Positions 1-64,000 of a DNA stretch of 64,000 nt are shown in pieces. Position 1 is the first letter of the stretch. Every line of letters starts with the position of its first letter. The translations under genes were made by a program, and so were the position numbers. A model generated the notes under the pieces. That model made no database searches. It had not been told where the DNA came from and saw only the letters and a list, made by a program, of their open reading frames with translations. This DNA comes from Acanthamoeba castellanii str. Neff. Its lineage: Eukaryota > Discosea > Longamoebia > Acanthamoebidae. The stretch spans positions 48,629-112,628 of the forward strand of contig NW_004457549.1 in NCBI RefSeq assembly GCF_000313135.1, given 5' to 3'.

Positions 1-86
1 GTACGTCCAGCCGCACACTTCTCTCTCGAATAGATCAGATGATGATGTTTTTACTTCCCCTAAATGATCTCCTCACCCATCGGCAG

Positions 87-826
87 TGAGGAGCTCTTCA
101 TCACGAGCAAGGTGTTCAACAACCACCACCAGCCGGAGCGTGCGGTCAAGGCCATCCACAACACCCTCAAGAACCTCCAGATCCCTTACCTCGTACCCAC
201 ACCACGCGCCCTTCGTTGCTCTTCTACCTGTGTACCGTTCTGACGTGGTGTGTGTCGTGTGTGTCGTGTGTGTCGTGTGTGTTGTGTGTGTGTTGTGTGT
301 GTGTGTCGTAGGACCTCTCCTTGATCCACTGGCCGATCAAGTTCGAGGAGGAGCAGATCGCGCAGCCGCTCCGCACGCCCGAGGGCAAGCTCAACCCGGC
401 CATCACGTGGTCGTTCGACTTCAAGGAGACCTGGAAGACCCTGTACGCTAACCCCCAACCAACCACCACCACCTGCTGACCGACACCGCCACCTCAGCAA
501 CTAACCACTGCCACCTTAACAACAAACCAGGGAGGAGCTCCAGAAGCAGGGCCTGGCCAAGTCGATCGGCGTGAGCAACTTCACCGTGAAGCAGCTCGAG
601 GAGCTCCTGGCCGACGCGCAGGTCGTGCCGGCCGTGAACCAGGTCGAGTTCCACCCGTACCTCTTCCAGGCCGAGCTCCTCAACTACTGCACCTCAAAGG
701 GTAACCTTCTTTCCCTCCTCACATGACACACACACACACACACACCACACACACACACCACACACACACACCACACACACCACACACACCACACACACCA
801 CACACACACACACACCACACACACCA

Positions 827-857
<31 letters not shown>

Positions 858-1356
858 CCACACACACCACACACACCACACACACCACACACACCACACA
901 CACCACACACACCACACACACCACACACACAACCTGCTCACCGTCGATCGATGATGTGGTGGTGAACGTACAGGCATCGTGCTGACGGCCTACAGCCCGC
1001 TCGGCTCGACCGTCAGCTCGGAGGGCGTGGTGCCGCTCCTCGAGAACGAGGTCGTGAAGGACATCGCCGCCGAAGTCGGTCGGTCGGCGGCTCAGGTCGT
1101 CCTTCGATGGGGCGTCCAGAAGCACATCACCGTACGTCTCTCTTCGTGTTGCGTTGTGTGCGTTCGCTTGTGTGGGCTCACTTTCCGCACTTGCCAAACG
1201 CATATATACCAGGTGATCCCCAAGAGCTCGAACGAGGAGAGGCTCCGCGCCAACTTCGCCATCTTCGACTTTGAGCTCAGCCCCGAGCAGGTCGCCCGCC
1301 TGGACAGCCTCCCGCAGCACCGCTTCATCCGCCTCGTCCCCGGCCACTTCGAGTGA
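87..1356 (+). CDS. Aldo/keto reductase, 5'-truncated by window edge
   Basis: NAD(P)H-dependent oxidoreductase of the AKR superfamily, presumably cytosolic, reducing carbonyl substrates. Visible exons are about 87-192, 312-442, 531-700, 974-1131 and 1213-1356, joined by GT-AG introns. The first exon carries FITSKVFN, whose Lys is the catalytic lysine of the family. The second starts with LSLIHWPI, with the active-site His. The third has [11 protein letters not shown] and NQVEFHPYL, and the fourth LTAYSPLG. The last contains VIPKSSN, the cofactor-binding block. The N-terminal TIM-barrel strands and the catalytic Tyr lie upstream of position 1 or in unseen exons, so this is about 220 residues of an expected 300-320. 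Intron 3 is almost entirely a CA microsatellite. Substrate cannot be inferred. Family assignment is firm; the exact AKR class is not. Confidence 0.9.
243..306 (+). repeat. TGTGTCG-type microsatellite in AKR intron 1
   Basis: Imperfect repeats of tgtgtcgtgtg and tgtgtgt fill the end of the first visible AKR intron, immediately before the acceptor AG. Similar GTGTCGT repeats recur in introns at about 44670-44755 and 52160-52215. Confidence 0.8.
724..932 (+). repeat. Long imperfect CA (CACACAC-C) microsatellite in AKR intron 3
   Basis: About 210 bp of almost pure alternating CA interrupted by ACC triplets (cacacaccacacac). It occupies most of the intron between AKR exons 3 and 4 (701-973). It generates long Thr/His and Cys/Val spurious reading frames on the two strands, which are not genes. 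Confidence 0.95.
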
Positions 1357-2006
1357 ATGTTTATATTTATATAAATGTTTATATAATTCCTTTTTACTTA
1401 ATTAAAAACAACTCAAAAAGGTGGGTGTGGCTGCTTGGTGGCGAATCACGCGGTGGTGGGGGTATTGGGGTCCAGGGGGATCCCGGCCTCTCGGCCAGGC
1501 GATTTGTTGGTGAAGCAGAGTTTACTCTCTGCGTTGGGGATTGCTCGACAGGCGGGGTCTATGCCGACCCCGCCCGCACGAACATGTATGAGAGCTCCCG
1601 GAGGAGCACACCGACGTAATTTGCTTCATGATGAAGGAGGCATCGAACTCCGAGCTACTCAGAATCAGCTTGTTGAATCGAAGTAGCATGAATTTCATCT
1701 TTGCAAGCCGGGCCACCACACCCAAGCCCAAGACCTCGACGCTTGCCCTTCTTGGCTCGGTGACCACCCCCACCAGCGCGACATTGTGGGATTGTTGCGT
1801 AATTTCGGAGAAGGGGCTAAGCCATCAAACTTCGCTCACACACCACCTCTCGCTGCGTGTAGCCCGATGAGCACTTGGTCGATTGGAGCGGTTTATTGTG
1901 GTGTGGTCCTCCTATGAGGTGCGGCCCAGCGCACACAGCCCGGACAAGAGCGTGGGTGCGCGTGGGCGGCGAACAAATACCAATAAATAAATTAAATAAC
2001 TGGGTT
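1357..2006. other. Convergent intergenic region, no supported gene
   Basis: This lies between the stop of the aldo/keto reductase and the stop of the minus-strand TBC gene. It starts with an AT-rich stretch (tttatatttatataaatg) that suits a 3' UTR and ends with an aataaataaatt run. Small overlapping open frames (about 80 codons, both strands, 1522-1870) have no recognisable domain, so I do not call them. Confidence 0.5.
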
Positions 2007-3644
2007 TCAGGCGAGGAGGGCAAAGAGGGACTCCTGCGCCCACTTGGCCTCGCGGATCTGCTTGCGGAAGGCCGCGGTCTGGTCGAGGACGGCGCCTTCG
2101 TCGAGCTTCTCGAGAGGCAGCGACTGGATGAAGAGCAGGATGCCCTCGAAGGGTCGCTTGAGCAGCTCATCTACAGAGAGAGAGGAGGGGAAGACAACGT
2201 CGGTGAGCCATCAGAGTGAATGTATAGGAAGGGAGAAGTGAGGTAAGACCTACCTTCAAACAAGTGGAGGAGCGAAAGGCCGACGGCCCACAGCACGGAC
2301 CAGCTGCCGGTGGCGAGGAACTCTTCCCACACCTTGAACACCAACTCGAGCGGCAGCACCGATCTGCAACAAAGTGAAGAGAAAGAGAATCATGAGAAAG
2401 AGAAGAGTGTGCGAACAGAGCACGCGAAGAAGAAGAAAGATGATGATGACGGGGAAGAAGAGAAGTAGTACCCGTAGAGGGTCATGAACCACTTGGAGAG
2501 GTACATGGTGCTCTCGATGCCCTCCTTGGCAAAGTGCTTGGCCAGCTTGGGCAGGAGGAACTCAAAGAGCTCGTTGAACTTCTCGATAGACCGACGCACG
2601 CCGGGGAGGCCGGGGAGGAACATCTGCTCGATCGAGTACTCCTTCATGAGTCGCGTGAGCGCCCAGAAGGTCTCCTCCTCGGAGAAGCGGGCCAGAAGGA
2701 GCACGCTGGCGAGAACGTTCATGCCCTGGCAGTAGCCGATCTCCGGGTTGTAAACGGCATATGCCGCAAGCACCCGGTACAGCATGCCCTGCCTGATGAT
2801 GATGATGATAAGACACCACACGACGTACAGACGAACGTTTAGAAACTCTTTAAGAGACCCGGTTGGTTCAGACAGACGATAATAAGAGACGATGATGTGG
2901 TCGAGTAGATGAACGTACCCCTTGTTCCCGTTGGAGAACAGTCGGTACTCGATGAAGGTCCTGTCCACGTCTTTGGCGATATCGCCTCGCAGCTCCACCT
3001 CGGCCCGAGGGTAGTTCAGCAGCTGCTTGTACACGCCTGGATTTCGGTCCAGCAGCACACCATTGAGCAGCAACAGCCTGAAGAGATCAAGCCAAGATGT
3101 GGTTGGTGCACGCCCAGTTGGAACAAGTCAGTTGTGCAGAAGATGGCGCACGTACTTGGCTAGTTTGTGCCGCACGATGGGATCAATGTTGATTTCGTAG
3201 CATTCCAGCGAGCGCTGCTCCTCCTGCGCCTGGATTAAGCTCGATAGGTTCCACTCTTGCTCCTGGAAGGGATGAGAATTAGATGGATTCATGGTAATGC
3301 AGAATTCCAGATTGAAGTGAGAGATTTCCTGGTTGTTTCAGTTGCGAAACAACAGAACAACGACAGTCAACGATGAGATTGTGCTATGGTACCTTCACAT
3401 GACGAGGTACTCGTCGGCCGTAGGAGAAGTTTGAGTCGTTTCGAGGACAAGTGGCGGCGCCACCCATCTGGTGCCCTTCTTCGCGCTCGAGTCGCTGCAC
3501 CTTCTGGTAGAGCAGATCGCGCACCGGCCGATCGAAGATGCTGTTCACATCGTCTTCCATCTCTTCGTCATCTGTTTCTTCGTTGCTGCTGCTTCGATAG
3601 CTGTTCATGTGTCGATTCATGTTGCCGGCGTAGAGCGGTCGCAA
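2007..3644 (-). CDS. TBC-domain Rab GTPase-activating protein
   Basis: Accelerates GTP hydrolysis by a Rab GTPase and so regulates vesicle traffic. The first exon (3644 downwards) encodes an acidic N-terminus with DDEEMEDDVNSIFDRPVRDL. The next exons carry EYRLF and the TBC core. Both catalytic fingers are present: the arginine finger in DIAKDVDRTF (IxxDxxR) and the glutamine finger in GYCQGMN (YxQ). These are followed by FWALTRLMKEY, FMTLYG and VLWAVGLSLLHLFEG, all standard TBC blocks. About 380 residues are spread over at least six exons, with the stop at 2007-2009. The start Met is the first in the exon, but a further 5' exon cannot be excluded. The catalytic pair suggests an active GAP; the Rab partner is unknown. 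Confidence 0.9.
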
Positions 3645-4710
3645 GGAGATTGTCGCGATTTGGGATTTGTGATGTCGCTGGGTTTTGGCGAGAGTAAAGA
3701 TGGATGGATGTTCTAAATGTAAAGCTGGCTGATGGAGATGGACTGGGGAGATGAGAAATCGAGGAAATTGAGAAAATGGAGGAATTACAAATCGGTTGTG
3801 TGGGCTGAGTAAGAACTGAGAGGCTGAACGAGGCGCGAGGGTGAACCGATATCAACGAGATAGAGATAAGAACAAAAAGGAGCAGGAGGGTAGAAGCCAC
3901 CAGGGAAGAGGAGAGGAAGCCAAAGACCAGAGAGACGAGTCCTGGCGACTATTTGTAGGTTGTCCCTTATCTTGCAGCGGTACCCATTCACACCACAACA
4001 AGGTGCCACTTTCCCCTGTTTTTGGCGCCTGAACTCTGTCGACAATGGGACGCTTGGCCCAGTGATCTTCGCTTATCGAATAGGGCGGGTGCAGGTGAAG
4101 TTGTATGTTACGTCGACAAACCGCCGCAGGAAATTTTCGCTGGGAAGTATGGGCTCCACAACAATTCTAAGCGCCAGATGTCATCAGCGGTTGAAGCGGA
4201 GGGAAAGTGTGGAAAGGCGGAGGGAACCCACTGTGTGGCGGGTTTGAGCTTGAAAGTACGCCATCTTGCCAGCGTGCCGTAGCGTCTGGGAGTGACTTCT
4301 GTCACTGCCATCCGCCTCCGACGTCACCAGCCGGTGAGCGGGCTCGAGTTCGAACTCTGGTGTCCGCCATGAGCCGGCCAGCTGGTGGAGGTATCTCTCT
4401 AGGCTCGCCATCGACCGCAGCAGCAAACATCAAGAGCACAACAGCGAAGACGACGCAGAAGACCTGCGAGCGGGAAAGCAAACTGTCGACATAACGGACA
4501 AAAGCGAGCTCTGTTTTAGGTATTGGGCTTGCCCCTCCGCCGGACAGTCGTTGGAGAGTACTGGCTTGAAAGAAGGGGTGCGTACCAACCCCTTTGATTC
4601 AAAACTTTGGACTTGGCAAGAAGAAGAAGAAGAAGAACAAATCAGGTCTCACAACTTTTTACGCCACACCAACACCAGGGGGAAGACGGAGACCCCGTGT
4701 TCGTGACAAG
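3645..4710. promoter_or_regulatory. Divergent intergenic region between TBC and PTEN genes
   Basis: About 1.07 kb separates two divergently transcribed genes, so both promoters and 5' UTRs should lie here. No conserved coding signal is visible. A purine-rich (aagaagaagaagaagaa) tract lies near 4620, about 90 bp before the PTEN start codon. I cannot assign a TATA box with confidence. Confidence 0.4.
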
Positions 4711-6665
4711 ATGATCCAACTCAAGCATACTGTATCAAAGAGCAAGAGGCGGTTTATCGAAAAGGACATCAACATCGACCTCGATCTCAGCTGTTCGTAC
4801 CCGCATATGCCGTCTCCCATCAATTGGGATAATCCTATCCTAACGTCAACTTTGGGTTCTCATCTTGTTGTGCCCCCCCCCCCTCAACAGACATTGGCGA
4901 GACTGGGAAGGCCCGAATCCTCGCGATGGGGTTCCCCTCCGAGGGTTCCGAATCAGTGTACCGTAATCCCATGTCTGAGGTCCAGCGTTTTCTTGAGCTG
5001 CGGCACAAGGGTCACTACAGGGTGCGTGAACCTCTCCGCCCATGCAGCTCTGTCTTGCTCTCTTCCCTCGCTCCTCTCCCACCTCTCCTGACTTCTCGCG
5101 TTTGACAGGTGTATAACCTCTGCTCTGAGCGAACGTACGATGCCAAGAAGTTTCACTCCGTTGCGCGCTTCCCTTTCGACGATCACAACTGGTGCGCTTC
5201 TCTTTCGTGCCTGCGCACTGCGCTTCGCTTCATCGTAGTGCGCAGCCGTGGTAGATCGTAACCGTCTGTTGGTTTGCCTCAACCGCAGCCCCATGTTTGA
5301 GGACATTGAGAGCTTCTGTGAGGACGTCAAGCACTGGCTGAAGCAAGACGACGAAAACATCGCCGTGATTCACTGCAAGGCGGGCAAGGGGCGAACGGGT
5401 CTCATGATCTGCTGCTGGCTCCTGTACAATGGAGATTGGGAAGATGCGGATGGCGCGCTCAAGTACTACGCAGCCTATCGCACATGCAACCAAAAGGTGC
5501 ATATGTGTACAAAGAGTGCTCTGAGCAGTCCAATACTCACGTGATCGTTTGCAATGACCAGGGAGTGACGATACCCAGCCAGATCCGCTACATTCACTAC
5601 TTCGAAAGGTGGCTACGGGAGGGGGCGCTGAACCTCCGCTCCTACTTCCTAACAGACATCATCTTCCACGGTGTTCCGAAAGGCGTTCAGGTACCTGGCT
5701 CCGCACGCTCTGGCCGCGTGCCAGCTTGAATCGCAGCTAACGGCTCTCGCTCTCGCAGGACCTGCGGTTCACTATCTCAAAAGCGGTCAGGAAGAACGAA
5801 GGCGGTCGGACGATCCACCTGGTGCCCCTGCTCCACGGCAAGGTACACATTGCGTCGATAACAGTTGCAGGCGCTTGCCAGCCAGCCAGAGTCTCACGGT
5901 TTCGCTTGGTGTCCTTGTTATCATCAAACAGAAGAAAATCAAGAGCCTGATCAAGGAGGCCAAAAAGCAGAGGGAAGAGGAGGGGACGGAGAAGGAGGCC
6001 GCCGAGGAGTCTCTGGGCGGTGAAGGAGGCGAGGAGCTCACGCGACTGGTCATCTCCATCAAGGAGTGGGTCAACGAGCTGCCCGTCTGCGGTGACATCA
6101 AGATCGAATTCGTACGAAGGAGCCCTTCGTCGTCTGTTTGCTCCATCGATTGCGGATGCAACGCAATTTGTGCGGCCTGACACCCTTTCCCACCATCTAC
6201 AGGACAAGGTGTTGCACTTTTGGGTCAACACTGCCTTCGCGACGGACAACAGGATCATCCTCCCCAAGGCCGAGATCGACAAGGCCGCCAAGGACACCAA
6301 GGTACCTTGACCACCCTCCACCCGCCCTTTTGGCGCGTTCGCGCGTGGCCAAGGAGAGGTAATGGGATGAGGCTTACGGTCATGCAGGACAAGATCTACC
6401 CTGCAAACTTCAAGATCGAGCTTCGCTTCAAGGTGCCCGGCGGCGACAGCAGTGAGTTACCAGGTTCGACACCCAGATCTATTCCGGCCTCGCCCTGAAA
6501 CTGGACAGTCACCACCCTCGGCTTACTTACTCTTCCCTCTGTGTAGCAACCGAGACGCACCGTCCGCGCCACGGAGACAGTTTGCTGACGGACAAGAGAC
6601 CGCAGGGCGGCAGCAGCAGTTCGTCTCCCAACCGATCTCGTGCCTCATCCACAAGCAGCAGCTGA
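4711..6665 (+). CDS. PTEN-like phosphatidylinositol 3,4,5-trisphosphate 3-phosphatase
   Basis: Removes the 3-phosphate from PIP3 and so antagonises PI3K signalling; in amoebae this family controls chemotaxis and cell polarity at the plasma membrane. Ten exons (4711-4792, 4891-5021, 5109-5191, 5289-5496, 5562-5691, 5759-5842, 5932-6111, 6203-6301, 6388-6451, 6548-6665) give exactly 392 codons plus stop. The N-terminal basic patch SKSKRRF matches the PIP2-binding motif. [21 protein letters not shown] and YNLCSER follow. The P-loop [11 protein letters not shown] retains the catalytic Cys, both P-loop lysines and the Arg. [14 protein letters not shown] ends the phosphatase domain. The C2 domain ([18 protein letters not shown]) contains an extra charged, probably helical, insertion around 5940-6040. 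The C-terminal tail is short and Ser-rich, with no obvious PDZ ligand. Orthology to PTEN rather than TPTE or tensin is well supported. Confidence 0.95.
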
Positions 6666-6784
6666 GCAGAGTACCTTGTCATCATGAATGTTGTGTAGAT
6701 GGGCGTTGTTGATTCATATTTTTACGGGTAGATAAATCACAAAGAAATAGAAAAATAGGTCTTCAACCACCAACACAACACGAG

Positions 6785-9287
6785 ATGAAGAAGCAAGAGA
6801 AGGACCATAGGAAGAGAAAGGCCCTTCGCTTTGCCAAAGGTACGAAGATGCGCTGGCTTCCCCCCCCCCCAAAGCCCACGTATAGCTTCCGACACCGCAC
6901 ACCTTTCTGGTGCTGTGCAAATTGGGGGGGGGGGCAGTGCAGGGTTCGAGAGGGCGACCACAGCGGAGCAGCTGTCGGCCATCTTTGCTTCGTCTGCTCG
7001 CGTTGGTTCCTGCCCGAATGTCCCATGCCGTACGCACACATCGGCCACCACCAACAACACACGCACGCGGCGTCATGTGGCTGTGTACACAGCCTCACCA
7101 CTATCTCTCGCCCGTCCTGCAACAGGCGTGTGTGAGTCGGCCAAGCGGCAAGCAGGAGCGAGTGCAGGTGCGCTGGGGCTGTCGCTCGCCCACCTCACAC
7201 CCGGAGACGACTTCCAGCCCATCCCCGACCCCACCCACATCGACGGCACGCCCCCCCCCAAACACGCACACCAAGAACTATCATGGTCTCTTCTGCGCCT
7301 CGACTGGACTGACAGCCACCAGGTGTGGTGTGTGCCGTACAACACACAGATTGGCTGCATCAATACGTGGAGCCACGGCAGTCGTTCGGCCAGTGGTACA
7401 GCTCAGAGGCGCGGAATCGCGTGTGCGTATACACGTCTGTGCCGTGTTGCCGCTACTCGTCTCAGCTGGGCGATGATGACGATGATGATGACGATGGTGG
7501 CTATGTTGTGTGGTACAGGACGCCAGAGCGGAGGACGATCTACTTCCTTCCGTTTGGCGAGTTCGAGGACAATGCCGCGCACATCTTCGACAAGCTCATC
7601 GCCTTTGCTCGGATGTACGCTCGCGCCCACACTCTGCTGTCGATTCGACTGTTAGTCAAAAATTGTGTGTTCTGTTGTTCGCTCATCTCTCACTGTGGCC
7701 ACAGCTACTTCCTGGGTATGGAGGTGGCCCTCTTGCCCACACTCGAGATCACCTCGGCAGCGGGTACCCAGCCCAGGCTCCAAGGTGGTGGGCCGAGTCG
7801 AGTTGGCGTTGTGCTGGCTTACGACTATGACACGGCGTGTGCGACCAAATCACACACTCACACAGGGAAGCTGGGCATCGACGTGCCGCGAGTGACTCGC
7901 TCTCGGCGCTACATAGCGCGTACCAACATCCCTTGGCGGGTGGCGCATCCCTACGACTTGCACAAGGCGCGTTTTGCACACGCACACGCACACGCACACG
8001 CACACGCACACGCACACGCACACGCACACGCACACGCACACGCACACGCACACGCACACGCACACGCACACACCATTCTGAATGGTGCTGGCAAGCTCAA
8101 CCTACCGCTGACGACACATCTGCAGGTGAGGGATCAGAAAACGATGCGACAGCTGCACGCGCCGCCCATTCTTACTTCTTTGCAGCACTTCCTGCCGGAC
8201 GACGCCTACTGCCTCCTCGCCTTCACGATGGAGGATCTCTACGACGGACAGCGCGTGCGACACCGCCGCCTCTTCCATTGATTGATGATTTTCTGACTAA
8301 CTGAACGTGCATTTGCTGCGGCGGCGCTGGTGCAGGACTCGTTCGTGGTGGGGCTGGCGTCGTTGGAGAGTCGCGTGGGGCTGTTCTCCTTCGCCCGCTA
8401 CGATCCGGCATTTCGTGACAAGCTACACGATGAGGCGGAGCACGAAAACGACGCCGAGGCAGAAAGAGCGAAGAAGAAGAGGAAAGGAACGAAGACGGAG
8501 GCCAAGAAGAAGACCGCACGCAAGGGGAAGGAGAAAGCGCCGGTTGAGGAAGAAGAGGAGGACGAACCCCAAGCAGACACTGCAGGGCAAGCGGAGGCCA
8601 ACCGAAGGCTATTGATCGCTCGAAGCTGCAAGGTGATGGCTCACGAGGTAAGCCGCCCATTCACCCGTCATGCTTGGCCTGTATCTATTTTAACTCCGAA
8701 TACTGTGACTGCTACTCCAGGTGTTCCACATGTTCAACATTGAACACTGCGTGTACTACAGCTGTTGCATGAACGGTAACTGTCCGATTGCACGCGCACG
8801 CTGCAGCCAGGGTGATGTGGTCTCACCCGTTTGCGTCTGCAGGGTCGGGGCATGTGAGCGAAGACGACGCGCAGCCGATGCACCTGTGCCCCGTCGACCT
8901 CCACAAGCTGTATCATGCACTCGGCGGCTTAGACGTGGAGGACAGGTTAGTCGTTCAACCCATTCATTGATTCCAGGGCTGACTGTCTTTGATGCGAGCA
9001 GATATCGGCAGCTTCGGGCGTTCTATGCAGCGGAGGAGATGACCAGAGAAGCGAGCTGGGTCGATGTCCGACTGGCGACTCTCTCCGCGCTTGAACGAAA
9101 AGAAAAGGAGGCGGAGGATGACGGACGAAGTACAGGAGGACACCAAGCCCAAGGCGAAACAGAATCAGGGAGTGACTCAGGCAAGGAGCAAGTGGCGCCC
9201 AAGAAGGAAGGTCAAGTACGGCGATCTAGCCGCCTGCACCATAAGAGTGAAAGAGCCACGATGGTGGAAAGGCTCGCCAGAAGATAA
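6785..9287 (+). CDS. Archaemetzincin-like zinc metalloprotease (AMZ family)
   Basis: Predicted zinc-dependent aminopeptidase of the archaemetzincin family. Start chosen at 6785: exon 6785-6839 joins in frame to 6943-7029 and then 7126 onward. Downstream exons carry IYFLPFGEF, YFLGMEVALLP, DDAYCLLAFTMEDLY and VGLFSFARYDPAF, all typical AMZ blocks. The active site is AHEVFHMFNIEHC, followed by a Cys-x-Met pair (CCMNGSGH) and LCPVDLHKL. This reproduces HExxH...HC-x4-C-x-M...C with two zinc sites. The usual Gly between the second and third His is Asn here. An acidic/Lys-rich insertion (about 8420-8600) and a charged C-terminal tail are extra. The splice join near 7250-7350 is unresolved. The intron at 7976-8072 is a hexanucleotide repeat. 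Confidence 0.88.
7976..8072 (+). repeat. (CACACG)n hexanucleotide repeat in archaemetzincin intron
   Basis: About 16 nearly perfect copies of the hexamer cacacg, alternating purine-pyrimidine throughout, inside an intron of the archaemetzincin gene. The same unit, on the opposite strand as gtgcgt, recurs in introns at 41371-41420 and 44341-44400. Confidence 0.95.
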
Positions 9288-9495
9288 GACTGGCAACCAT
9301 CTTGAGTGTTCCTCATTGTTTTTGTTCCTGCAGCAAATGCTTGTCCCTCCCTGGTGGAACTGACTGTTGCCACCTGTTATCAACAATCAAAACCTATATT
9401 TTTGGTGAGGGCCGAGTGTCGCGGCAAGCAAACCTGGCCTGGGCAACAACCGCAAACTGCGTGGCAAGTGCACGTGCTGGTTGGAAAGCAAGGCC

Positions 9496-9703
9496 TGTAC
9501 AAGCGTCATCGGACCAAGAGTGGAAATCCAAAAGGCACCAATCAGGCGCCGTAGTTAAGTGGTAAAATTCTCGCTTAGGGTGCGAGAGGCCCCGGTTCGA
9601 TTCCGGGCGGCGCCCAATCTTTTGTCTTGAGTTCTCCCACCGAATTGGGGGGATGAGGACCACCTCCCACCTTGCGATTACCCCAGCAGCAACTGCTTAG
9701 TGG
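9496..9703 (+). repeat. Left arm of tRNA-Pro inverted repeat
   Basis: This roughly 208-bp arm matches the reverse complement of 10343-10552 at high identity across the tRNA and its flanks. Shared flanks are aaatccaaaaggcaccaatc upstream of the tRNA and aatcttttgtcttgagttct downstream. Mismatches are scattered (for example cgtcatcgga against catcatccga), so the copies are not newly made. Confidence 0.9.
9545..9615 (+). tRNA. tRNA-Pro (anticodon AGG), copy 1
   Basis: 71-nt cloverleaf with no intron. The acceptor stem GGCGCCG pairs with CGGCGCC. The anticodon stem CTCGC/GCGAG encloses the loop TTAGGGT, giving anticodon AGG for proline. The T arm is CCCGG-TTCGATT-CCGGG. The discriminator base is C, and CCA is not encoded. 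B box GGTTCGATTCC and A box are intact, so it should be transcribed by RNA polymerase III. It is identical in sequence to the copy at 10433-10503 on the opposite strand. Confidence 0.95.
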
Positions 9704-10435
9704 GACAGTCTTGAATGATATCAGCACCCACCAGCTTGCTCAGATTTTGAAATGATTTCTGTGTGCAGGCAGGCTGATGGATTTTTAATTTGTGCTTTTA
9801 GAGGTTACATAGTTCATAAAAACAGTGCAATCCAATGCTGGGGCCTGTTTGCTGGTGAGCCTAATCACATCCTTTGACTTTGTGAGCACATGTGCCTGCA
9901 TCAGCTTGTCTCTTGTTCTTCTTTGCCACCAAACACAACCTACACTGCCTGCTCCTCAGGCTACAGCATTAACACAACAATAGCAACTACATGACCAAGA
10001 CAAGATAGTGGAGTATGCAGGACAGGTACAAAACTCCCTGCTTTCTACTGGCAAAGTTGGCCCATTGCTCTGTGTAATTTATCAATCTGCCTGGAGTGTG
10101 ATTCTGGCAGGATGCTTGAGTTGGCTGTTTGCTGACATCATGATTCAAACAACAAGAGACATCAAACTTGTGCTCATTTGAATCATCTGAGATTTGCCAT
10201 TTTTAATTTATGGGGCAGTTTTGATTTGATAAAAACTCAGAATGTGTCAAGTTAAAAGTGATTTTATTGGTGTGAGAGAACAATTTTATTGTTGTGGTGG
10301 ATTTTTCTCTTGGAATGGTGGGCCTATTATTATCTATTTTATCCCCACTATGCAGTTGCTGCTGGGGTAATGGCAAGGTGGGAGGTGGTCCCCATCCCCC
10401 CAATTTGGTGGGAGAACTCAAGACAAAAGATTGGG
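9677..10435. other. CpG-free, AT-richer spacer between two inverted tRNA-Pro genes
   Basis: Read base by base, this 759-bp interval contains no CG dinucleotide, while neighbouring coding DNA has one every few bases. TG and CA are abundant, the expected products of methyl-CpG deamination. No open frame of note and no recognisable transposase or reverse transcriptase remnant is visible. It forms the loop of the tRNA-Pro inverted repeat and the inner edges of both arms. Confidence 0.85.
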
Positions 10436-10552
10436 CGCCGCCCGGAATCGAACCGGGGCCTCTCGCACCCTAAGCGAGAATTTTACCACTTAACTACGGC
10501 GCCTGATTGGTGCCTTTTGGATTTCCACTCTTGATCGGATGATGCTTGTACA
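10343..10552 (-). repeat. Right arm of tRNA-Pro inverted repeat
   Basis: Reverse-complement partner of 9496-9703. Homology extends from the inner agcagcaactgc/gcagttgctgct boundary to the outer tgtac/gtaca boundary. Beyond that only short patches match (for example tggcaagtgc). Confidence 0.9.
10433..10503 (-). tRNA. tRNA-Pro (anticodon AGG), copy 2
   Basis: Same 71-nt cloverleaf as 9545-9615, on the minus strand, with all arms and the AGG anticodon intact. The conserved sequence of both tRNA copies, within diverged flanks, is consistent with both being functional. Confidence 0.95.
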
Positions 10553-10744
10553 TGTGTTGCCAGCTGGCACCTGAGTTGCAACTCGCCCAGCACTTGCCAC
10601 AGGGCTGTCACCTATCTGACGCTCTCGGTGATGTACAACTTGTGCAGGCCCAATACTAAGTAAAAGAAATTGGAATTGGAAGAAGACACCACCGATTGCT
10701 GTTGGTTGATGCTGTTGTGTCTATGTACAAATAAATATCTGATC

Positions 10745-13237
10745 TCAGTCCTGGTAGCGGATGGGCGGCGGCGATGGAATGGGCTTGGGCGAGGAGGCGA
10801 GGAGCCACGAGAGGTCGTCCTGCGCGGAGAGCGGCGACGGCAGGAAGGGCAGGGGCGTCGTGACCGAGCCCGGCGGCGACGGATTGATCATCGATGGCGA
10901 GTACAGGTCCTGCAGGAACCCATCTTGTTGCTGCTGGTTCTGTTGCTGCTGCTGCTGCGCGTCGTTGTCATTGTCGTTCTCGTTGTCCTCTTCCATCAAC
11001 TGGAATCGCTCGTCGTCGTGGAAGAGGCCGGGGATGGTGTGGTAGCCCCCGACCGAGATCATCGACGAGAAGACGGGCGGCGGAGTGGTCCCGACCGGAA
11101 GAAGAGACGACGTGCCCGCGCCCGCCGAGGGCAGTGGTGAGGCCGACGAAGACGACGACGACGACGAAAAGGGCGAAGAGGGCGAAGGAGATGACGACTG
11201 CGCGGGAGAGGAAGGGAGGAAGAGGTGGTCGGGCCGCGTCGCTGTCGTCGAGTAGACGTCGCCGGTGCAAGAATCCTCCTCGGCGAGACACGACAGCAGC
11301 GGCGAGGGGAACGTGATGGTCGCCGGCTCGTGTTCGCTCGAGTGCTCCACCATCGAATCGAAGACCGACACGAGCCACTTCATCTGTGGGCGTGTCACGT
11401 CACGTGACAGTCGCAGCGTCAATAGCAATTCATATATATATATATATATAAATAAATAAATATATATAATCTACATCTTTTTATATATAAAGATTAACAT
11501 ATATATGAAGACATGAAGAAAATAGAAAAGATGATGGTTTGTACCTGGCCGTCGGGTCCGTAGAAGATCTGCAGACGGGTCTTGAGGTTGCGCACCTTGC
11601 CGGTGGGCGTGCGGTTGGTGCAGGTCGCGTCGATCGGATCGCTCACGGCGACCCCGCCATTCCCCTTCGCGAAACGACAGATCAGCCGCTGTTGACATCA
11701 CCACCACCCACCACAGGTCAGCCAATTAATTGCAGGACAGAGAAGTATCAGAACAAGGAGCCCGCGCGACGCGTGTGGTCGTCACCTTGTTCGTCTCGTT
11801 TCGGCACACGGCGGAGAACGGGCTGCCGACGAGTTGATGCTACCATACGCGCGCGCAACGAGTCAGTACGGAGAGAAAAATAGAAGAGGGAAGGGGAGTC
11901 CTAGATGTGGGGTGTGGCGTACGAGCGGCAGCTGGACAACGGAGCAGAAGACGCGGTTGGCGGAGATGATCTGGGGCATCCCGAGCCCGCACGGCAGCGT
12001 GCCCCAGCCGCGCATGGTGCTCATGTCCGGGACCTGCATCGCTATAAAGGGCTTCCTGCAACGCGACAACAAATAATAGTAATAAATAAATAAATAAAGT
12101 AATAGTAATAGTAAATACAGAGTGAGCAAAGGTCATGTTACATTCCAATGACATGTCATGTAGGCGCGCAATACGGACCTGATGTCGTCGATGACAAAGG
12201 AGCCTTTCTTGATTCGGTAGTAGGCGAGGAAAGGCATGAGCCGATAGAGCTCCTTTTGAATGTGCGACGTAGCGAGAAACGGACTCGGAATGTTGAGCAG
12301 CATTGGTTGTGCTGCAACACACACACGGAACACACACACACACAGCACAAGCGACATTGTGAGTCATTAAGACGATGGCGGCACTCAACCCTAGAGCACA
12401 TACCTGGTGCGGCCTGGGTGATGCGCTCGACCTTTTCGTCGGTCTGCTCCTGCTTCTCGCGCAGCAGCACCACCTCCTTGTGCAGGTCCTGGTTGGACTT
12501 CTTCAGCTCCCGCACCTCCTCGACGAGCAGCGTCAGAATGCTCTCCAGCATGCCGCCCTTCTGGCCTTGACCCGGCAGAGCTGACACGGCCGTCGACGTC
12601 GTGGCGGCGGTGGGCAGTGGCGGCTGCGNNNNNNNNNNNNNNNNNNNNNNNNNNNNNNNNNNNNNNNNNNNNNNNNNNNNNNNNNNNNNNNNNNNNNNNN
12701 NNNNNNNNNNNNNNNNNNNNNNNNNNNNNNNNNNNNNNNNNNNNNNNNNNNNNNNNNNNNNNNNNNNNNNNNNNNNNNNNNNNNNNNNNNNNNNNNNNNN
12801 NNNNNTGGCCTGGGACTGGGCCTCGGCACGCTTGGTGGGCGTCTGGAAGGTGAAGTGGAAGATGCCGCCCTCTCGTGCGTCCTCTCCGTTCTTCTTCCCA
12901 GCTGCGCGGCACGAGCGAGTGGATTTGATTATTATTATTATTTATAAAAATAAAATAAATAAATCGAAATTGAAATGCATGGATAGATTACCTGGACGGC
13001 CACGCTTCTTAGGTGCGGCATCAACGCATTCGTGACCGCGATTCAATCCCACACAACGGCGACATGGCCTCTGCCTGCACACACAGAATTAATCTGCTGT
13101 TGCCATCTCCATTGAGATTGCAGCAGAATTAAGATATACCCGTCACAGGCCGTATGTGCAAGGCGGCAAGCCTGGCATGCGACATGTCGCACTCCGTATT
13201 TCTTTGATGTGGTTTCCTCATCCATTGCGCTCGCCAT
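10745..13237 (-). CDS. Zn2Cys6 (GAL4-type) zinc-cluster transcription factor, interrupted by assembly gap
   Basis: Predicted sequence-specific DNA-binding regulator in the nucleus. Exon 1 (13237 down) ends CQACRLAHTACDG and joins to the next exon, giving PCRRCVGLNRGHEC. Together these make C-x2-C-x6-C-x5-C-x2-C-x8-C, the binuclear zinc cluster, followed by the basic PKKRGRP. The 177-N gap falls in the linker. After it comes a leucine-zipper-like coiled coil (LTLLVEEVRELKKSNQDLHK, LLREKQEQ). A conserved-looking globular region follows (LYRLMPFLAYYRIKKGSFVI, STMRGWGTLPCGLGMPQII, RLICRFAKGNGG). The C-terminal part is rich in Ser, Pro, Gln and acidic residues, like an activation domain. The stop is at 10745-10747. 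This family is rare outside fungi, although amoebozoans have a few. Target genes are unknown. Confidence 0.8.
12629..12805. other. Assembly gap (177 N)
   Basis: A run of 177 unknown bases lies inside the coding or intron sequence of the Zn2Cys6 factor. The true gap length may differ, so the reading frame across it cannot be checked. Confidence 1.
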
Positions 13238-13785
13238 GTCTGGTTGCTTGCGGGGAGTTGCTTGGTGTGGTGGAGTTCTGCCAGAAGGATGCGGCGGGGA
13301 ATTCTTCGAAATGACTTTTCCCCATTAGGTCAAAAGCCCGGCTCGTTCCGCCGGATTTCCGTGATACCGATTAAAAAGAGCCAATGGCATCTCTCGCCGA
13401 AGCGACAAAGAGAAAAGCTGTGGTCGGAGAGAAAATGCAAACATGTGAAGATGGAGAAGGCAAAATGAAGAAGGGAGGATGGGATGTGGCTGTCTGCTGA
13501 TGAGGTGGGCCGCGTAAGGTGGAGGTTGACTGTTCTCAGTTGCTGCGTCACTGGCGGGCCAAAGAAGAAGAAGGAGACACTCGTCTTCGCCAGAGGGAGG
13601 GTTGTCGTCGGCAGAGAGTGGCAGGAGGGCACGCGTCGGTGCCAACAAGTGTCAAGTCGTGCGTATGTACAGTTGTGGCGCTCTCGAGGTTGGTCGCTGT
13701 CGAGTTTAAGTCCGATCAGGAAGCGCTCAGCCGCTCGTCTGAACGAAGAGAAAACGAGACGTAAGAATCGGCGTTCAGTTTGAAC
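13238..13785. other. Intergenic region, tandem minus-strand genes
   Basis: 548 bp between the start of the Zn2Cys6 gene and the stop of the DUF3825 gene. It should hold the Zn2Cys6 promoter and the DUF3825 3' UTR. Short overlapping frames on both strands show no domain. A G10 tract abuts the downstream stop codon. Confidence 0.4.
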
Positions 13786-16700
13786 CTAATGGGGGGGGGG
13801 ACAAAGCGTTACCGTGGAGTCGCTGCTATCTTCTTCGGTGTCCTCGCTTTCCTCGCCTTCGGTTTCGCTCACCCACTTCTCGATCTCGGCCTCGAATCGG
13901 AACTCATCTTCGTCGTCATCGTGGTTCCTCTTGGTCTTGTAGTTGCGCTTGGCTCCAATCTGGCCAGAGCCGTAGTGGTGGTTCAAGCCCTCGGTGCGAC
14001 TGCAGGCCAACAACCTGAGATCATGGACACCAGGGTGTGAGTCATGGGTTCATCCTAAACACATCGCACGATCCCTGCCAACCAGAGAGAAGAGGGGCAA
14101 TACCAGGACTGTCGGATCTTCTTTACGCGGCGGGCGTTGGCGAAGGCCTGGGCCAAGGTCAGAAGCGAAGTCGCGACATAGCAGCTCAGGCGACCCTCGC
14201 TGCAAGAGATAATAGAATAAATACGGATTGCGATCCGAGAGTGAGTGAGTTCTACCGCTTTACGGCGTTGAGGCCAAAAAGGGTGAAGTCACGAACCTGT
14301 CGTATCTCCTCTCGAGCGCGACAATCAAGTCGGGCTTCTGGAGCTTGCGCGGCCTGACGTATACAGGTGCTAGGAACTCCAAATGGAAGGCGCCTGGATT
14401 GCAGAGCGATCAGGAATGGATCCACACACAAGAGTGGTCAAGAACAACTACGAACCTGAGGCATCGGCTCGCGACTGGGGAACGGCCAGAGAGGGGTCGT
14501 TTTGAAGCGAACGAAGACAGCGAGTGAGGGCGAAGTCGAGGCTAGCGCGCCTGTTAGGAGGACAAGTTAGCTGCCGCACGTTGACATGCCAGCCCACGCG
14601 ATGAACGAAACGTACCTGGCAGTGTCTGTGACGAAGGCGAGTTCGTCCTTGGTGTAGGCGCACTGGTCGAATCTCTTGCAGTTGGCTTTGTTCTTGAGGA
14701 CGTGTTCGGCGTTGAGGTAGATCTTGACGCCCGGTACGACGTAGAGGTCCTGCACGCTTTCGAAGTAGCGCGGCGGCGACGGCAGAACGTCGACGATGGT
14801 GCGTGGGGTCGAGGCGGTCGACGACGAGGCGGAGCTGGAGTTGCTCAGGCCGTACTTCTCGACCAGAGAGAACTCATCGCTCCAAGCATGGAATGCCCAG
14901 CGCTGAGGTGATGCGTAAGGCCACTCGGAGTTCCTGGTGAAGACGGCGTAGAGTGGCTCCTCGTCCTCCTTAGTGAGGCTGCCGAGATGGATGGCACAGC
15001 GCTCAACACGCCGCCCGCCGAGTTGCTTGTCTCTACGCTCAGCGGCGGTGAGGAACGTAGAGGGCTCCTCAGTCACGGTCGCTGCAGCGAGGAAGCGCAC
15101 GATGTACTTCGGCACGTGCGGGGGTGCTTCGTCGACGCTTCTTCTGCCGTGCAGCTCCGCCTCGATGCGCTTCTCCTTGCGTCCCTGGTCGCGGTAGCCG
15201 TTCTCGGCGTCCTTCTTCTGTCGCTCGTCCCGCAGCATGGCTCGCTCCTTGCGCCGCTGTCGCTCCTTCCTCTCGCAACGCACGGCGCCGCGATTCTGCT
15301 CCTCCAAATATTCAAAATGGTGGCATAGGTAGTCGTAGAGCATCCCACCACGCGAGTCCTCGCGATCCCGGCCCGCAGGCTCGTAGTTCCACAGGTCGCG
15401 CTCCTCGCTGTCGATCATGCTCTTGAGCTCGGCGAGGTTCTGTACGAGGTCGGGGAAATGGGCGAAGGCGAGCAGCCGAGGCTCCTCGGTGATGACCATG
15501 TCGTACGACGGGGTTGGCTCAACCTTGCCGGTGCGTGCCTTTCTGGCGTCGTCCTTCTCGACTCTCCGCTTCTGGTCCTCCGTAGCCGGCTCGACGGAAG
15601 GGTGCGGGAGGAGGAAGTCCTGAAGAGTGTCTTGGCTCTGTAGATGAACCTCAATGCCCCGCTTGAATCGGTAGAGCACGCCCATGTCGTTGGGCCTGAG
15701 CAGGTGGCCGCGGTCGTCGCCACCCTCGGCGGCCAGTCTGCATTGCTCCTGCCACAGTTTGTGCTTGAGCTCGTCGACGGTGGCCGACAGCGGAGCGATG
15801 GTGCGGAACATCTCCTCGTCTTCGTCTTCGCCGTCGTAAGTTCGCCGCCTGACGATCCGCAGCGTCACTCTAGCGTCTCGGGCATCGAGGTCCGTAGGCG
15901 GCTTCTCCGAGGCGACGCTGCGCAGGAAGGTGGCCAGCCATGGGCTGAAAACTTCATACTTGTCTGCCAGCAGCGCCCAATCCTCTCGAGACACGGCCTT
16001 AGGTGCCTGTTTGTGGCAATGGCGGAGTTAGTGGTTCCGTACAATAACATGCGCACACAGCAAATGAAGAGGGCGGAAGGAAGAATGACCTGCTTCGCGA
16101 TCTCGCGCACGAGGTCACGGGCCGTCTGGACTTTCCGTTGAGCGAAGCATGCGAGAAGTATCCTATCTGCCAGGTGACTGTCGACCAGGCCGTCGCCGAG
16201 CATGTCGCGTAGCTCCGTCCGCATCAGCTCCTCCCACTTGGCCATCGACCGCTTGCTTCGCATGTCGTCTTCGCACCGCTCGCTCGCATGTGCTACCTTG
16301 GCGTCGAAGAGCAGCGTGCGGCAGAACAGCTTGGTCTTGCGCGTGACACCCGAGGGCTTACCGCCAACAGCGGCGCTCCGCTTCTTCGCTCCCTCGCCGT
16401 GGGCCGCGGACGCTTCGCGAGTCTTCAGGTATTCCTCGTAGGCGTGCGCGAGACGCGTTGCTTTGGCCTTGGCCAGAAGTGGCGAATCCCTGATCTTCTT
16501 GAGCTGCCCGACGATCTGCTCGTCCACTCCCTCGCGACCGCCTCCCAAATCGACGGAGGGTCTCCTAGCGGCGGCGGCGGCGGCGGAAGCGAAGGGCGGC
16601 GGATTAGGGGCGGGATAGGTGGCACGCAGCAGTTCCGGTCCTGAGATCGTTCGAGTCGGCTTCTCCAGCGGTCCTTCCCACGAGAAGTGGCGGGTGGGCG

Positions 16701-18358
16701 GTCGGGACGCCACCGATGAAGGGCGGTACTGGTGGTGCGACGGTACGTAGACGCCCGAAGTCGAGAGGGAGAGCGGCTGGGCGAGAGGCTGATGCTGAGC
16801 ATGATGCGGAGGGAGAAGGTGTTGCCCCGAGAGCGAGAGCATGCCGTCGGCTGAGTACGAATGTTGGTGGTGCGAGGCCGGTGCTGTCGGCGGAGGCTGG
16901 GCTGCCGAAGCCGATGCAGGATACGACCAGAGCGAATAGGGAAACGCGTGCGAGGAGAAGGCCGAAAACTCGTCAGAGGAGCGGGAGACGGGGATGCCAC
17001 CGTTGCTGCTGCCGATCGCGGGCCTCTCCACCAGCCCACCGCCATCGAACCCGGGTGACTCGTGCTGTCCACCTCCCGACGTGAGCGGCGGCGAGTAGAA
17101 GTGCGGCGACGTGTACGGTGGAACGGCGCTGTCGGACTGTTGCAAGGCGTGAAACGATGATGACGCGGATGATGGCGCTCCAGGTCGTGTGGCGCTCGCT
17201 GGCGAGGAGACGAACATGGATCCCGAGAAGGAGTCTCTGGGCGAGTGCGGTAGCGATGAAGGCGGGGTGTTCGAAGGCGACGAGACTCTCGACGAGGAGC
17301 TTGACGATGGGCTCGATGATGACGGACTGCTGGGCAGCGACGAGTGCATGGCGATCGAGAAGGGCGGGGCCGTGGGCGAGAGCGTCGACGATGACAGGTA
17401 GGGGTGCTGAGGCTGTACGCTGTCGTCCATCGCCATGATCCCTGTCCTTCCTCCTCCGGCCGACATCCCCTGCGCAGCACGTCACACAAACCGAGAAAGC
17501 ACAAGACAATGTTGGAAGAAGCCCTCAAAGTAGCGTCTTGTGGTATCTGGTGCCCTAAAATAGCGAGGTGGAAAGGATAGGTACCTTGAGCGAGAGGGGA
17601 GGCGCTGAAGCCCGCATGGGGTTTCTCTGAGGGGCGGGAGCGGTCGTAGCGGTGCGGGTGGGGACGTCGCCACAGGACACGTGGGCCGCTACGAGGTACG
17701 AGGCCGCAGCGGGCAGCATGTGTCGATCTTCACGTCTATACTGGTCGAAGACGACGGTCTCAGCGTTGGGCGACTTCTTCTGCTGCACGAGCACGACAGG
17801 TCCGCGCAGGGCCGGTCCACCGCGGATGAGCTTGGGCACCCAGGGATTGGTGCGCCCCTGGCTGCATCGATTCTGGTAGATGAGGCAGAGCCGCGGGAAG
17901 GTGAGATGATCCTCCTGGAAGTACCACTTGAGAAGTCGATCGCCTCCCGCAAAGATCTTCCTCGCGAAATCGTTCTGTCGCAGGAAGGCATTCGTGAACG
18001 CCTCGTGCTCCTTCGGGTAGGTCTTGCAGAAGAGATCGACCTCGATGGGCTTCACCTTTTCGTCATCGATTAGCAGCAGCACCGTATTTCTCTGACCTCC
18101 TTGCTGATCTCCACCTCCCCCCAGCACGCTGCCGCTCTTCTTCTGCTGTTGCTTGCCCTTCGTCTCTTTCTTCGGCGACGATTTCGTTCTTACTGGCACG
18201 TTGCCGCTCCCGCTCCTACTCGCCCAGCTGATGTCGCTCGTCTCCGAGGTGTTCGCGTCGTAGTGTTCGCCACCTTGGTTCTCCTTCTCGCCTTCGCGTT
18301 CCATCATCATCAGATGATGTTGATGTAGCTGCTGCTGATGTAGTGCTGTGTCCTCCAT
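13786..18358 (-). CDS. Large DUF3825-domain protein
   Basis: Start at 18358. Exon 1 (Gln/His-rich, then QRNTVLLLIDDEKVKPIEVD, HLTFPRLCLIYQNRC) splices in frame at about 17590/17470 to a Ser/Pro-rich low-complexity region. A helical region follows (RMANWEEL-like, EDDMRSKRSMAKWEELMRTE), then the exon 15994-14567. The DUF3825 signature is clear in order: LLAFAHFPDLVQNLAELK, LYDYLCHHFEYL, IHLGSLTKEDEEPLYAVF, SPPRYFESVQDLYVVPGVKI, YLNAEHVLKN, DPSLAVPQ, KPDLIVALERRY, LLTLAQAFANARRVKK. The domain is known mainly from bacteria; its function is undefined, and a nucleic-acid role has been suggested from domain partners. The C-terminal exons (14350-13786, acidic tail) are short and their joins less certain. 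About 1,250 residues. No catalytic motif is recognised, so function is left open. Confidence 0.75.
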
Positions 18359-19380
18359 CTTCGTCCTTCACTCCGACGCGCGGTGGCCTCGTCGCGTAGT
18401 GGATGCCGAGCTCTCGCGTGCCACCTCCTCCTTCGTGCACCACTGAGTAGTGCTGTCGCGGCCTCTTCGTCTTGTTCCTTGCGCTACTCGGTGCCTAGTT
18501 GTGGAGCTGTTGCCGTGTTCGCGAAGGTGCAGTAAAAAGAAGATGTGAGCGTATTGGCAGGCGACCAGACAAGACAAGGAAGACATCCGCCACCTCCACA
18601 GCTTCTCGTGTTTGGTGGTGGAGGTGGTGCAGCAAGAACACAAGAGCACAACCTCGTACCTGCAGCAACTTCAGCAAGAATCGGTCAGCAGCTGTGCCTG
18701 CGACCTCCTCCCTCCTTGCTTTCTTTCTTCTCTTCTAGAGCTACGCGCGTAGCACGTCGCGAGCTGGCTTGACCCGACGTCTCGAAGGGCAACAGAGAAG
18801 AGAGCACAAAAGACAGAGCCAGGCCGGCTGGCCGTTGGGCAGAGCTTGGCTGGGCGGAGCGGCAGACGAAAGTGCCCAAACAATCAGCCCGCCTTTCTGC
18901 TTCTTTTCTCGCCCAATAATTTCATGGGATACCGGAATGCAGCGCCCAATTAGAGGGCCGGTGCGAAAGCGGAAGGTGGGGCGAAGAGGGTGATGGATGG
19001 CGACACTCTCGCGACGACAGGCCATCGACAGGTCACCGGATTGATAAGGACCGGGACAGAGAGTGTCGGCCAGGCGAGATGCAGACCAGTTTCCCACACC
19101 TGGCCTTGCTCTTGGGCTTGCTGGCCAGCAAAACCGGCGGTTCAAGTCTGGCACCAACCAGCTGCACCACTGCGGTAGTGGTCTGGCCAATCACAATACA
19201 GGGTGGCATGTGCCGATTTTACCCTGTGACACGCACGATGCGATCGTGTGTCTGGTGGGTATTGTATTTCAGCAACAAACAATAAATAAATAGATCACAA
19301 ATAAATAACTGTTACTCCGTTGTGTTGAGTTGACTGCTATCTGTCGGGGGTGATGGAGCAGTGCCTTCTCTTCTTCTTCT
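18359..19380. other. Intergenic region, no supported gene
   Basis: About 1 kb between two tandem minus-strand genes, containing the DUF3825 promoter and the BTB gene's 3' flank. Several 60-150-codon frames overlap on both strands, but none has a domain, consistent start context or splice logic. An aataaataaatag run lies at about 19278-19292. Confidence 0.4.
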
Positions 19381-22300
19381 TCATGGGGAAAAGGGTTCCG
19401 TCGAGGCGCTGGATGGTCGCCGTGAGTCCTCGGACGTGAGCGAGTCGAATTCGTCCTCGGACGTCAAGCCGACGTACTTGTCCACGAAGCACCGCTTGAT
19501 GTGGTCCAACTGCGAGAGAACGAAGCTGTGCACCCTCTCCGCCAGCGTGTCCATCTTGCTCGTCCCTGTTTTGTATCGATGAGCCGACAACACGACACGA
19601 ACTTTGCCCTTGAGTGGGCGACTTACCAACGGCGAGGAAGTGAGAGTAGACGAGCTCGATGGGCTTGGATTCCTCGTCGCAGTGGCTGAGCGACTGCACG
19701 TGAAGGATTGGCGCCTCGTCGGGGAAATAAGGGGTGAACGAAACTGCGCGCAAGCAACAGACGTGTGTGAGCACAACAACCTCATGGATTCTAGCCTCCA
19801 GCCAGCCGGCGCGCGTACTCGATAAGAGGAACAGGAAGGAGCTGTCAAAGTGGAACGTGATCTTGCGGTAGTCTTCATCGCATTCCAATGGACTGACACA
19901 ACACACCGCGGTGAGTATAAAGAACAAAGAAAGTGACTGTGATGGCGGCGACGATGCGCAGTACCTGCCAAAGATCTTGGACGCGGATCGGCAGAACTCC
20001 TTGCGCGGGAGGAGCGACACGTAGTCGAGGAGGTTGTAGAACTCGCACTCGAGCATGAGCTCCTTGCGGTCGCCGGCCGATTCGGGCCACACCATGGCGC
20101 CCGTGCGGAGGAAGTTGAGAATGAGCCGGAAGTGCTTGGCGTCCCGGTCGATGAAGTAGCCCTTCTCCTGCTGCTCGGGCGGCAGCGAGCAGAAGTAATG
20201 CGACGTGAAGATGAGGCAGAGCGTGCAGTTGGGGTACTTGCGCAGGGTCTCGATCGACGTGAAGAAGACCTCGCCGCCGATGTTGAGCTTGATCTGCTTG
20301 TTGGGCGTGATGAGCTGCGTGGCCATCTTTTGCTGTGACTCCCACAGCAGCCGCTCGAGCTCGAGCTTCTGCTTCTCCTCCTGCATTTCGTAACGAATCG
20401 AAGTGTGAGAACTGGCCTCGCTGTGGCGGCCATCATTATGACTGCTTGTGTGGTGGCGTACATGTAGACGTGCGAGTTCGATCTTGAGGATCTCATTGAC
20501 AGCCTCGGTCTTTGCCAATCGATCGATCTTGTCCGTCTCCAGGGCCTGTCGAGCCAGAACAACGCCGCCACGTCAACTAAACAAAATAAAATAAACACAT
20601 CGCGAGGGGAAGAGCTGTACGTTGGACGAGTCGCTGAGGAGCTGGGCGAGCCGGCTGGAGCAGGAGCCCCCAGAAGACGACAGCTGGCTGCGGCACGACT
20701 TGGTCTACGTAAAAACCACATCACTCGTGTCAGTCCGCAGTCATGACCCACGGGAGAGAGGCATTCATTGCACACACATACCCTCGTGAGCGAGTAGTCC
20801 GTCTTCTCCTCCGGTGACTCGGAGTCCTCTGTGATGGGTCCGGCTGCCGTTAGTGGGACCCAATGGGCGAAATTGGGGTGGGGGGGGGGTGAAAGCCGGC
20901 GCCAAGTACCAGAGCCAGAGTATTGGATGCGGCGCGAGGCGCTGCCTCGACGCCGGCGCGAGGGCGACTTGGACGACAAGTCCTCCTTGGACTGACGTAT
21001 CTGGTCTTTGTTCTCCCTCTTGCCCTTCTTGGTCTGCTTGCTCTCCTTGTTCTTCTTCTTGGCCGCTGTGGTTGTCGCCTTGCTGGGCGAGCCGTCCCGC
21101 GACCGACCGCGCTCGGCCGCCTTCTTCTCCGTCCGGCCTCGCCTTCGGAAGAAGCGGCTCGTCACCGTCTCCATGTCCTTCTCCACCTCCGTCTCGTGGT
21201 CCGACTCCGAGTCGCTCGTGAGGTTGTCGATGCTCGCGCTCACATTAATGTAATCTCCATTCCTAATCACGTTTGCGTGTGCGGGGGGGGGGAAGCAAAA
21301 GCGAAAGCGAATGACAAAGAACGAAAACGAGGCGTGAGTCACATCAGGCATGCTTAGGGGGTGGGGGGATGGTGAGCGTACTGAGCGGCGTCGCCGATGG
21401 AGGAACCGTTGGGCGAGGAGCCGTTGCTGCCGTAGGAGAAGATGAACGGGCGCCTGGTGCCGCTGTTGCCGCTCGACAGCGACGACTTCTTGCGTCCGGC
21501 GGACGAGGCCGCGGTGCTAGTGGTCGAGTAGGAGAGTGATGACGTCAGCGACGTCGTCGACGCGTTGGCCGCGGCCAAGAAGAACGAAGGCGGCGAGCCC
21601 AGGGACGACGAGGCGGAAGATGATGTTTCGCAGGTTGTCGCGGTCGTCGACGGCATGAGGGCCAGCGGCGACGACTTGGGGATGATGGTGGTCCCCTTGG
21701 CATTCTTCGCATTCTTCATCTTGGGCAGGGACGACGACGAGAGGCTCTTGTTGCGGAATGAAAAGCCGAGCGAGTACTTGGGCCGCTTCCGCTTCACCTC
21801 CGCCGTCTGCGGGTGGTCGCCGCTGTAGGCGCCGCCGTAGCCGTTGCTGTTGTCCCTCCGCCGCTCCTCCTTCTCACGCTCCCTTCGCGCCTTCTCTCTT
21901 TCCTTCTCTCTTTCTTTTTCCTCCTTCTTGCGCGCCTTGCGGTCGTCCTTGACCGCGGCCGTTCGCTGCTGCGACCGGGCGGTGGTGGTCAGCTGACGGC
22001 ACTCGACGGCCGACGACGAGGAGGAGAGGAAGAAGCGCGACGCCGACGTGTTGTCCCTGTCCCTGTCCTTGTCCTCCGACTTGCGGCTCTTGCTGCTGTT
22101 GGCCCGCTTGCGGCCGGGCGGCGTGGTGCGGTCCCTGTCGCGCCGGTTCTCCCTGCCCTCGTTCTCGCTCTCGGCCTTCTTGCTGCTGCTGGCCTTCTTC
22201 TTGCCCTTGTTGCTCCGCTTGAGCTCCTTCTCCTTCTCCTTCTCGCGCCTCTTCTGCTCCTTCATCTCCTTCTCCTTTTCGCGCCGCTCGTTCTCCGGCG

Positions 22301-23555
22301 TGCGCGGGACTCCCTGGCTCGCCGCCGGCTGCTGCTGGAGCTGCTCGGCGCGGAGGAGGTGGACCCGCTTCCAGCTCTCGGCGTTGGCGCCGTGCCACTC
22401 CTCCTCGGAGAGCACCTCGGACAGCTCGAGCTCGCGCCGCTTGAGCTCCTCGAGCGTTAGAACCTCGCCCACGCTCCGCACGCCCTGCGAGGCCTCGCCC
22501 TTGTTGAGCAGGTTGGCGTTGCTGGTGCTCGGGCTGCTGGTCAGCTCGCTCAGGCACTGGTGCGAGCCGCTCGAGTGCTGCGACTGGTCCAGGCGCGCCG
22601 ACGACAGCGGCGACGACGCACAGCCACCGCCGCCCAAGCCCGCGAACGACGACAGGTTGAACGAAGTGGTGGACGAGCACGACGACGTGGGCGAGATCGA
22701 GCCCGACGGCTCGAGGAAGAACGAGAGCAGGTGCGGCGGCGGCGACGAGGCCGTGGCCGACGACGAGGCGATGACAGGGTTGAAGCCGCGGCTGCTGCCG
22801 TAGAGCGAGGCCGACGGCGACGACGTCGTGGAAGACGACGAGCCGTTCTTGATGAGCGGCAGCGGCAGGTGGGGCAGGTGGTGGCTGTGGTGGTTGTTGA
22901 GGTACGACGTGTTGCTCACGTAGTGCTGCAGATGCTGCAGGTTGAGCACCGGCAGCGACGTGGTCGACGACTGCGACGTGTAGAGGCCGCCGCTGCCGCT
23001 GACGCCGTTGGTGCTGTTGGCGCAGCTGCTGCCGTTGGAGGAGGAGGCCAGCGACATGGCGGTGCCGTTGGCGACGAAGTAGCCACTGCCCCGGCCGCTG
23101 CTGTCGCTGTCGCCCATCTCGTAGGTGCTGCCACCCGTCAGCCCGCGCTCGCGCACCAGGTTGAGCAGCTCGTCCACGTCCAGGTGGTCGCCGCCCGACG
23201 TCACCGTCACCGCCACCGCCGTCGCCAGGTGAATGCCCTCCTCCTGCTCCTCCTGCTCCTCCTCCGCCCCCATCTTTCCGCTGTTCTCGACCTTGTTGCA
23301 GGCCTTCTTGTTCTTGCTCTTCGAGTTGCGCCGCGCGATGCTGGGGCTGCCGCCGTTGGTGCTGGTGGTGGCGGTGGTGGCCAGCGCCGCGGCAGGGTCG
23401 TTGGCCGCAGCGCGCTTGCTGTCCTTGCGGCGGTGGTCGGCGCCGCTGCCCAGCGAGTTGAGGCCGGACGAGGAGGAGAAGGAATTCGAAGAAGAAGAAG
23501 CCATGGTGGTGGCGGTGGTGGCAGAGGCGGGAATGGGGAGCGCCAGGGCCGTCAT
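19381..23555 (-). CDS. T1-type BTB/POZ (KCTD-like) protein with long low-complexity N-terminus
   Basis: The C-terminal third has a potassium-channel tetramerisation BTB fold: IKLNIGGEVFFTSIETLRKY, YFIDRDAKHFRLILNFLRTG, ELMLECEFYNLLDYVSLL. KCTD proteins commonly act as Cullin-3 adaptors or oligomeric scaffolds. A Glu-rich coiled coil (EEKQKLELERLLWESQQK) precedes the BTB. The first exon (23555 down, about 730 codons) is almost all Ser/Asn/Ala and Lys/Arg/Glu low complexity, with Lys-Arg-Glu-rich helical stretches and many potential nuclear-localisation signals. It joins to NGDYINVSASIDNL in frame at about 21383/21265. The last join, at about 19625/19567, gives KMDTLAERVHSFVLSQLDHI and ends at 19381-19383. 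Start at 23555 is the first Met in frame after a likely UTR. Partner and target are unknown. Confidence 0.8.
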
Positions 23556-24717
23556 CGTAAGCCGTGCCTCGTCAGCTGCTCCTCCCTCGCCGCCTCCTCG
23601 TGCGTCTTCGCTTCGTTCGCCCCCCGTCCTGAAGAAGCTGCCCTGGTGCAGGCCACCAACGTCAAAGGTAAATAAATAGGAACAGAACAAATAAATAAAT
23701 AAATAAATAAGAATAGAGGAAGTGGAATACAACACAACAAGGGGAGAGCAACACAAGAGGAAGAGATGGTGAAGGAAGTGGCAGAAGAAAGGGGTGAGGT
23801 GGTGAAACCAACCACCAGCACCACAGGTATGTCAAACACGCACGTGCGTTACTGCGGGCACCACGTGGAAGGCATATAAAATAATATTAAAATCCGATAC
23901 CGCAAAAAATAAATGTTAATCTTGCCACAATCCCGCAGCGGATCGGTTCAGGGCGCAAGAATTATAACTTTGACGAGTTTGGTTGTTAATCGGAAAAACC
24001 TAACGGATGAAGCGGGGAAAATGTGTACCGATTGAACAGACTGTAGGGCGGCCCTTTTGCTTGCGGTTAGGTGATGATGGAGGACTTGTTTGCCGCCTTC
24101 GCGAACCGACTCTTCTTCCGCTGGTGGTGTGGCGTGTCTGGGCGGTGCTGAACCGCAGAGAGCCGTCGCTTTTCGCTCTTTTTGGTGTTCTTCAGCTCAG
24201 ACCTTCTGTCCTCAACCTTCCTTCCTTTTGCTCCTTTGTCGGCCGAGTTAGTTCTGTTCGCTTTCTTCTCCTTGTCTGCAGTTGTGGGCTGTAACGCCCC
24301 AATTTGGTGGTGTTTGGTTGGGGCTGTATCTCGGTCGCGCGGAGTGGCTGATAAAATTACGGGCTGGTGGCTTGTGTGTTGGTGAGTCTTTGCCTTGGTG
24401 GTTCGATTTGTCTCGCTCTTCTTCTTCTTGCTACTTACTCCTTGTCTGATCTTGGGTTCCTTCGGCTTACGGGCACGCGTCTGCCGGCAACGGACGACCA
24501 AAGAAGTCGTGTCTGCCGGCAGGTGCCTCAGGTGTGGCGACGGTCAACTCCAAAACCAGCAAAATTCTCGATTTTATAAATAGAGTAAAGTTGGCCCGCA
24601 CATTCCCCAAATTCCGTGTAGCACTGTTTTTGGCGCGGATCAGACATGCAGACCGCCAGAATGAGCAGAGCAGAGCAGATCGAACACGTTTGTTGCGTGA
24701 CCGGTGGCAATACTTCA
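23556..24717. other. Intergenic region, no supported gene
   Basis: 1.16 kb between tandem minus-strand genes: the BTB promoter and the transporter 3' flank. An AT-rich aataaataaataaataaataag run occurs at 23685-23710. Frames at 24007-24294 (+) and 24067-24501 (-) overlap each other and look like low-complexity noise. Confidence 0.4.
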
Positions 24718-27700
24718 TCACGAGGCATTCACACTGAGGGTGGAAAGGTTGCCCGTCGAGTAGCGCAGGGAGGGATCGTCTTCGTCTGCGGCGGGGAGCA
24801 CGGCGTCGTCCTCCTCCCGGTTCACCGGCGGCGCCACTTCCTCGAGCGATTTGCCCTGCGCGGCACGACAGCAGACAAAATCAGAACCAGCGCAGCGATC
24901 GGTGCGGTCAACTTATGTTGCTCTTGCCGAGCTTTGGTCGCCGTTGGCCTGCACGCACATGCACAATTGCACACGCACACACGCCACATGTCGCCATGAA
25001 TGCACACGAGGTACCTCTGCATTGACGCCCAGGAAGAGCACCACAATTGCGGCGATCATCATGAGCCCGGCGCCGAGGAGGTAGCCGTAGAACAGATGCC
25101 ACCGGTCCTTGGAAGACACCAGCGAACCAAAGAGGGTTGGACCCACCAGACCTGCACGCAGCGCATGTCGTGTTAGGCCATGACCACGCGACGCAAGCAG
25201 AGTGGCATTGGGGCGACGTTGTACCTCCCACACCAGTGCCCAGGGAGTAGAAGATGGCGATCGACATGGCCCTGATCTCCAAGGGGAAGACCTGACCACG
25301 GCATGGTCAACCCGCGCTGCTCGAGGAGCGGAAGCAAGCAAAGCAAGCAAAGACGGCATGATATGGTACCTCGGCGATGGTGAGGTAGGCCGACGAAGAA
25401 CCGGCGGAGGAGAAGAAGAAAATGATGGACCAGCAGACGGTCTGCGTGACGGACGTGAGCCAGTCTTGTGTGAAAGCCACTCCGGTGATGATCTGCACCA
25501 GCGATCGTGTGAGCTTTCACGCGCAGACCACTGACCGGAGCACCGGAGAGTGTACCAGCAGGATGGCGGACACCATGTAGGTGATGAAGATCATGGGCTT
25601 TCGACCAACCGTATCGAACAATCGACCTGTTGAATGTTGTTGGCGTTCAGGCACAGTTTTTGGAGGGAAGCAGTGTGCCGCAGAGGAGACACATGGGATG
25701 TTCGTACCGATGGTCACGGACCCCAAGAAGTTGCCGAGAGCGAAGGGGATCAGGAAGAAGCCGATGTCGGCCGAGTCGACACCATAGAAGTCCGTGAGGA
25801 TCAGCGCGTAGGTGAAGAAAATCGCCTGCACGCGCCGCGAGTGACATGTGAAAGCTGCGTGAGCACGAGACAAATGGTTGGGTGACGAAGCAGAGAGGGA
25901 GGGCATCAACGCACGTTGTAGAAGAAGGCTTGCGAGATCATCTAAAAAAAGAGAGAAAGGGAGAGCCGCAGCGGTTAGTTACGCACATGCAGGGGAAACT
26001 CTTCGAAGATGTGACGACGAGGGGTGGTACCAGCGCGAGACTGAGGAATGCGCGTGAGAGATAGTTATTCAGGATTTCGCTTACGATTTGAGGGAAGCTG
26101 AGACCGCCGATCTTGAGGGTGAGCATCTGCAGGGGCATCTCCAGGGTGATGTTCTTCTGCCGCTCGATATTGGCCTCGATCCTCCTGACGATCTCTTCGG
26201 CCTCGTGCAGTCGATTATGAGTCATCAGCCACCTGTGTCGTGAGGAATTACACACGTTTGTCAGCGGCCAACGACTGGGGTAAGGAGCTGAGCTGAGCTG
26301 AGCTGAGATGTTCGGACCTGGGGCTCTCGGGAAGGAAGAGGCGGGTGATGATGATGAACAGGCAGATCACAGCGCCGATGCCAAAGGGCAAACGCCATCC
26401 CAGGTTGGTTGGGACGATCTCCTCGTCCAAGAAGAGGAGCGACGCCGTGGCACCGATAGCAGCACCTACGCACCAGCAATAAAAAAACAACCGCGGTAAA
26501 TATAAAAGGTGTTGACAGGAGACGGAGATAGGCGTGGTGCGGCCACGTACCCATCCAGTAGGACCCATTGATGGCGAGATCGACGATGCCACGCACGCGT
26601 GCGGGGATGAATTCGTTGATGGCGCTGTTCATCGCGCTGTATTCGCCGCCTGCATGTCGCCCGCAACGTGAAAAGAAAAAGGTGAGATCGCTGCTACTCT
26701 TGGCTGCCAGGGAGCGGAGTGACCGCACCGATGCCAAGGCCGGTAAAGAAATTGCAAACGAGGAAGCTGTAGTAGTCCCACGAAAAGGCGGTGGCGAAGC
26801 TGGAGCACAGGATGATGGCCGGCGTCACCACGAAGAACTTCTTTCGTCCGTACTTGTCTGTGCACAGCGCAACAGAAACAAGCTCTTGAGCCGCGCATCC
26901 GCCGAAGCTTTTGGGAGTGGGAAGGAATGAAGGAGCCCACGTACCGGCCAACCAACCGAACACAAGGGATCCGAAGACGGCTCCCGCTATGTACACTGTC
27001 CCGATGATGCCCACCTGCTGTGAAGAGATGCCCAAGGCCGCTGCGTTCGTCACAAATCAGACACAGCCAGTCATGTCAGCCATTACAAACGCCGCAGGTG
27101 ATAAGAGTCGCAGGTGTGTCGAGGCACTCCTCCACTCTGGTGCGTACATTGCTTCTTCAGAGTATCGCCGATAATGCCCACGGTTGTGACCTCGAGCCCG
27201 TCCAGCACCCACGAAATGCCCAGGGCCAAACACACCAGCCAGTGCCATCGACCCCACGGCAACCTGATCCCTCCCACCCACCACCACGACCCCCGAGCAC
27301 AGGTAGTCAGTACTCAGCGCCGCTCCTCCTCTCAGCTATGCGCGCGGCGGGCAGCTGCCGCAATGCTGCTGCCGTACCGATCCATGCGCGCAGGGATGTT
27401 TGTGCGTATGTGGAAGCCGGCTCGGGGTACAAGCCCTGGCAAGGCCTCGGCGTCCTGAAGTGTCCAAAAACGCGGCTGTCAGCACGAACGAGCTAGCGAG
27501 TACCAAAGAGGCAACGTTGACGTGAAGGAGGGAACAGCAGAGCAACGCCACGCGAACCTCGACTGCGCCGTGGTGGTGATGGGCCTCGCTGCCCAGCAGT
27601 AGGTCTTCGGAGGGTTCGACGTCGGACGTGCCGGCGTGCAGCTTCTGCCGCGCCCTGGCCTCGTCAGCTTCGGCGCGGTGGATGAAATCATCGCGCTTTA

Positions 27701-27779
27701 GGGTGTCGTCGTCTTCGTCCTCATTGTTTACGCTCAGGGCGGCCCACTTGTGGTGTTCGTCCCAGTTTCGATCAGACAT
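24718..27779 (-). CDS. MFS transporter of the sugar/metabolite (SP-like) type
   Basis: Twelve-helix secondary transporter predicted in the plasma or an endomembrane, importing or exporting a small organic solute by facilitated or proton-coupled movement. At least 12 small exons. Order from the N-terminus: acidic cytosolic head with [13 protein letters not shown]; first helix [32 protein letters not shown] then KYGRKKFF (the family's G-x3-D/G-R-R/K-G-R-R/K loop); [20 protein letters not shown] (typical of the SP/metabolite:H+ family); [21 protein letters not shown] (PESPRWL motif); long central cytosolic loop; [10 protein letters not shown] (second half of the loop motif); [23 protein letters not shown]. 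It ends in an acidic tail at 24718. Substrate cannot be read from the sequence; homologues include bacterial and plant inorganic or organic solute carriers. Confidence 0.88.
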
Positions 27780-28183
27780 GGTCTCCCTGTCGCAGCAAAA
27801 GTGAGCAAACCACAGACGAGGGGCATGACGCGTAAGGCTTGGGCAGTTACCTTTGGTAGCCTCCACAGAACGTGCGCAGTCAGTCTTGATGATTGCAATC
27901 CAACGTGAGGAGAAGATGGATTGAAGGTTGGTTGATTTATGCCGTGTATGCGTTGTGAGATTCTTGGGCAAGCGTGAAAGGCACGAGCCTTTGGTGGAAC
28001 GTGCCGTGATGGGTCGTCGCGCCATCGCCTCTTCGTCGAGCCGCCTCGCCGTGCCTTCCCTCTTCGTTCCTGCTGAAATTTCTGACTTTTTATTTATCTT
28101 TTTTCTATTTTTCCTTTTTGGAATTTTCATATTAGAAAATTATTAATTTTATTTCTCGCAGCCGAGCGGCCAAGTGGTGGCGT
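27780..28183. other. Intergenic region
   Basis: 404 bp between tandem minus-strand genes. It is AT-rich near 28085-28160 (the 3' flank of the mutase). No coding signal beyond a frame overlapping the transporter start. Confidence 0.4.
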
Positions 28184-30398
28184 TCAGGCTAGGTAGCTCT
28201 TGATGATGGGCATGACCTCGCTGCCGGGGAATCGACCGAGCGAACCACGGGCGGCATCGACCTCGGAGAAGTGGGGAATGCCATCGCTTTCGTCGTTTCC
28301 GCTGACCCGCGCGAGCGCCTCCTGCTCGGCCTGGGTCTCGCCGCCGGGGCTGGCGGCGAGCTTGGCCTGAAGAACGCGCCACACGTCCCGGACCCTGGCG
28401 ATGACGAACGGCACGGGCTCGCAGGAGTGGTCGCCGTAGAGGACTGGGGTGGAGTGGTCGCCAGTGAGGCACACGCTGAACTCGGTCTCGCCCTTGGCCT
28501 CCTCCTCGACGAGCTTGCCCACAATCAGGCTCAGCATCTCGTCGGTCTTACCAAGGAACTCCAGCTTGCGACTAATGCTCCTGTGTGTCGTGTAGAAGTT
28601 GTTTGAAGGGTTCAGCGACTGAATTGTGCGGTCGAACTGAGAGAGACCGTGGTGGTAGAACCGCCCATACCTGTCGTGACCGGCATCATCGACGGCCTTG
28701 ACGTGGACGAAACCAAAGTCGTAGTCCTGAGTGACGAGGGTGTGTACGCCGGTCCGGCCCTTGCTCAGTAGGTCCGTGTGGTAGTCACCCGTTGCTCCTG
28801 GGGCATCAACAATATCTAAAGAAGAGAGAGAGAGAGAGAGAGAAGAGGTAAGGAGCCAGCACTGAAGAAATAAAAGAACAACGGGGCCGATACCGATGCT
28901 CAGCGACATGCCGAGGCCCTTGATGATGCACGTAGGGGCTACCATGAAGGCCTTGAGGCCGTGCCTCTTTTCAAAAGCCTCCACCTAGGATGGAATGAAT
29001 CACTTTAGCAACATTGCTCTCGCGCTTATAAAAGGGATCAGAGAAGTATATACATCGTAAAGACCACCACAGCCTCGAAGAAGAATCAGGTTGGCCAAAT
29101 CCTTGCCCTCCTTCGCTCTAGTTTCGTTGATGGGGTGCTGGGTCAGCTTGTTGTGGATGGCAACCGAGAGAGCGTTCACAATCTGTGTTTCGAAAAAAAG
29201 AAACACGTGAAGGAGTGAGTGAGTGAACACAGCTGTAGCGTTCAGCAGGGCCAGCAACACTTACGTCACTTGTCCTCCTGGCCTCCTCCGAGTCCTCCAA
29301 CGGCGTGCACTTGACCAACGGAAGGCTAGCGCACAAGGAGCGAAGCAGAGGTCAACAAGAGGCAATGGTCACCAAGAGTTCTCTTTCGAACTGCAAACCG
29401 TACTTGTCCTTCAGGGGATCGGTGCCCGAGATCTGGTCGCTGAGGCCAGGACCACGGACACGTACGCCGCACCTGGTGGCCATACGTAGTGTAAGCGAAT
29501 CAAGGCAAGGCTTCACAGGATGCGCTACACTTGGTCGACAGGGATCAGTACCGGTGCTCTGTGGCATACTTGAAGTCCACCTGGTACTCGGGAAAGCCAG
29601 GAATCTCCCTGTGCCGTGTGTAAGTTGATCCTTTTTCCATCAAGCGCTCAGACTGGAGAAGCACGCGTACAGGTGGTTGAGATAGCTGCACAGGGGAGGA
29701 CCCAGGTCTTCGAAGTTGCGGTCGGCCCTCCGTGAGACGACGATGTTGGTCTTCGGGTCCAGCGTCGCGAAGTTGGACTGCAAATAAAGGTGAGGGTCGG
29801 GTCAGCACTACTATAGCAGTGCCGCTCCGCGATGCTGTGGTCAGGCTGAGTCGGTGTATGGCACAAGAAGGGAAGAAGTCACCTTGAAGGCGATATCGCC
29901 AGGCTTCATGAGCAGGCCTGCACCCATGGTCTCGAATGCACCACGCCCTCGATAGTACCTGCCGAGAGTGATCCGATTAACACCCGAAAAGCAGCGAGGG
30001 TATCGATAATATAAAAAAAATCAAACTACGTACGTGCGTGGCGGGTAGCCAAGGATCGACAGATGAGCAGTGTCGCTGCCGCATGCAAGGCCCACCTCCA
30101 CGGGGTCCATCAAGCCATTGCGACCCGCTGTGGCGAGGGCGTCCATGGCAGGAGTCACAGCGTGCTGCAGTGGGGTGCGATTGTTCAGTGCTGGGATCCC
30201 CACATCTCCCAATCCGTCCACCATAACAAAGAGAAATCTCTTCCTCTTGCCCTGCTGCATCCTCTCTGCCATGATCCTTGGTAGTTTTGCTGTCTCTGGA
30301 GAAACAGCACGGGCACCAGCGTCCTCATGTTTCAAATTCTTTATCAGCGCCGTTGTTTTCGATGCATAATTTAAAGAATTTATGATATTTTGCTGCAT
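28184..30398 (-). CDS. 2,3-bisphosphoglycerate-independent phosphoglycerate mutase, archaeal type (aPGAM)
   Basis: Interconverts 3- and 2-phosphoglycerate in glycolysis and gluconeogenesis in the cytosol; metal-dependent, alkaline-phosphatase superfamily. The N-terminal metal site is FLFVMVDGLGD. The nucleophile region is ACGSDTAHLSILGY. YYRGRGAFETMGAGLLMKPG and DIAFKSNFATLD are family blocks, as is TPLQHAVTPAMD. The distal metal site is FVHVKAVDDAGHD with VCLTGDHSTP. The gene has about ten exons, the stop at 28184-28186, and about 450 residues. Start at 30398 (MQQNIINSLNYASK) gives a basic, amphipathic-looking 40-residue extension; the Met at 30272 would give the canonical length. This is the archaeal/bacterial form, not the iPGM or dPGM of plants and animals, so lateral transfer or ancient retention is possible. 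Confidence 0.92.
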
Positions 30399-30676
30399 GT
30401 CTGTGGCGAAAAAAGAGGTCGCCAAAGATAGAAGGTGACCTACGTCATGTGGCCTTGCCCTGCGGTGGTGCCTTCGAACCTTCCCCGCCAAGCTGCACCA
30501 ACCGCATCTAATCTCTCACGCTCGCCGGCCTCGCGCGCCCTCAATTGCATCGTTGCTCTCTGACTTCGCCCTTGTCTTTCAATTTCGGCACGTGAGCGAA
30601 GTAACCGACCCACGGTGATTTTCAAGATTTTCAAGTCTTGCGAACGATCCCTAAAGCTGCAGAGCAAAGGACCAAG

Positions 30677-33475
30677 ATGCAAGAGCACAAGGTGCGGCTG
30701 CCTTTTGATCTATTCGGCCCTCATAAACACTGGCTCAATCGGCATCGCAGGAGGTGGCGGCAATTCAAGCAGAACCGGTAGCCGGCGATGTGGTACTTCC
30801 CCCCTTCCACTATCCTCAGCTCTGTTGCGAGGCGCACCTTCACCTTTTCACCTTCAGCTCCTCACCACTACGTTGCACCTTAACCACCACCCACAGGCGA
30901 GCCTCACGTCAAAGAAGAGCAAGAAGAAGGACAGGGAAGAGAGCACTACCGGCGACAGTGGGGTTGCCGGGAGCGAGAAAAAGAGCAAGGCCAAGAGCAA
31001 GAGCAAGAGCACCGACGGCAAGCCCCACAAAAGAGAGAAGGAAAAGAAGAAGGACAAAAGAGAGAAGACGACGACGGCGACGACGGAGGACAAGGTGAAG
31101 AGCCCGCGTGGCGAGAAAGCGAAGCACAAGAAAAAGAAGAAGAAAGAAAAGGAGGAGAAGGGCACCGTCGAAGAGGAGAAGGATAAGGCGGCGAGGAAGA
31201 AGAAGCGGAAGGAGGCCAAGGAGCGACGGAAGAGGGGACACGCATTCCTCCTTACCGATCTGCCCGTCGAAATCCAGCTGCTCGTCATGACCTTCCTCAC
31301 CGCGCCTGGCCTCTGCGCCGCATCTCTCGTTTGCAAAGAGGTGCGCCGTGTGTGCCATAGTGTTGCGTGCGTGTCGTGCGTGCGTTGTGTGCGTGTCGTG
31401 CGTCAGGTTATGTACGCTGACACTATTTCCTTTCTGCCTTCTCGGGATCAATACAAACCAGTGGTACCGCTTGACGATAGACGATCACATCTGGGGCCGC
31501 TTGTTCGCTTCCAAGTACCACAAAGCGTACCGGGAGAAGCTCGAAGCCCGAGCACACGCCGACGCTGAAGCCGGCGCGCCGCTCGCGCAGCCTAAGTGGA
31601 AAGAATGCTACGCACAACGTGAGGTACTACTCGCCGTCTCTTCTAGAAGAGGCTCCCCATCTGCGCTTGATCATCGTGCCTTCCACTCACCTCCCCCGAA
31701 CAGGCCAAAGATGAGAACTGGAGGAAGGGAAATTGCAAGGTGTCTGCGATTCAACTCACAGACATCGTCTATTGCCTCAATTTCAACGAAGACATAATCG
31801 GTACGGGCTCTAGGGAGATGCTCTTCCTTATAAGCGATGCTGTACTCACCTTCCGGGTTGCGGTTCCCCCTCTACAGTGGCTGCGCTGCGTGATGATATT
31901 GTCCGTGTGATCGACATCAACACCGGAAAGACAACCAAGCTGCTTCGCGGCCACAGGGGCTTTGTCGGTACGCAGTCGCCCTTCCCCCCGTCACAGAACC
32001 AATAATGCCCAGCTCGCACTGACTCCACGCGACTCTCCCCTAAATTTAGGAACGTGTGATTTCGATGACCGAATAATCGTAAGTGGTGCCCCAGCACCCC
32101 CTCGGACGTACTGGCGTGGTTGGTTGACCACGCTGGTGTCGATGTGCAGTTGTTGTTGTTGTTTCACTCATCACCGTTTTTCTTCTCTTTGCCAGTGCTC
32201 CGGCTCCTGGGACAAAACGATCAAAGGTGCGGACACGCATCCATCCCATTTCTCCGTCTCCTTTCACCTCTCTTGACCTTCCTAACCTGGGCTTTTCCAT
32301 AGTGTGGGATCTGGAAACGGCTCGACTCCTCAAGAATATCGACGCGCACCAATCTGAGGTGGTGGTGATCAAGTTTAAGGACAACACTCTCGTATCAGGC
32401 TCCGCGGACATCTCCATGAAGGTACTCGCCACACAGGGCGTCCACGTGCTGCTCGCTTGTGTCGTGGTGCTGACCTAATGTTTGCTTTTTCCTACAGATA
32501 TGGGATTTGGAGACGGGCATCAGCACCGCCACTTTGCGAGGCCACACCAAAGACGTCTGCACGCTCCAGTTCGACGAGACCAAGATCGTCTCGGGCTCCA
32601 AGGATGGCGCTATCAAGGTGGTGCATCGCTCCAGCTCATCTCAGCCATCTCTATTTTGATGGCACGCCACGAACTCACAATGGTTGCACGTGGTGGTCGT
32701 GGTGGGTGGTGGTGCAGTTGTGGGACATGCGATCGCAACAATGCGAGAACACCTTCATCGAGCACACCGACGGCGTATGGTCCATACAGTACGAAGACAA
32801 CGAACTCGTCTCCGCGTCGAGAGGTGCCTTACACTTCCTTATGGGCTTCCTCCTCTCCATTCCGACCAAGCTGACTCCTCTCGTGTGTTGCGGCACATGG
32901 CGTATGCAGACACCACGGTGAAGGTGTGGGACATGAGGGCAGGTAGGAGTAGGATGACACTACGAGGTGCGCACTTTACGACTGTGGTTTGCGCAGTGGT
33001 GCCCTCTTCTCCAAATTGGTGACTAATCGGTGAGTTCTCCTCGGCCGAGCAGGGCATACGGACAAAGTGCTTTCGATGATGTTCGACGAGTCCAAGATCG
33101 TGACGGGCGCAGAGGACTTCACAATCAGAGTACCTCCCCCGCCCCGACTCACCTTGTGCCGACCCTGTGAGCCAGCAAGCGCTGATCGGCGTGTGTTCTT
33201 CCCCGCAGGTATGGGACAGGCACACTGGTGATGCCTACGGCGTGCTGCCGATTGGTCACAAGGGTGCGCACCTCGGTCCTCGTTCCATGTTCCATTGCGC
33301 CACTGAAAAGTGCTGGCCAGTCGCTGACCATGAACTGGCGGGGAGCGCAGGCAAGGTGTGGACGCTCAAGTTCCACGATGCGGTGATGGTCTCGGGCTCA
33401 CACGACATGACGATCCGCATCACCCGCTTCGACAGGAAGCCCACGCCACTAGCTGCCTACGCCATCAAGAAGTAG
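30677..33475 (+). CDS. F-box/WD40 protein (SCF substrate-receptor type)
   Basis: Predicted adaptor of an SCF ubiquitin ligase: the F-box would bind Skp1 and the propeller would bind substrate. Short exon 1 (MQEHK) at 30677 splices in frame to 30897. Then come about 110 residues of Lys/Glu-rich low complexity (SKKSKKKDREEST, KKKKKKEKEEKGT). The F-box is FLLTDLPVEIQLLVMTFL with LCAASLVCKE and WYRLTIDDHIWGRLF. At least seven WD repeats follow, several with clear GH...WD signatures: IVSGSWDKTIKVWDLETARLL, LVSGSADISMKIWDLETGIS, IVSGSKDGAIKLWDMRSQQC, LVSASRDTTVKVWDMRAG, IVTGAEDFTIRVWDRHTG. The exon pattern roughly matches one repeat per exon. The stop is at 33473-33475. Fbw7/TrCP-like architecture; substrate unknown. 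Confidence 0.88.
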
Positions 33476-34539
33476 CGGGCAGCAGTTACAAAAGAACGAC
33501 AGATAATAAATAATAAATAAACACACCACTAATGAAAATATTTATAAATAACAAAATGATATTATTGTTGTTGGCGGAGAAAAGTGTCCCACAATGAAGA
33601 GAGACGAACCGGAGTACAAAGCGAGGAGGGGAGCAACGTGCACACTCGATAGTACGGAGGTTATCGAAGCCATTGCGGATGGACACGTCTGCAGGACGAC
33701 AGTGGTCAAAAGTTCTCCAATACTAAGCAAAGCGCGGTGTGCCTGCACTTGTTACCTTCTCCATGCTGCCACTGGTATCACTGGCAGCGGGGCCGTAACG
33801 AGGCCAAACAGCTTCTTCCTACCCAAACCTAAAACATAAAAAAAAACACTCCCTGGTCTCACACTTAAGAATTTCAACTTTTGATTTTATGCATGTCTGA
33901 GGACTATTGGACCATGATGACTTCTTGGAGGAGAAGGCCCTGGTCACCTTGCCCTTCTTGTTGATCCATTGCCTTTTCACCAAGGTTTGGCACACTGTCC
34001 ACCTCCCACTAATACAACCACATGCCCTTGCTGAGAGGGACTTGCACAATAAATCTCCACCCATTCTCCCCATCTGTGTGTTTGGAGATGATCACATGAA
34101 GATCTGGGGCCTGCACCATCAAAGTTGTGAGCCCATGTAAAGGCCTATTCCTGCTTTTTCCAGCCAAAAGTAGAGCAGAAAACTCCTTGGCCTAGGAGAT
34201 TTCTACTCTCTGCAGGAGGTTTCCTCTTTTGGGCCTTAGAGTTTTGTGTTCACCAACATGTGTTTCTTATTGCTTGGTCAGAGTAATTCACATTTTGGCC
34301 TGCCCACAACTTGGCCTCCCTGGGACCAGTTTTAGAAATGGGGACAATGGTGGAACTGGCCAAAAACTGGCAGTGCAAGTCGTGGTGGCGCCACAAAAGA
34401 AGACTGGGTCCCAGGGACAGTTTGGATCGCCAACAAAATGCAGTTGACCTATGGTGGAGATGGAGCAACAGCAATTTAAATTAGGGCAGGAGTGGCGTTG
34501 GGCTGGTTTACAACCATCAAACAACTTGCCCCATCCGCC
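33476..34539. other. Intergenic region containing a CpG-free block
   Basis: Begins with a 3' UTR-like AT-rich stretch (aataataaataaataaac). Then a roughly 580-bp block without any CpG (see separate entry), then about 160 bp before the secreted hydrolase start. One 77-codon frame (33907-34140) has no domain support. Confidence 0.45.
33801..34380. other. CpG-free block 2
   Basis: No CG dinucleotide in 580 consecutive bases, checked line by line, bounded by CG at 33799-33800 and 34381-34382. GC content is moderate (not simply AT-rich), so the absence of CpG is specific. TG/CA-rich. No repeat of the 9677-10435 block is visible by eye. Confidence 0.85.
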
Positions 34540-36249
34540 ATGTGTAAAGTTGTATCGCTTTTGCTGCTGGGGTTGATGGTCGTGGCTTGCCTGTGGTCCA
34601 CCAGTGATGCTGTGGTACAGGTCGCTCGGCGGAGCGACGACTTTGTGGGCACCATTGGGTTCAACACGCACTTTCACTACTCGAACATATGCTACAACGA
34701 GGGCTATGAAAGGTTCAAGGCGCTCTTCCTCGCCCTCGGTGCTCGCCACATCCGTGACAGCCTCCTCAACACAAGTACCCACCAACCTCTTCACTCCCTA
34801 TCTTGTTGTGGTTGTGGCTTGTTTGGGTGTTGCCTTACTGGCTGAGTCGACAGCTTGGAAAACGTACTACGATCGCCTGAACGAGATGGGGAGAGCCGGA
34901 GTGAAGAGCCAGCTGCTCGTAGACTACGATGTCCCTGCAGAACAGATCACCTCCCTGCCCTTGCGCGTGCTCGACTCGATGGAGCTCTACGAGGGACCCA
35001 ACGAACTTGACATTCGTCGCAATTTTGAGGGAGACTGGGCCACCACCCTGCAAAACTTCACCAAAGTCCTTTGGAACGTACCTACCCCTCGCCTTCGTTC
35101 TGTAAGTAGTCGCTTTCGCTCTTTCGCTATGGGAGCTAAAACCGGTGGGTGACCGGGGCAGGCGCACAACAACTCCTACCCGGTGGTCGGGCCCTCGCTG
35201 ACCAGCGAGGCGGCCTACACGAAGCTGGGCGACGTGAGCCAGTACGTCGACTTCGGAAACATGCACAATTACTTCAGCGGACGTCACCCGGGCACCAAGG
35301 GCTGGGGAGGTCCGAGCGCCGCAGGCTATTGCTGCTACGGCAGCATCGGCTTCAACATGAACGTCACGGCCCTCTCGAGCGGCGACAAGCCCATCGTGTC
35401 GTCGGAGACAGGTTACACCACCGGCTCCCCGCGGCCGTCGAAGAGCGGCCAGATCCCGTTCGACGTGCAGACCAAGTATGAGCTGCGCATGTTCGCCATG
35501 CAGTTCATCCGGGGCGTCGAGCGCACGCTTCACTACGAGTTCTGCGACTTCGCCGACGACCCGGGCATGTACGGCATCGTTGCGGTCGACCCCGAGGATC
35601 CCTCCAAGCTCACGCCCAAGCCGGCCTACCACGCTCTCTACAACCTCATCCGCCTTCTGGCCGACCCCGGCCCCGCCTTCACTCCCACTTCCCTGTCATA
35701 CGGTCAGCCCAGACCTCCTCCCCCCCATAATCTCCCCGCGATCTCATCATCACTCGTGTATGTGTGTGTGCGTGTGGTGACACAGAGGTGGCAGGAGCTC
35801 CTTCGTCGTTCCAGAGTTTGATTCTCCAGCGACGCGAGGGCACGTTCATGGTGCTGCTGTGGCTCGAGGAGGCCACTTGGCTGCTCCCGGCCAACAGCTC
35901 GGGCGTGTACGCCAACGTCACGTCAGCCGACGTCGCTGTCCGTCTGCCGGGCGGGCGCAACGCGTTCAGCGCCTCGGCCACGGTCTACAGGTTCAACCCG
36001 TCGTCGGGCTGCATGACCGCCACGGCCACCCGCCTGACCGCCGCCAACTCGAGCGCCAACGACCTCGTCACCCCGTCGCTCCAAGTCGACGACTCGATCC
36101 TCGTCCTCCAGCTGAACCCGACAACCAGCTCCGCCGGCGCCGTCTACAAACCGGCCGCCGACGCCAAACTCTGTCCGTCCGACGAACTCCCCTCCAGCGC
36201 GTCACGGCTCGCCTCGCCTTACGTGAAGTCGCTCATCTTTAACTGGTGA
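34540..36249 (+). CDS. Secreted clan GH-A-like glycoside hydrolase
   Basis: Four exons (34540-34774, 34854-35077, 35162-35702, 35786-36249) give 487 codons plus stop. The N-terminus is a signal peptide (VVSLLLLGLMVVACLWSTSDA), so the product should be secreted or lysosomal. The TIM-barrel part has FVGTIGFNTHFHY, ALGARHIRDSLL, then LYEGPNELD, where the NE pair fits the acid/base of clan GH-A. FGNMHNYFSGRHPG follows, then KPIVSSETGYTTG, where the Glu fits the nucleophile. HYEFCDFADDPGMYGIV and PKPAYHALYNLIRLLAD match the end of such barrels. The C-terminal roughly 150 residues are probably a beta-sandwich accessory domain (FMVLLWLEEATW). Substrate could be a plant, fungal or bacterial glycan; exact GH family not assigned. 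Confidence 0.75.
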
Positions 36250-36304
36250 ACGGAGAGCTAATGAACTGAGTTTGTTTGTTTGTTTTTTGTTGTTTTTTTG
36301 TTTT

Positions 36305-37115
36305 TCAAACCTGGGAGGAGAGGCCACCGTCGAGCACGATGACCTGGCCTGTGAGGTAGTCGCTGCCTACCAGAGAGCTCACCACGTCCGCCACTTCCTG
36401 CACACCACCACCATCCAATTACGTCGTGTGCGTGTGCATGTGCGGGTGTTGCGTGCCTCGGCACGACCAAGTCGAAGCGGGATGACGTTGAGGTCGATCT
36501 TGTACCGAATGTCGCGCAGCATTTCCGGGTCGATGTAGCCCAGCGCCACAGCGTTTACAATGATGCCCCGCGGTCCGTACTCCACCGCCAGCGACTTTGT
36601 AAGTCCTGTGTGTTGTCGCATGCTGCTTGAGAACGACACAACACGCACGCACAAACTCACGCACATGCACACGCACGATACCACAGTGGAGCATTTCTAG
36701 GGAGGAACGGACCTATGATGCCAGCTTTCAAGGAAGAATAGGCCGCTTGGCCCGTGTTGCCCATCAGTGCGATTACACTGCCCACGTTCCCGATTCGTCC
36801 TGTCATGATGGTGATGGTGATGGTGATGGTGATGGTGATGGTGATGGTGATGGTGATGGTGATGGTGATGGTGATGGTGATGGTGATGGTGATGGTGATG
36901 GTGATGGTGATGGTGATGGTGATGGTGATGGTGATGGTGATGCGCGTCACGAATACGAGCGTCCACTTCGTTAGCGTGGCGATCACGCATGGTCGCACAA
37001 ACACCATCATCAAAGGAGACGCCCATAGCGCTGTTTCATCATGGGTCGTAGCACGGTCTTCTCAGGTACATCGCACCAGCAGGTTGGTCGATACAACGCT
37101 CTTAAACCACTCACA
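36305..37115 (-). pseudogene. Truncated, frameshifted short-chain dehydrogenase/reductase (FabG-like) remnant
   Basis: The C-terminal half of a classical SDR is readable on the minus strand: STNLLV, VLRPMMKQRYG, RRIGNVGSVIALMGN, the catalytic AAYSSLKAG (YxxxK), LTKSLAVEYGPRGIIVNAV, GYIDPEMLRD, and SDYLTGQVIVLDGGL at the C-terminus (stop 36305-36307). The Rossmann half (GxxxGxG and NNAG motifs) is absent: the next gene starts about 190 bp upstream and no matching sequence lies between. One base puts STNLLV and VLRPMM in different frames at about 37067-37075, with no room for an intron. One intron is a 22-copy hexamer array. A decayed gene is the simplest reading; a mis-assembly is the alternative. 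Confidence 0.7.
36807..36942 (+). repeat. (GATGGT)n hexanucleotide array
   Basis: About 22 near-perfect copies of gatggt inside an intron of the SDR remnant. It gives spurious Met-Val, Asp-Gly, His and Ile-Thr frames on both strands. Confidence 0.95.
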
Positions 37116-37302
37116 CACAGAGAGAGAGAGAGAGTGACCCCACACACTCGGGCCTGTTGTGTCTACAAAATAGTTCCACGCCCAGCATTTTTGGAGAATG
37201 TTTCAGCCACAACTCGTCCAGATTTTATCCAAATTTCTGATTCTCGCAGTATTTATTGGCGCCTCTCAGAAGAGGCACCCATTGAACATAACCCACCAAA
37301 AC

Positions 37303-38008
37303 ATGTCGAACCCCAAGGAGACCACCCAGCAGAGAGCCCACGTCGTAGCCCTTGATGGAAGCGAAGACGCTGATAAGGCCTTCGTGTGGGCGTTGAGGAA
37401 CCTGGTAAATGCCCCCTCCACCTACGCACCACGCTGTCTTTGTTCTCACCCCCTCCCGGTTTCGTCGCGCAGCCCAAGAACGATAAGCTCGTCCTCGTGC
37501 ATGGCATCCACACGCAGCCGCTCGAGAACCCGCACATGGACTGGATGGACCAGGCCACCACCCTTTCTCGCGAGGAGCGCGCCCGGCTGGCAAAGGAGCG
37601 ACACAAGGCACTCTTCAGCCACTACGAAAAACGCTGTAAGGAAGCCGACGTACGTAGTCCACCTCAGTGCCACATTATGCCGTCAATAGGACACTGCTCA
37701 CAGATGCCCCTTTGTGTGTGCAGCGCGTGTGCACGTTTGAGACGATCAAGTTCCGAAGCAATGGCGAGCTGGCCAACAACATCTGCCAGGTGGCTGAGGA
37801 GGATCGTGCCTCCACTGTCATCGCCGGCTCGCGAGGCCTGGGCCTGTACGACCGCGTCATGCTGGGTACGACCAACCATCAGCTTCGTTTGTTTGGCCTT
37901 AAAAGTGTAAGTTCCGCTCACCCAACTTCCCACTCTGCAGGTTCCGTTAGTACCGCCCTGCTCAACCGGTGCCGCTGTTCCGTTCTCATCGCGCGCGACT
38001 CTTCGTAG
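37303..38008 (+). CDS. Universal stress protein (UspA family)
   Basis: Small cytosolic nucleotide-binding-fold protein. Exons 37303-37404, 37473-37649, 37724-37865 and 37941-38008 total 162 codons plus stop, normal for the family. The first strand is AHVVALDGSEDADKAFVWA (D and S of the ATP-binding class); the second LVLVHGIHTQ. STVIAGSRGLGLYDRVMLGS VSTALL reproduces G-x2-G-x9-G-S/T, the ATP-binding signature, and CSVLIARDSS is the last strand. Start at 37303 is preferred. An in-frame upstream Met at 37198 would add a hydrophobic 35-residue leader (LVQILSKFLILAVFIGA), which would be unusual for this family. It lies head-to-head with the SDR remnant. Confidence 0.92.
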
Positions 38009-38546
38009 CCATCTCCAAGGCTCTTGCTCCTCCCGTCGCAGCCAACGCAGTTCCAAAAAAGTGTAAAGACCCTTCAATAAAGACAACTACAACAACTATC
38101 GGTTCATTACTACATCGGTGGGTCGTGCTGTTTCTCTTGGTGGTCTACACTCCACAGCTACAGGTGCCTTTCTCTCACCTCATCTGCTGAGGCCTTGCTT
38201 GAGTGGCGCTGGCCTTTAGGTCAGATTTCCATCGAATTGCCGTGTTAAAGGCCAAATCAGGATAAAACAGGGCAGCAAAAAGTGCCCCAAAATCAATTCA
38301 AAAAAACCCACAGCACGAAGCAAGCAGCGGCTCCTCTACGCGTCTTCTTGAGCTCTAGTAGAAGGCTCCGCAACAAACAACAACAAAAGGTAGGATGACC
38401 TCGTTTTCACGTTGCGCAAAAGAACCATTTCGCAACGGCAGCTTCGCCATTGCTCGATCCGCGGTTTTGTGCTTCCAGGGGTTGGACATCTTACCTGCTC
38501 CTTCCTCAGGTAGCGACAAATACAGAGGCGAGCTGACTGCTTTCAC
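38009..38546. other. Intergenic region between USP and F-box genes
   Basis: 538 bp, both flanking genes on +. A likely poly(A) signal (aataaa) occurs at about 38075. The rest is presumably the F-box promoter; no coding signal. Confidence 0.4.
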
Positions 38547-40034
38547 ATGCCGAAAAGACAACGCCTTTGTTATGTGGAGGACGACGTGGTGTCCTCTCTC
38601 CCTATCGAGCTGTGGCACGAGGTCTTCCTACGTGTTGGTTTCTTCGACTTGATGGTACGAAAGCGCAACCACCAGTCTTTGTTGATGTACACTTAGCATC
38701 CGGCTGTCGCTAGGTCTCGCTGCCTGGTGTGAGTAAGACCTTCAAGCACATGGTAGGGGAGGACAACGACTATCTCTGGTAATCTCTCAATTCTTCTTTC
38801 ATTGCTTTTACCGTGAGGTGTTGACCTTCGCTGCTCTACACAGGTACAACCTGTGCAAGCGCGTTTTTGGTGTAGAGCATATCCGTCTCCATTCCTCCCT
38901 TGTCGCCTTCTTCTCGCACGGCTGGAAGGAGGTTTTCGAGGCCAGAGGTGCGCGGCATGCCAACATGTTTTTCCTCAACCCACCAACCCGACTCTTACCC
39001 TTCCGTAACGCAATAGTAAAGCTTCTGCTGCGACTGAGTGGTGCCGACTTGGCCGCTATTGCCAACTTCCCTCGTGCGCTCATCAGCGAAGAAAGGATCT
39101 GGGAGCCACAGAGCTATCACCTCCGGTACGTCGCGCAGTGCAAGTGGGACGTTAGCGGACATGGCGAGTTCTGAAACGTTTCTCTTAGGCTCGCAGTCGG
39201 CCTCAACGACCTGCCGGAGATGAAGGAGATCTTGAACATCCTTAAACATCGTGGCCAGTACGACGCCTCACGCCATCGCTTCCTCGAGCTACTGCACACT
39301 CAGAAGGAGTACGACATCCTCAGTCAGTACGCGTTCTTCTCTCGGCCAGGCGATGACGCGGTGGGGAGGAAGCGACGCTGCTTTGAGGTTCTGTCAGAGA
39401 TTGCCAACTGTGTCGAGTTCCTACGACGAGGGGCCGGTATGCCCAAGTCTGGCAGGCGAATGTCGCGCGAAGGTCTGATGCCTATGACACTGGAAGAAGA
39501 GGAGCACTCGGAACCAAGGGGCACCAGACGAGCCATCGTCGCCGCGAAGGACCTTCGGGCCGTGCAAGCCTGTGTGTTCGCGATGAAGACACTCGGGGCT
39601 GAGAAGGACACGCTTGTGGTAGAGAGCAGCTTGGCGCAGGGCCGAATCCACCTCGCCTTCCTCGATCTCAAGAATGCGCGGAAGGAACTGGTAGTCAATG
39701 GCGAGACGCTCAACTCCATGCACCTGAGGAACTTCATCTCTGCAGGTACCTTCAATCATCCCTTTGCATCGAACTCTTTTTCTCATTCATCTTCTCATGT
39801 CCAGATCACCCGAGCCTCACCGATGCTCTGCTCGAGCGAATGGGTGTGCCGGTGGACGTCGTTCCCGCATGGCTGTTCTACTTCTTCCTTGTCTACGTGT
39901 GCTGCCTGGGATTTAGCGAATCGAGCACCACCAACTACCACCTCGACTCCCTCGTCGCCGGTACGCCCCGCCGTAACCAGCGTGCTTCGATGCAGTCCGT
40001 CCTCAACTTCTTGAGCACGCGAGCCTCCGCCTAG
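38547..40034 (+). CDS. F-box protein
   Basis: Five exons (38547-38654, 38714-38778, 38844-39125, 39189-39745, 39805-40034) total 413 codons plus stop. The N-terminus carries a clear F-box: SLPIELWHEVFLRVGFFDLM, VSLPGVSKTFKHM, DNDYLWYNLCKRVFG. This predicts Skp1 binding within an SCF ubiquitin ligase. The remaining about 330 residues are mostly helical (LNDLPEMKEILNILKHRGQY) and may form a degenerate ankyrin/ARM-like array, but no repeat family is convincingly matched. A hydrophobic segment (WLFYFFLVYVCCLGF) lies near the C-terminus. Start at 38547 gives the F-box at the expected distance from the N-terminus. Confidence 0.82.
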
Positions 40035-40107
40035 TAGAAGAAGCCTTCAATCGCTGTAACCTTTTCTGCAGCGGCAAGAACACGAATGTACATGTTGTAA
40101 AGCTCTC

Positions 40108-42935
40108 TCAGCTGTCTTCATGCTTGAAGCGACGCAGAGACGCGCCCAGAGATTTGGAGAATCGGGCGAGCCCGCCTGCCTTCTCTGTCTTCCCCTCTCT
40201 CTTGCGTTCTCCTTCCTCCTTCTCTCGTTCTTCATCCTCGTCGCTCTCATCTCGTTCCTCTCTGACCTCGCCTTGGTCATGATGCCGGCCGTGATGGTGG
40301 CGATGGTGATCGTGATGCGGCTTATCCCTGCCACTGCTACGACTGCCGCCGAGCTTGGGCGGAAGCGGAGGCGGGTTCAAGCGCAGCGGCCCGGGCGAGT
40401 GGCGCTGGTGCCACGTCTGCGCGAACAGCTTCACGTAGAAGACCTGCGCCGGGTTGCGGATAGTCCCCGGGCGCGCGGCCCGGACCAGGTCGATGGCATC
40501 ACCGGGCTTCATGCCCAGCGCCACCAGTACGCTCACCACCACCATCCCCGATCGGCCTTTCCCGCCGTTGCAGTGCTGACACATTGAAGTGTTCGGCGTG
40601 AGCAACCAGAACGAAGAACGAAGAATGAAGAGGCTTACCACGACGATGACCTTGTCCTCGCGCAGGCGTGTGAGGAGGAGCTCGACGAGGTCGACGAGGA
40701 TGCGCATCGATTCGGGGATCCACTTGTCAGTGATGGGCGCCCACACGCTCTCGATCCCCACGTCCTTCGAGCGGGTGAAGAGCTGGGTGGCGCCCATCCG
40801 CTGCAGCTCCACCTCGCGCACCAGCGTCACCAACACGTTCGTTTCCACCGCAGTCTACTCGACGCCGTGGCGTTGAGGTGTCGTGTCGTGTCGCGCGTGT
40901 CGTGTGCGTGTTAGAGAAGAGACACAGACAAGGAGTAGCGCAGAAGAAACGTACGAGCACGCTGATGTCCTTGAAAATGTCGCGTCGATGTCGCTTCTTG
41001 TTGCGGCCCGGGCAACAGCATATGCCCAACCGCGCTCTCTTAGCGTCCCCCTGTACCCACACGACACGCAACACGCAACAAGACACGCTCAGACTAAGCA
41101 TTGTCTTGTTATGTGCAGGCCTCGAGCAAGAAGACTGTGGAAGAACGCACGATTAGGGTGGACGGCTCGAGGGGCAGGAAGTCGACGCACAGGGGCTCGC
41201 TGTCGGAGGTGGCGAGGACCACGCTCTTCCGAGCGAACGACACCAGCTGCTTGCTCCGCTCGTAGTCCAGGCACTCCCGTAGAAGCTCCCGCACCTCCGC
41301 CGAGACGCTCAGCTCCAGCGGCGTTCGACCGAACTGATCTGTACGAAGGCACCCACGCCGTGTCACACTTGTGTGTGCGTGTGCGTGTGCGTGTGCGTGT
41401 GCGTGTGCGTGTGCGTGTGTGGTGGCGACTGACCTAGCAGGGTCATGCTCGCGCCGGAGCGGACCAAGAGAGCCACCATCTCCAGGTTGTCAGCCTGCAC
41501 TGCGAGCGCCAGCGGGGTGAATCTAGTATTGTGTGGCCACCACGCCGCCGCGGTACGCGAAAGAGAAGGAACCATCAGCGACATTGCTGCCAATGCGGGC
41601 TCGTCAAACGACATCAGCGAATGAATGGAATGAGACGGAGGTGCCAACCCGGCTGAGTCCTGGCGGTTGACCTCGGCGTCCTTCTCAAGGAGCAGCGCCA
41701 CAATCCCGACGTGTCCCTGGCACGCGCACAGTCTTAAACCAACTCCGTCGATGTCACTGCCACACGCACCACCGCACACGCACACACGCGCCGCACACGA
41801 CTTTACCTGTTCTGCAGCTGAATGGAGAGCTGGAGCATGTGTATGCGCGAAGAAGAGTTCAGTCAGCTCAGTTCATGTATTGCGTTGGGGAAACCAGACC
41901 AAGAAGAGGGAAGAAGTTGGGGAGGTGAGCGGGAGACCTGTGGTGCCAATGACGGTGTAGGCATTGACGTTGGCCTCGTGGTGTATCAGCCTCGCCACGA
42001 TCTCCTCCCGCCCTCGGTGCGCGGCCAGTATGAGAGGCGTGGCGCCCATCTTGTCCCCCACATTCACCTGACACACGACGACGACACGACACACGACGAC
42101 ACACACGACACGACGACACACGACACGGCAGTCAGCCACACGTGGTGTCGGCCAGCCAGCGTTCGAGGCGCCGACGAGCGAGACGTACGTCGAGGCCGGG
42201 GGCCGAGGTCAGGAGGATGTCGACGATGTCCTCCGACGCAAACTGCACCGCGTCGTGTAGCGGCGTCGCTCCTCCCCTGTTCTGCTTGTTCACGTCAATC
42301 TCTACACCCCCACACGACACTATACGCACACCGCACACGACACGAGCATGTTTGAGAGTGTAGCGCGCTGAGGGTTGTGTGTGTGTTGTGTGCGTGTGCG
42401 TGTGTGTGCGGCGAGTACCAGGGCAGGAGGAGAGGAGGAGGATGAGGAGGTCCGCGCTGCCGGCGGTGACGGCGGCGTGCAGCGGTGTGCGTGCGTCGAG
42501 CGGGTCCTGCGCGTCGGCCCGCACGCCGCGGCGCGTGAGCTCGAACACGGCCGCCTTGTCCCGCGTCTCGCACGCCCACAGCAGCTCCGCGGTCTCTTCG
42601 GCCGAGGACTTCCGCTTCTCCTCCCGCACCTCTTCCTCTACTGCCTCCGCACCGGCTTCATCTTCTTCATCTTCATCCTTTCCATTCTCATCTCCATCAT
42701 CTGCTCTCGTGGCTTCGTTCGGTCGATTTCGAGGCGATTGGGTGGGCGTAGCAGATGCACCGGCGGTGTAGTCACCCCCCTCTTCCTTTGCCACCTCTTC
42801 ACCGCAACTGCCAACTTCAACTTCCGCTTCTTGCTCTGCTTTGACGTCGCTGTCGTTGTAGTTGTTGACTGAATTGGTTTCGTATTGTGGCCGGTCCTCA
42901 GGGGCGGGCACCGACGCAGGCAGCGGCGCCTCCAT
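40108..42935 (-). CDS. Ankyrin-repeat protein fused to KAP-type (CDKN3-like) dual-specificity phosphatase
   Basis: N-terminus (42935 down): about 130 residues of acidic low complexity. Ankyrin repeats follow, one or so per exon: DARTPLHAAVTAGSADLLIL, GGATPLHDAVQFASEDIVDI, MGATPLILAAHRGREEIVAR, GHVGIVALLLEKDAEVNRQD, FTPLALAVQADNLEMVALLV, FGRTPLELSVSAEVRELL. Then a phosphatase domain of the cyclin-dependent-kinase-associated type: LGICCCPGRNKKRHRRDIFK, VLVTLVREVELQRMG, WAPITDKWIPESM, and the P-loop HCNGGKGRSGMVV (HCx5R). AIDLVRAARPGTIRNPAQ matches the KAP C-terminal block. The C-terminal His/Asp-rich tail is low complexity. The stop is at 40108-40110. Predicted to dephosphorylate a phosphoprotein selected by the ankyrin array. 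KAP itself lacks ankyrin repeats, so the fusion is unusual. Exon joins around 41160-41350 are approximate. Confidence 0.82.
41371..41420 (+). repeat. (GTGCGT)n repeat in ankyrin-phosphatase intron
   Basis: About eight copies of gtgcgt; reverse complement of the unit in the archaemetzincin intron. Confidence 0.9.
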
Positions 42936-43077
42936 GTGTGCGAGCAGTGCTGCAGGTTGGATGATGGTGGTTGTCCCTCATCAGTGCTTCCACCTTGTTT
43001 TTCCATTTTTATAGTTATTTCTTTGTCTTCAGAAAGAAATTAAGGAAAAGAAATGAAGCGTTAAAAACACGAACAAG

Positions 43078-43727
43078 ATGAGCAACCAGCAACGGCAACG
43101 CATGTTCCAGGTCGATGACTCGTGGGGTACATGCCTCTGCCCTCTCATGTAAAGAAGGTTCAGGAAAAGGTTACGGAGGTGGAACTTAATCCTATAATGC
43201 CCGGCAACAGGAAATGAGGATGAGAAATGCGTTGTGTGCACTCAAACAGGTACTTATCCTCCCTAATCGTGGCTCTCCTCTTCTACTGTATTTTTTGATT
43301 TTTTAAAACATTATTAGTAGTAAACTTATATTTATTATTTGTTTTTAATCTATTCTGCGCAGTGTACCCGAGCGAGCGGCTGTCTGTGGAGGGCAAGATC
43401 TTCCACAAGCCCTGCTTCAAGTGTGCCGAGTGCAAGTCCACCCTGAGGGCCGGCAGCTACGCCGCCATCGAGGGCGTCTACTACTGCAAGCCCCACTACG
43501 CCCAGGCACGATGCCGTCGCGCCTCTCCTGCGCTACCAGATCTCTGACGTGTGTTGTGTTGTGTTGTGCGTGTGGTGCGTGCGGTGCAGAAATTCAAGCT
43601 GAAGGGGAACTACTCGGAAGGGTTTGGGCTGGAGAAGCCCACGGCCAAGTGGAGTGGCAAAGCGGACGCCTCGCCAGCGGCCGCGCCCGCACCCGGTGAG
43701 GTCGAGCCATCAGAATCATCATCATGA
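43078..43727 (+). CDS. Single-LIM-domain protein
   Basis: Small zinc-binding adaptor, probably cytoskeletal. Exon 1 MSNQQRQRMFQVDDSW (43078) joins at about 43211 to GNEDEKCVVC, and then to about 43364. The LIM domain runs CVVC...FHKPCFKCAEC...YYCKPHY, giving all eight zinc ligands in two fingers. It is followed by KFKLKGNYSEGFGLEKPTAKW, a block found after the LIM domain in small actin-associated LIM proteins of amoebae. The reading frame then stops at 43725-43727 after a Ser-rich end, about 120 residues. A GTGAG donor just before that (43695) joins in frame to an exon of the transporter at 43845, so a longer isoform cannot be ruled out. I prefer the short form. Confidence 0.8.
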
Positions 43728-43844
43728 GTGAAAGTGACACCATGCAACAACGACAACGAAAACAGTTAACATAATTGTGAGGCAGAAAAAAAGAAAAGGC
43801 AGTGAAAATATCGTTTTTTTCTTGACTGACTGAGGACGAGCAGG

Positions 43845-45966
43845 CAGCAGATGCGCGAGGCCGGGCAGGAGGGAACAGAGGTCTTCGGCTCGCGGGAGGC
43901 AAGCCACGCCGGGGACGACTCCTCAGCCAAGTACGTCTGCCCTCTTGCGCATTCCCCCCATTCTCGGCTGCCTGTCGAGAGGGGCCGGCCTGACTCCCGT
44001 GTCGCGCGCACCAAAGGGGCGAGCAACCGCAAGCCACAGAACGGAGCCCCGTGCGCCAGCTGGTGGTGGGCCTCCTCGTCATTGCCGGTACGCGCACCAC
44101 CTCTCTGTCTTTTGGAGTGGTGCTGGCACCACCAGTCTGCACGTCCGTGCCATGGCTCACACCCGCGCGTGAGCGACGCACCAGGTATCTTGGCTACGTG
44201 GGTGGGGTCCGCCGAGGTGGGTCAGTTCACCGAGACCGAAGCCAACTACGACAAGACCTTCTTCATCGTCTACCTCAACAACACATGGTAGCCCACCAGC
44301 TGTCGCAGTTCTTTTTGTGCGCCTGCGGCTGATTCCTTCCCGTGTGCGTGTGCGTGTGCGTGTGCGTGTGCGTGTGCGTGTGCGTGTGCGTGTGCGTGCG
44401 TCATGTGGTGGCACGCGTAGGCAGATCATGTGCCTCCCGCTTTATGTGATCTTTGTGGGGGTTGGGGGCTTGATGGGCAAAGGAGCCGGGGACGAAGGCA
44501 TCGCGGCCCACCTCACCCGCAAGATGCGCGAAGACGGCCTGTCGTGGCCCAAGGTCTTCCTCGCCGCCTTCGTGTCGGGCTTCTTCCTCATCGTGGCCGA
44601 CTACTGCTACTTCCTGGCCCTGTCCATGACCTCCGCCGGTATACCACTCGCTCGACGCTTCACATGCGTCGTCGTGTGTGTCGTGTGTGTCGCGTGTGTC
44701 GTGTGTATCGTGTGTGTCGCGTGTGTCGCGTGTGTCGTGTGTGTCGTGTGTCAACTGAACGTCGAGTGGGGGTGAATGGTGAATGATTCAGGCACGGGTA
44801 TTGTTCTATTCAGCCTGTCGTCGATCGTGACGTACCTGCTGTCGATCGTGGTGCTCAAGGAACCGATATCCGTGCTCAAGATCCTCTCCCTCGCGCTGTC
44901 GTTCGGCGGCGTGGTCATGATCACCTTCGGCGACCGAGAGAACGCTAAAAGTACGCACGCACACGCACACGCACGCACACCACCGCACGAGCACGCACCA
45001 ATGGGGAGAGGTGTGTACTAATAAAGATGCTCAGACTCTGATCTGAAGGACAGCTGGAAGGGCGACATCATCATGGCCGGTGGTGCTTGCTTCTGGGCTC
45101 TGTACCTGGGTGCCGTTATCTCCCCTCCCCCCACAACAACCTTCGCCACCCGGGTGTGTTGACGCTTTTGATTTGTTTTGTTTCATGGCCTTACTCGTGA
45201 CAGTGACCTACAAGAAGTTCGTCGGTGATCCGTCGCACACGACGATCAACGTGCAGAGCACGCTCGTGGGGCTCATTAGCGTGTTCTTCTCGTGGCCCGT
45301 CCTGTTCATTCTCCACTACACGGGCGCCGAGAAGTTTGAGTTGCCATCGGGTACCGCGGCGCCCCGCAGTGGTGTGGTCACAACCTTTCCAGCGATCCGC
45401 TTAACCACGGCCTCTTATTCTTCTTCTTCTACGTAGGCGGCCTGCAGATCGGCATCTTGGTGGCCACCACCTTCCTGGTGTTCTGCAACAACTACATGTT
45501 CACCTTTGGTGTCGCGCTCACCGCGCCGGGCTTTGTCACGATCGGTACTACTCGCTCATTTCAAACTGGGCCAGCCCTGATAGCTGTCCGACTCTAACTG
45601 GGTGGGGTGCGCTAGGGAGCATGTTGGCCATCCCTGCCTCGGCCATCGTGGATCGATTCGTGCGAGATGTGGCTTTCCCTCCGCTCAAGATCGGTACGTA
45701 CAGCGCCACCGCAAACGCACGCAAAGGTGATGTTGATGAGGTTCGCACTTTGGTTTGCGGCGCACTGCGCAGGTGGCACTGCGGCGGTGGTGGCGGGCTT
45801 CCTTCTGCTCAACATCGACGATCGCTGGCTGTGGGCCAAGATCAAGTCCCTCTTCTGCTGCTCATCGGCTGGATATTCGCGCCTCCCGCTTGACCCGTTG
45901 GACCCAACCGACAAGCAACACGAGCCCAGCTACGACGCACGCGACTTCTCGCTCAACGCAGCCTGA
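43845..45966 (+). CDS. Drug/metabolite-type transporter (SLC35F5-like, EamA superfamily)
   Basis: About ten transmembrane helices over roughly nine exons: RQLVVGLLVIAG, DKTFFIVYLNNTW, MCLPLYVIFVGVGGLMG, VFLAAFVSGFFLIVADYCYF (with LALSMTSAG after it), GIVLFSLSSIVTYLLSIVVL, ILSLALSFGGVVMITFGD, GDIIMAGGACFWALYL, VQSTLVGLISVFFSWPVLF, GILVATTFLVFCNNYMFTFG, AAVVAGFLLLNIDD. The ANYDKTFFIVYLNNTW and SSIVTYLLSIVVLKEPIS blocks match the SLC35F5 / yeast YML018C group. Likely an endomembrane carrier of unknown substrate. The C-terminal tail ends at 45964-45966. The 5' end is uncertain: the first hydrophobic exon (about 44040-44090) reads in frame from 43845-43938, but that stretch has no Met in frame. 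Confidence 0.82.
44341..44400 (+). repeat. (GTGCGT)n repeat in transporter intron
   Basis: About ten copies of gtgcgt, immediately upstream of an intron acceptor. The next intron (44640-44790) carries a tgtgtcgtg/tgtgtcgcg repeat. Confidence 0.9.
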
Positions 45967-46146
45967 ATGCACGCGCATTTTTGTCATACCAGCACAAGAA
46001 TTTTTGGAATGTTGGGAATATTCCCGCCAAAAGTAACGGTGAGGAGGGCTTGGAGTTTCCACCCAAACACACGGCTGTGCGCGGTGCAGATTTGAGGACC
46101 TGTAATCTGAACACAGTTCTGATTCAATTGAAGAAGAGAAGGAACG

Positions 46147-48440
46147 ATGGACCGCCTGAGACGGAAACGAGACACTGCAGCAACTCCTGCAGCTGGGTCG
46201 AGTACAGCTGGTGTCGCATCGCGGACGCGTGCGGCTACACGAGATCAGAAGATTCAGAAGGCCAAGGAGGCCGAGAAGGAAGGCAAGGAGAACAAGAAGG
46301 TCATAGCGTCGTCGGCAGCGAAGCCTAAGAGCAAGGAATCAGCAGCGTCGAAGATCTCGAATGTGAAGGAAAATGCGCGCATCCCTGGCGGGTCATCTCG
46401 AAGGGCAGCACCCAGCAATGTCGCAGCACCAGCAGCCACAACGGCCACCAAGGCACCACATCCCTCTACGCATCGTTTGGAGGAACCTGTGAAAGTCCCT
46501 CCGCGCCCCAGGCGTGAGGTGGCGACGGCGGCCAAGGCGGGCAAGGCGAGCCCAGGCTCGCCGCGGAAGCGCAAGAAGGCAGAGGCAACGAGTAGCACCA
46601 AGGGGTCGGCCGCCATCGAAGAAGAGGACCCCAAGCGCGCACGGTGCCGAGGACGTCAGGAGGACGTTCTTGCTGAGAAGACGCCGGTGCCTCACCTCCT
46701 GCAGGAGAGGCTGCTCAGCCGACCGGCCCGCCTGCTGCTCTCCTTGCTTCGCCAGTCGCTCCGGGCACGCCTCTCTACCCGCGCCTCGACGTGGAGACCA
46801 GCACGCCGCCCTCTTCGCCAGCAGCGGCAGCACGCTCTCTTTCGCCGCGCGGACAACCAGGTAGAGATCTATGAACAGCTCACGTCGCTGGAGTAGTACT
46901 CACCGCCCGTTCGTTTCACCCCAGGACCCGCTGCGGCTAGCTACGGCGTGATTCCCTTCAGCGTCTCCACCGAAGAGGCCCTCGCTACATTCACTCAGTG
47001 GAAGTCCAACCTGTGGTACGTAATGTGACGCCGCATACTATCAGCCTGCCCCATCTCACGTTAGCGACTCACTCCGTCTGCCGCACGCCCGCAGGTTTGC
47101 GCCGTCGGACTTCAACGAGGCCACGGAGAACCCGGTGGTGGAGAAGGTGTGGGTGCCCTATCACGCAATGACGGTCGCAGTCGACGCCACGCTGATCGCC
47201 ACCACGACCACTACGGCCCCTACGGTGGCCACGACTAGCACATCTACGCCCACGAAAACGCCTCCGCGCGCGCCCAGGCAACAGCAAGTCGCGTGCGAGC
47301 TCAGCGGCACTGAGCGGATCTTTGTGTGCGCCGCACAGTTCGAGGATGAACGACGTCGGCTCAAGCACGTAGAAGACGAGGAGCTGCTGGCCTCTGAAGA
47401 AGAAGTCATCAGCGAGGCCCGTCGGCGCGACGAGGGAGGAGTGGTTCGGCTGGGGCTGGCCAAAGACGGGCTGATGCGCCTGGTCGACGGCGAGCTCCGG
47501 CAGAGGCTCGAGCGCAAGGGCAAGGCGGAGATCTGCCAGCATCATCAAGTCGCCGGCGTCGCCATGAAGGAGGCGGACATCAAGCACACCAAGATGGACA
47601 AGCTGCGCGTGCGCATCGAGAAGGATAGGGCTGTGCTCATGCCCGTCTATGTGATCTCCTACCACTACGGGACTACCGCCGACGAACCATCCGTGGGCTG
47701 CAGCACGAGCAGCCACGGCACCGCTGGGCAGGGTCGTGCCCGGTTCGTCTTTCTCGTCAACGGCACCACGCGCAAGTGTTGGGGCGAACGGCCCTGGGGC
47801 ATGGGCACTCTGCTCAGGTAATCCATCCGAGCCCTTATGTGCGTGTGCGGTCGTGTGTGCGCGTGTGCGGTGCGCGTGCGGTGCTGGCTCATCTCACGGG
47901 GTACGTGAGCACAGCAAAGGGATCGGCGCGTTGACCAGCATCCTGGGCACGGACGACGAGGACCGAATCGGGCTGGTCGAGGGAGCTCTCCTGCGACGAG
48001 TCGACTGCAGTCCGCACTACGAGCGCGACTCGCTCTACCTCGTCTTCCCGCCGTCGCACTCCTATCTCATCACCAGCGCGCCCGGCTGGATCAGGCTCAA
48101 GAACTGCAGCGGCGACAGCGGCGACGCCGATGGGCACCACGTCGAGCTGCTCTCGTGGCGTCGCAAGGGCGAGCGACCGCTCGGCCGATTCACCCTCGCG
48201 CCCGGACAAGAAGAAGTGTTCGACTTTAGGGTAACCATCATCACCACCTTCCTCAAGATCGATGAAGTGTACAACTCACACTGGCGATTGATGATGGTGA
48301 TGCAGGGCCGCTGGTGCATTGAAGTACGCGCCTCTGCAAAGCTTCGCTCTTCGTCGCCCGTTCAAGTGGTGGGCTTTGAAACGACGGGCGGAGGCGGCTA
48401 CGGCAACAAGCTCAACATGCACCACGAGGGACTTTGGTAA
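46147..48440 (+). CDS. Protein with PriA-associated zinc-ribbon-like accessory domain
   Basis: The N-terminal about 190 residues are Lys/Ala/Pro low complexity with nuclear-localisation-like clusters (PRKRKKAE). A 50-bp intron (46655-46704) corrects the frame into PLYPRLDVETSTPPSSP. A later exon starts at 46925. The middle has VIPFSVSTEEALATFTQW, LWFAPSDFN, and VVEKVWVPYHAMTV. This is the block usually seen in bacterial TFIIB-type zinc-ribbon 'PriA-related' proteins (pFxxs..A...f..W...lwFAP.....l..vYvPyw). VLMPVYVISYHYG and FLVNGTTRKCWGERPWG are the paired terminal strands of the same module. The cysteine zinc-ribbon itself is not visible. The C-terminal about 150 residues (DSLYLVFPPSHSYLI, FVRLKNCS-like) are unrecognised. 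Cellular role unknown; assignment rests on motif memory. Confidence 0.5.
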
Positions 48441-48721
48441 GAGAAGAGTATGTCCGACACCAGAATCAAGAAATAAATAGCCATAACATGTTAAGGTGGC
48501 GGCACACGTCATGTAATGTGCAGTGAACCTAGGTTCTCCGTGGTCACCGAAGAACGACTGAACTGCGTGAGCCGGCTTACTCCGGATTGGCTTCTCTTGA
48601 TTTATTCCAGAACCCAGGCAACGGCCCAACCACAGACAAAGGTCCAGCAAGGTCAACACAGCAAAACACTTCAGATACCGGTTACCGGCAGAGCTCCACA
48701 CACAGCACAACACCACAAGAA

Positions 48722-51700
48722 ATGGCGCAGGGACGACAGGAGGCTGCCAAGTTGCTGGCCGAACAGCAAACGAGGCTCAGCGCGGTCGAGGGCCTCTCTG
48801 GCGTCAAGCTCGCTCTCGACTTTGACCACTTCATAAACCATCACAAGTACCCTCCGCTTTCGTTTTTATGAGGGCCCTTCGCGTTCTAACCGTGCGCGGG
48901 CTCCTTCAGCTTCAAGGAGAGCTCTCGGCAGGACGACCTCCTCCGAAGCTTGGTATCAGACGTCGTAGAGAAGGGCCTCTGGGCCTCCGACGAAGGGTGC
49001 GTCATTATCGTTTTATTAAAATACGTAATTCGAGAAAGAACAATAATAAATAATAAGTAATAAATATTAAATATTAAATAATGAAATATTAATTGTTGTT
49101 AATATCTGATATCTTCTTTTTTGCTGTGCAGGTTGGTGGCCTGGCTCAACAAGAGCGAGCGAGCGAGACAACTGTTTGCGGCGGGCACGGAGCGTTGCGT
49201 GGTGCGCCTGTCGGCCGACAACCAGGTCGACTCGGGCGTCGGCAACTCGTACTACATGATCCGCTTCGAGGCCCCGAAGACAATGGTGGTCACCGCGCGC
49301 ATGGACTGCGTCACCTACACCGACGGCTGGGGTCCCAAGGTTGACGAGCAGCTCGGCCTGCACGTGCTCGACGAGGTCTACGTCAACGAGGGCGCCGACA
49401 AGCTCAAGCGCGCCGAGGAGCGGTTTAGGTCCGACTTCGCGGCCGACGCCGACCTTCCGCTGGAGGTCGACTGGGCCAGCTTCGTCGCCTCGCCGCAGTT
49501 CCGCGAGCGCGGCGACAGCTCGCGCCAGAGCGTGGTCCACAGCGTGGTCGAGTCCCTGATCGAGCGCGGCCTGTGGGACTCGAGCGAGGGCCTGCTGACG
49601 TGGCTCGCCAAGAGCCCCCGCGCGCGGGCCATCGTGCTTTCGCGCGTCGCGCGTATCGTGGTGGCGCTCAGCCCCGATAGCAGCGGCATCGAGCCGCGCA
49701 ACGGCAACTCGTACTACCAGCTGCGGCTCGTCGACGGCGTGACGCTGGCCGTGACCGCGCGCATGGACTGCGTCACCTACACCGACGGCTGGGGCCAGAA
49801 GCTCGACGAAGAGCTCGGCCTGCACGTGCTCGACGAGGTCTACATGAAGGAGGCCACCGAGCTGGTCGCGCGGCAGGAGGAGCGGCTCCAGGCCGACCTG
49901 GGCGGGGTCGGCGTGCTGCTGGAGGTCGACTGGGCCAGCTTCGTCGCGAGCCCTCAGTTCCTTGAGCGCGGCGACAGCTCGCGCCAGAGCGTGATCCGCG
50001 CCGTGTCGGAGTCGGTGATCGAGCGGGGCCTGTGGGACTCGAACGAAGGCCTGGTGTCGGTCTGGATCAACGGCAGCCGTCGCGTGCGCCGGCTGGTGCT
50101 CGAGCGCGTGAACAAGATCGTGGTACGGCTGCAGCCCGACGGCTCACTGCCGGCCGTGGGCACGGGCAACTCGTACTACCAGGTCGAGCTCGACACGCGC
50201 GACGGCCAGCAGTCGCTGGTTGTGACGGTGCGGCTCGACTGCGTGACCTACACGGACGGCTGGGGCCAGAAGGTCGACGAGCGCCTGGGCCTGCACTACC
50301 TCGACGAGACCTACCTGCGCAAGGCCACGCAGGAGCTCGCCACCAAGGCCGCGGCGCTGCAGTCTGACCTATCGGGCGCCGGGGTGAAGCTGCACGTCGA
50401 CTGGGACTCGTTCGTGCGCGCACCGCAGTTCCTCGAGCGGGGCGACAGCTCGCGCCAGAGCGTGATCGACAGCGTGATCGAGTCTGTGATCCAGCGCGGC
50501 GTGTGGGACGGAAGCGACGGCCTGGTGGCCTTTGCGCGCGAACACCCGGAGGCGTCGCTGGCGTCGCTGGCCGCCGTCGTAGTCAAGCTGTCGCCCGACT
50601 CGCAGGTCGACTACGAGACCGGCAACTCCTACTACGGCCTGAGCGTGAGCGCCGGGCCGACGATCACCGTCACGGTGCGGCTCGACTGCGTGACCTACAC
50701 CGACGGCTGGCTCGAGAAGCTGAACCACCACCTCGCCGACCTCAAGTCAGCAACCAAGGCGGCCGTGGATCTGGATCAGGTGCACGAGTACCTGCAGGAG
50801 CAGCCGGAGCCCACGTTGCCCGGGCCGGCCATACCCTGTGACATCCACGCCTACATGCTGGCGCCGGGCCAGATCGCGACTCCCCAGGTTCGCCTTCGTT
50901 CTTCGCTTTTTTTCAACTCCGATAACTGACTGTTTTAACTCCTATTCCATAATCAGTTGAGCGAAGAGGCCAAGCAAGCTCGCGAGCAGGCACTCGCGGC
51001 GGCCAAGGCCCGGAAGGAGGCCGAGGAGGCCAAGAAGCGCGAGGCCGAGGAGCTCCAGCGGCAGCGCATCGAGGAGCAGCGCCGCAAGCGCGAGGAGGCC
51101 CAGGCCGCCATGCGAGCCCGGCAGGCCGAGCGCCAAAAAACCGCCGGCCGACCCCTGCCCACGCCCGGCGGCGCCAGGCCCACCTCCGCCTCCGCGTCCA
51201 AGGCCGCCGGCGCGCCCGACGAGTCCATCGCCGGCGTCAAGGACCTGCTCAAGGACCTCAAGTCCTACGAGTCACAGTTCAACTCGGCCGTCGGTGGCGG
51301 CTGCGCTGTAGAGTTCGCTGTAGACTGGAGCTTCACGACCGACCGCGCCTTCACCGGCCTCACCGACGACCAGCGTCGTTCCTGCGTCTCCTACCAGCTC
51401 CAGAGCAACGTTAGCTCGCTCGCCAGCCAACTGAACTCGGTCGCGCGCGACACGACGGCCCGAGAGGAGATCCAGTCGGGCCTCTTCACGCGGGTCGTGG
51501 TGGGCTTCGACATGGCCAACGCCATCAACTCGTGCGTGGTCGACAGCGAATACGCGCGGTTCTACGAGGTGGCGCTGCGCGACGGCGAGCTGCAGCTGCG
51601 GATCAACTTTAACAAGCGTGAGGCGGGCCTGAGCTCGCTCGACGACAAGCTGGCCTGCGCGCTCAACCTCCAGGTGGCACAGAGCCAGGCCGAGACGCGC

Positions 51701-54700
51701 CGCGAGCTCGACGCGCTCGAGAAGCGCATCGCCGCCGAGCTCGGGGCCGCCATTGCACTCGACGTCGACTGGGCCGCGTTCACCGAAAGCGACGCCTTCC
51801 TGGGCGGCGCGCTCCGGCACGAGATCGTGCCTCACGACGACCTGCGTCGCTACCGGTCTGTCATCTACAACCTGCACTACCAGTACGTGCAGGGCGTGAT
51901 CGCCAGCTCGGACAGCCTGCTCTACCTGTGCCGCGACGACGAGATCTACCGGGCGGCGGTGGTCGAGCGCATCGCGTCGATCGTGTTCGCCTACGACCCC
52001 GCCGACGGGGTCAAGTCGCCCGTGGGCGGCGATTACGCGCGCCACTGGGAGCTGAAGCTCGACGCGCCGGCCAAGCGGCTGCATGTCACCATCAACCTCT
52101 CCAACGTACCCATCACCACCTCACTCGCTCGCTCGCTTCTGCAACTCTGTGCTCACCTCATCGTGTGTTGTATGTGCCATGTTGTGTGTCGTGTGTGCCG
52201 TGTGTGTCGTGTCGTCCAGAACAACCAATCGCCGTATGGGGCGAAGGAGAAGTGGGACGAGCTGATGCAGCTGCGCACGGCCCAGGGCATCCGCAACGCC
52301 GAGAGGGAGATCGCCGACATGGTCGAGCGCGAGCGCGCGCGGATCGGCAAGCGGGTCGAGGTAGAGGTCGTCTGGGACTCCTTCACCAGCCACCAGGCCT
52401 ACTCCGCGCTCACGCTCGACGCCAAGTCGTCGCTGCTCCGCAACGTCCACTCGCAGCACGTCGAGGCCCTGCTCACCAGCAGCTCCGGCCTCGGCTACCT
52501 GTGCGCCAACGACGAGATCTACAAGCGCACGATCCAGGCCCGGATCGACAAGGTGGTGCTGGCCTACGACCCGACCAACGCCGTGCGCGACCCGATCGGC
52601 GGCGAGTACGGTGCGTTCTACCGGGTCGAGCTGATGGCCGACGACCGACGCGAGCTGCGCGTGACCATCAACCTCGACAAGGCGGGCCAGAGCCTGTACG
52701 CCCTTAGCGATAAGCTGGACGAGGTGCTCGACGTGCGGGTCGAGCAGAAGCAGCGCGACGCCAACAAGGAGATCGATCAGCTGCGGGCCGAGCTCGCCGC
52801 GGCCTTTGGCTCGCCGGCGGTCGCGCTCGCGGTCGAATGGGAGTCGTTCACCTCCCACACCGCGTTCCTGGCGAAGCCCCTGGAGGAGCGCGGCCGGGTC
52901 GTGTCGCAGATCAACAGCCAGCTGCTGGGCACCATTGTCAACAGCAGCGATGGGCTGGCCCGCACGGCGGCGAACGAGCCCACGGCCAAGGCCATTCTCG
53001 CGCGCGAGATCAAGTCGGTGGTGGTGGCGATCGACCCGACGAACGCGGTTGTCGACAGGGTCGCTGGGGACAGCGAATACTGTCGGCACTACCGCCTGGT
53101 CCACTCGGGCGCACCGGCGTGCGAGCTGCGCGTGGTCTGCAATCTGAACGCTGTCGACAAGGGCCTGTACTCCTTCTGCGACAAGGTCGACACTCTCTTC
53201 GACCTCTCCGTGGCCAAGGCCCAGCGCCAGGGCCAGGCCGAGCTCGATAAGTTCGCCGCTGCGCTGCGCGCGCAGGGCATCTCCGTCGCTGTTGACGGCG
53301 GCGTGCGGATCGACTACGCCCGCTTCGTCGGCGCGCCCCAGTTCGTGGCCCAGCCGGCGGCCGAGAAGGGCCGACTCGTTACGCGTCTGATCGACTCAGG
53401 CGTGTCGGCCGTGGTCGAGGGCAGCGACGGCCTCCTCCGCCTGTGCGCCGCCGAGCCCGCCGTAGGCGAGTGGGCCAAGGCCCACGTCCGCTCGGTCGTG
53501 CTGGCCTACGACCCGGCCTCGACCATCAACGACCCGGCCTCCGGCGGCGGCCGTGGTGAGAGCTACTCAGCCTTCTACAGCGTGGCCCTGAGCGACGACG
53601 GCGAGCTGGCCATCACCATCAACCTCAGCAGCGCTAACAGCGCCTCGAGCCTCTACGAGCTGCCTCACAAGCTGCGCGCGCAGCTCCACTTTGCCGACGC
53701 CCGCAAGCGACGGTTCCCGGCGGCGCTGGAGCGGCACCGCAAGGCGATGGAGGCGGCGGTGGGGCACCAGGTGGCGCTGGCCTTTGATTGGCGGAGCCTG
53801 GACAACCCGGGCTTCCTCTATTGGCGGCCGGCAGGCAGCGCCAACGAGGCCCTCGAGACCGCGTTCGACCGCCCGACCGGCTTCTTCGCCCAGCTGGCCC
53901 AGCTCGTCGCCGACGTCTGCAGCACGCCCATGGGCAAGCAGGCCTTCGCCGCCGCAGTGTCGCGCGTGGCTGTTACCGCGTCGTCGGCCGCATCGACGTC
54001 GACGACGCTCACCATCACCGCCGACCAGAAGCTGCTCGAGGTGGTGGCGCCGGCGGGCCTCGAGCGGCGCCAGTCGGACGTGGCCCAGTGGCGCGAGAGC
54101 GTCGAGCACCAGCTCGGGCAGACCGTGGCGGTGGCCAAGCACTACGCGCTGCTCAACGTCGCCCGCGTCGAGCAGGAGATGAGCGCGACCGTGGGCAAGC
54201 GCGTGCCGGTGACGATCGACTGGCGCCACATCGAGGCCCCGGCCTTCATCGAGCGCCATGGCCCGGCCCTCGCCACCCGCCGCATTCGCACCCTGTCGCA
54301 GGCCCTCACCGAGTCGCTCCTGGTGCGCGGCCTCGCCGCCGTGTGCGCCCACCCGGTCGGCAAGCGCACCGTCAACGAGGCCATCGTGCGCGTCGTGATC
54401 AGCCTCGACCCCACCGCCGACTACTCGCCCACCGTCTACGGCCACTTCCCGTCCCTTCTCACCATCGCTTCGGATAAAACGCTGACGCTGCGCACCGACG
54501 AGGAGGCCGCAGCGGCCAAAGAGCGCTTCAAGGAGCGGATCGAGTTCGCGCTCGACCTGGTGGTGCGGATCGCCGAGAGCAATGCGCAGGCGCGGCACGA
54601 CGCGGCCCAGGCGGCGGTGCGCGCGGCTGTCGGGCGGCCGACGCTCAAGATCGAGCCCGACCTGGGCTTCACCGCGCTCCAGGCCTTCCGGGTGCTGCCG

Positions 54701-56419
54701 CCCGCCCAGCAGGCCGACATCGTCACCGCCCTCTGTGCCGCGTTGCCCGAGGCGGCCCTGGCCAGCCCCGGCGGCCTGCTGGGCGTCGTGGCCCACCCGG
54801 TCGGCAAGAATGCGATGAATGCGCCCGGCGTCGACGTCATTCATCTTTCGGCGGATCCTGACAATCGCCAGCCGTCGCCCAATGGCGCCCTCGCGCTCGG
54901 TTCCGGCGGAAAGAGGCTCGAGCTGACCCTCAACATGCGCGACGTGCTGGCCGCGGTCGAGCGGCCCGACTGGAAGCCGCGCATGGCCGACGCGCTCGGC
55001 GTGCTGCTGGACGTGGCCAAGGCCGAGGCCGCCACCGCGCTCGCACCCACCGCGGCCAAGCTCGGCGCGGCCCTGGGCCGGCCTACGCCGGTCGCGCTCG
55101 ACTGGTCCGCCTTTGTCGGCGCGCGCGAGTGGACCGAGCTCGAGGCCGGTGCCAAGCTGGGCATCTCGGCCGACGTCGCCGGCCCGCTGGCCGCCCGCGC
55201 GCTGCTCGGGTACCAGGGCCTGGCCGGCCTCGCCGAGTTCGACGACGTCAAGGCCACCGTCAACCAACACATCGCGTCGGTCCGCATCGTCGTCGAGACC
55301 CGCGCCGGCGCGCAGACGACGGTGAACGCGGCCAACGGCGCGTTGACCCTGTCGCTGCCGCTCGACCAGCTTAAGTCCAGCGACTTTGAGCTGCCACCGG
55401 TGCGGTTCCTGGTCGAGGCGGCGCTGGGCCTGAAGCCCGCAATCCAGGCCGCCGTGGTGCGCGAGACCGAGGCGGCGCTGGCCAGCGGCACCGAGGCCGG
55501 CCTGTCGCGCGCGCTGGGCAAGCCGATCAAGGTCACCATCGACTGGGCGGCGCTGTTCGGGTCGGCCCTGTACCGCGGCACGCAAGACTACGTCGGCTTC
55601 ATCCGAAAGCGCGTCGCGCCGCTGCCGGCGACCGCGTTCGAGGGCAAGGACCGCGACAGCCTGGCGGGGCTGTGGTCGGCCAACGACGCCGCGCGGCGGG
55701 CCATGGCCCAGCGCTTCGGCGAGCTCAAGCTGGTGGTCGACACCACCAATGCGTGCCACCCGCCCCAGTTCAGGTTCGTGCCGCAGTACTACCGCGCCGA
55801 TGCGGAGGGGGCCACGCTGGCCGTCCACATGCGGATCGACGAGCAGGGCGGCCGCGGGTGCGGCGCGGTGGTCGAGTGGGTGCTCACCCCCGACGTCGCC
55901 GCCGCCAAGGAGAAGGCCGAGATCGCCCGCATCGGTACCGTCTGCCGTCTGCGCCCAACGTTGTTTGTCTTATTTTTCACGTGCGGCGATGACTGACTTG
56001 TGCGTTTGTTGACTGATCCATCAGCCAACGAAAGACGTGCCGATGAGCTGGCGCGGCGCGATCGTATGGTGCGCGACGCGGCCGCCGACAACGAGCGCGC
56101 GCAGAAGGACTACCAGCGCGACATCAAGAAGTACGAGAGCGAGATGAAGAAGTACGAGAAGGATGTGAAGGAGAAGCACCTGCACTGCAAGGGCACGGGC
56201 TGGCTGTCGTGCGGCGGCTCGTACCACCAGAAGAACTCGATCCTGAGGTCGTGCCAGTACTGCAACGGCAAGGGCGGCCACAAGTGCGGCCTGTGCAAGG
56301 GCACGGGCCTCAAGTACCCCAACCTCAAGCCGCCCAGCGTGCCCAAGCAGCCGAAGCTCAAGCCCATCCCGACCTTCGCCTCCATCGACTCCATCGACTT
56401 CACCCGCAACATCTCCTGA
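48722..56419 (+). CDS. Giant 14-unit tandem alpha/beta repeat protein with C-terminal DnaJ-like Cys-rich motif
   Basis: Six exons (48722-48846, 48910-48996, 49132-50887, 50957-52105, 52220-55934, 56025-56419) sum to 2,408 codons plus stop. No named family recognised. The protein is 14 units of 144-163 residues. Each opens with a hydrophobic strand plus DW (EVDWASF, DVDWAAF, AVEWESF, TIDWRHI). It continues with two helices, a V-x-L-S/Y-P-D strand, NSYY or YxxFY, a VTxR/TINL strand and a charged helix. Unit starts: residues about 30, 181, 334, 491 (type A, near-identical); 774, 922, 1085, 1240, 1401 (type B); 1557, 1701, 1847, 1995, 2142 (type C, most diverged). A long Arg/Glu/Ala coiled coil (residues about 657-720) separates A from B. 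The last exon has a second charged helix, then CKGTG...CQYC...CGLCKGTG (residues 2332-2368), like a DnaJ zinc centre. No signal peptide; probably cytosolic. Function unknown. Confidence 0.85.
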
Positions 56420-56574
56420 TCTCCGTGACATCAACATCATCATCGACATCAACACAAGAAAAAGAAAGAGTGACCCACATTCAAATGCCAACATAGAGAG
56501 AGAAGAGTATTGGCCTGTGCAGTGCTCATGTTGTGCTTGTGTGGTTAGAAGAAGCGAAGCGAGAGGGGAGATGG

Positions 56575-57635
56575 CTACTGGGCGGTGACGCGGGTGGTGA
56601 GGGAGTCGGCGACGGAGTCCATGGTGGCGGCCAGCCGTGTGGCCCACTTGCCCAGCACGCCTCGCTTGGGCATGTTCGGCTATCCATGACATCCATGGTT
56701 GGGGATTAACACCAACACCCGCAATGATGGTGGAGAAGAGTGAGACTTACATGAGGTCTGGTTGGGGCGTTGATCCGGGCCTTTTGGATCTTGTAGCTCA
56801 TGGTGAGCAGCACATCGCGCTTGACGTTATCGTGAAGCCGGGCAAAGAGGCGCTCCTCTTCCTCCTTGAAGTGCGCCTCGGCATTCTAGGGCAAGAGCAC
56901 ACGAAAGTCATGTTAGCTATACTCTTAGGGTCACACACACAAGCTCCAGGAAGGGGCCATACGTCCATGATGAAGCGCATCTTGTCGTCAAAGTAGGGGT
57001 CGAGCGGTTTGATGTACATCACGTCGCTCATCGCGCGCTCGAGCTTCGAGTGTTGGCTGTGGAAGAGACTTTCGCGTGAGCAGGTTGGGAATCCCTGGTT
57101 TTGGAGAGAGGCTGAGTACTCGAGGTGCTCCTTCACGAACGCGGAGCCGTTGAAGAGGAAGCGCTCCGCCAGAGGGTACAGAAGCTTCTCCTGTTGTTGG
57201 CCAGGGTTGAGTCATGATGGTGCCCTTGATAAGTAGAATGACATCACTCTCAAAGGGGATGTGCCTCGACTGAAGTGTGAATGCACAGCTCCTTGATGAT
57301 CTCATCGGCGAGGCGCTCCTTCTTCTCGAGCTCGTCCTCTTCTAGATCTGTACAAGAGGAGCCAACCTCAGCTTCACCACTGAGTCTCACTGCGGAGGGA
57401 GCAGAACACGAGAGGGCCAGTACCGCGAAAGAGAGAGAAGAGGATGCGTAGCGAGTCGTGGTCACGCTTCAACAGAGTCAGGCCGTCCATCTCTGTGAGT
57501 CCAATGGACAGCGACTGAGCCACCCATCCACAAGCGTTGTTTGTACTGCTGGAGGGGGTAGCGCGCACCAGCTAGCAGAGGATTGCGAGGGGACATAGCA
57601 TCGCCGCTCTTCCTGATGCCGAAGCTCGTGGTCAT
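56575..57635 (-). CDS. Hemerythrin-like HHE-domain protein
   Basis: Predicted four-helix-bundle diiron (O2- or redox-sensing) protein. Start at 57635 (MTTSFGIRK); exon 1 joins by an 84-bp intron to EMDGLTLLKRDHDSLRILF. Metal-ligand motifs in order are RDHDSLR, IIKELCIHTSVEEKLLYP, KEHLEY and AHFKEEEERLF, the HHE pattern H..., HxxVEExxLYP, EH, HxxEExxLF. The C-terminal part after IQKARINAPTRPHP ends TTRVTAQ at 56575-56577. About 215 residues in six exons. All ligands appear present, so iron binding is plausible. Family members in other organisms relate to iron or nitric-oxide/oxygen handling; the role here is unknown. Confidence 0.82.
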
Positions 57636-58020
57636 CGTCAGCAACTGCTGCGTTCAAGCTTGCTTCCTGGTTCTGGTTTCTTGTTCTGAGTGTGTGCGTG
57701 CAAAGCTTGAGGCAAGCTTGTCATCGTCCTCTAGCTAGACGAAGGTGTTCCGCGGAAGGAGAAAAGGCAGCGAGCGGGGAGCGGGGTGCTGAGTCGCAGA
57801 GATTTACTTCAAGTTCGCCTGGGGGTGACGCTGCCATCGGCAGCTCACTCCCACTTGGCACTTCATGATGACAGGATCGAGCGCGCGCTTGAGGCTAAGG
57901 GAAAGGAGTCTCCTCCCCTTCGCCCACAGAGTCGCTTCTTCGTAGAGGTATGTACACGAGACTGATAGTGATGCGCTTCTCTTACCGTCTTCGTTGGTTA
58001 GGTTGGGTTGGTTGGTGTCT
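57636..58020. other. Intergenic region
   Basis: 385 bp between tandem minus-strand genes: the hemerythrin promoter and MORN 3' flank. No coding signal. Confidence 0.4.
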
Positions 58021-59656
58021 CTAGTCCAGGCCTCCGCCGGCGGCTTGCATCTTAGGGGGCAGCTGCTTCTGAGTGAGTTCGTCGTCGGAGCCGAGGTCGA
58101 CCTTGTCGGCGTAGGAGATGGTGGCGGGCTTGGCGCCGTCGATGTGGAGGCTGTCGAGCTGGACCGAGAGCTCGCCGTCGTTCCACCACCCATGGACGAT
58201 CTCGCCGTCCTTGCTGACGTAGGTGCCCTTACCGTGTGACTTGCCGTTCTTGCACTCGCCCTCGTAGTAGCTGCCTGAGGCCCAGGTGTACTTGCCGAAG
58301 CCCTCCTGGCTGCCCTGGTGGAAGTCGCCCTCGTAGCTCTCTCCCTGTAGATGAGGTGATGGCGCTCAATCATTAGCTTGACGTCTCACAACGATGAGAC
58401 GCAATCGGTGCACGTACCTCGGGCCAGGTGAACTTGCCCTTGCCGTGCTTCTTGCCGTGGCGCCACTCTCCCTCGTACTTGCTACCGTCCTTCCAGTAGT
58501 AGGTGCCTGTCAACTCCCAGGTCAGTATAAAGCTATCCCATCACCGGCGGGCATGAAGTGCGCGTACCCTTGCCGTTGGGCTTGCCATTGCGGTAGTCGC
58601 CTTCGTAGCGGTCACCGAAGCTCCAGACGAACAGGCCCTTGCCGCAGGCTTTGGCATCCTTCCAATCGCCCTCGTAGCGAGACCCGCTGCACAAATACCA
58701 CGACTACAAGTGAGCGTGCGAATCACTCGCTGGTCTAAAGCTGAGCCTGTTGCGTACCTGGGCCACGTCTTGGTGCCTTGCCCGTGAGCCTTGTTCGCCT
58801 TCCACTCACCCGTGTGCTTCGTTCCGTTACCGAAGTGGAGGGTGCCGCGGCCCTGCTTGACGTCCTCCTTCCACTCTCCCTCGTACTTGCACTGGCGACC
58901 CATCTCGTCGTACCAGGTGTACGTGCCCTGGCCTTCCTTCTTGCCGTTCCTCCATTCTCCTTCGTACTTCCGGCCGTCGGGCCACGTCATCACACCACTT
59001 CCGTGATACTTGCCTCGCTTCCACTCGCCCACATAGATTCGTCCCTGTTTATGAACGAAGAGCCTTCATCATCAGTACTGGGTTGAGAGAGCAAACGACG
59101 ACTACGAAGCGAACACGTACGTCAGGCCAAGTGTAGGTGCCCTCGCCATGGTACTTGCCATTGCGCCACTCGCCTTCATATCTTCGTCCCTACAGAGTTC
59201 GCTAACGTGAGCATCATGCATAGGTGGGAGACCTGGACAAGAGGAGAACGTACATCGGCCCAGACGTAGACGCCCTGTCCGTGCCCCTTGTCGTTGCGCC
59301 ATTCGCCCTTGTAGGTGTTGCCAACGGCCCACGTGTAGGTGCCCTCGCCATGAAACTTGCCGTCCTTGCACTCGCCCTCATAGCGGTCACCCCTCGCGTG
59401 GATCATGGTGCCACGCCCGTGCGCCTGGCCTTCCTTCCACTTGCCTTCGTATCTGTACGCAAAACGTAGTGAGATATGAAAGATGAACCATTCTCTTGAG
59501 GCGGAATTGTAGCGACAATGGCTGATGAACGAAGGCGAAGGCGTACCTGGTGCCATCCTTCCATCGCATGACGCCTCGACCGTGAGGCTTGCCATTTCGG
59601 ACTTTGCCCGTGTAGACGCGGCCGTCGGGCATCTGCAGCTCCATATCGGCTTCCAT
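58021..59656 (-). CDS. MORN-repeat protein (14 repeats)
   Basis: Start at 59656 ([13 protein letters not shown]). Fourteen consecutive MORN motifs of the Y-E-G-x-W-x-x-G-K-x-x-G-x-G type, e.g. [90 protein letters not shown]. Each exon holds one to four repeats and introns fall at similar places in the motif, pointing to tandem exon duplication. After the last repeat a roughly 50-residue tail ([20 protein letters not shown] ...) ends at 58021-58023. MORN arrays bind lipids or act as membrane/cytoskeletal scaffolds. No kinase or other catalytic domain is attached. Confidence 0.92.
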
Positions 59657-60493
59657 TTCACTTGAGTCGTGTGTGAAGTGTAGTGCGTGCGGTGTACAGT
59701 CGTGTAGTGCGATGGTGGGATGAAGGAGAGAGTAGTGTAGGACTAACACTCAAGCCAACTCTGCAACCAAAGAAGGACAAGAACCTATCCGGCGGGTCTT
59801 GATAAATCGATTCGATTCGAGTAGAGAGTGAGCCTGCTTATCCGCTATGCTTATCGCCTTGTAAGATAGTCGTTGTGTCGATAGATGAGCTTCTGTTAGA
59901 TCGTTCTTGCTGAAGATTTGAACCGCTACTTATGAGCTCTGGCACAAAAGGGGGCGAAAGAGGACCAAGGTCAAGCAAGCCTCGTCTTCCTGAGAAAATC
60001 GGCAGAGAGGGCGGCCTGGTCGCAGCCCATACGTCCGCATGACCGGAGTTGAAGGGGGTGAGTCCGGGATATAACCGGATTTCTGGAGATCATTCAGCCC
60101 CGGAGAAGAAGAGGTTAGCTTGCGGGCGGCAAGATGGCGAAAACTAGCTGGAAGCGGACTGTGGGTACGTCTTCATCTTGGCCATTGACAATGAACTTGA
60201 TCTGGTGGATCGCTGGTTGTGGGATTGAGCTCAAGGCCAATCAAATGGCTGCGGAGGAGGTCCGCATAACCAAACAGCCTCAACATATTACTCCTGGCTT
60301 TTCTACCACTTCCACCTTGTGTTGGTGGGCACCATCACCATGCTCACCCCTACTGCGAGCTGGAGGCTTGTGGCCGAAGGACCAACCCCCAAGAGACTCG
60401 GCGCACAACTGGCCAATCGGTGGAGGCTTTGGCGGAAGGACAAGAAGAAAAGGATCATATTCTTTTTGTTTTCCCCAAGACTGACAAAGATCG
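59657..60493. promoter_or_regulatory. Divergent intergenic region between MORN and thioesterase genes
   Basis: About 840 bp that should hold both promoters. A 116-codon frame at 60134-60484 (+) shows no domain, and its composition (Trp, Pro, Gly, Ser) looks non-coding. The 60150-60500 stretch is CpG-poor compared with neighbours. Confidence 0.4.
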
Positions 60494-61351
60494 ATGACGA
60501 GCACCCCGCAGCACCAAGACTTCTATTTTGTGGTGGAGAAGATTGACGTGGTGCCTGAGCTTAGGGTACAGCTTGTATCAACGTCTCGGAAGATTTATTG
60601 GGGGGGGGGCACCACTAACATGGGGGGGTGAAGGAACGGGCACAGCAATATGAGAAGAGCATACGCGATAGCAACGCAAAGCATGTAGGCCAGCTCTTGG
60701 GCATCCACTACACAAAGATCACCAAGGATTCGGTGGTACGAAGACTGTGCGGTCGGTTCATTCCCCCCCCCCCTTTCTTTCCCTCACTTTCCTTTCTCAT
60801 CCATCATAGGAAGCCACTATGCCCGTGACCGACAGACACCACCAAGTCATTGGCCTTCTGCATGGAGGCCTCAATGCTGCCCTTGTACGCCTCCTGCTCC
60901 CCACTACACGATTACTGACGGTTGTTGGTTGTGGGAATGGCTGACGTGTGGTGCGGCATTGGCGCGTTAGGCGGAGGACGTGGCCAGCACAGCTGCTACG
61001 CTGCACGTCGCCGACATGGCCAAGCAGTTCGTTGTGGGCAGCACCATCACTGCTAACCACATCCGCTCCGTCACCAGGTGCCTCCAACCTTCTACTACCA
61101 CTTCTTTTTCAAAGGGTGCGCGCTCACTACTACCCGATCGACGTAGTGGCTTTGTTACGGCCACGGCGACAGTACAGCACAAGGGCCGTAGGCAGCAGGT
61201 GTGGCAGGTCACCATCCGCAACGAGAAGGGCGAGGTCGCGTGCGTGTCCTACTGCACCCTCGTCGTGCTCGACAAGAAGAGCGTGATCGGATCCGCCCAG
61301 AGGAACCACCAGCAGCAGCAACAGCAAGGTCAAGGCAAGGCCAAGCTCTGA
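60494..61351 (+). CDS. PaaI/DHNA-CoA-type hotdog thioesterase
   Basis: Acyl-CoA thioesterase of the hotdog fold. Exons include QYEKSIRDSNAKHVGQLLGI and YTKITKDSVV, then PVTDRHHQVIGLLHGGLNAA with the catalytic-loop pattern HGG plus an acidic residue (LAEDVAS, joined by an intron). Then VVGSTITANHIRSV, VTATATVQHKGRRQQVWQVT, RNEKGEVACVSYCTLVVLDK. This order (HGG...E...G...NHLR...G.v.a.a...h.Grr...w.v.i..) matches bacterial 1,4-dihydroxy-2-naphthoyl-CoA and phenylacetate-type thioesterases. Short Gln-rich tail; stop at 61349-61351. Start is uncertain: 60494 (MTSTPQHQDFYFVVEK) opens an exon that reaches the rest by an intron near 60567-60630 with a G tract. The substrate acyl group cannot be read from the sequence. 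Confidence 0.82.
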
Positions 61352-61596
61352 TGAGGAGAGTCGTCAAGTCATCGCTTGCCTCCTCCTGTACATATGTGTA
61401 CACCTTTACCATCATGTTCATAAATAACGGCAACAACGCTAGCCCGGTGGTGTCTTGTGCGTGTCGTCGTGTCCAGCCAGGTGGTCGGGAACTTTTCCAA
61501 TTGGCCGCCAGGCAAGTTAGCACAGCGGTTGTCCTGGTGTTGCTTGTTTGTGCCCTACAAACTCACCTTCTCCAACCCTTCTCCACCATCAGCACC

Positions 61597-64000
61597 ATGG
61601 CCAGGCCAACTGTGCTCGTTGCCCTGTTCCTGGTGGCCATTTGCCTTGCCGCCACCTTCTCCGGTTCGCAGCCGTAGCCTTTGCGTTCCGTTCGTCTTTG
61701 CCTCCGAACTTAAAATCTAAATCGATATATTTCATCTTCACAGATGCTGCGAGCGTGCAGTTCGTCGCCTCCACTTCGGAGCTGCTCAACCCAGGCCGCG
61801 GTTGGTACTCCCAAGCCGACATGGACGTACCCGGAGGCGACCCCCTCAGCCTCGACGGTCCGTTCTACCCCCCCCCGCGCATGTTTATTCTGTAATAAAA
61901 TAATATTCAATAAATTAGGAATTAATTTCACCAATAAGTTATCATTTATCCATTATTTAATAAATAAAAATAAAATCAATCTGTGGAGCAGACTTGGTGG
62001 ACCTTCGCGATGGGGCGCCGCGCCAGTCGCTGCTGCTGCGCAACTACTGGCTGGTAGGCAACTCCTCCCTCAAGTTCAACCAGGGGTACCTTGCTCGCCA
62101 GGCCAGGCCTTGCCATGTGCGTGTGCGGTCGTCTGATCACAACCGCACACGCACGACACGCACGCCCGCACGCACGTTCACACGCACGCGACAGAGCGCC
62201 GTTGCCGCAGGAGTTCCTGACGACGATGTCCAACGACTTGGAGGCGATCCGTGAGGCCGGCATGAAGGCGCTCCTGCGGTTCGGCTACACCCACACTGAT
62301 CCCACGGTGGAGGGCTTCGTGCCGCCCTACGGCGATGCCTCGCTGAGCGTCGCCTCGGCCCACATCACCCAGCTCTCCCCCATCTTCAAGGTATGCTCGT
62401 TTCCCGTCAGTGTGGCCCAACATGTGTGCTTATCGGTGTGTGCGGTGTTGGTAGGCGAACGCGGATGTGATCTTCACGATCCAGGCGGGTTTCATTGGGA
62501 CCTGGGGCGAGTGGTACTACACCGACTATTGTACGCCCCCCCCCCAAATTTAATCTGTGCTGACAGCACCTCACATTCCTTACACTTTGGGGCGTGGGCA
62601 GATGGTGGCGTTGGGAACTCCTCCGGTGTACGTTCCACACCTTGGCTTTCTGCGCCTCTTCTGTACTCAGTGCGTCGTGTGTGCATGTCGTGTCGTGTCG
62701 TGTCGTGTGTCGTGTTGCATGCGTGCGTGTCCAGAACGCGGAAAGGAAGACGCTGCTCGACCGGCTGCTCGCGGCAACGTCGCCCTCGACCCCCATCGCC
62801 GTGCGCACCCCGTACTACAAGTACCAACTGCTGAACCGCAAGACCACCCTCTCCACTTCCGAGGCCTACTCTGGATCCAACGTCGCCCGGCTCGGTACCG
62901 CACTCGACCGCACACACCACACACCACACGCGCACACGACCGCACATTCGGTTGGGCTGACGTGGCACGGCGGCCACCCAGGTTTCCATAACGACTGCTT
63001 CCTGTCGTCGGCTGACGACTTGGGCACCTACGTCGACCCCGGCTTTGAGTATCCCTACCTGGGCAACGGTTCGCAGCTGAAGCGCTTTTCTTTCATTCGC
63101 GATTCGTGCGCTCACTACGTGGGCGCGTGCGGTGTGGCTTGGCGGGTCACAGAAACCAAGTACACGACCATGGGTGGTGAGACGTGTGCCAAGGACACCC
63201 GATCCAGCTGCTACGCGAAGGACGGCGGCGCGGCCCTGACCGAACTCGCCCGTAAGTCCCTAATCCAGCTGCCTTGCGCATGTGCTGACTGTGTTCCTTG
63301 GTGTGTGCGGTGTGTGCGGTGCGTGTGCAAAGGGTTCCACTGGAAGTACCTGAACATCGGCTACAACGAGCTCGTCATCAACACGTGGAAGAGCGAGGGC
63401 TGCTTTAGCAACATCACGCAGCGCCTGGGCTACAGGCTCCTCCTGTCGCCCAGCGCCACCCACACCTACACCAGCGCCGTCCGTCCCGGTCCGTCCCCAA
63501 CCGGCCGCACATATTAATATTATATAATTATAACTATTATTATAATTATTATTTAAATTCATCTCATTACAAAAGATATTTCTTATATTTCTTGTTTTTT
63601 ACAGGTCGCCGCTTTGATGTGTCGCTGGTGATCGAGAACGAGGGCTTCTCGGCTCCGCTCCACCAGGTCACTGTCTACCTGGTCCTCACCGCCGAGTCGT
63701 ACGCACCCCACCCATTGCGCCTCAATCTGCATTCAACAAAGGTTGCCTCAAGTTGAACTGAGGTCTGCGTTTGTGTGCACAGGACTGTGTGGACCAAGCT
63801 CCCGGTCGACCCGCGCTTCTGGCACCCCGAGCAGTCGCCCTTCACCCTCAAGTACTCCCTCGGCATCGGACCCAACGTGCCCGCAGGTACGCCAAACACG
63901 ACACACCGCACACGCACCGCACACGCTCACCGTATGGGTGCATGACGAGTCAGGCAACTACTCGCTGGGCTTGCTGTTCGCGGACGCGCTCATGGCCTCG
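61597..64000 (+). CDS. Secreted DUF4874/DUF4832 protein, 3'-truncated by window edge
   Basis: N-terminal signal peptide (ARPTVLVALFLVAICLAATF), then QFVASTSELLNPGRGWYSQA, the NPGRG start of DUF4874. An exon at 62211 onward has LRFGYTHTDPTV, DASLSVASAHITQLSPIFK, and, after an intron, ADVIFTIQAGFIGTWGEWYY, the family's most conserved block. DUF4832 follows: PSTPIAVRTPYYKYQLLN, FHNDCFLSSADDLGTY, HWKYLNIGYNELVINTWK, GYRLLLSPSA. The last exons read RRFDVSLVIENEGFSAPLHQ, an Ig/sandwich-like extension, to the window end. These twin domains are known mainly from bacterial secreted proteins, probably carbohydrate-active TIM barrels with unproven activity. Exons 61597-61663, 61744-61857 and 61992 onward join in frame; later introns contain GTGTCGT repeats. 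The protein continues past 64000. Confidence 0.82.

Follow-up and report, generated by a model that had tools for sequence, protein, structure and literature searches.

A fourteen-unit tandem repeat protein of Acanthamoeba castellanii built on a domain new to Pfam and NCBIfam, possibly a zincin-like module without a metal site

We found that a six-exon gene in the window (the whole 64,000-nucleotide stretch of Acanthamoeba castellanii DNA analysed here) encodes a 2,408-residue protein with fourteen homologous units, and that the unit is a domain new to the libraries searched (Pfam and NCBIfam). In our preferred reading, to which we give a probability of roughly 0.4, the protein is a soluble scaffold or tether of roughly 265 kDa, in which fourteen zincin-like modules of ~150 residues, without a metal site, would form a rod with a hinge and end in a zinc tail. 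The rod shape, the scaffolding role, the partners and the cytosolic place, as well as the zincin ancestry of the units, are what we infer from the evidence set out below.

The gene (48722..56419, plus strand, as are all its features) has an open joined frame of 7,227 nt, or 2,408 codons and a stop, which bears out the original observation that its six exons sum to an exact multiple of three. Position 48722 is the first ATG of a frame that is open upstream, all five introns have GT...AG ends, and GC3 in the joined frame is 0.93, compared with an intron GC content of 0.21–0.59. In the spliced frame, exon 1 (48722..48846) holds the start codon, the N-terminal helix and the start of unit A1; exon 2 (48910..48996) holds a further part of A1, the unit pattern being restored by splicing; and exon 3 (49132..50887) holds the rest of A1 and units A2–A4. 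Exon 4 (50957..52105), placed like exons 3 and 5 by both the spliced frame and the unit alignment, begins with a charged helical linker between the A and B blocks (50957..51190, residues about 657–735) and continues with B1 and most of B2. Exon 5 (52220..55934) comprises the end of B2, B3–B5, C1–C4 and most of C5, and exon 6 (56025..56419), which is backed by the spliced frame and sub-threshold Pfam rows, encodes a charged helix and a DnaJ-type cysteine-rich tail. Intron 4 (52106..52219) is 114 nt long, a multiple of three, and free of in-frame stops, so that the frame of exons 4 and 5 continues across it and automatic gene models may retain it. Unit B2 aligns with B3 once this intron is removed, and leaving it unspliced would add 38 residues to the product.

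Each unit, cut at the strand bearing the DW motif, was searched (hmmsearch) with a profile made from the remaining thirteen units. The results show that all fourteen were recovered, at 23.1–159.0 bits, so the predicted fourteen units of 144–163 residues stand as a tandem array of homologous units within one chain. Shuffled controls, of which 176–199 of the 200 per unit received a listed score, reached 9.0 at most, and reversed units scored no higher than 5.4. The A units are A1 (48803..49453, spanning introns 1 and 2; 104.9 bits), A2 (49454..49912; 159.0 bits), A3 (49913..50383; 121.9 bits) and A4 (50384..50854; 98.4 bits), the last with a diverged C-terminal part. Beyond the linker follow B1 (51308..51751; 64.0 bits), B2 (51752..52354, spanning intron 4; 85.7 bits), B3 (52355..52819; 134.1 bits), B4 (52820..53302; 102.5 bits) and B5 (53303..53770; 85.4 bits), and then C1 (53771..54202), C2 (54203..54640; 59.8 bits), C3 (54641..55084; 47.1 bits), C4 (55085..55525) and C5 (55526..56062, spanning intron 5). 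The lowest scores are those of C5, C4 and C1 (23.1, 23.3 and 24.4 bits). Every unit had been described as opening with a strand-D-W motif; this is literally so in nine of the fourteen, but B3 and B4 have the W without the D, and F, Y and L replace the W in A1, B5 and C3, respectively. The true unit boundary probably lies one helix earlier than that first cut, because the protein begins with that helix.

Translations of exons 3–6, the part of the protein taken into the Pfam and NCBIfam scans, reached no cut-off in either library, in agreement with the view that the unit belongs to no recognised repeat family. These exons gave no Pfam spectrin row, and none of their Pfam rows up to E 10 was for a peptidase; Cytidylate_kin2, Sheath_initiator, Laminin_G_2, SYF2 and other weak Pfam rows were set aside as below cut-off. 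A PDB sequence search with exons 3 and 5 gave no match, and one with a 13-row unit profile gave a single row (E 0.36). The linker drew NCBIfam TolA rows at E 0.0022 and 0.004, far under the cut-off. The cysteine-rich tail (56186..56308) contains two CxxCxGxG motifs (CQYCNGKG and CGLCKGTG) and one partial motif; it drew sub-threshold Pfam rows for the AtTam37, BSD2 and DnaJ zinc fingers, and matched EMB2737 in the PDB at E 0.0055. In the parts of the open-licence literature that were searched, no account of this repeat domain in Acanthamoeba was found. Elsewhere in the window, open frames at 14570-16027, 28187-28984 and 62564-63514 score above Pfam cut-offs (DUF3825, Metalloenzyme superfamily and DUF4832), and one at 40111-40854 has a sub-threshold match to a PTP-SAK phosphatase domain (E 9.8e-5).

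Where else does the unit occur? Exon 3, searched against ~5.8 billion proteins, gave one match among 7,998 scored candidates, a 515-residue metagenomic protein, P0001, which holds A units only (E 1.1e-93, 40% identity over 60%). A nine-row unit profile searched against the same number of proteins gave four matches among 7,992 scored candidates. One of them (P0002, metagenomic) is 96% identical to a unit at a second A. castellanii locus, on contig C236, and the other three (P0003–P0005) hold two or three of units Q3–Q5 of a paralogue on contig C198, in the same order, at 56–81% identity. None of the 7,988 scored candidates for residues 1–600 of exon 5 reached E 0.01. Scans resting on short conserved words gave 6 pattern matches with an A-unit profile in prokaryote genomes (84,980 species, no eukaryotes) and 2, 3, 32 and 0 in four scans of IMG/VR, none of them a relative; the best Foldseek match among viral models had an E-value of 0.095.

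The two contigs just named, C198 and C236, are those, besides the window's own, that exon 5 matched in the 38.4-Mb genome to which the window belongs. On C198, a gene on the minus strand has seven units by our count (Q1–Q7), followed by a charged helix and the stop codon; it has no zinc tail, and an actin gene lies next to it in tail-to-tail orientation. Among eight registers, Q1–Q7 fit best to B4..C5 (mean z 10.9, next best 7.7), a fit equalled by 12 of 20,000 random assignments, with only three of the seven single best matches on that diagonal. The C236 locus (L020:3280-4900, minus strand) appears to be a decayed copy of the window gene: an open B4-like unit, 40% identical, is followed by remnants of later units that match weakly and lie in different frames. 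No tail was recovered there with exon 6 as the query, and zinc-tail fragments were matched by eye alone. Ahead of Q1–Q7, also on the minus strand, lie about 22 copies of an unlike helical repeat of ~85 residues (e.g. FIKDWYYQEYYNDAIEALEELNSLLPALEAYAADSHVADVIK...; C198:34617-41587), apparently often one per exon. It gave 30 matching stretches, some overlapping, of which 22 begin at one of the query's first 8 residues and the others match a later part of it; neither of the two stretches that were scanned gave a Pfam row that passed the cut-off.

The division into three diverged sets (A x4, B x5, C x5) holds for A but is loose elsewhere. Profile–profile alignments (hhalign), which span 117–147 columns, gave E-values, each for a single pair, of 4.8e-15 for A–B, 1.7e-11 for B–C and 3.6e-9 for A–C. 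The A profile was made of A2, A3, part of A4 and three P0001 pieces, without A1, and B2 and C5 entered their profiles only in part. Pairwise identity is 41–63% within A, 30–38% within B and 27–38% within C, and 17–36% between sets. In a tree of 21 units (the fourteen in the window, four of the paralogue's seven and three from P0001), in which two of the 18 inner branches reach 95/80 support, the A and P0001 units form one side of a 100/99 branch. The grouping of the B units is weak and takes in one paralogue unit, and the C units form no group, being scattered with 4 changes, a number equally low in 175 of 500 shuffles. Q5 pairs with C3 (94/90) and Q7 with C5 (93/87), both below 95/80 and on long branches. 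Judging from these pairings, some of the C-terminal array probably predates the duplication of the gene and, on the sequence comparisons, A appears to have expanded more recently and B/C to be an older array. The homology of all fourteen units agrees with the proposal that the array was built by internal duplication, but the Q5–C3 and Q7–C5 pairs indicate that not all of it is recent.

Could the A block and the B/C block be two adjacent genes misread as one? The A units stand alone in P0001, no A-like block was found among the seven C198 units, and the diverged A4 ends the A block. On the other hand, the gap between the two blocks is just 69 nt, its ends are GT-AG and the phase agrees on both sides. 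The exon-4 frame is open right from the start of the exon, and no ATG occurs in it until about codon 50. We consider two genes very improbable and treat the blocks as parts of one protein.

Three units were modelled, A2 alone (pLDDT 86.6) and B3 with B4 as a two-unit model (pLDDT 84.7). The predicted order of elements is a long helix, the DW strand, helices, three successive strands and helices, with four strands per unit in the A2 model; the presence of both helices and strands agrees with the alpha/beta unit foreseen. The notion of a continuous alpha/beta solenoid is probably wrong, as the B3–B4 model has separate strands in each unit and a long helix bridging them. The zincin-like class leads the structural matches for two models of diverged units (A2–B3 28% and A2–B4 33% identical), and of the best 12 matches of one model, 11 have a zincin-like domain and one does not. 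The unit matches no curated family searched, as first thought, but shows a weak structural lean towards a named fold. The HExxH zinc-binding/catalytic motif has no match in the 2,408 residues. On these predicted models, a zincin-like fold without a metal site is the likeliest reading of the unit. A real but lesser possibility is that the fold is new and without zincin kinship, the matches reflecting a common helix-plus-mixed-sheet layout, with the protein still a scaffold; the lead of the same class in both diverged models, and its near-complete hold on the best 12 matches, argue against it.

The placement in the cytosol that had been proposed is reasonable, since the protein has no apparent signal peptide or membrane helix (its most hydrophobic 19-mer averages 1.39). 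It is unlikely that the protein is instead an extracellular or cyst-wall adhesin, a string of secreted beads binding surface glycans or other cells. P0001 does begin with a signal-peptide-like hydrophobic stretch (residues 6–20), and its units are cysteine-free (Cys at 21 and 500 only), with serine at the strand position where each A unit of the window protein has a cysteine (LDC/MDC to LDS). However, the contig behind P0001 is a metagenomic one of 2.3 kb, and the start is the one that a gene caller chose. The window protein lacks a hydrophobic N-terminus, opens with the unit's own helix, and carries 28 cysteines and a zinc-finger-like tail. P0001 is perhaps a secreted version.

In the soluble scaffold or tether that we prefer, the modules would bind partners rather than cut them, and the long helix common to consecutive modules would make the chain an extended, semi-rigid rod. 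The charged linker after A4 would act as a hinge between the young A block and the older B/C block, and the diverged B and C units would offer differing partner surfaces. The charged helix and the DnaJ-type zinc tail would close the C-terminus, the tail serving as a terminal binding site. More broadly, and tentatively, the units may be lineage-restricted pseudo-zincins, which lost the metal site and came to form arrays of fourteen and seven position-specific units in giant soluble proteins of Acanthamoeba-like amoebae, with P0001 as a possible secreted branch.

These results delimit a domain family and its relatives, absent from the Pfam and NCBIfam copies searched, and add two large multi-domain proteins for an amoeba that matters in medicine and cell biology. 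If the zincin-like reading is true, they also offer an example, open to testing, of a protease-like fold that became a structural repeat unit. Compared with zincin-like folds (clan MA, GH20 N-terminal domains), the unit shares the predicted order, in which a long helix comes before the strands and another helix follows the sheet but, unlike zincin metallopeptidases, the protein lacks HExxH. The tail resembles DnaJ-type and BSD2-type zinc fingers in the CxxCxGxG motifs at the C-terminus; the DnaJ central domain carries four of these, whereas the tail has only two full motifs and lies below all Pfam cut-offs (9.9 bits against 32.7 for PF00684). The whole protein can be compared with spectrins and similar rod-shaped repeat proteins of the cytoskeleton, in which, as predicted here from two modelled units, many copies of a module are joined by long helices running through. 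Spectrin repeats are three-helix bundles, whereas each unit of the Acanthamoeba protein has four strands in the model.
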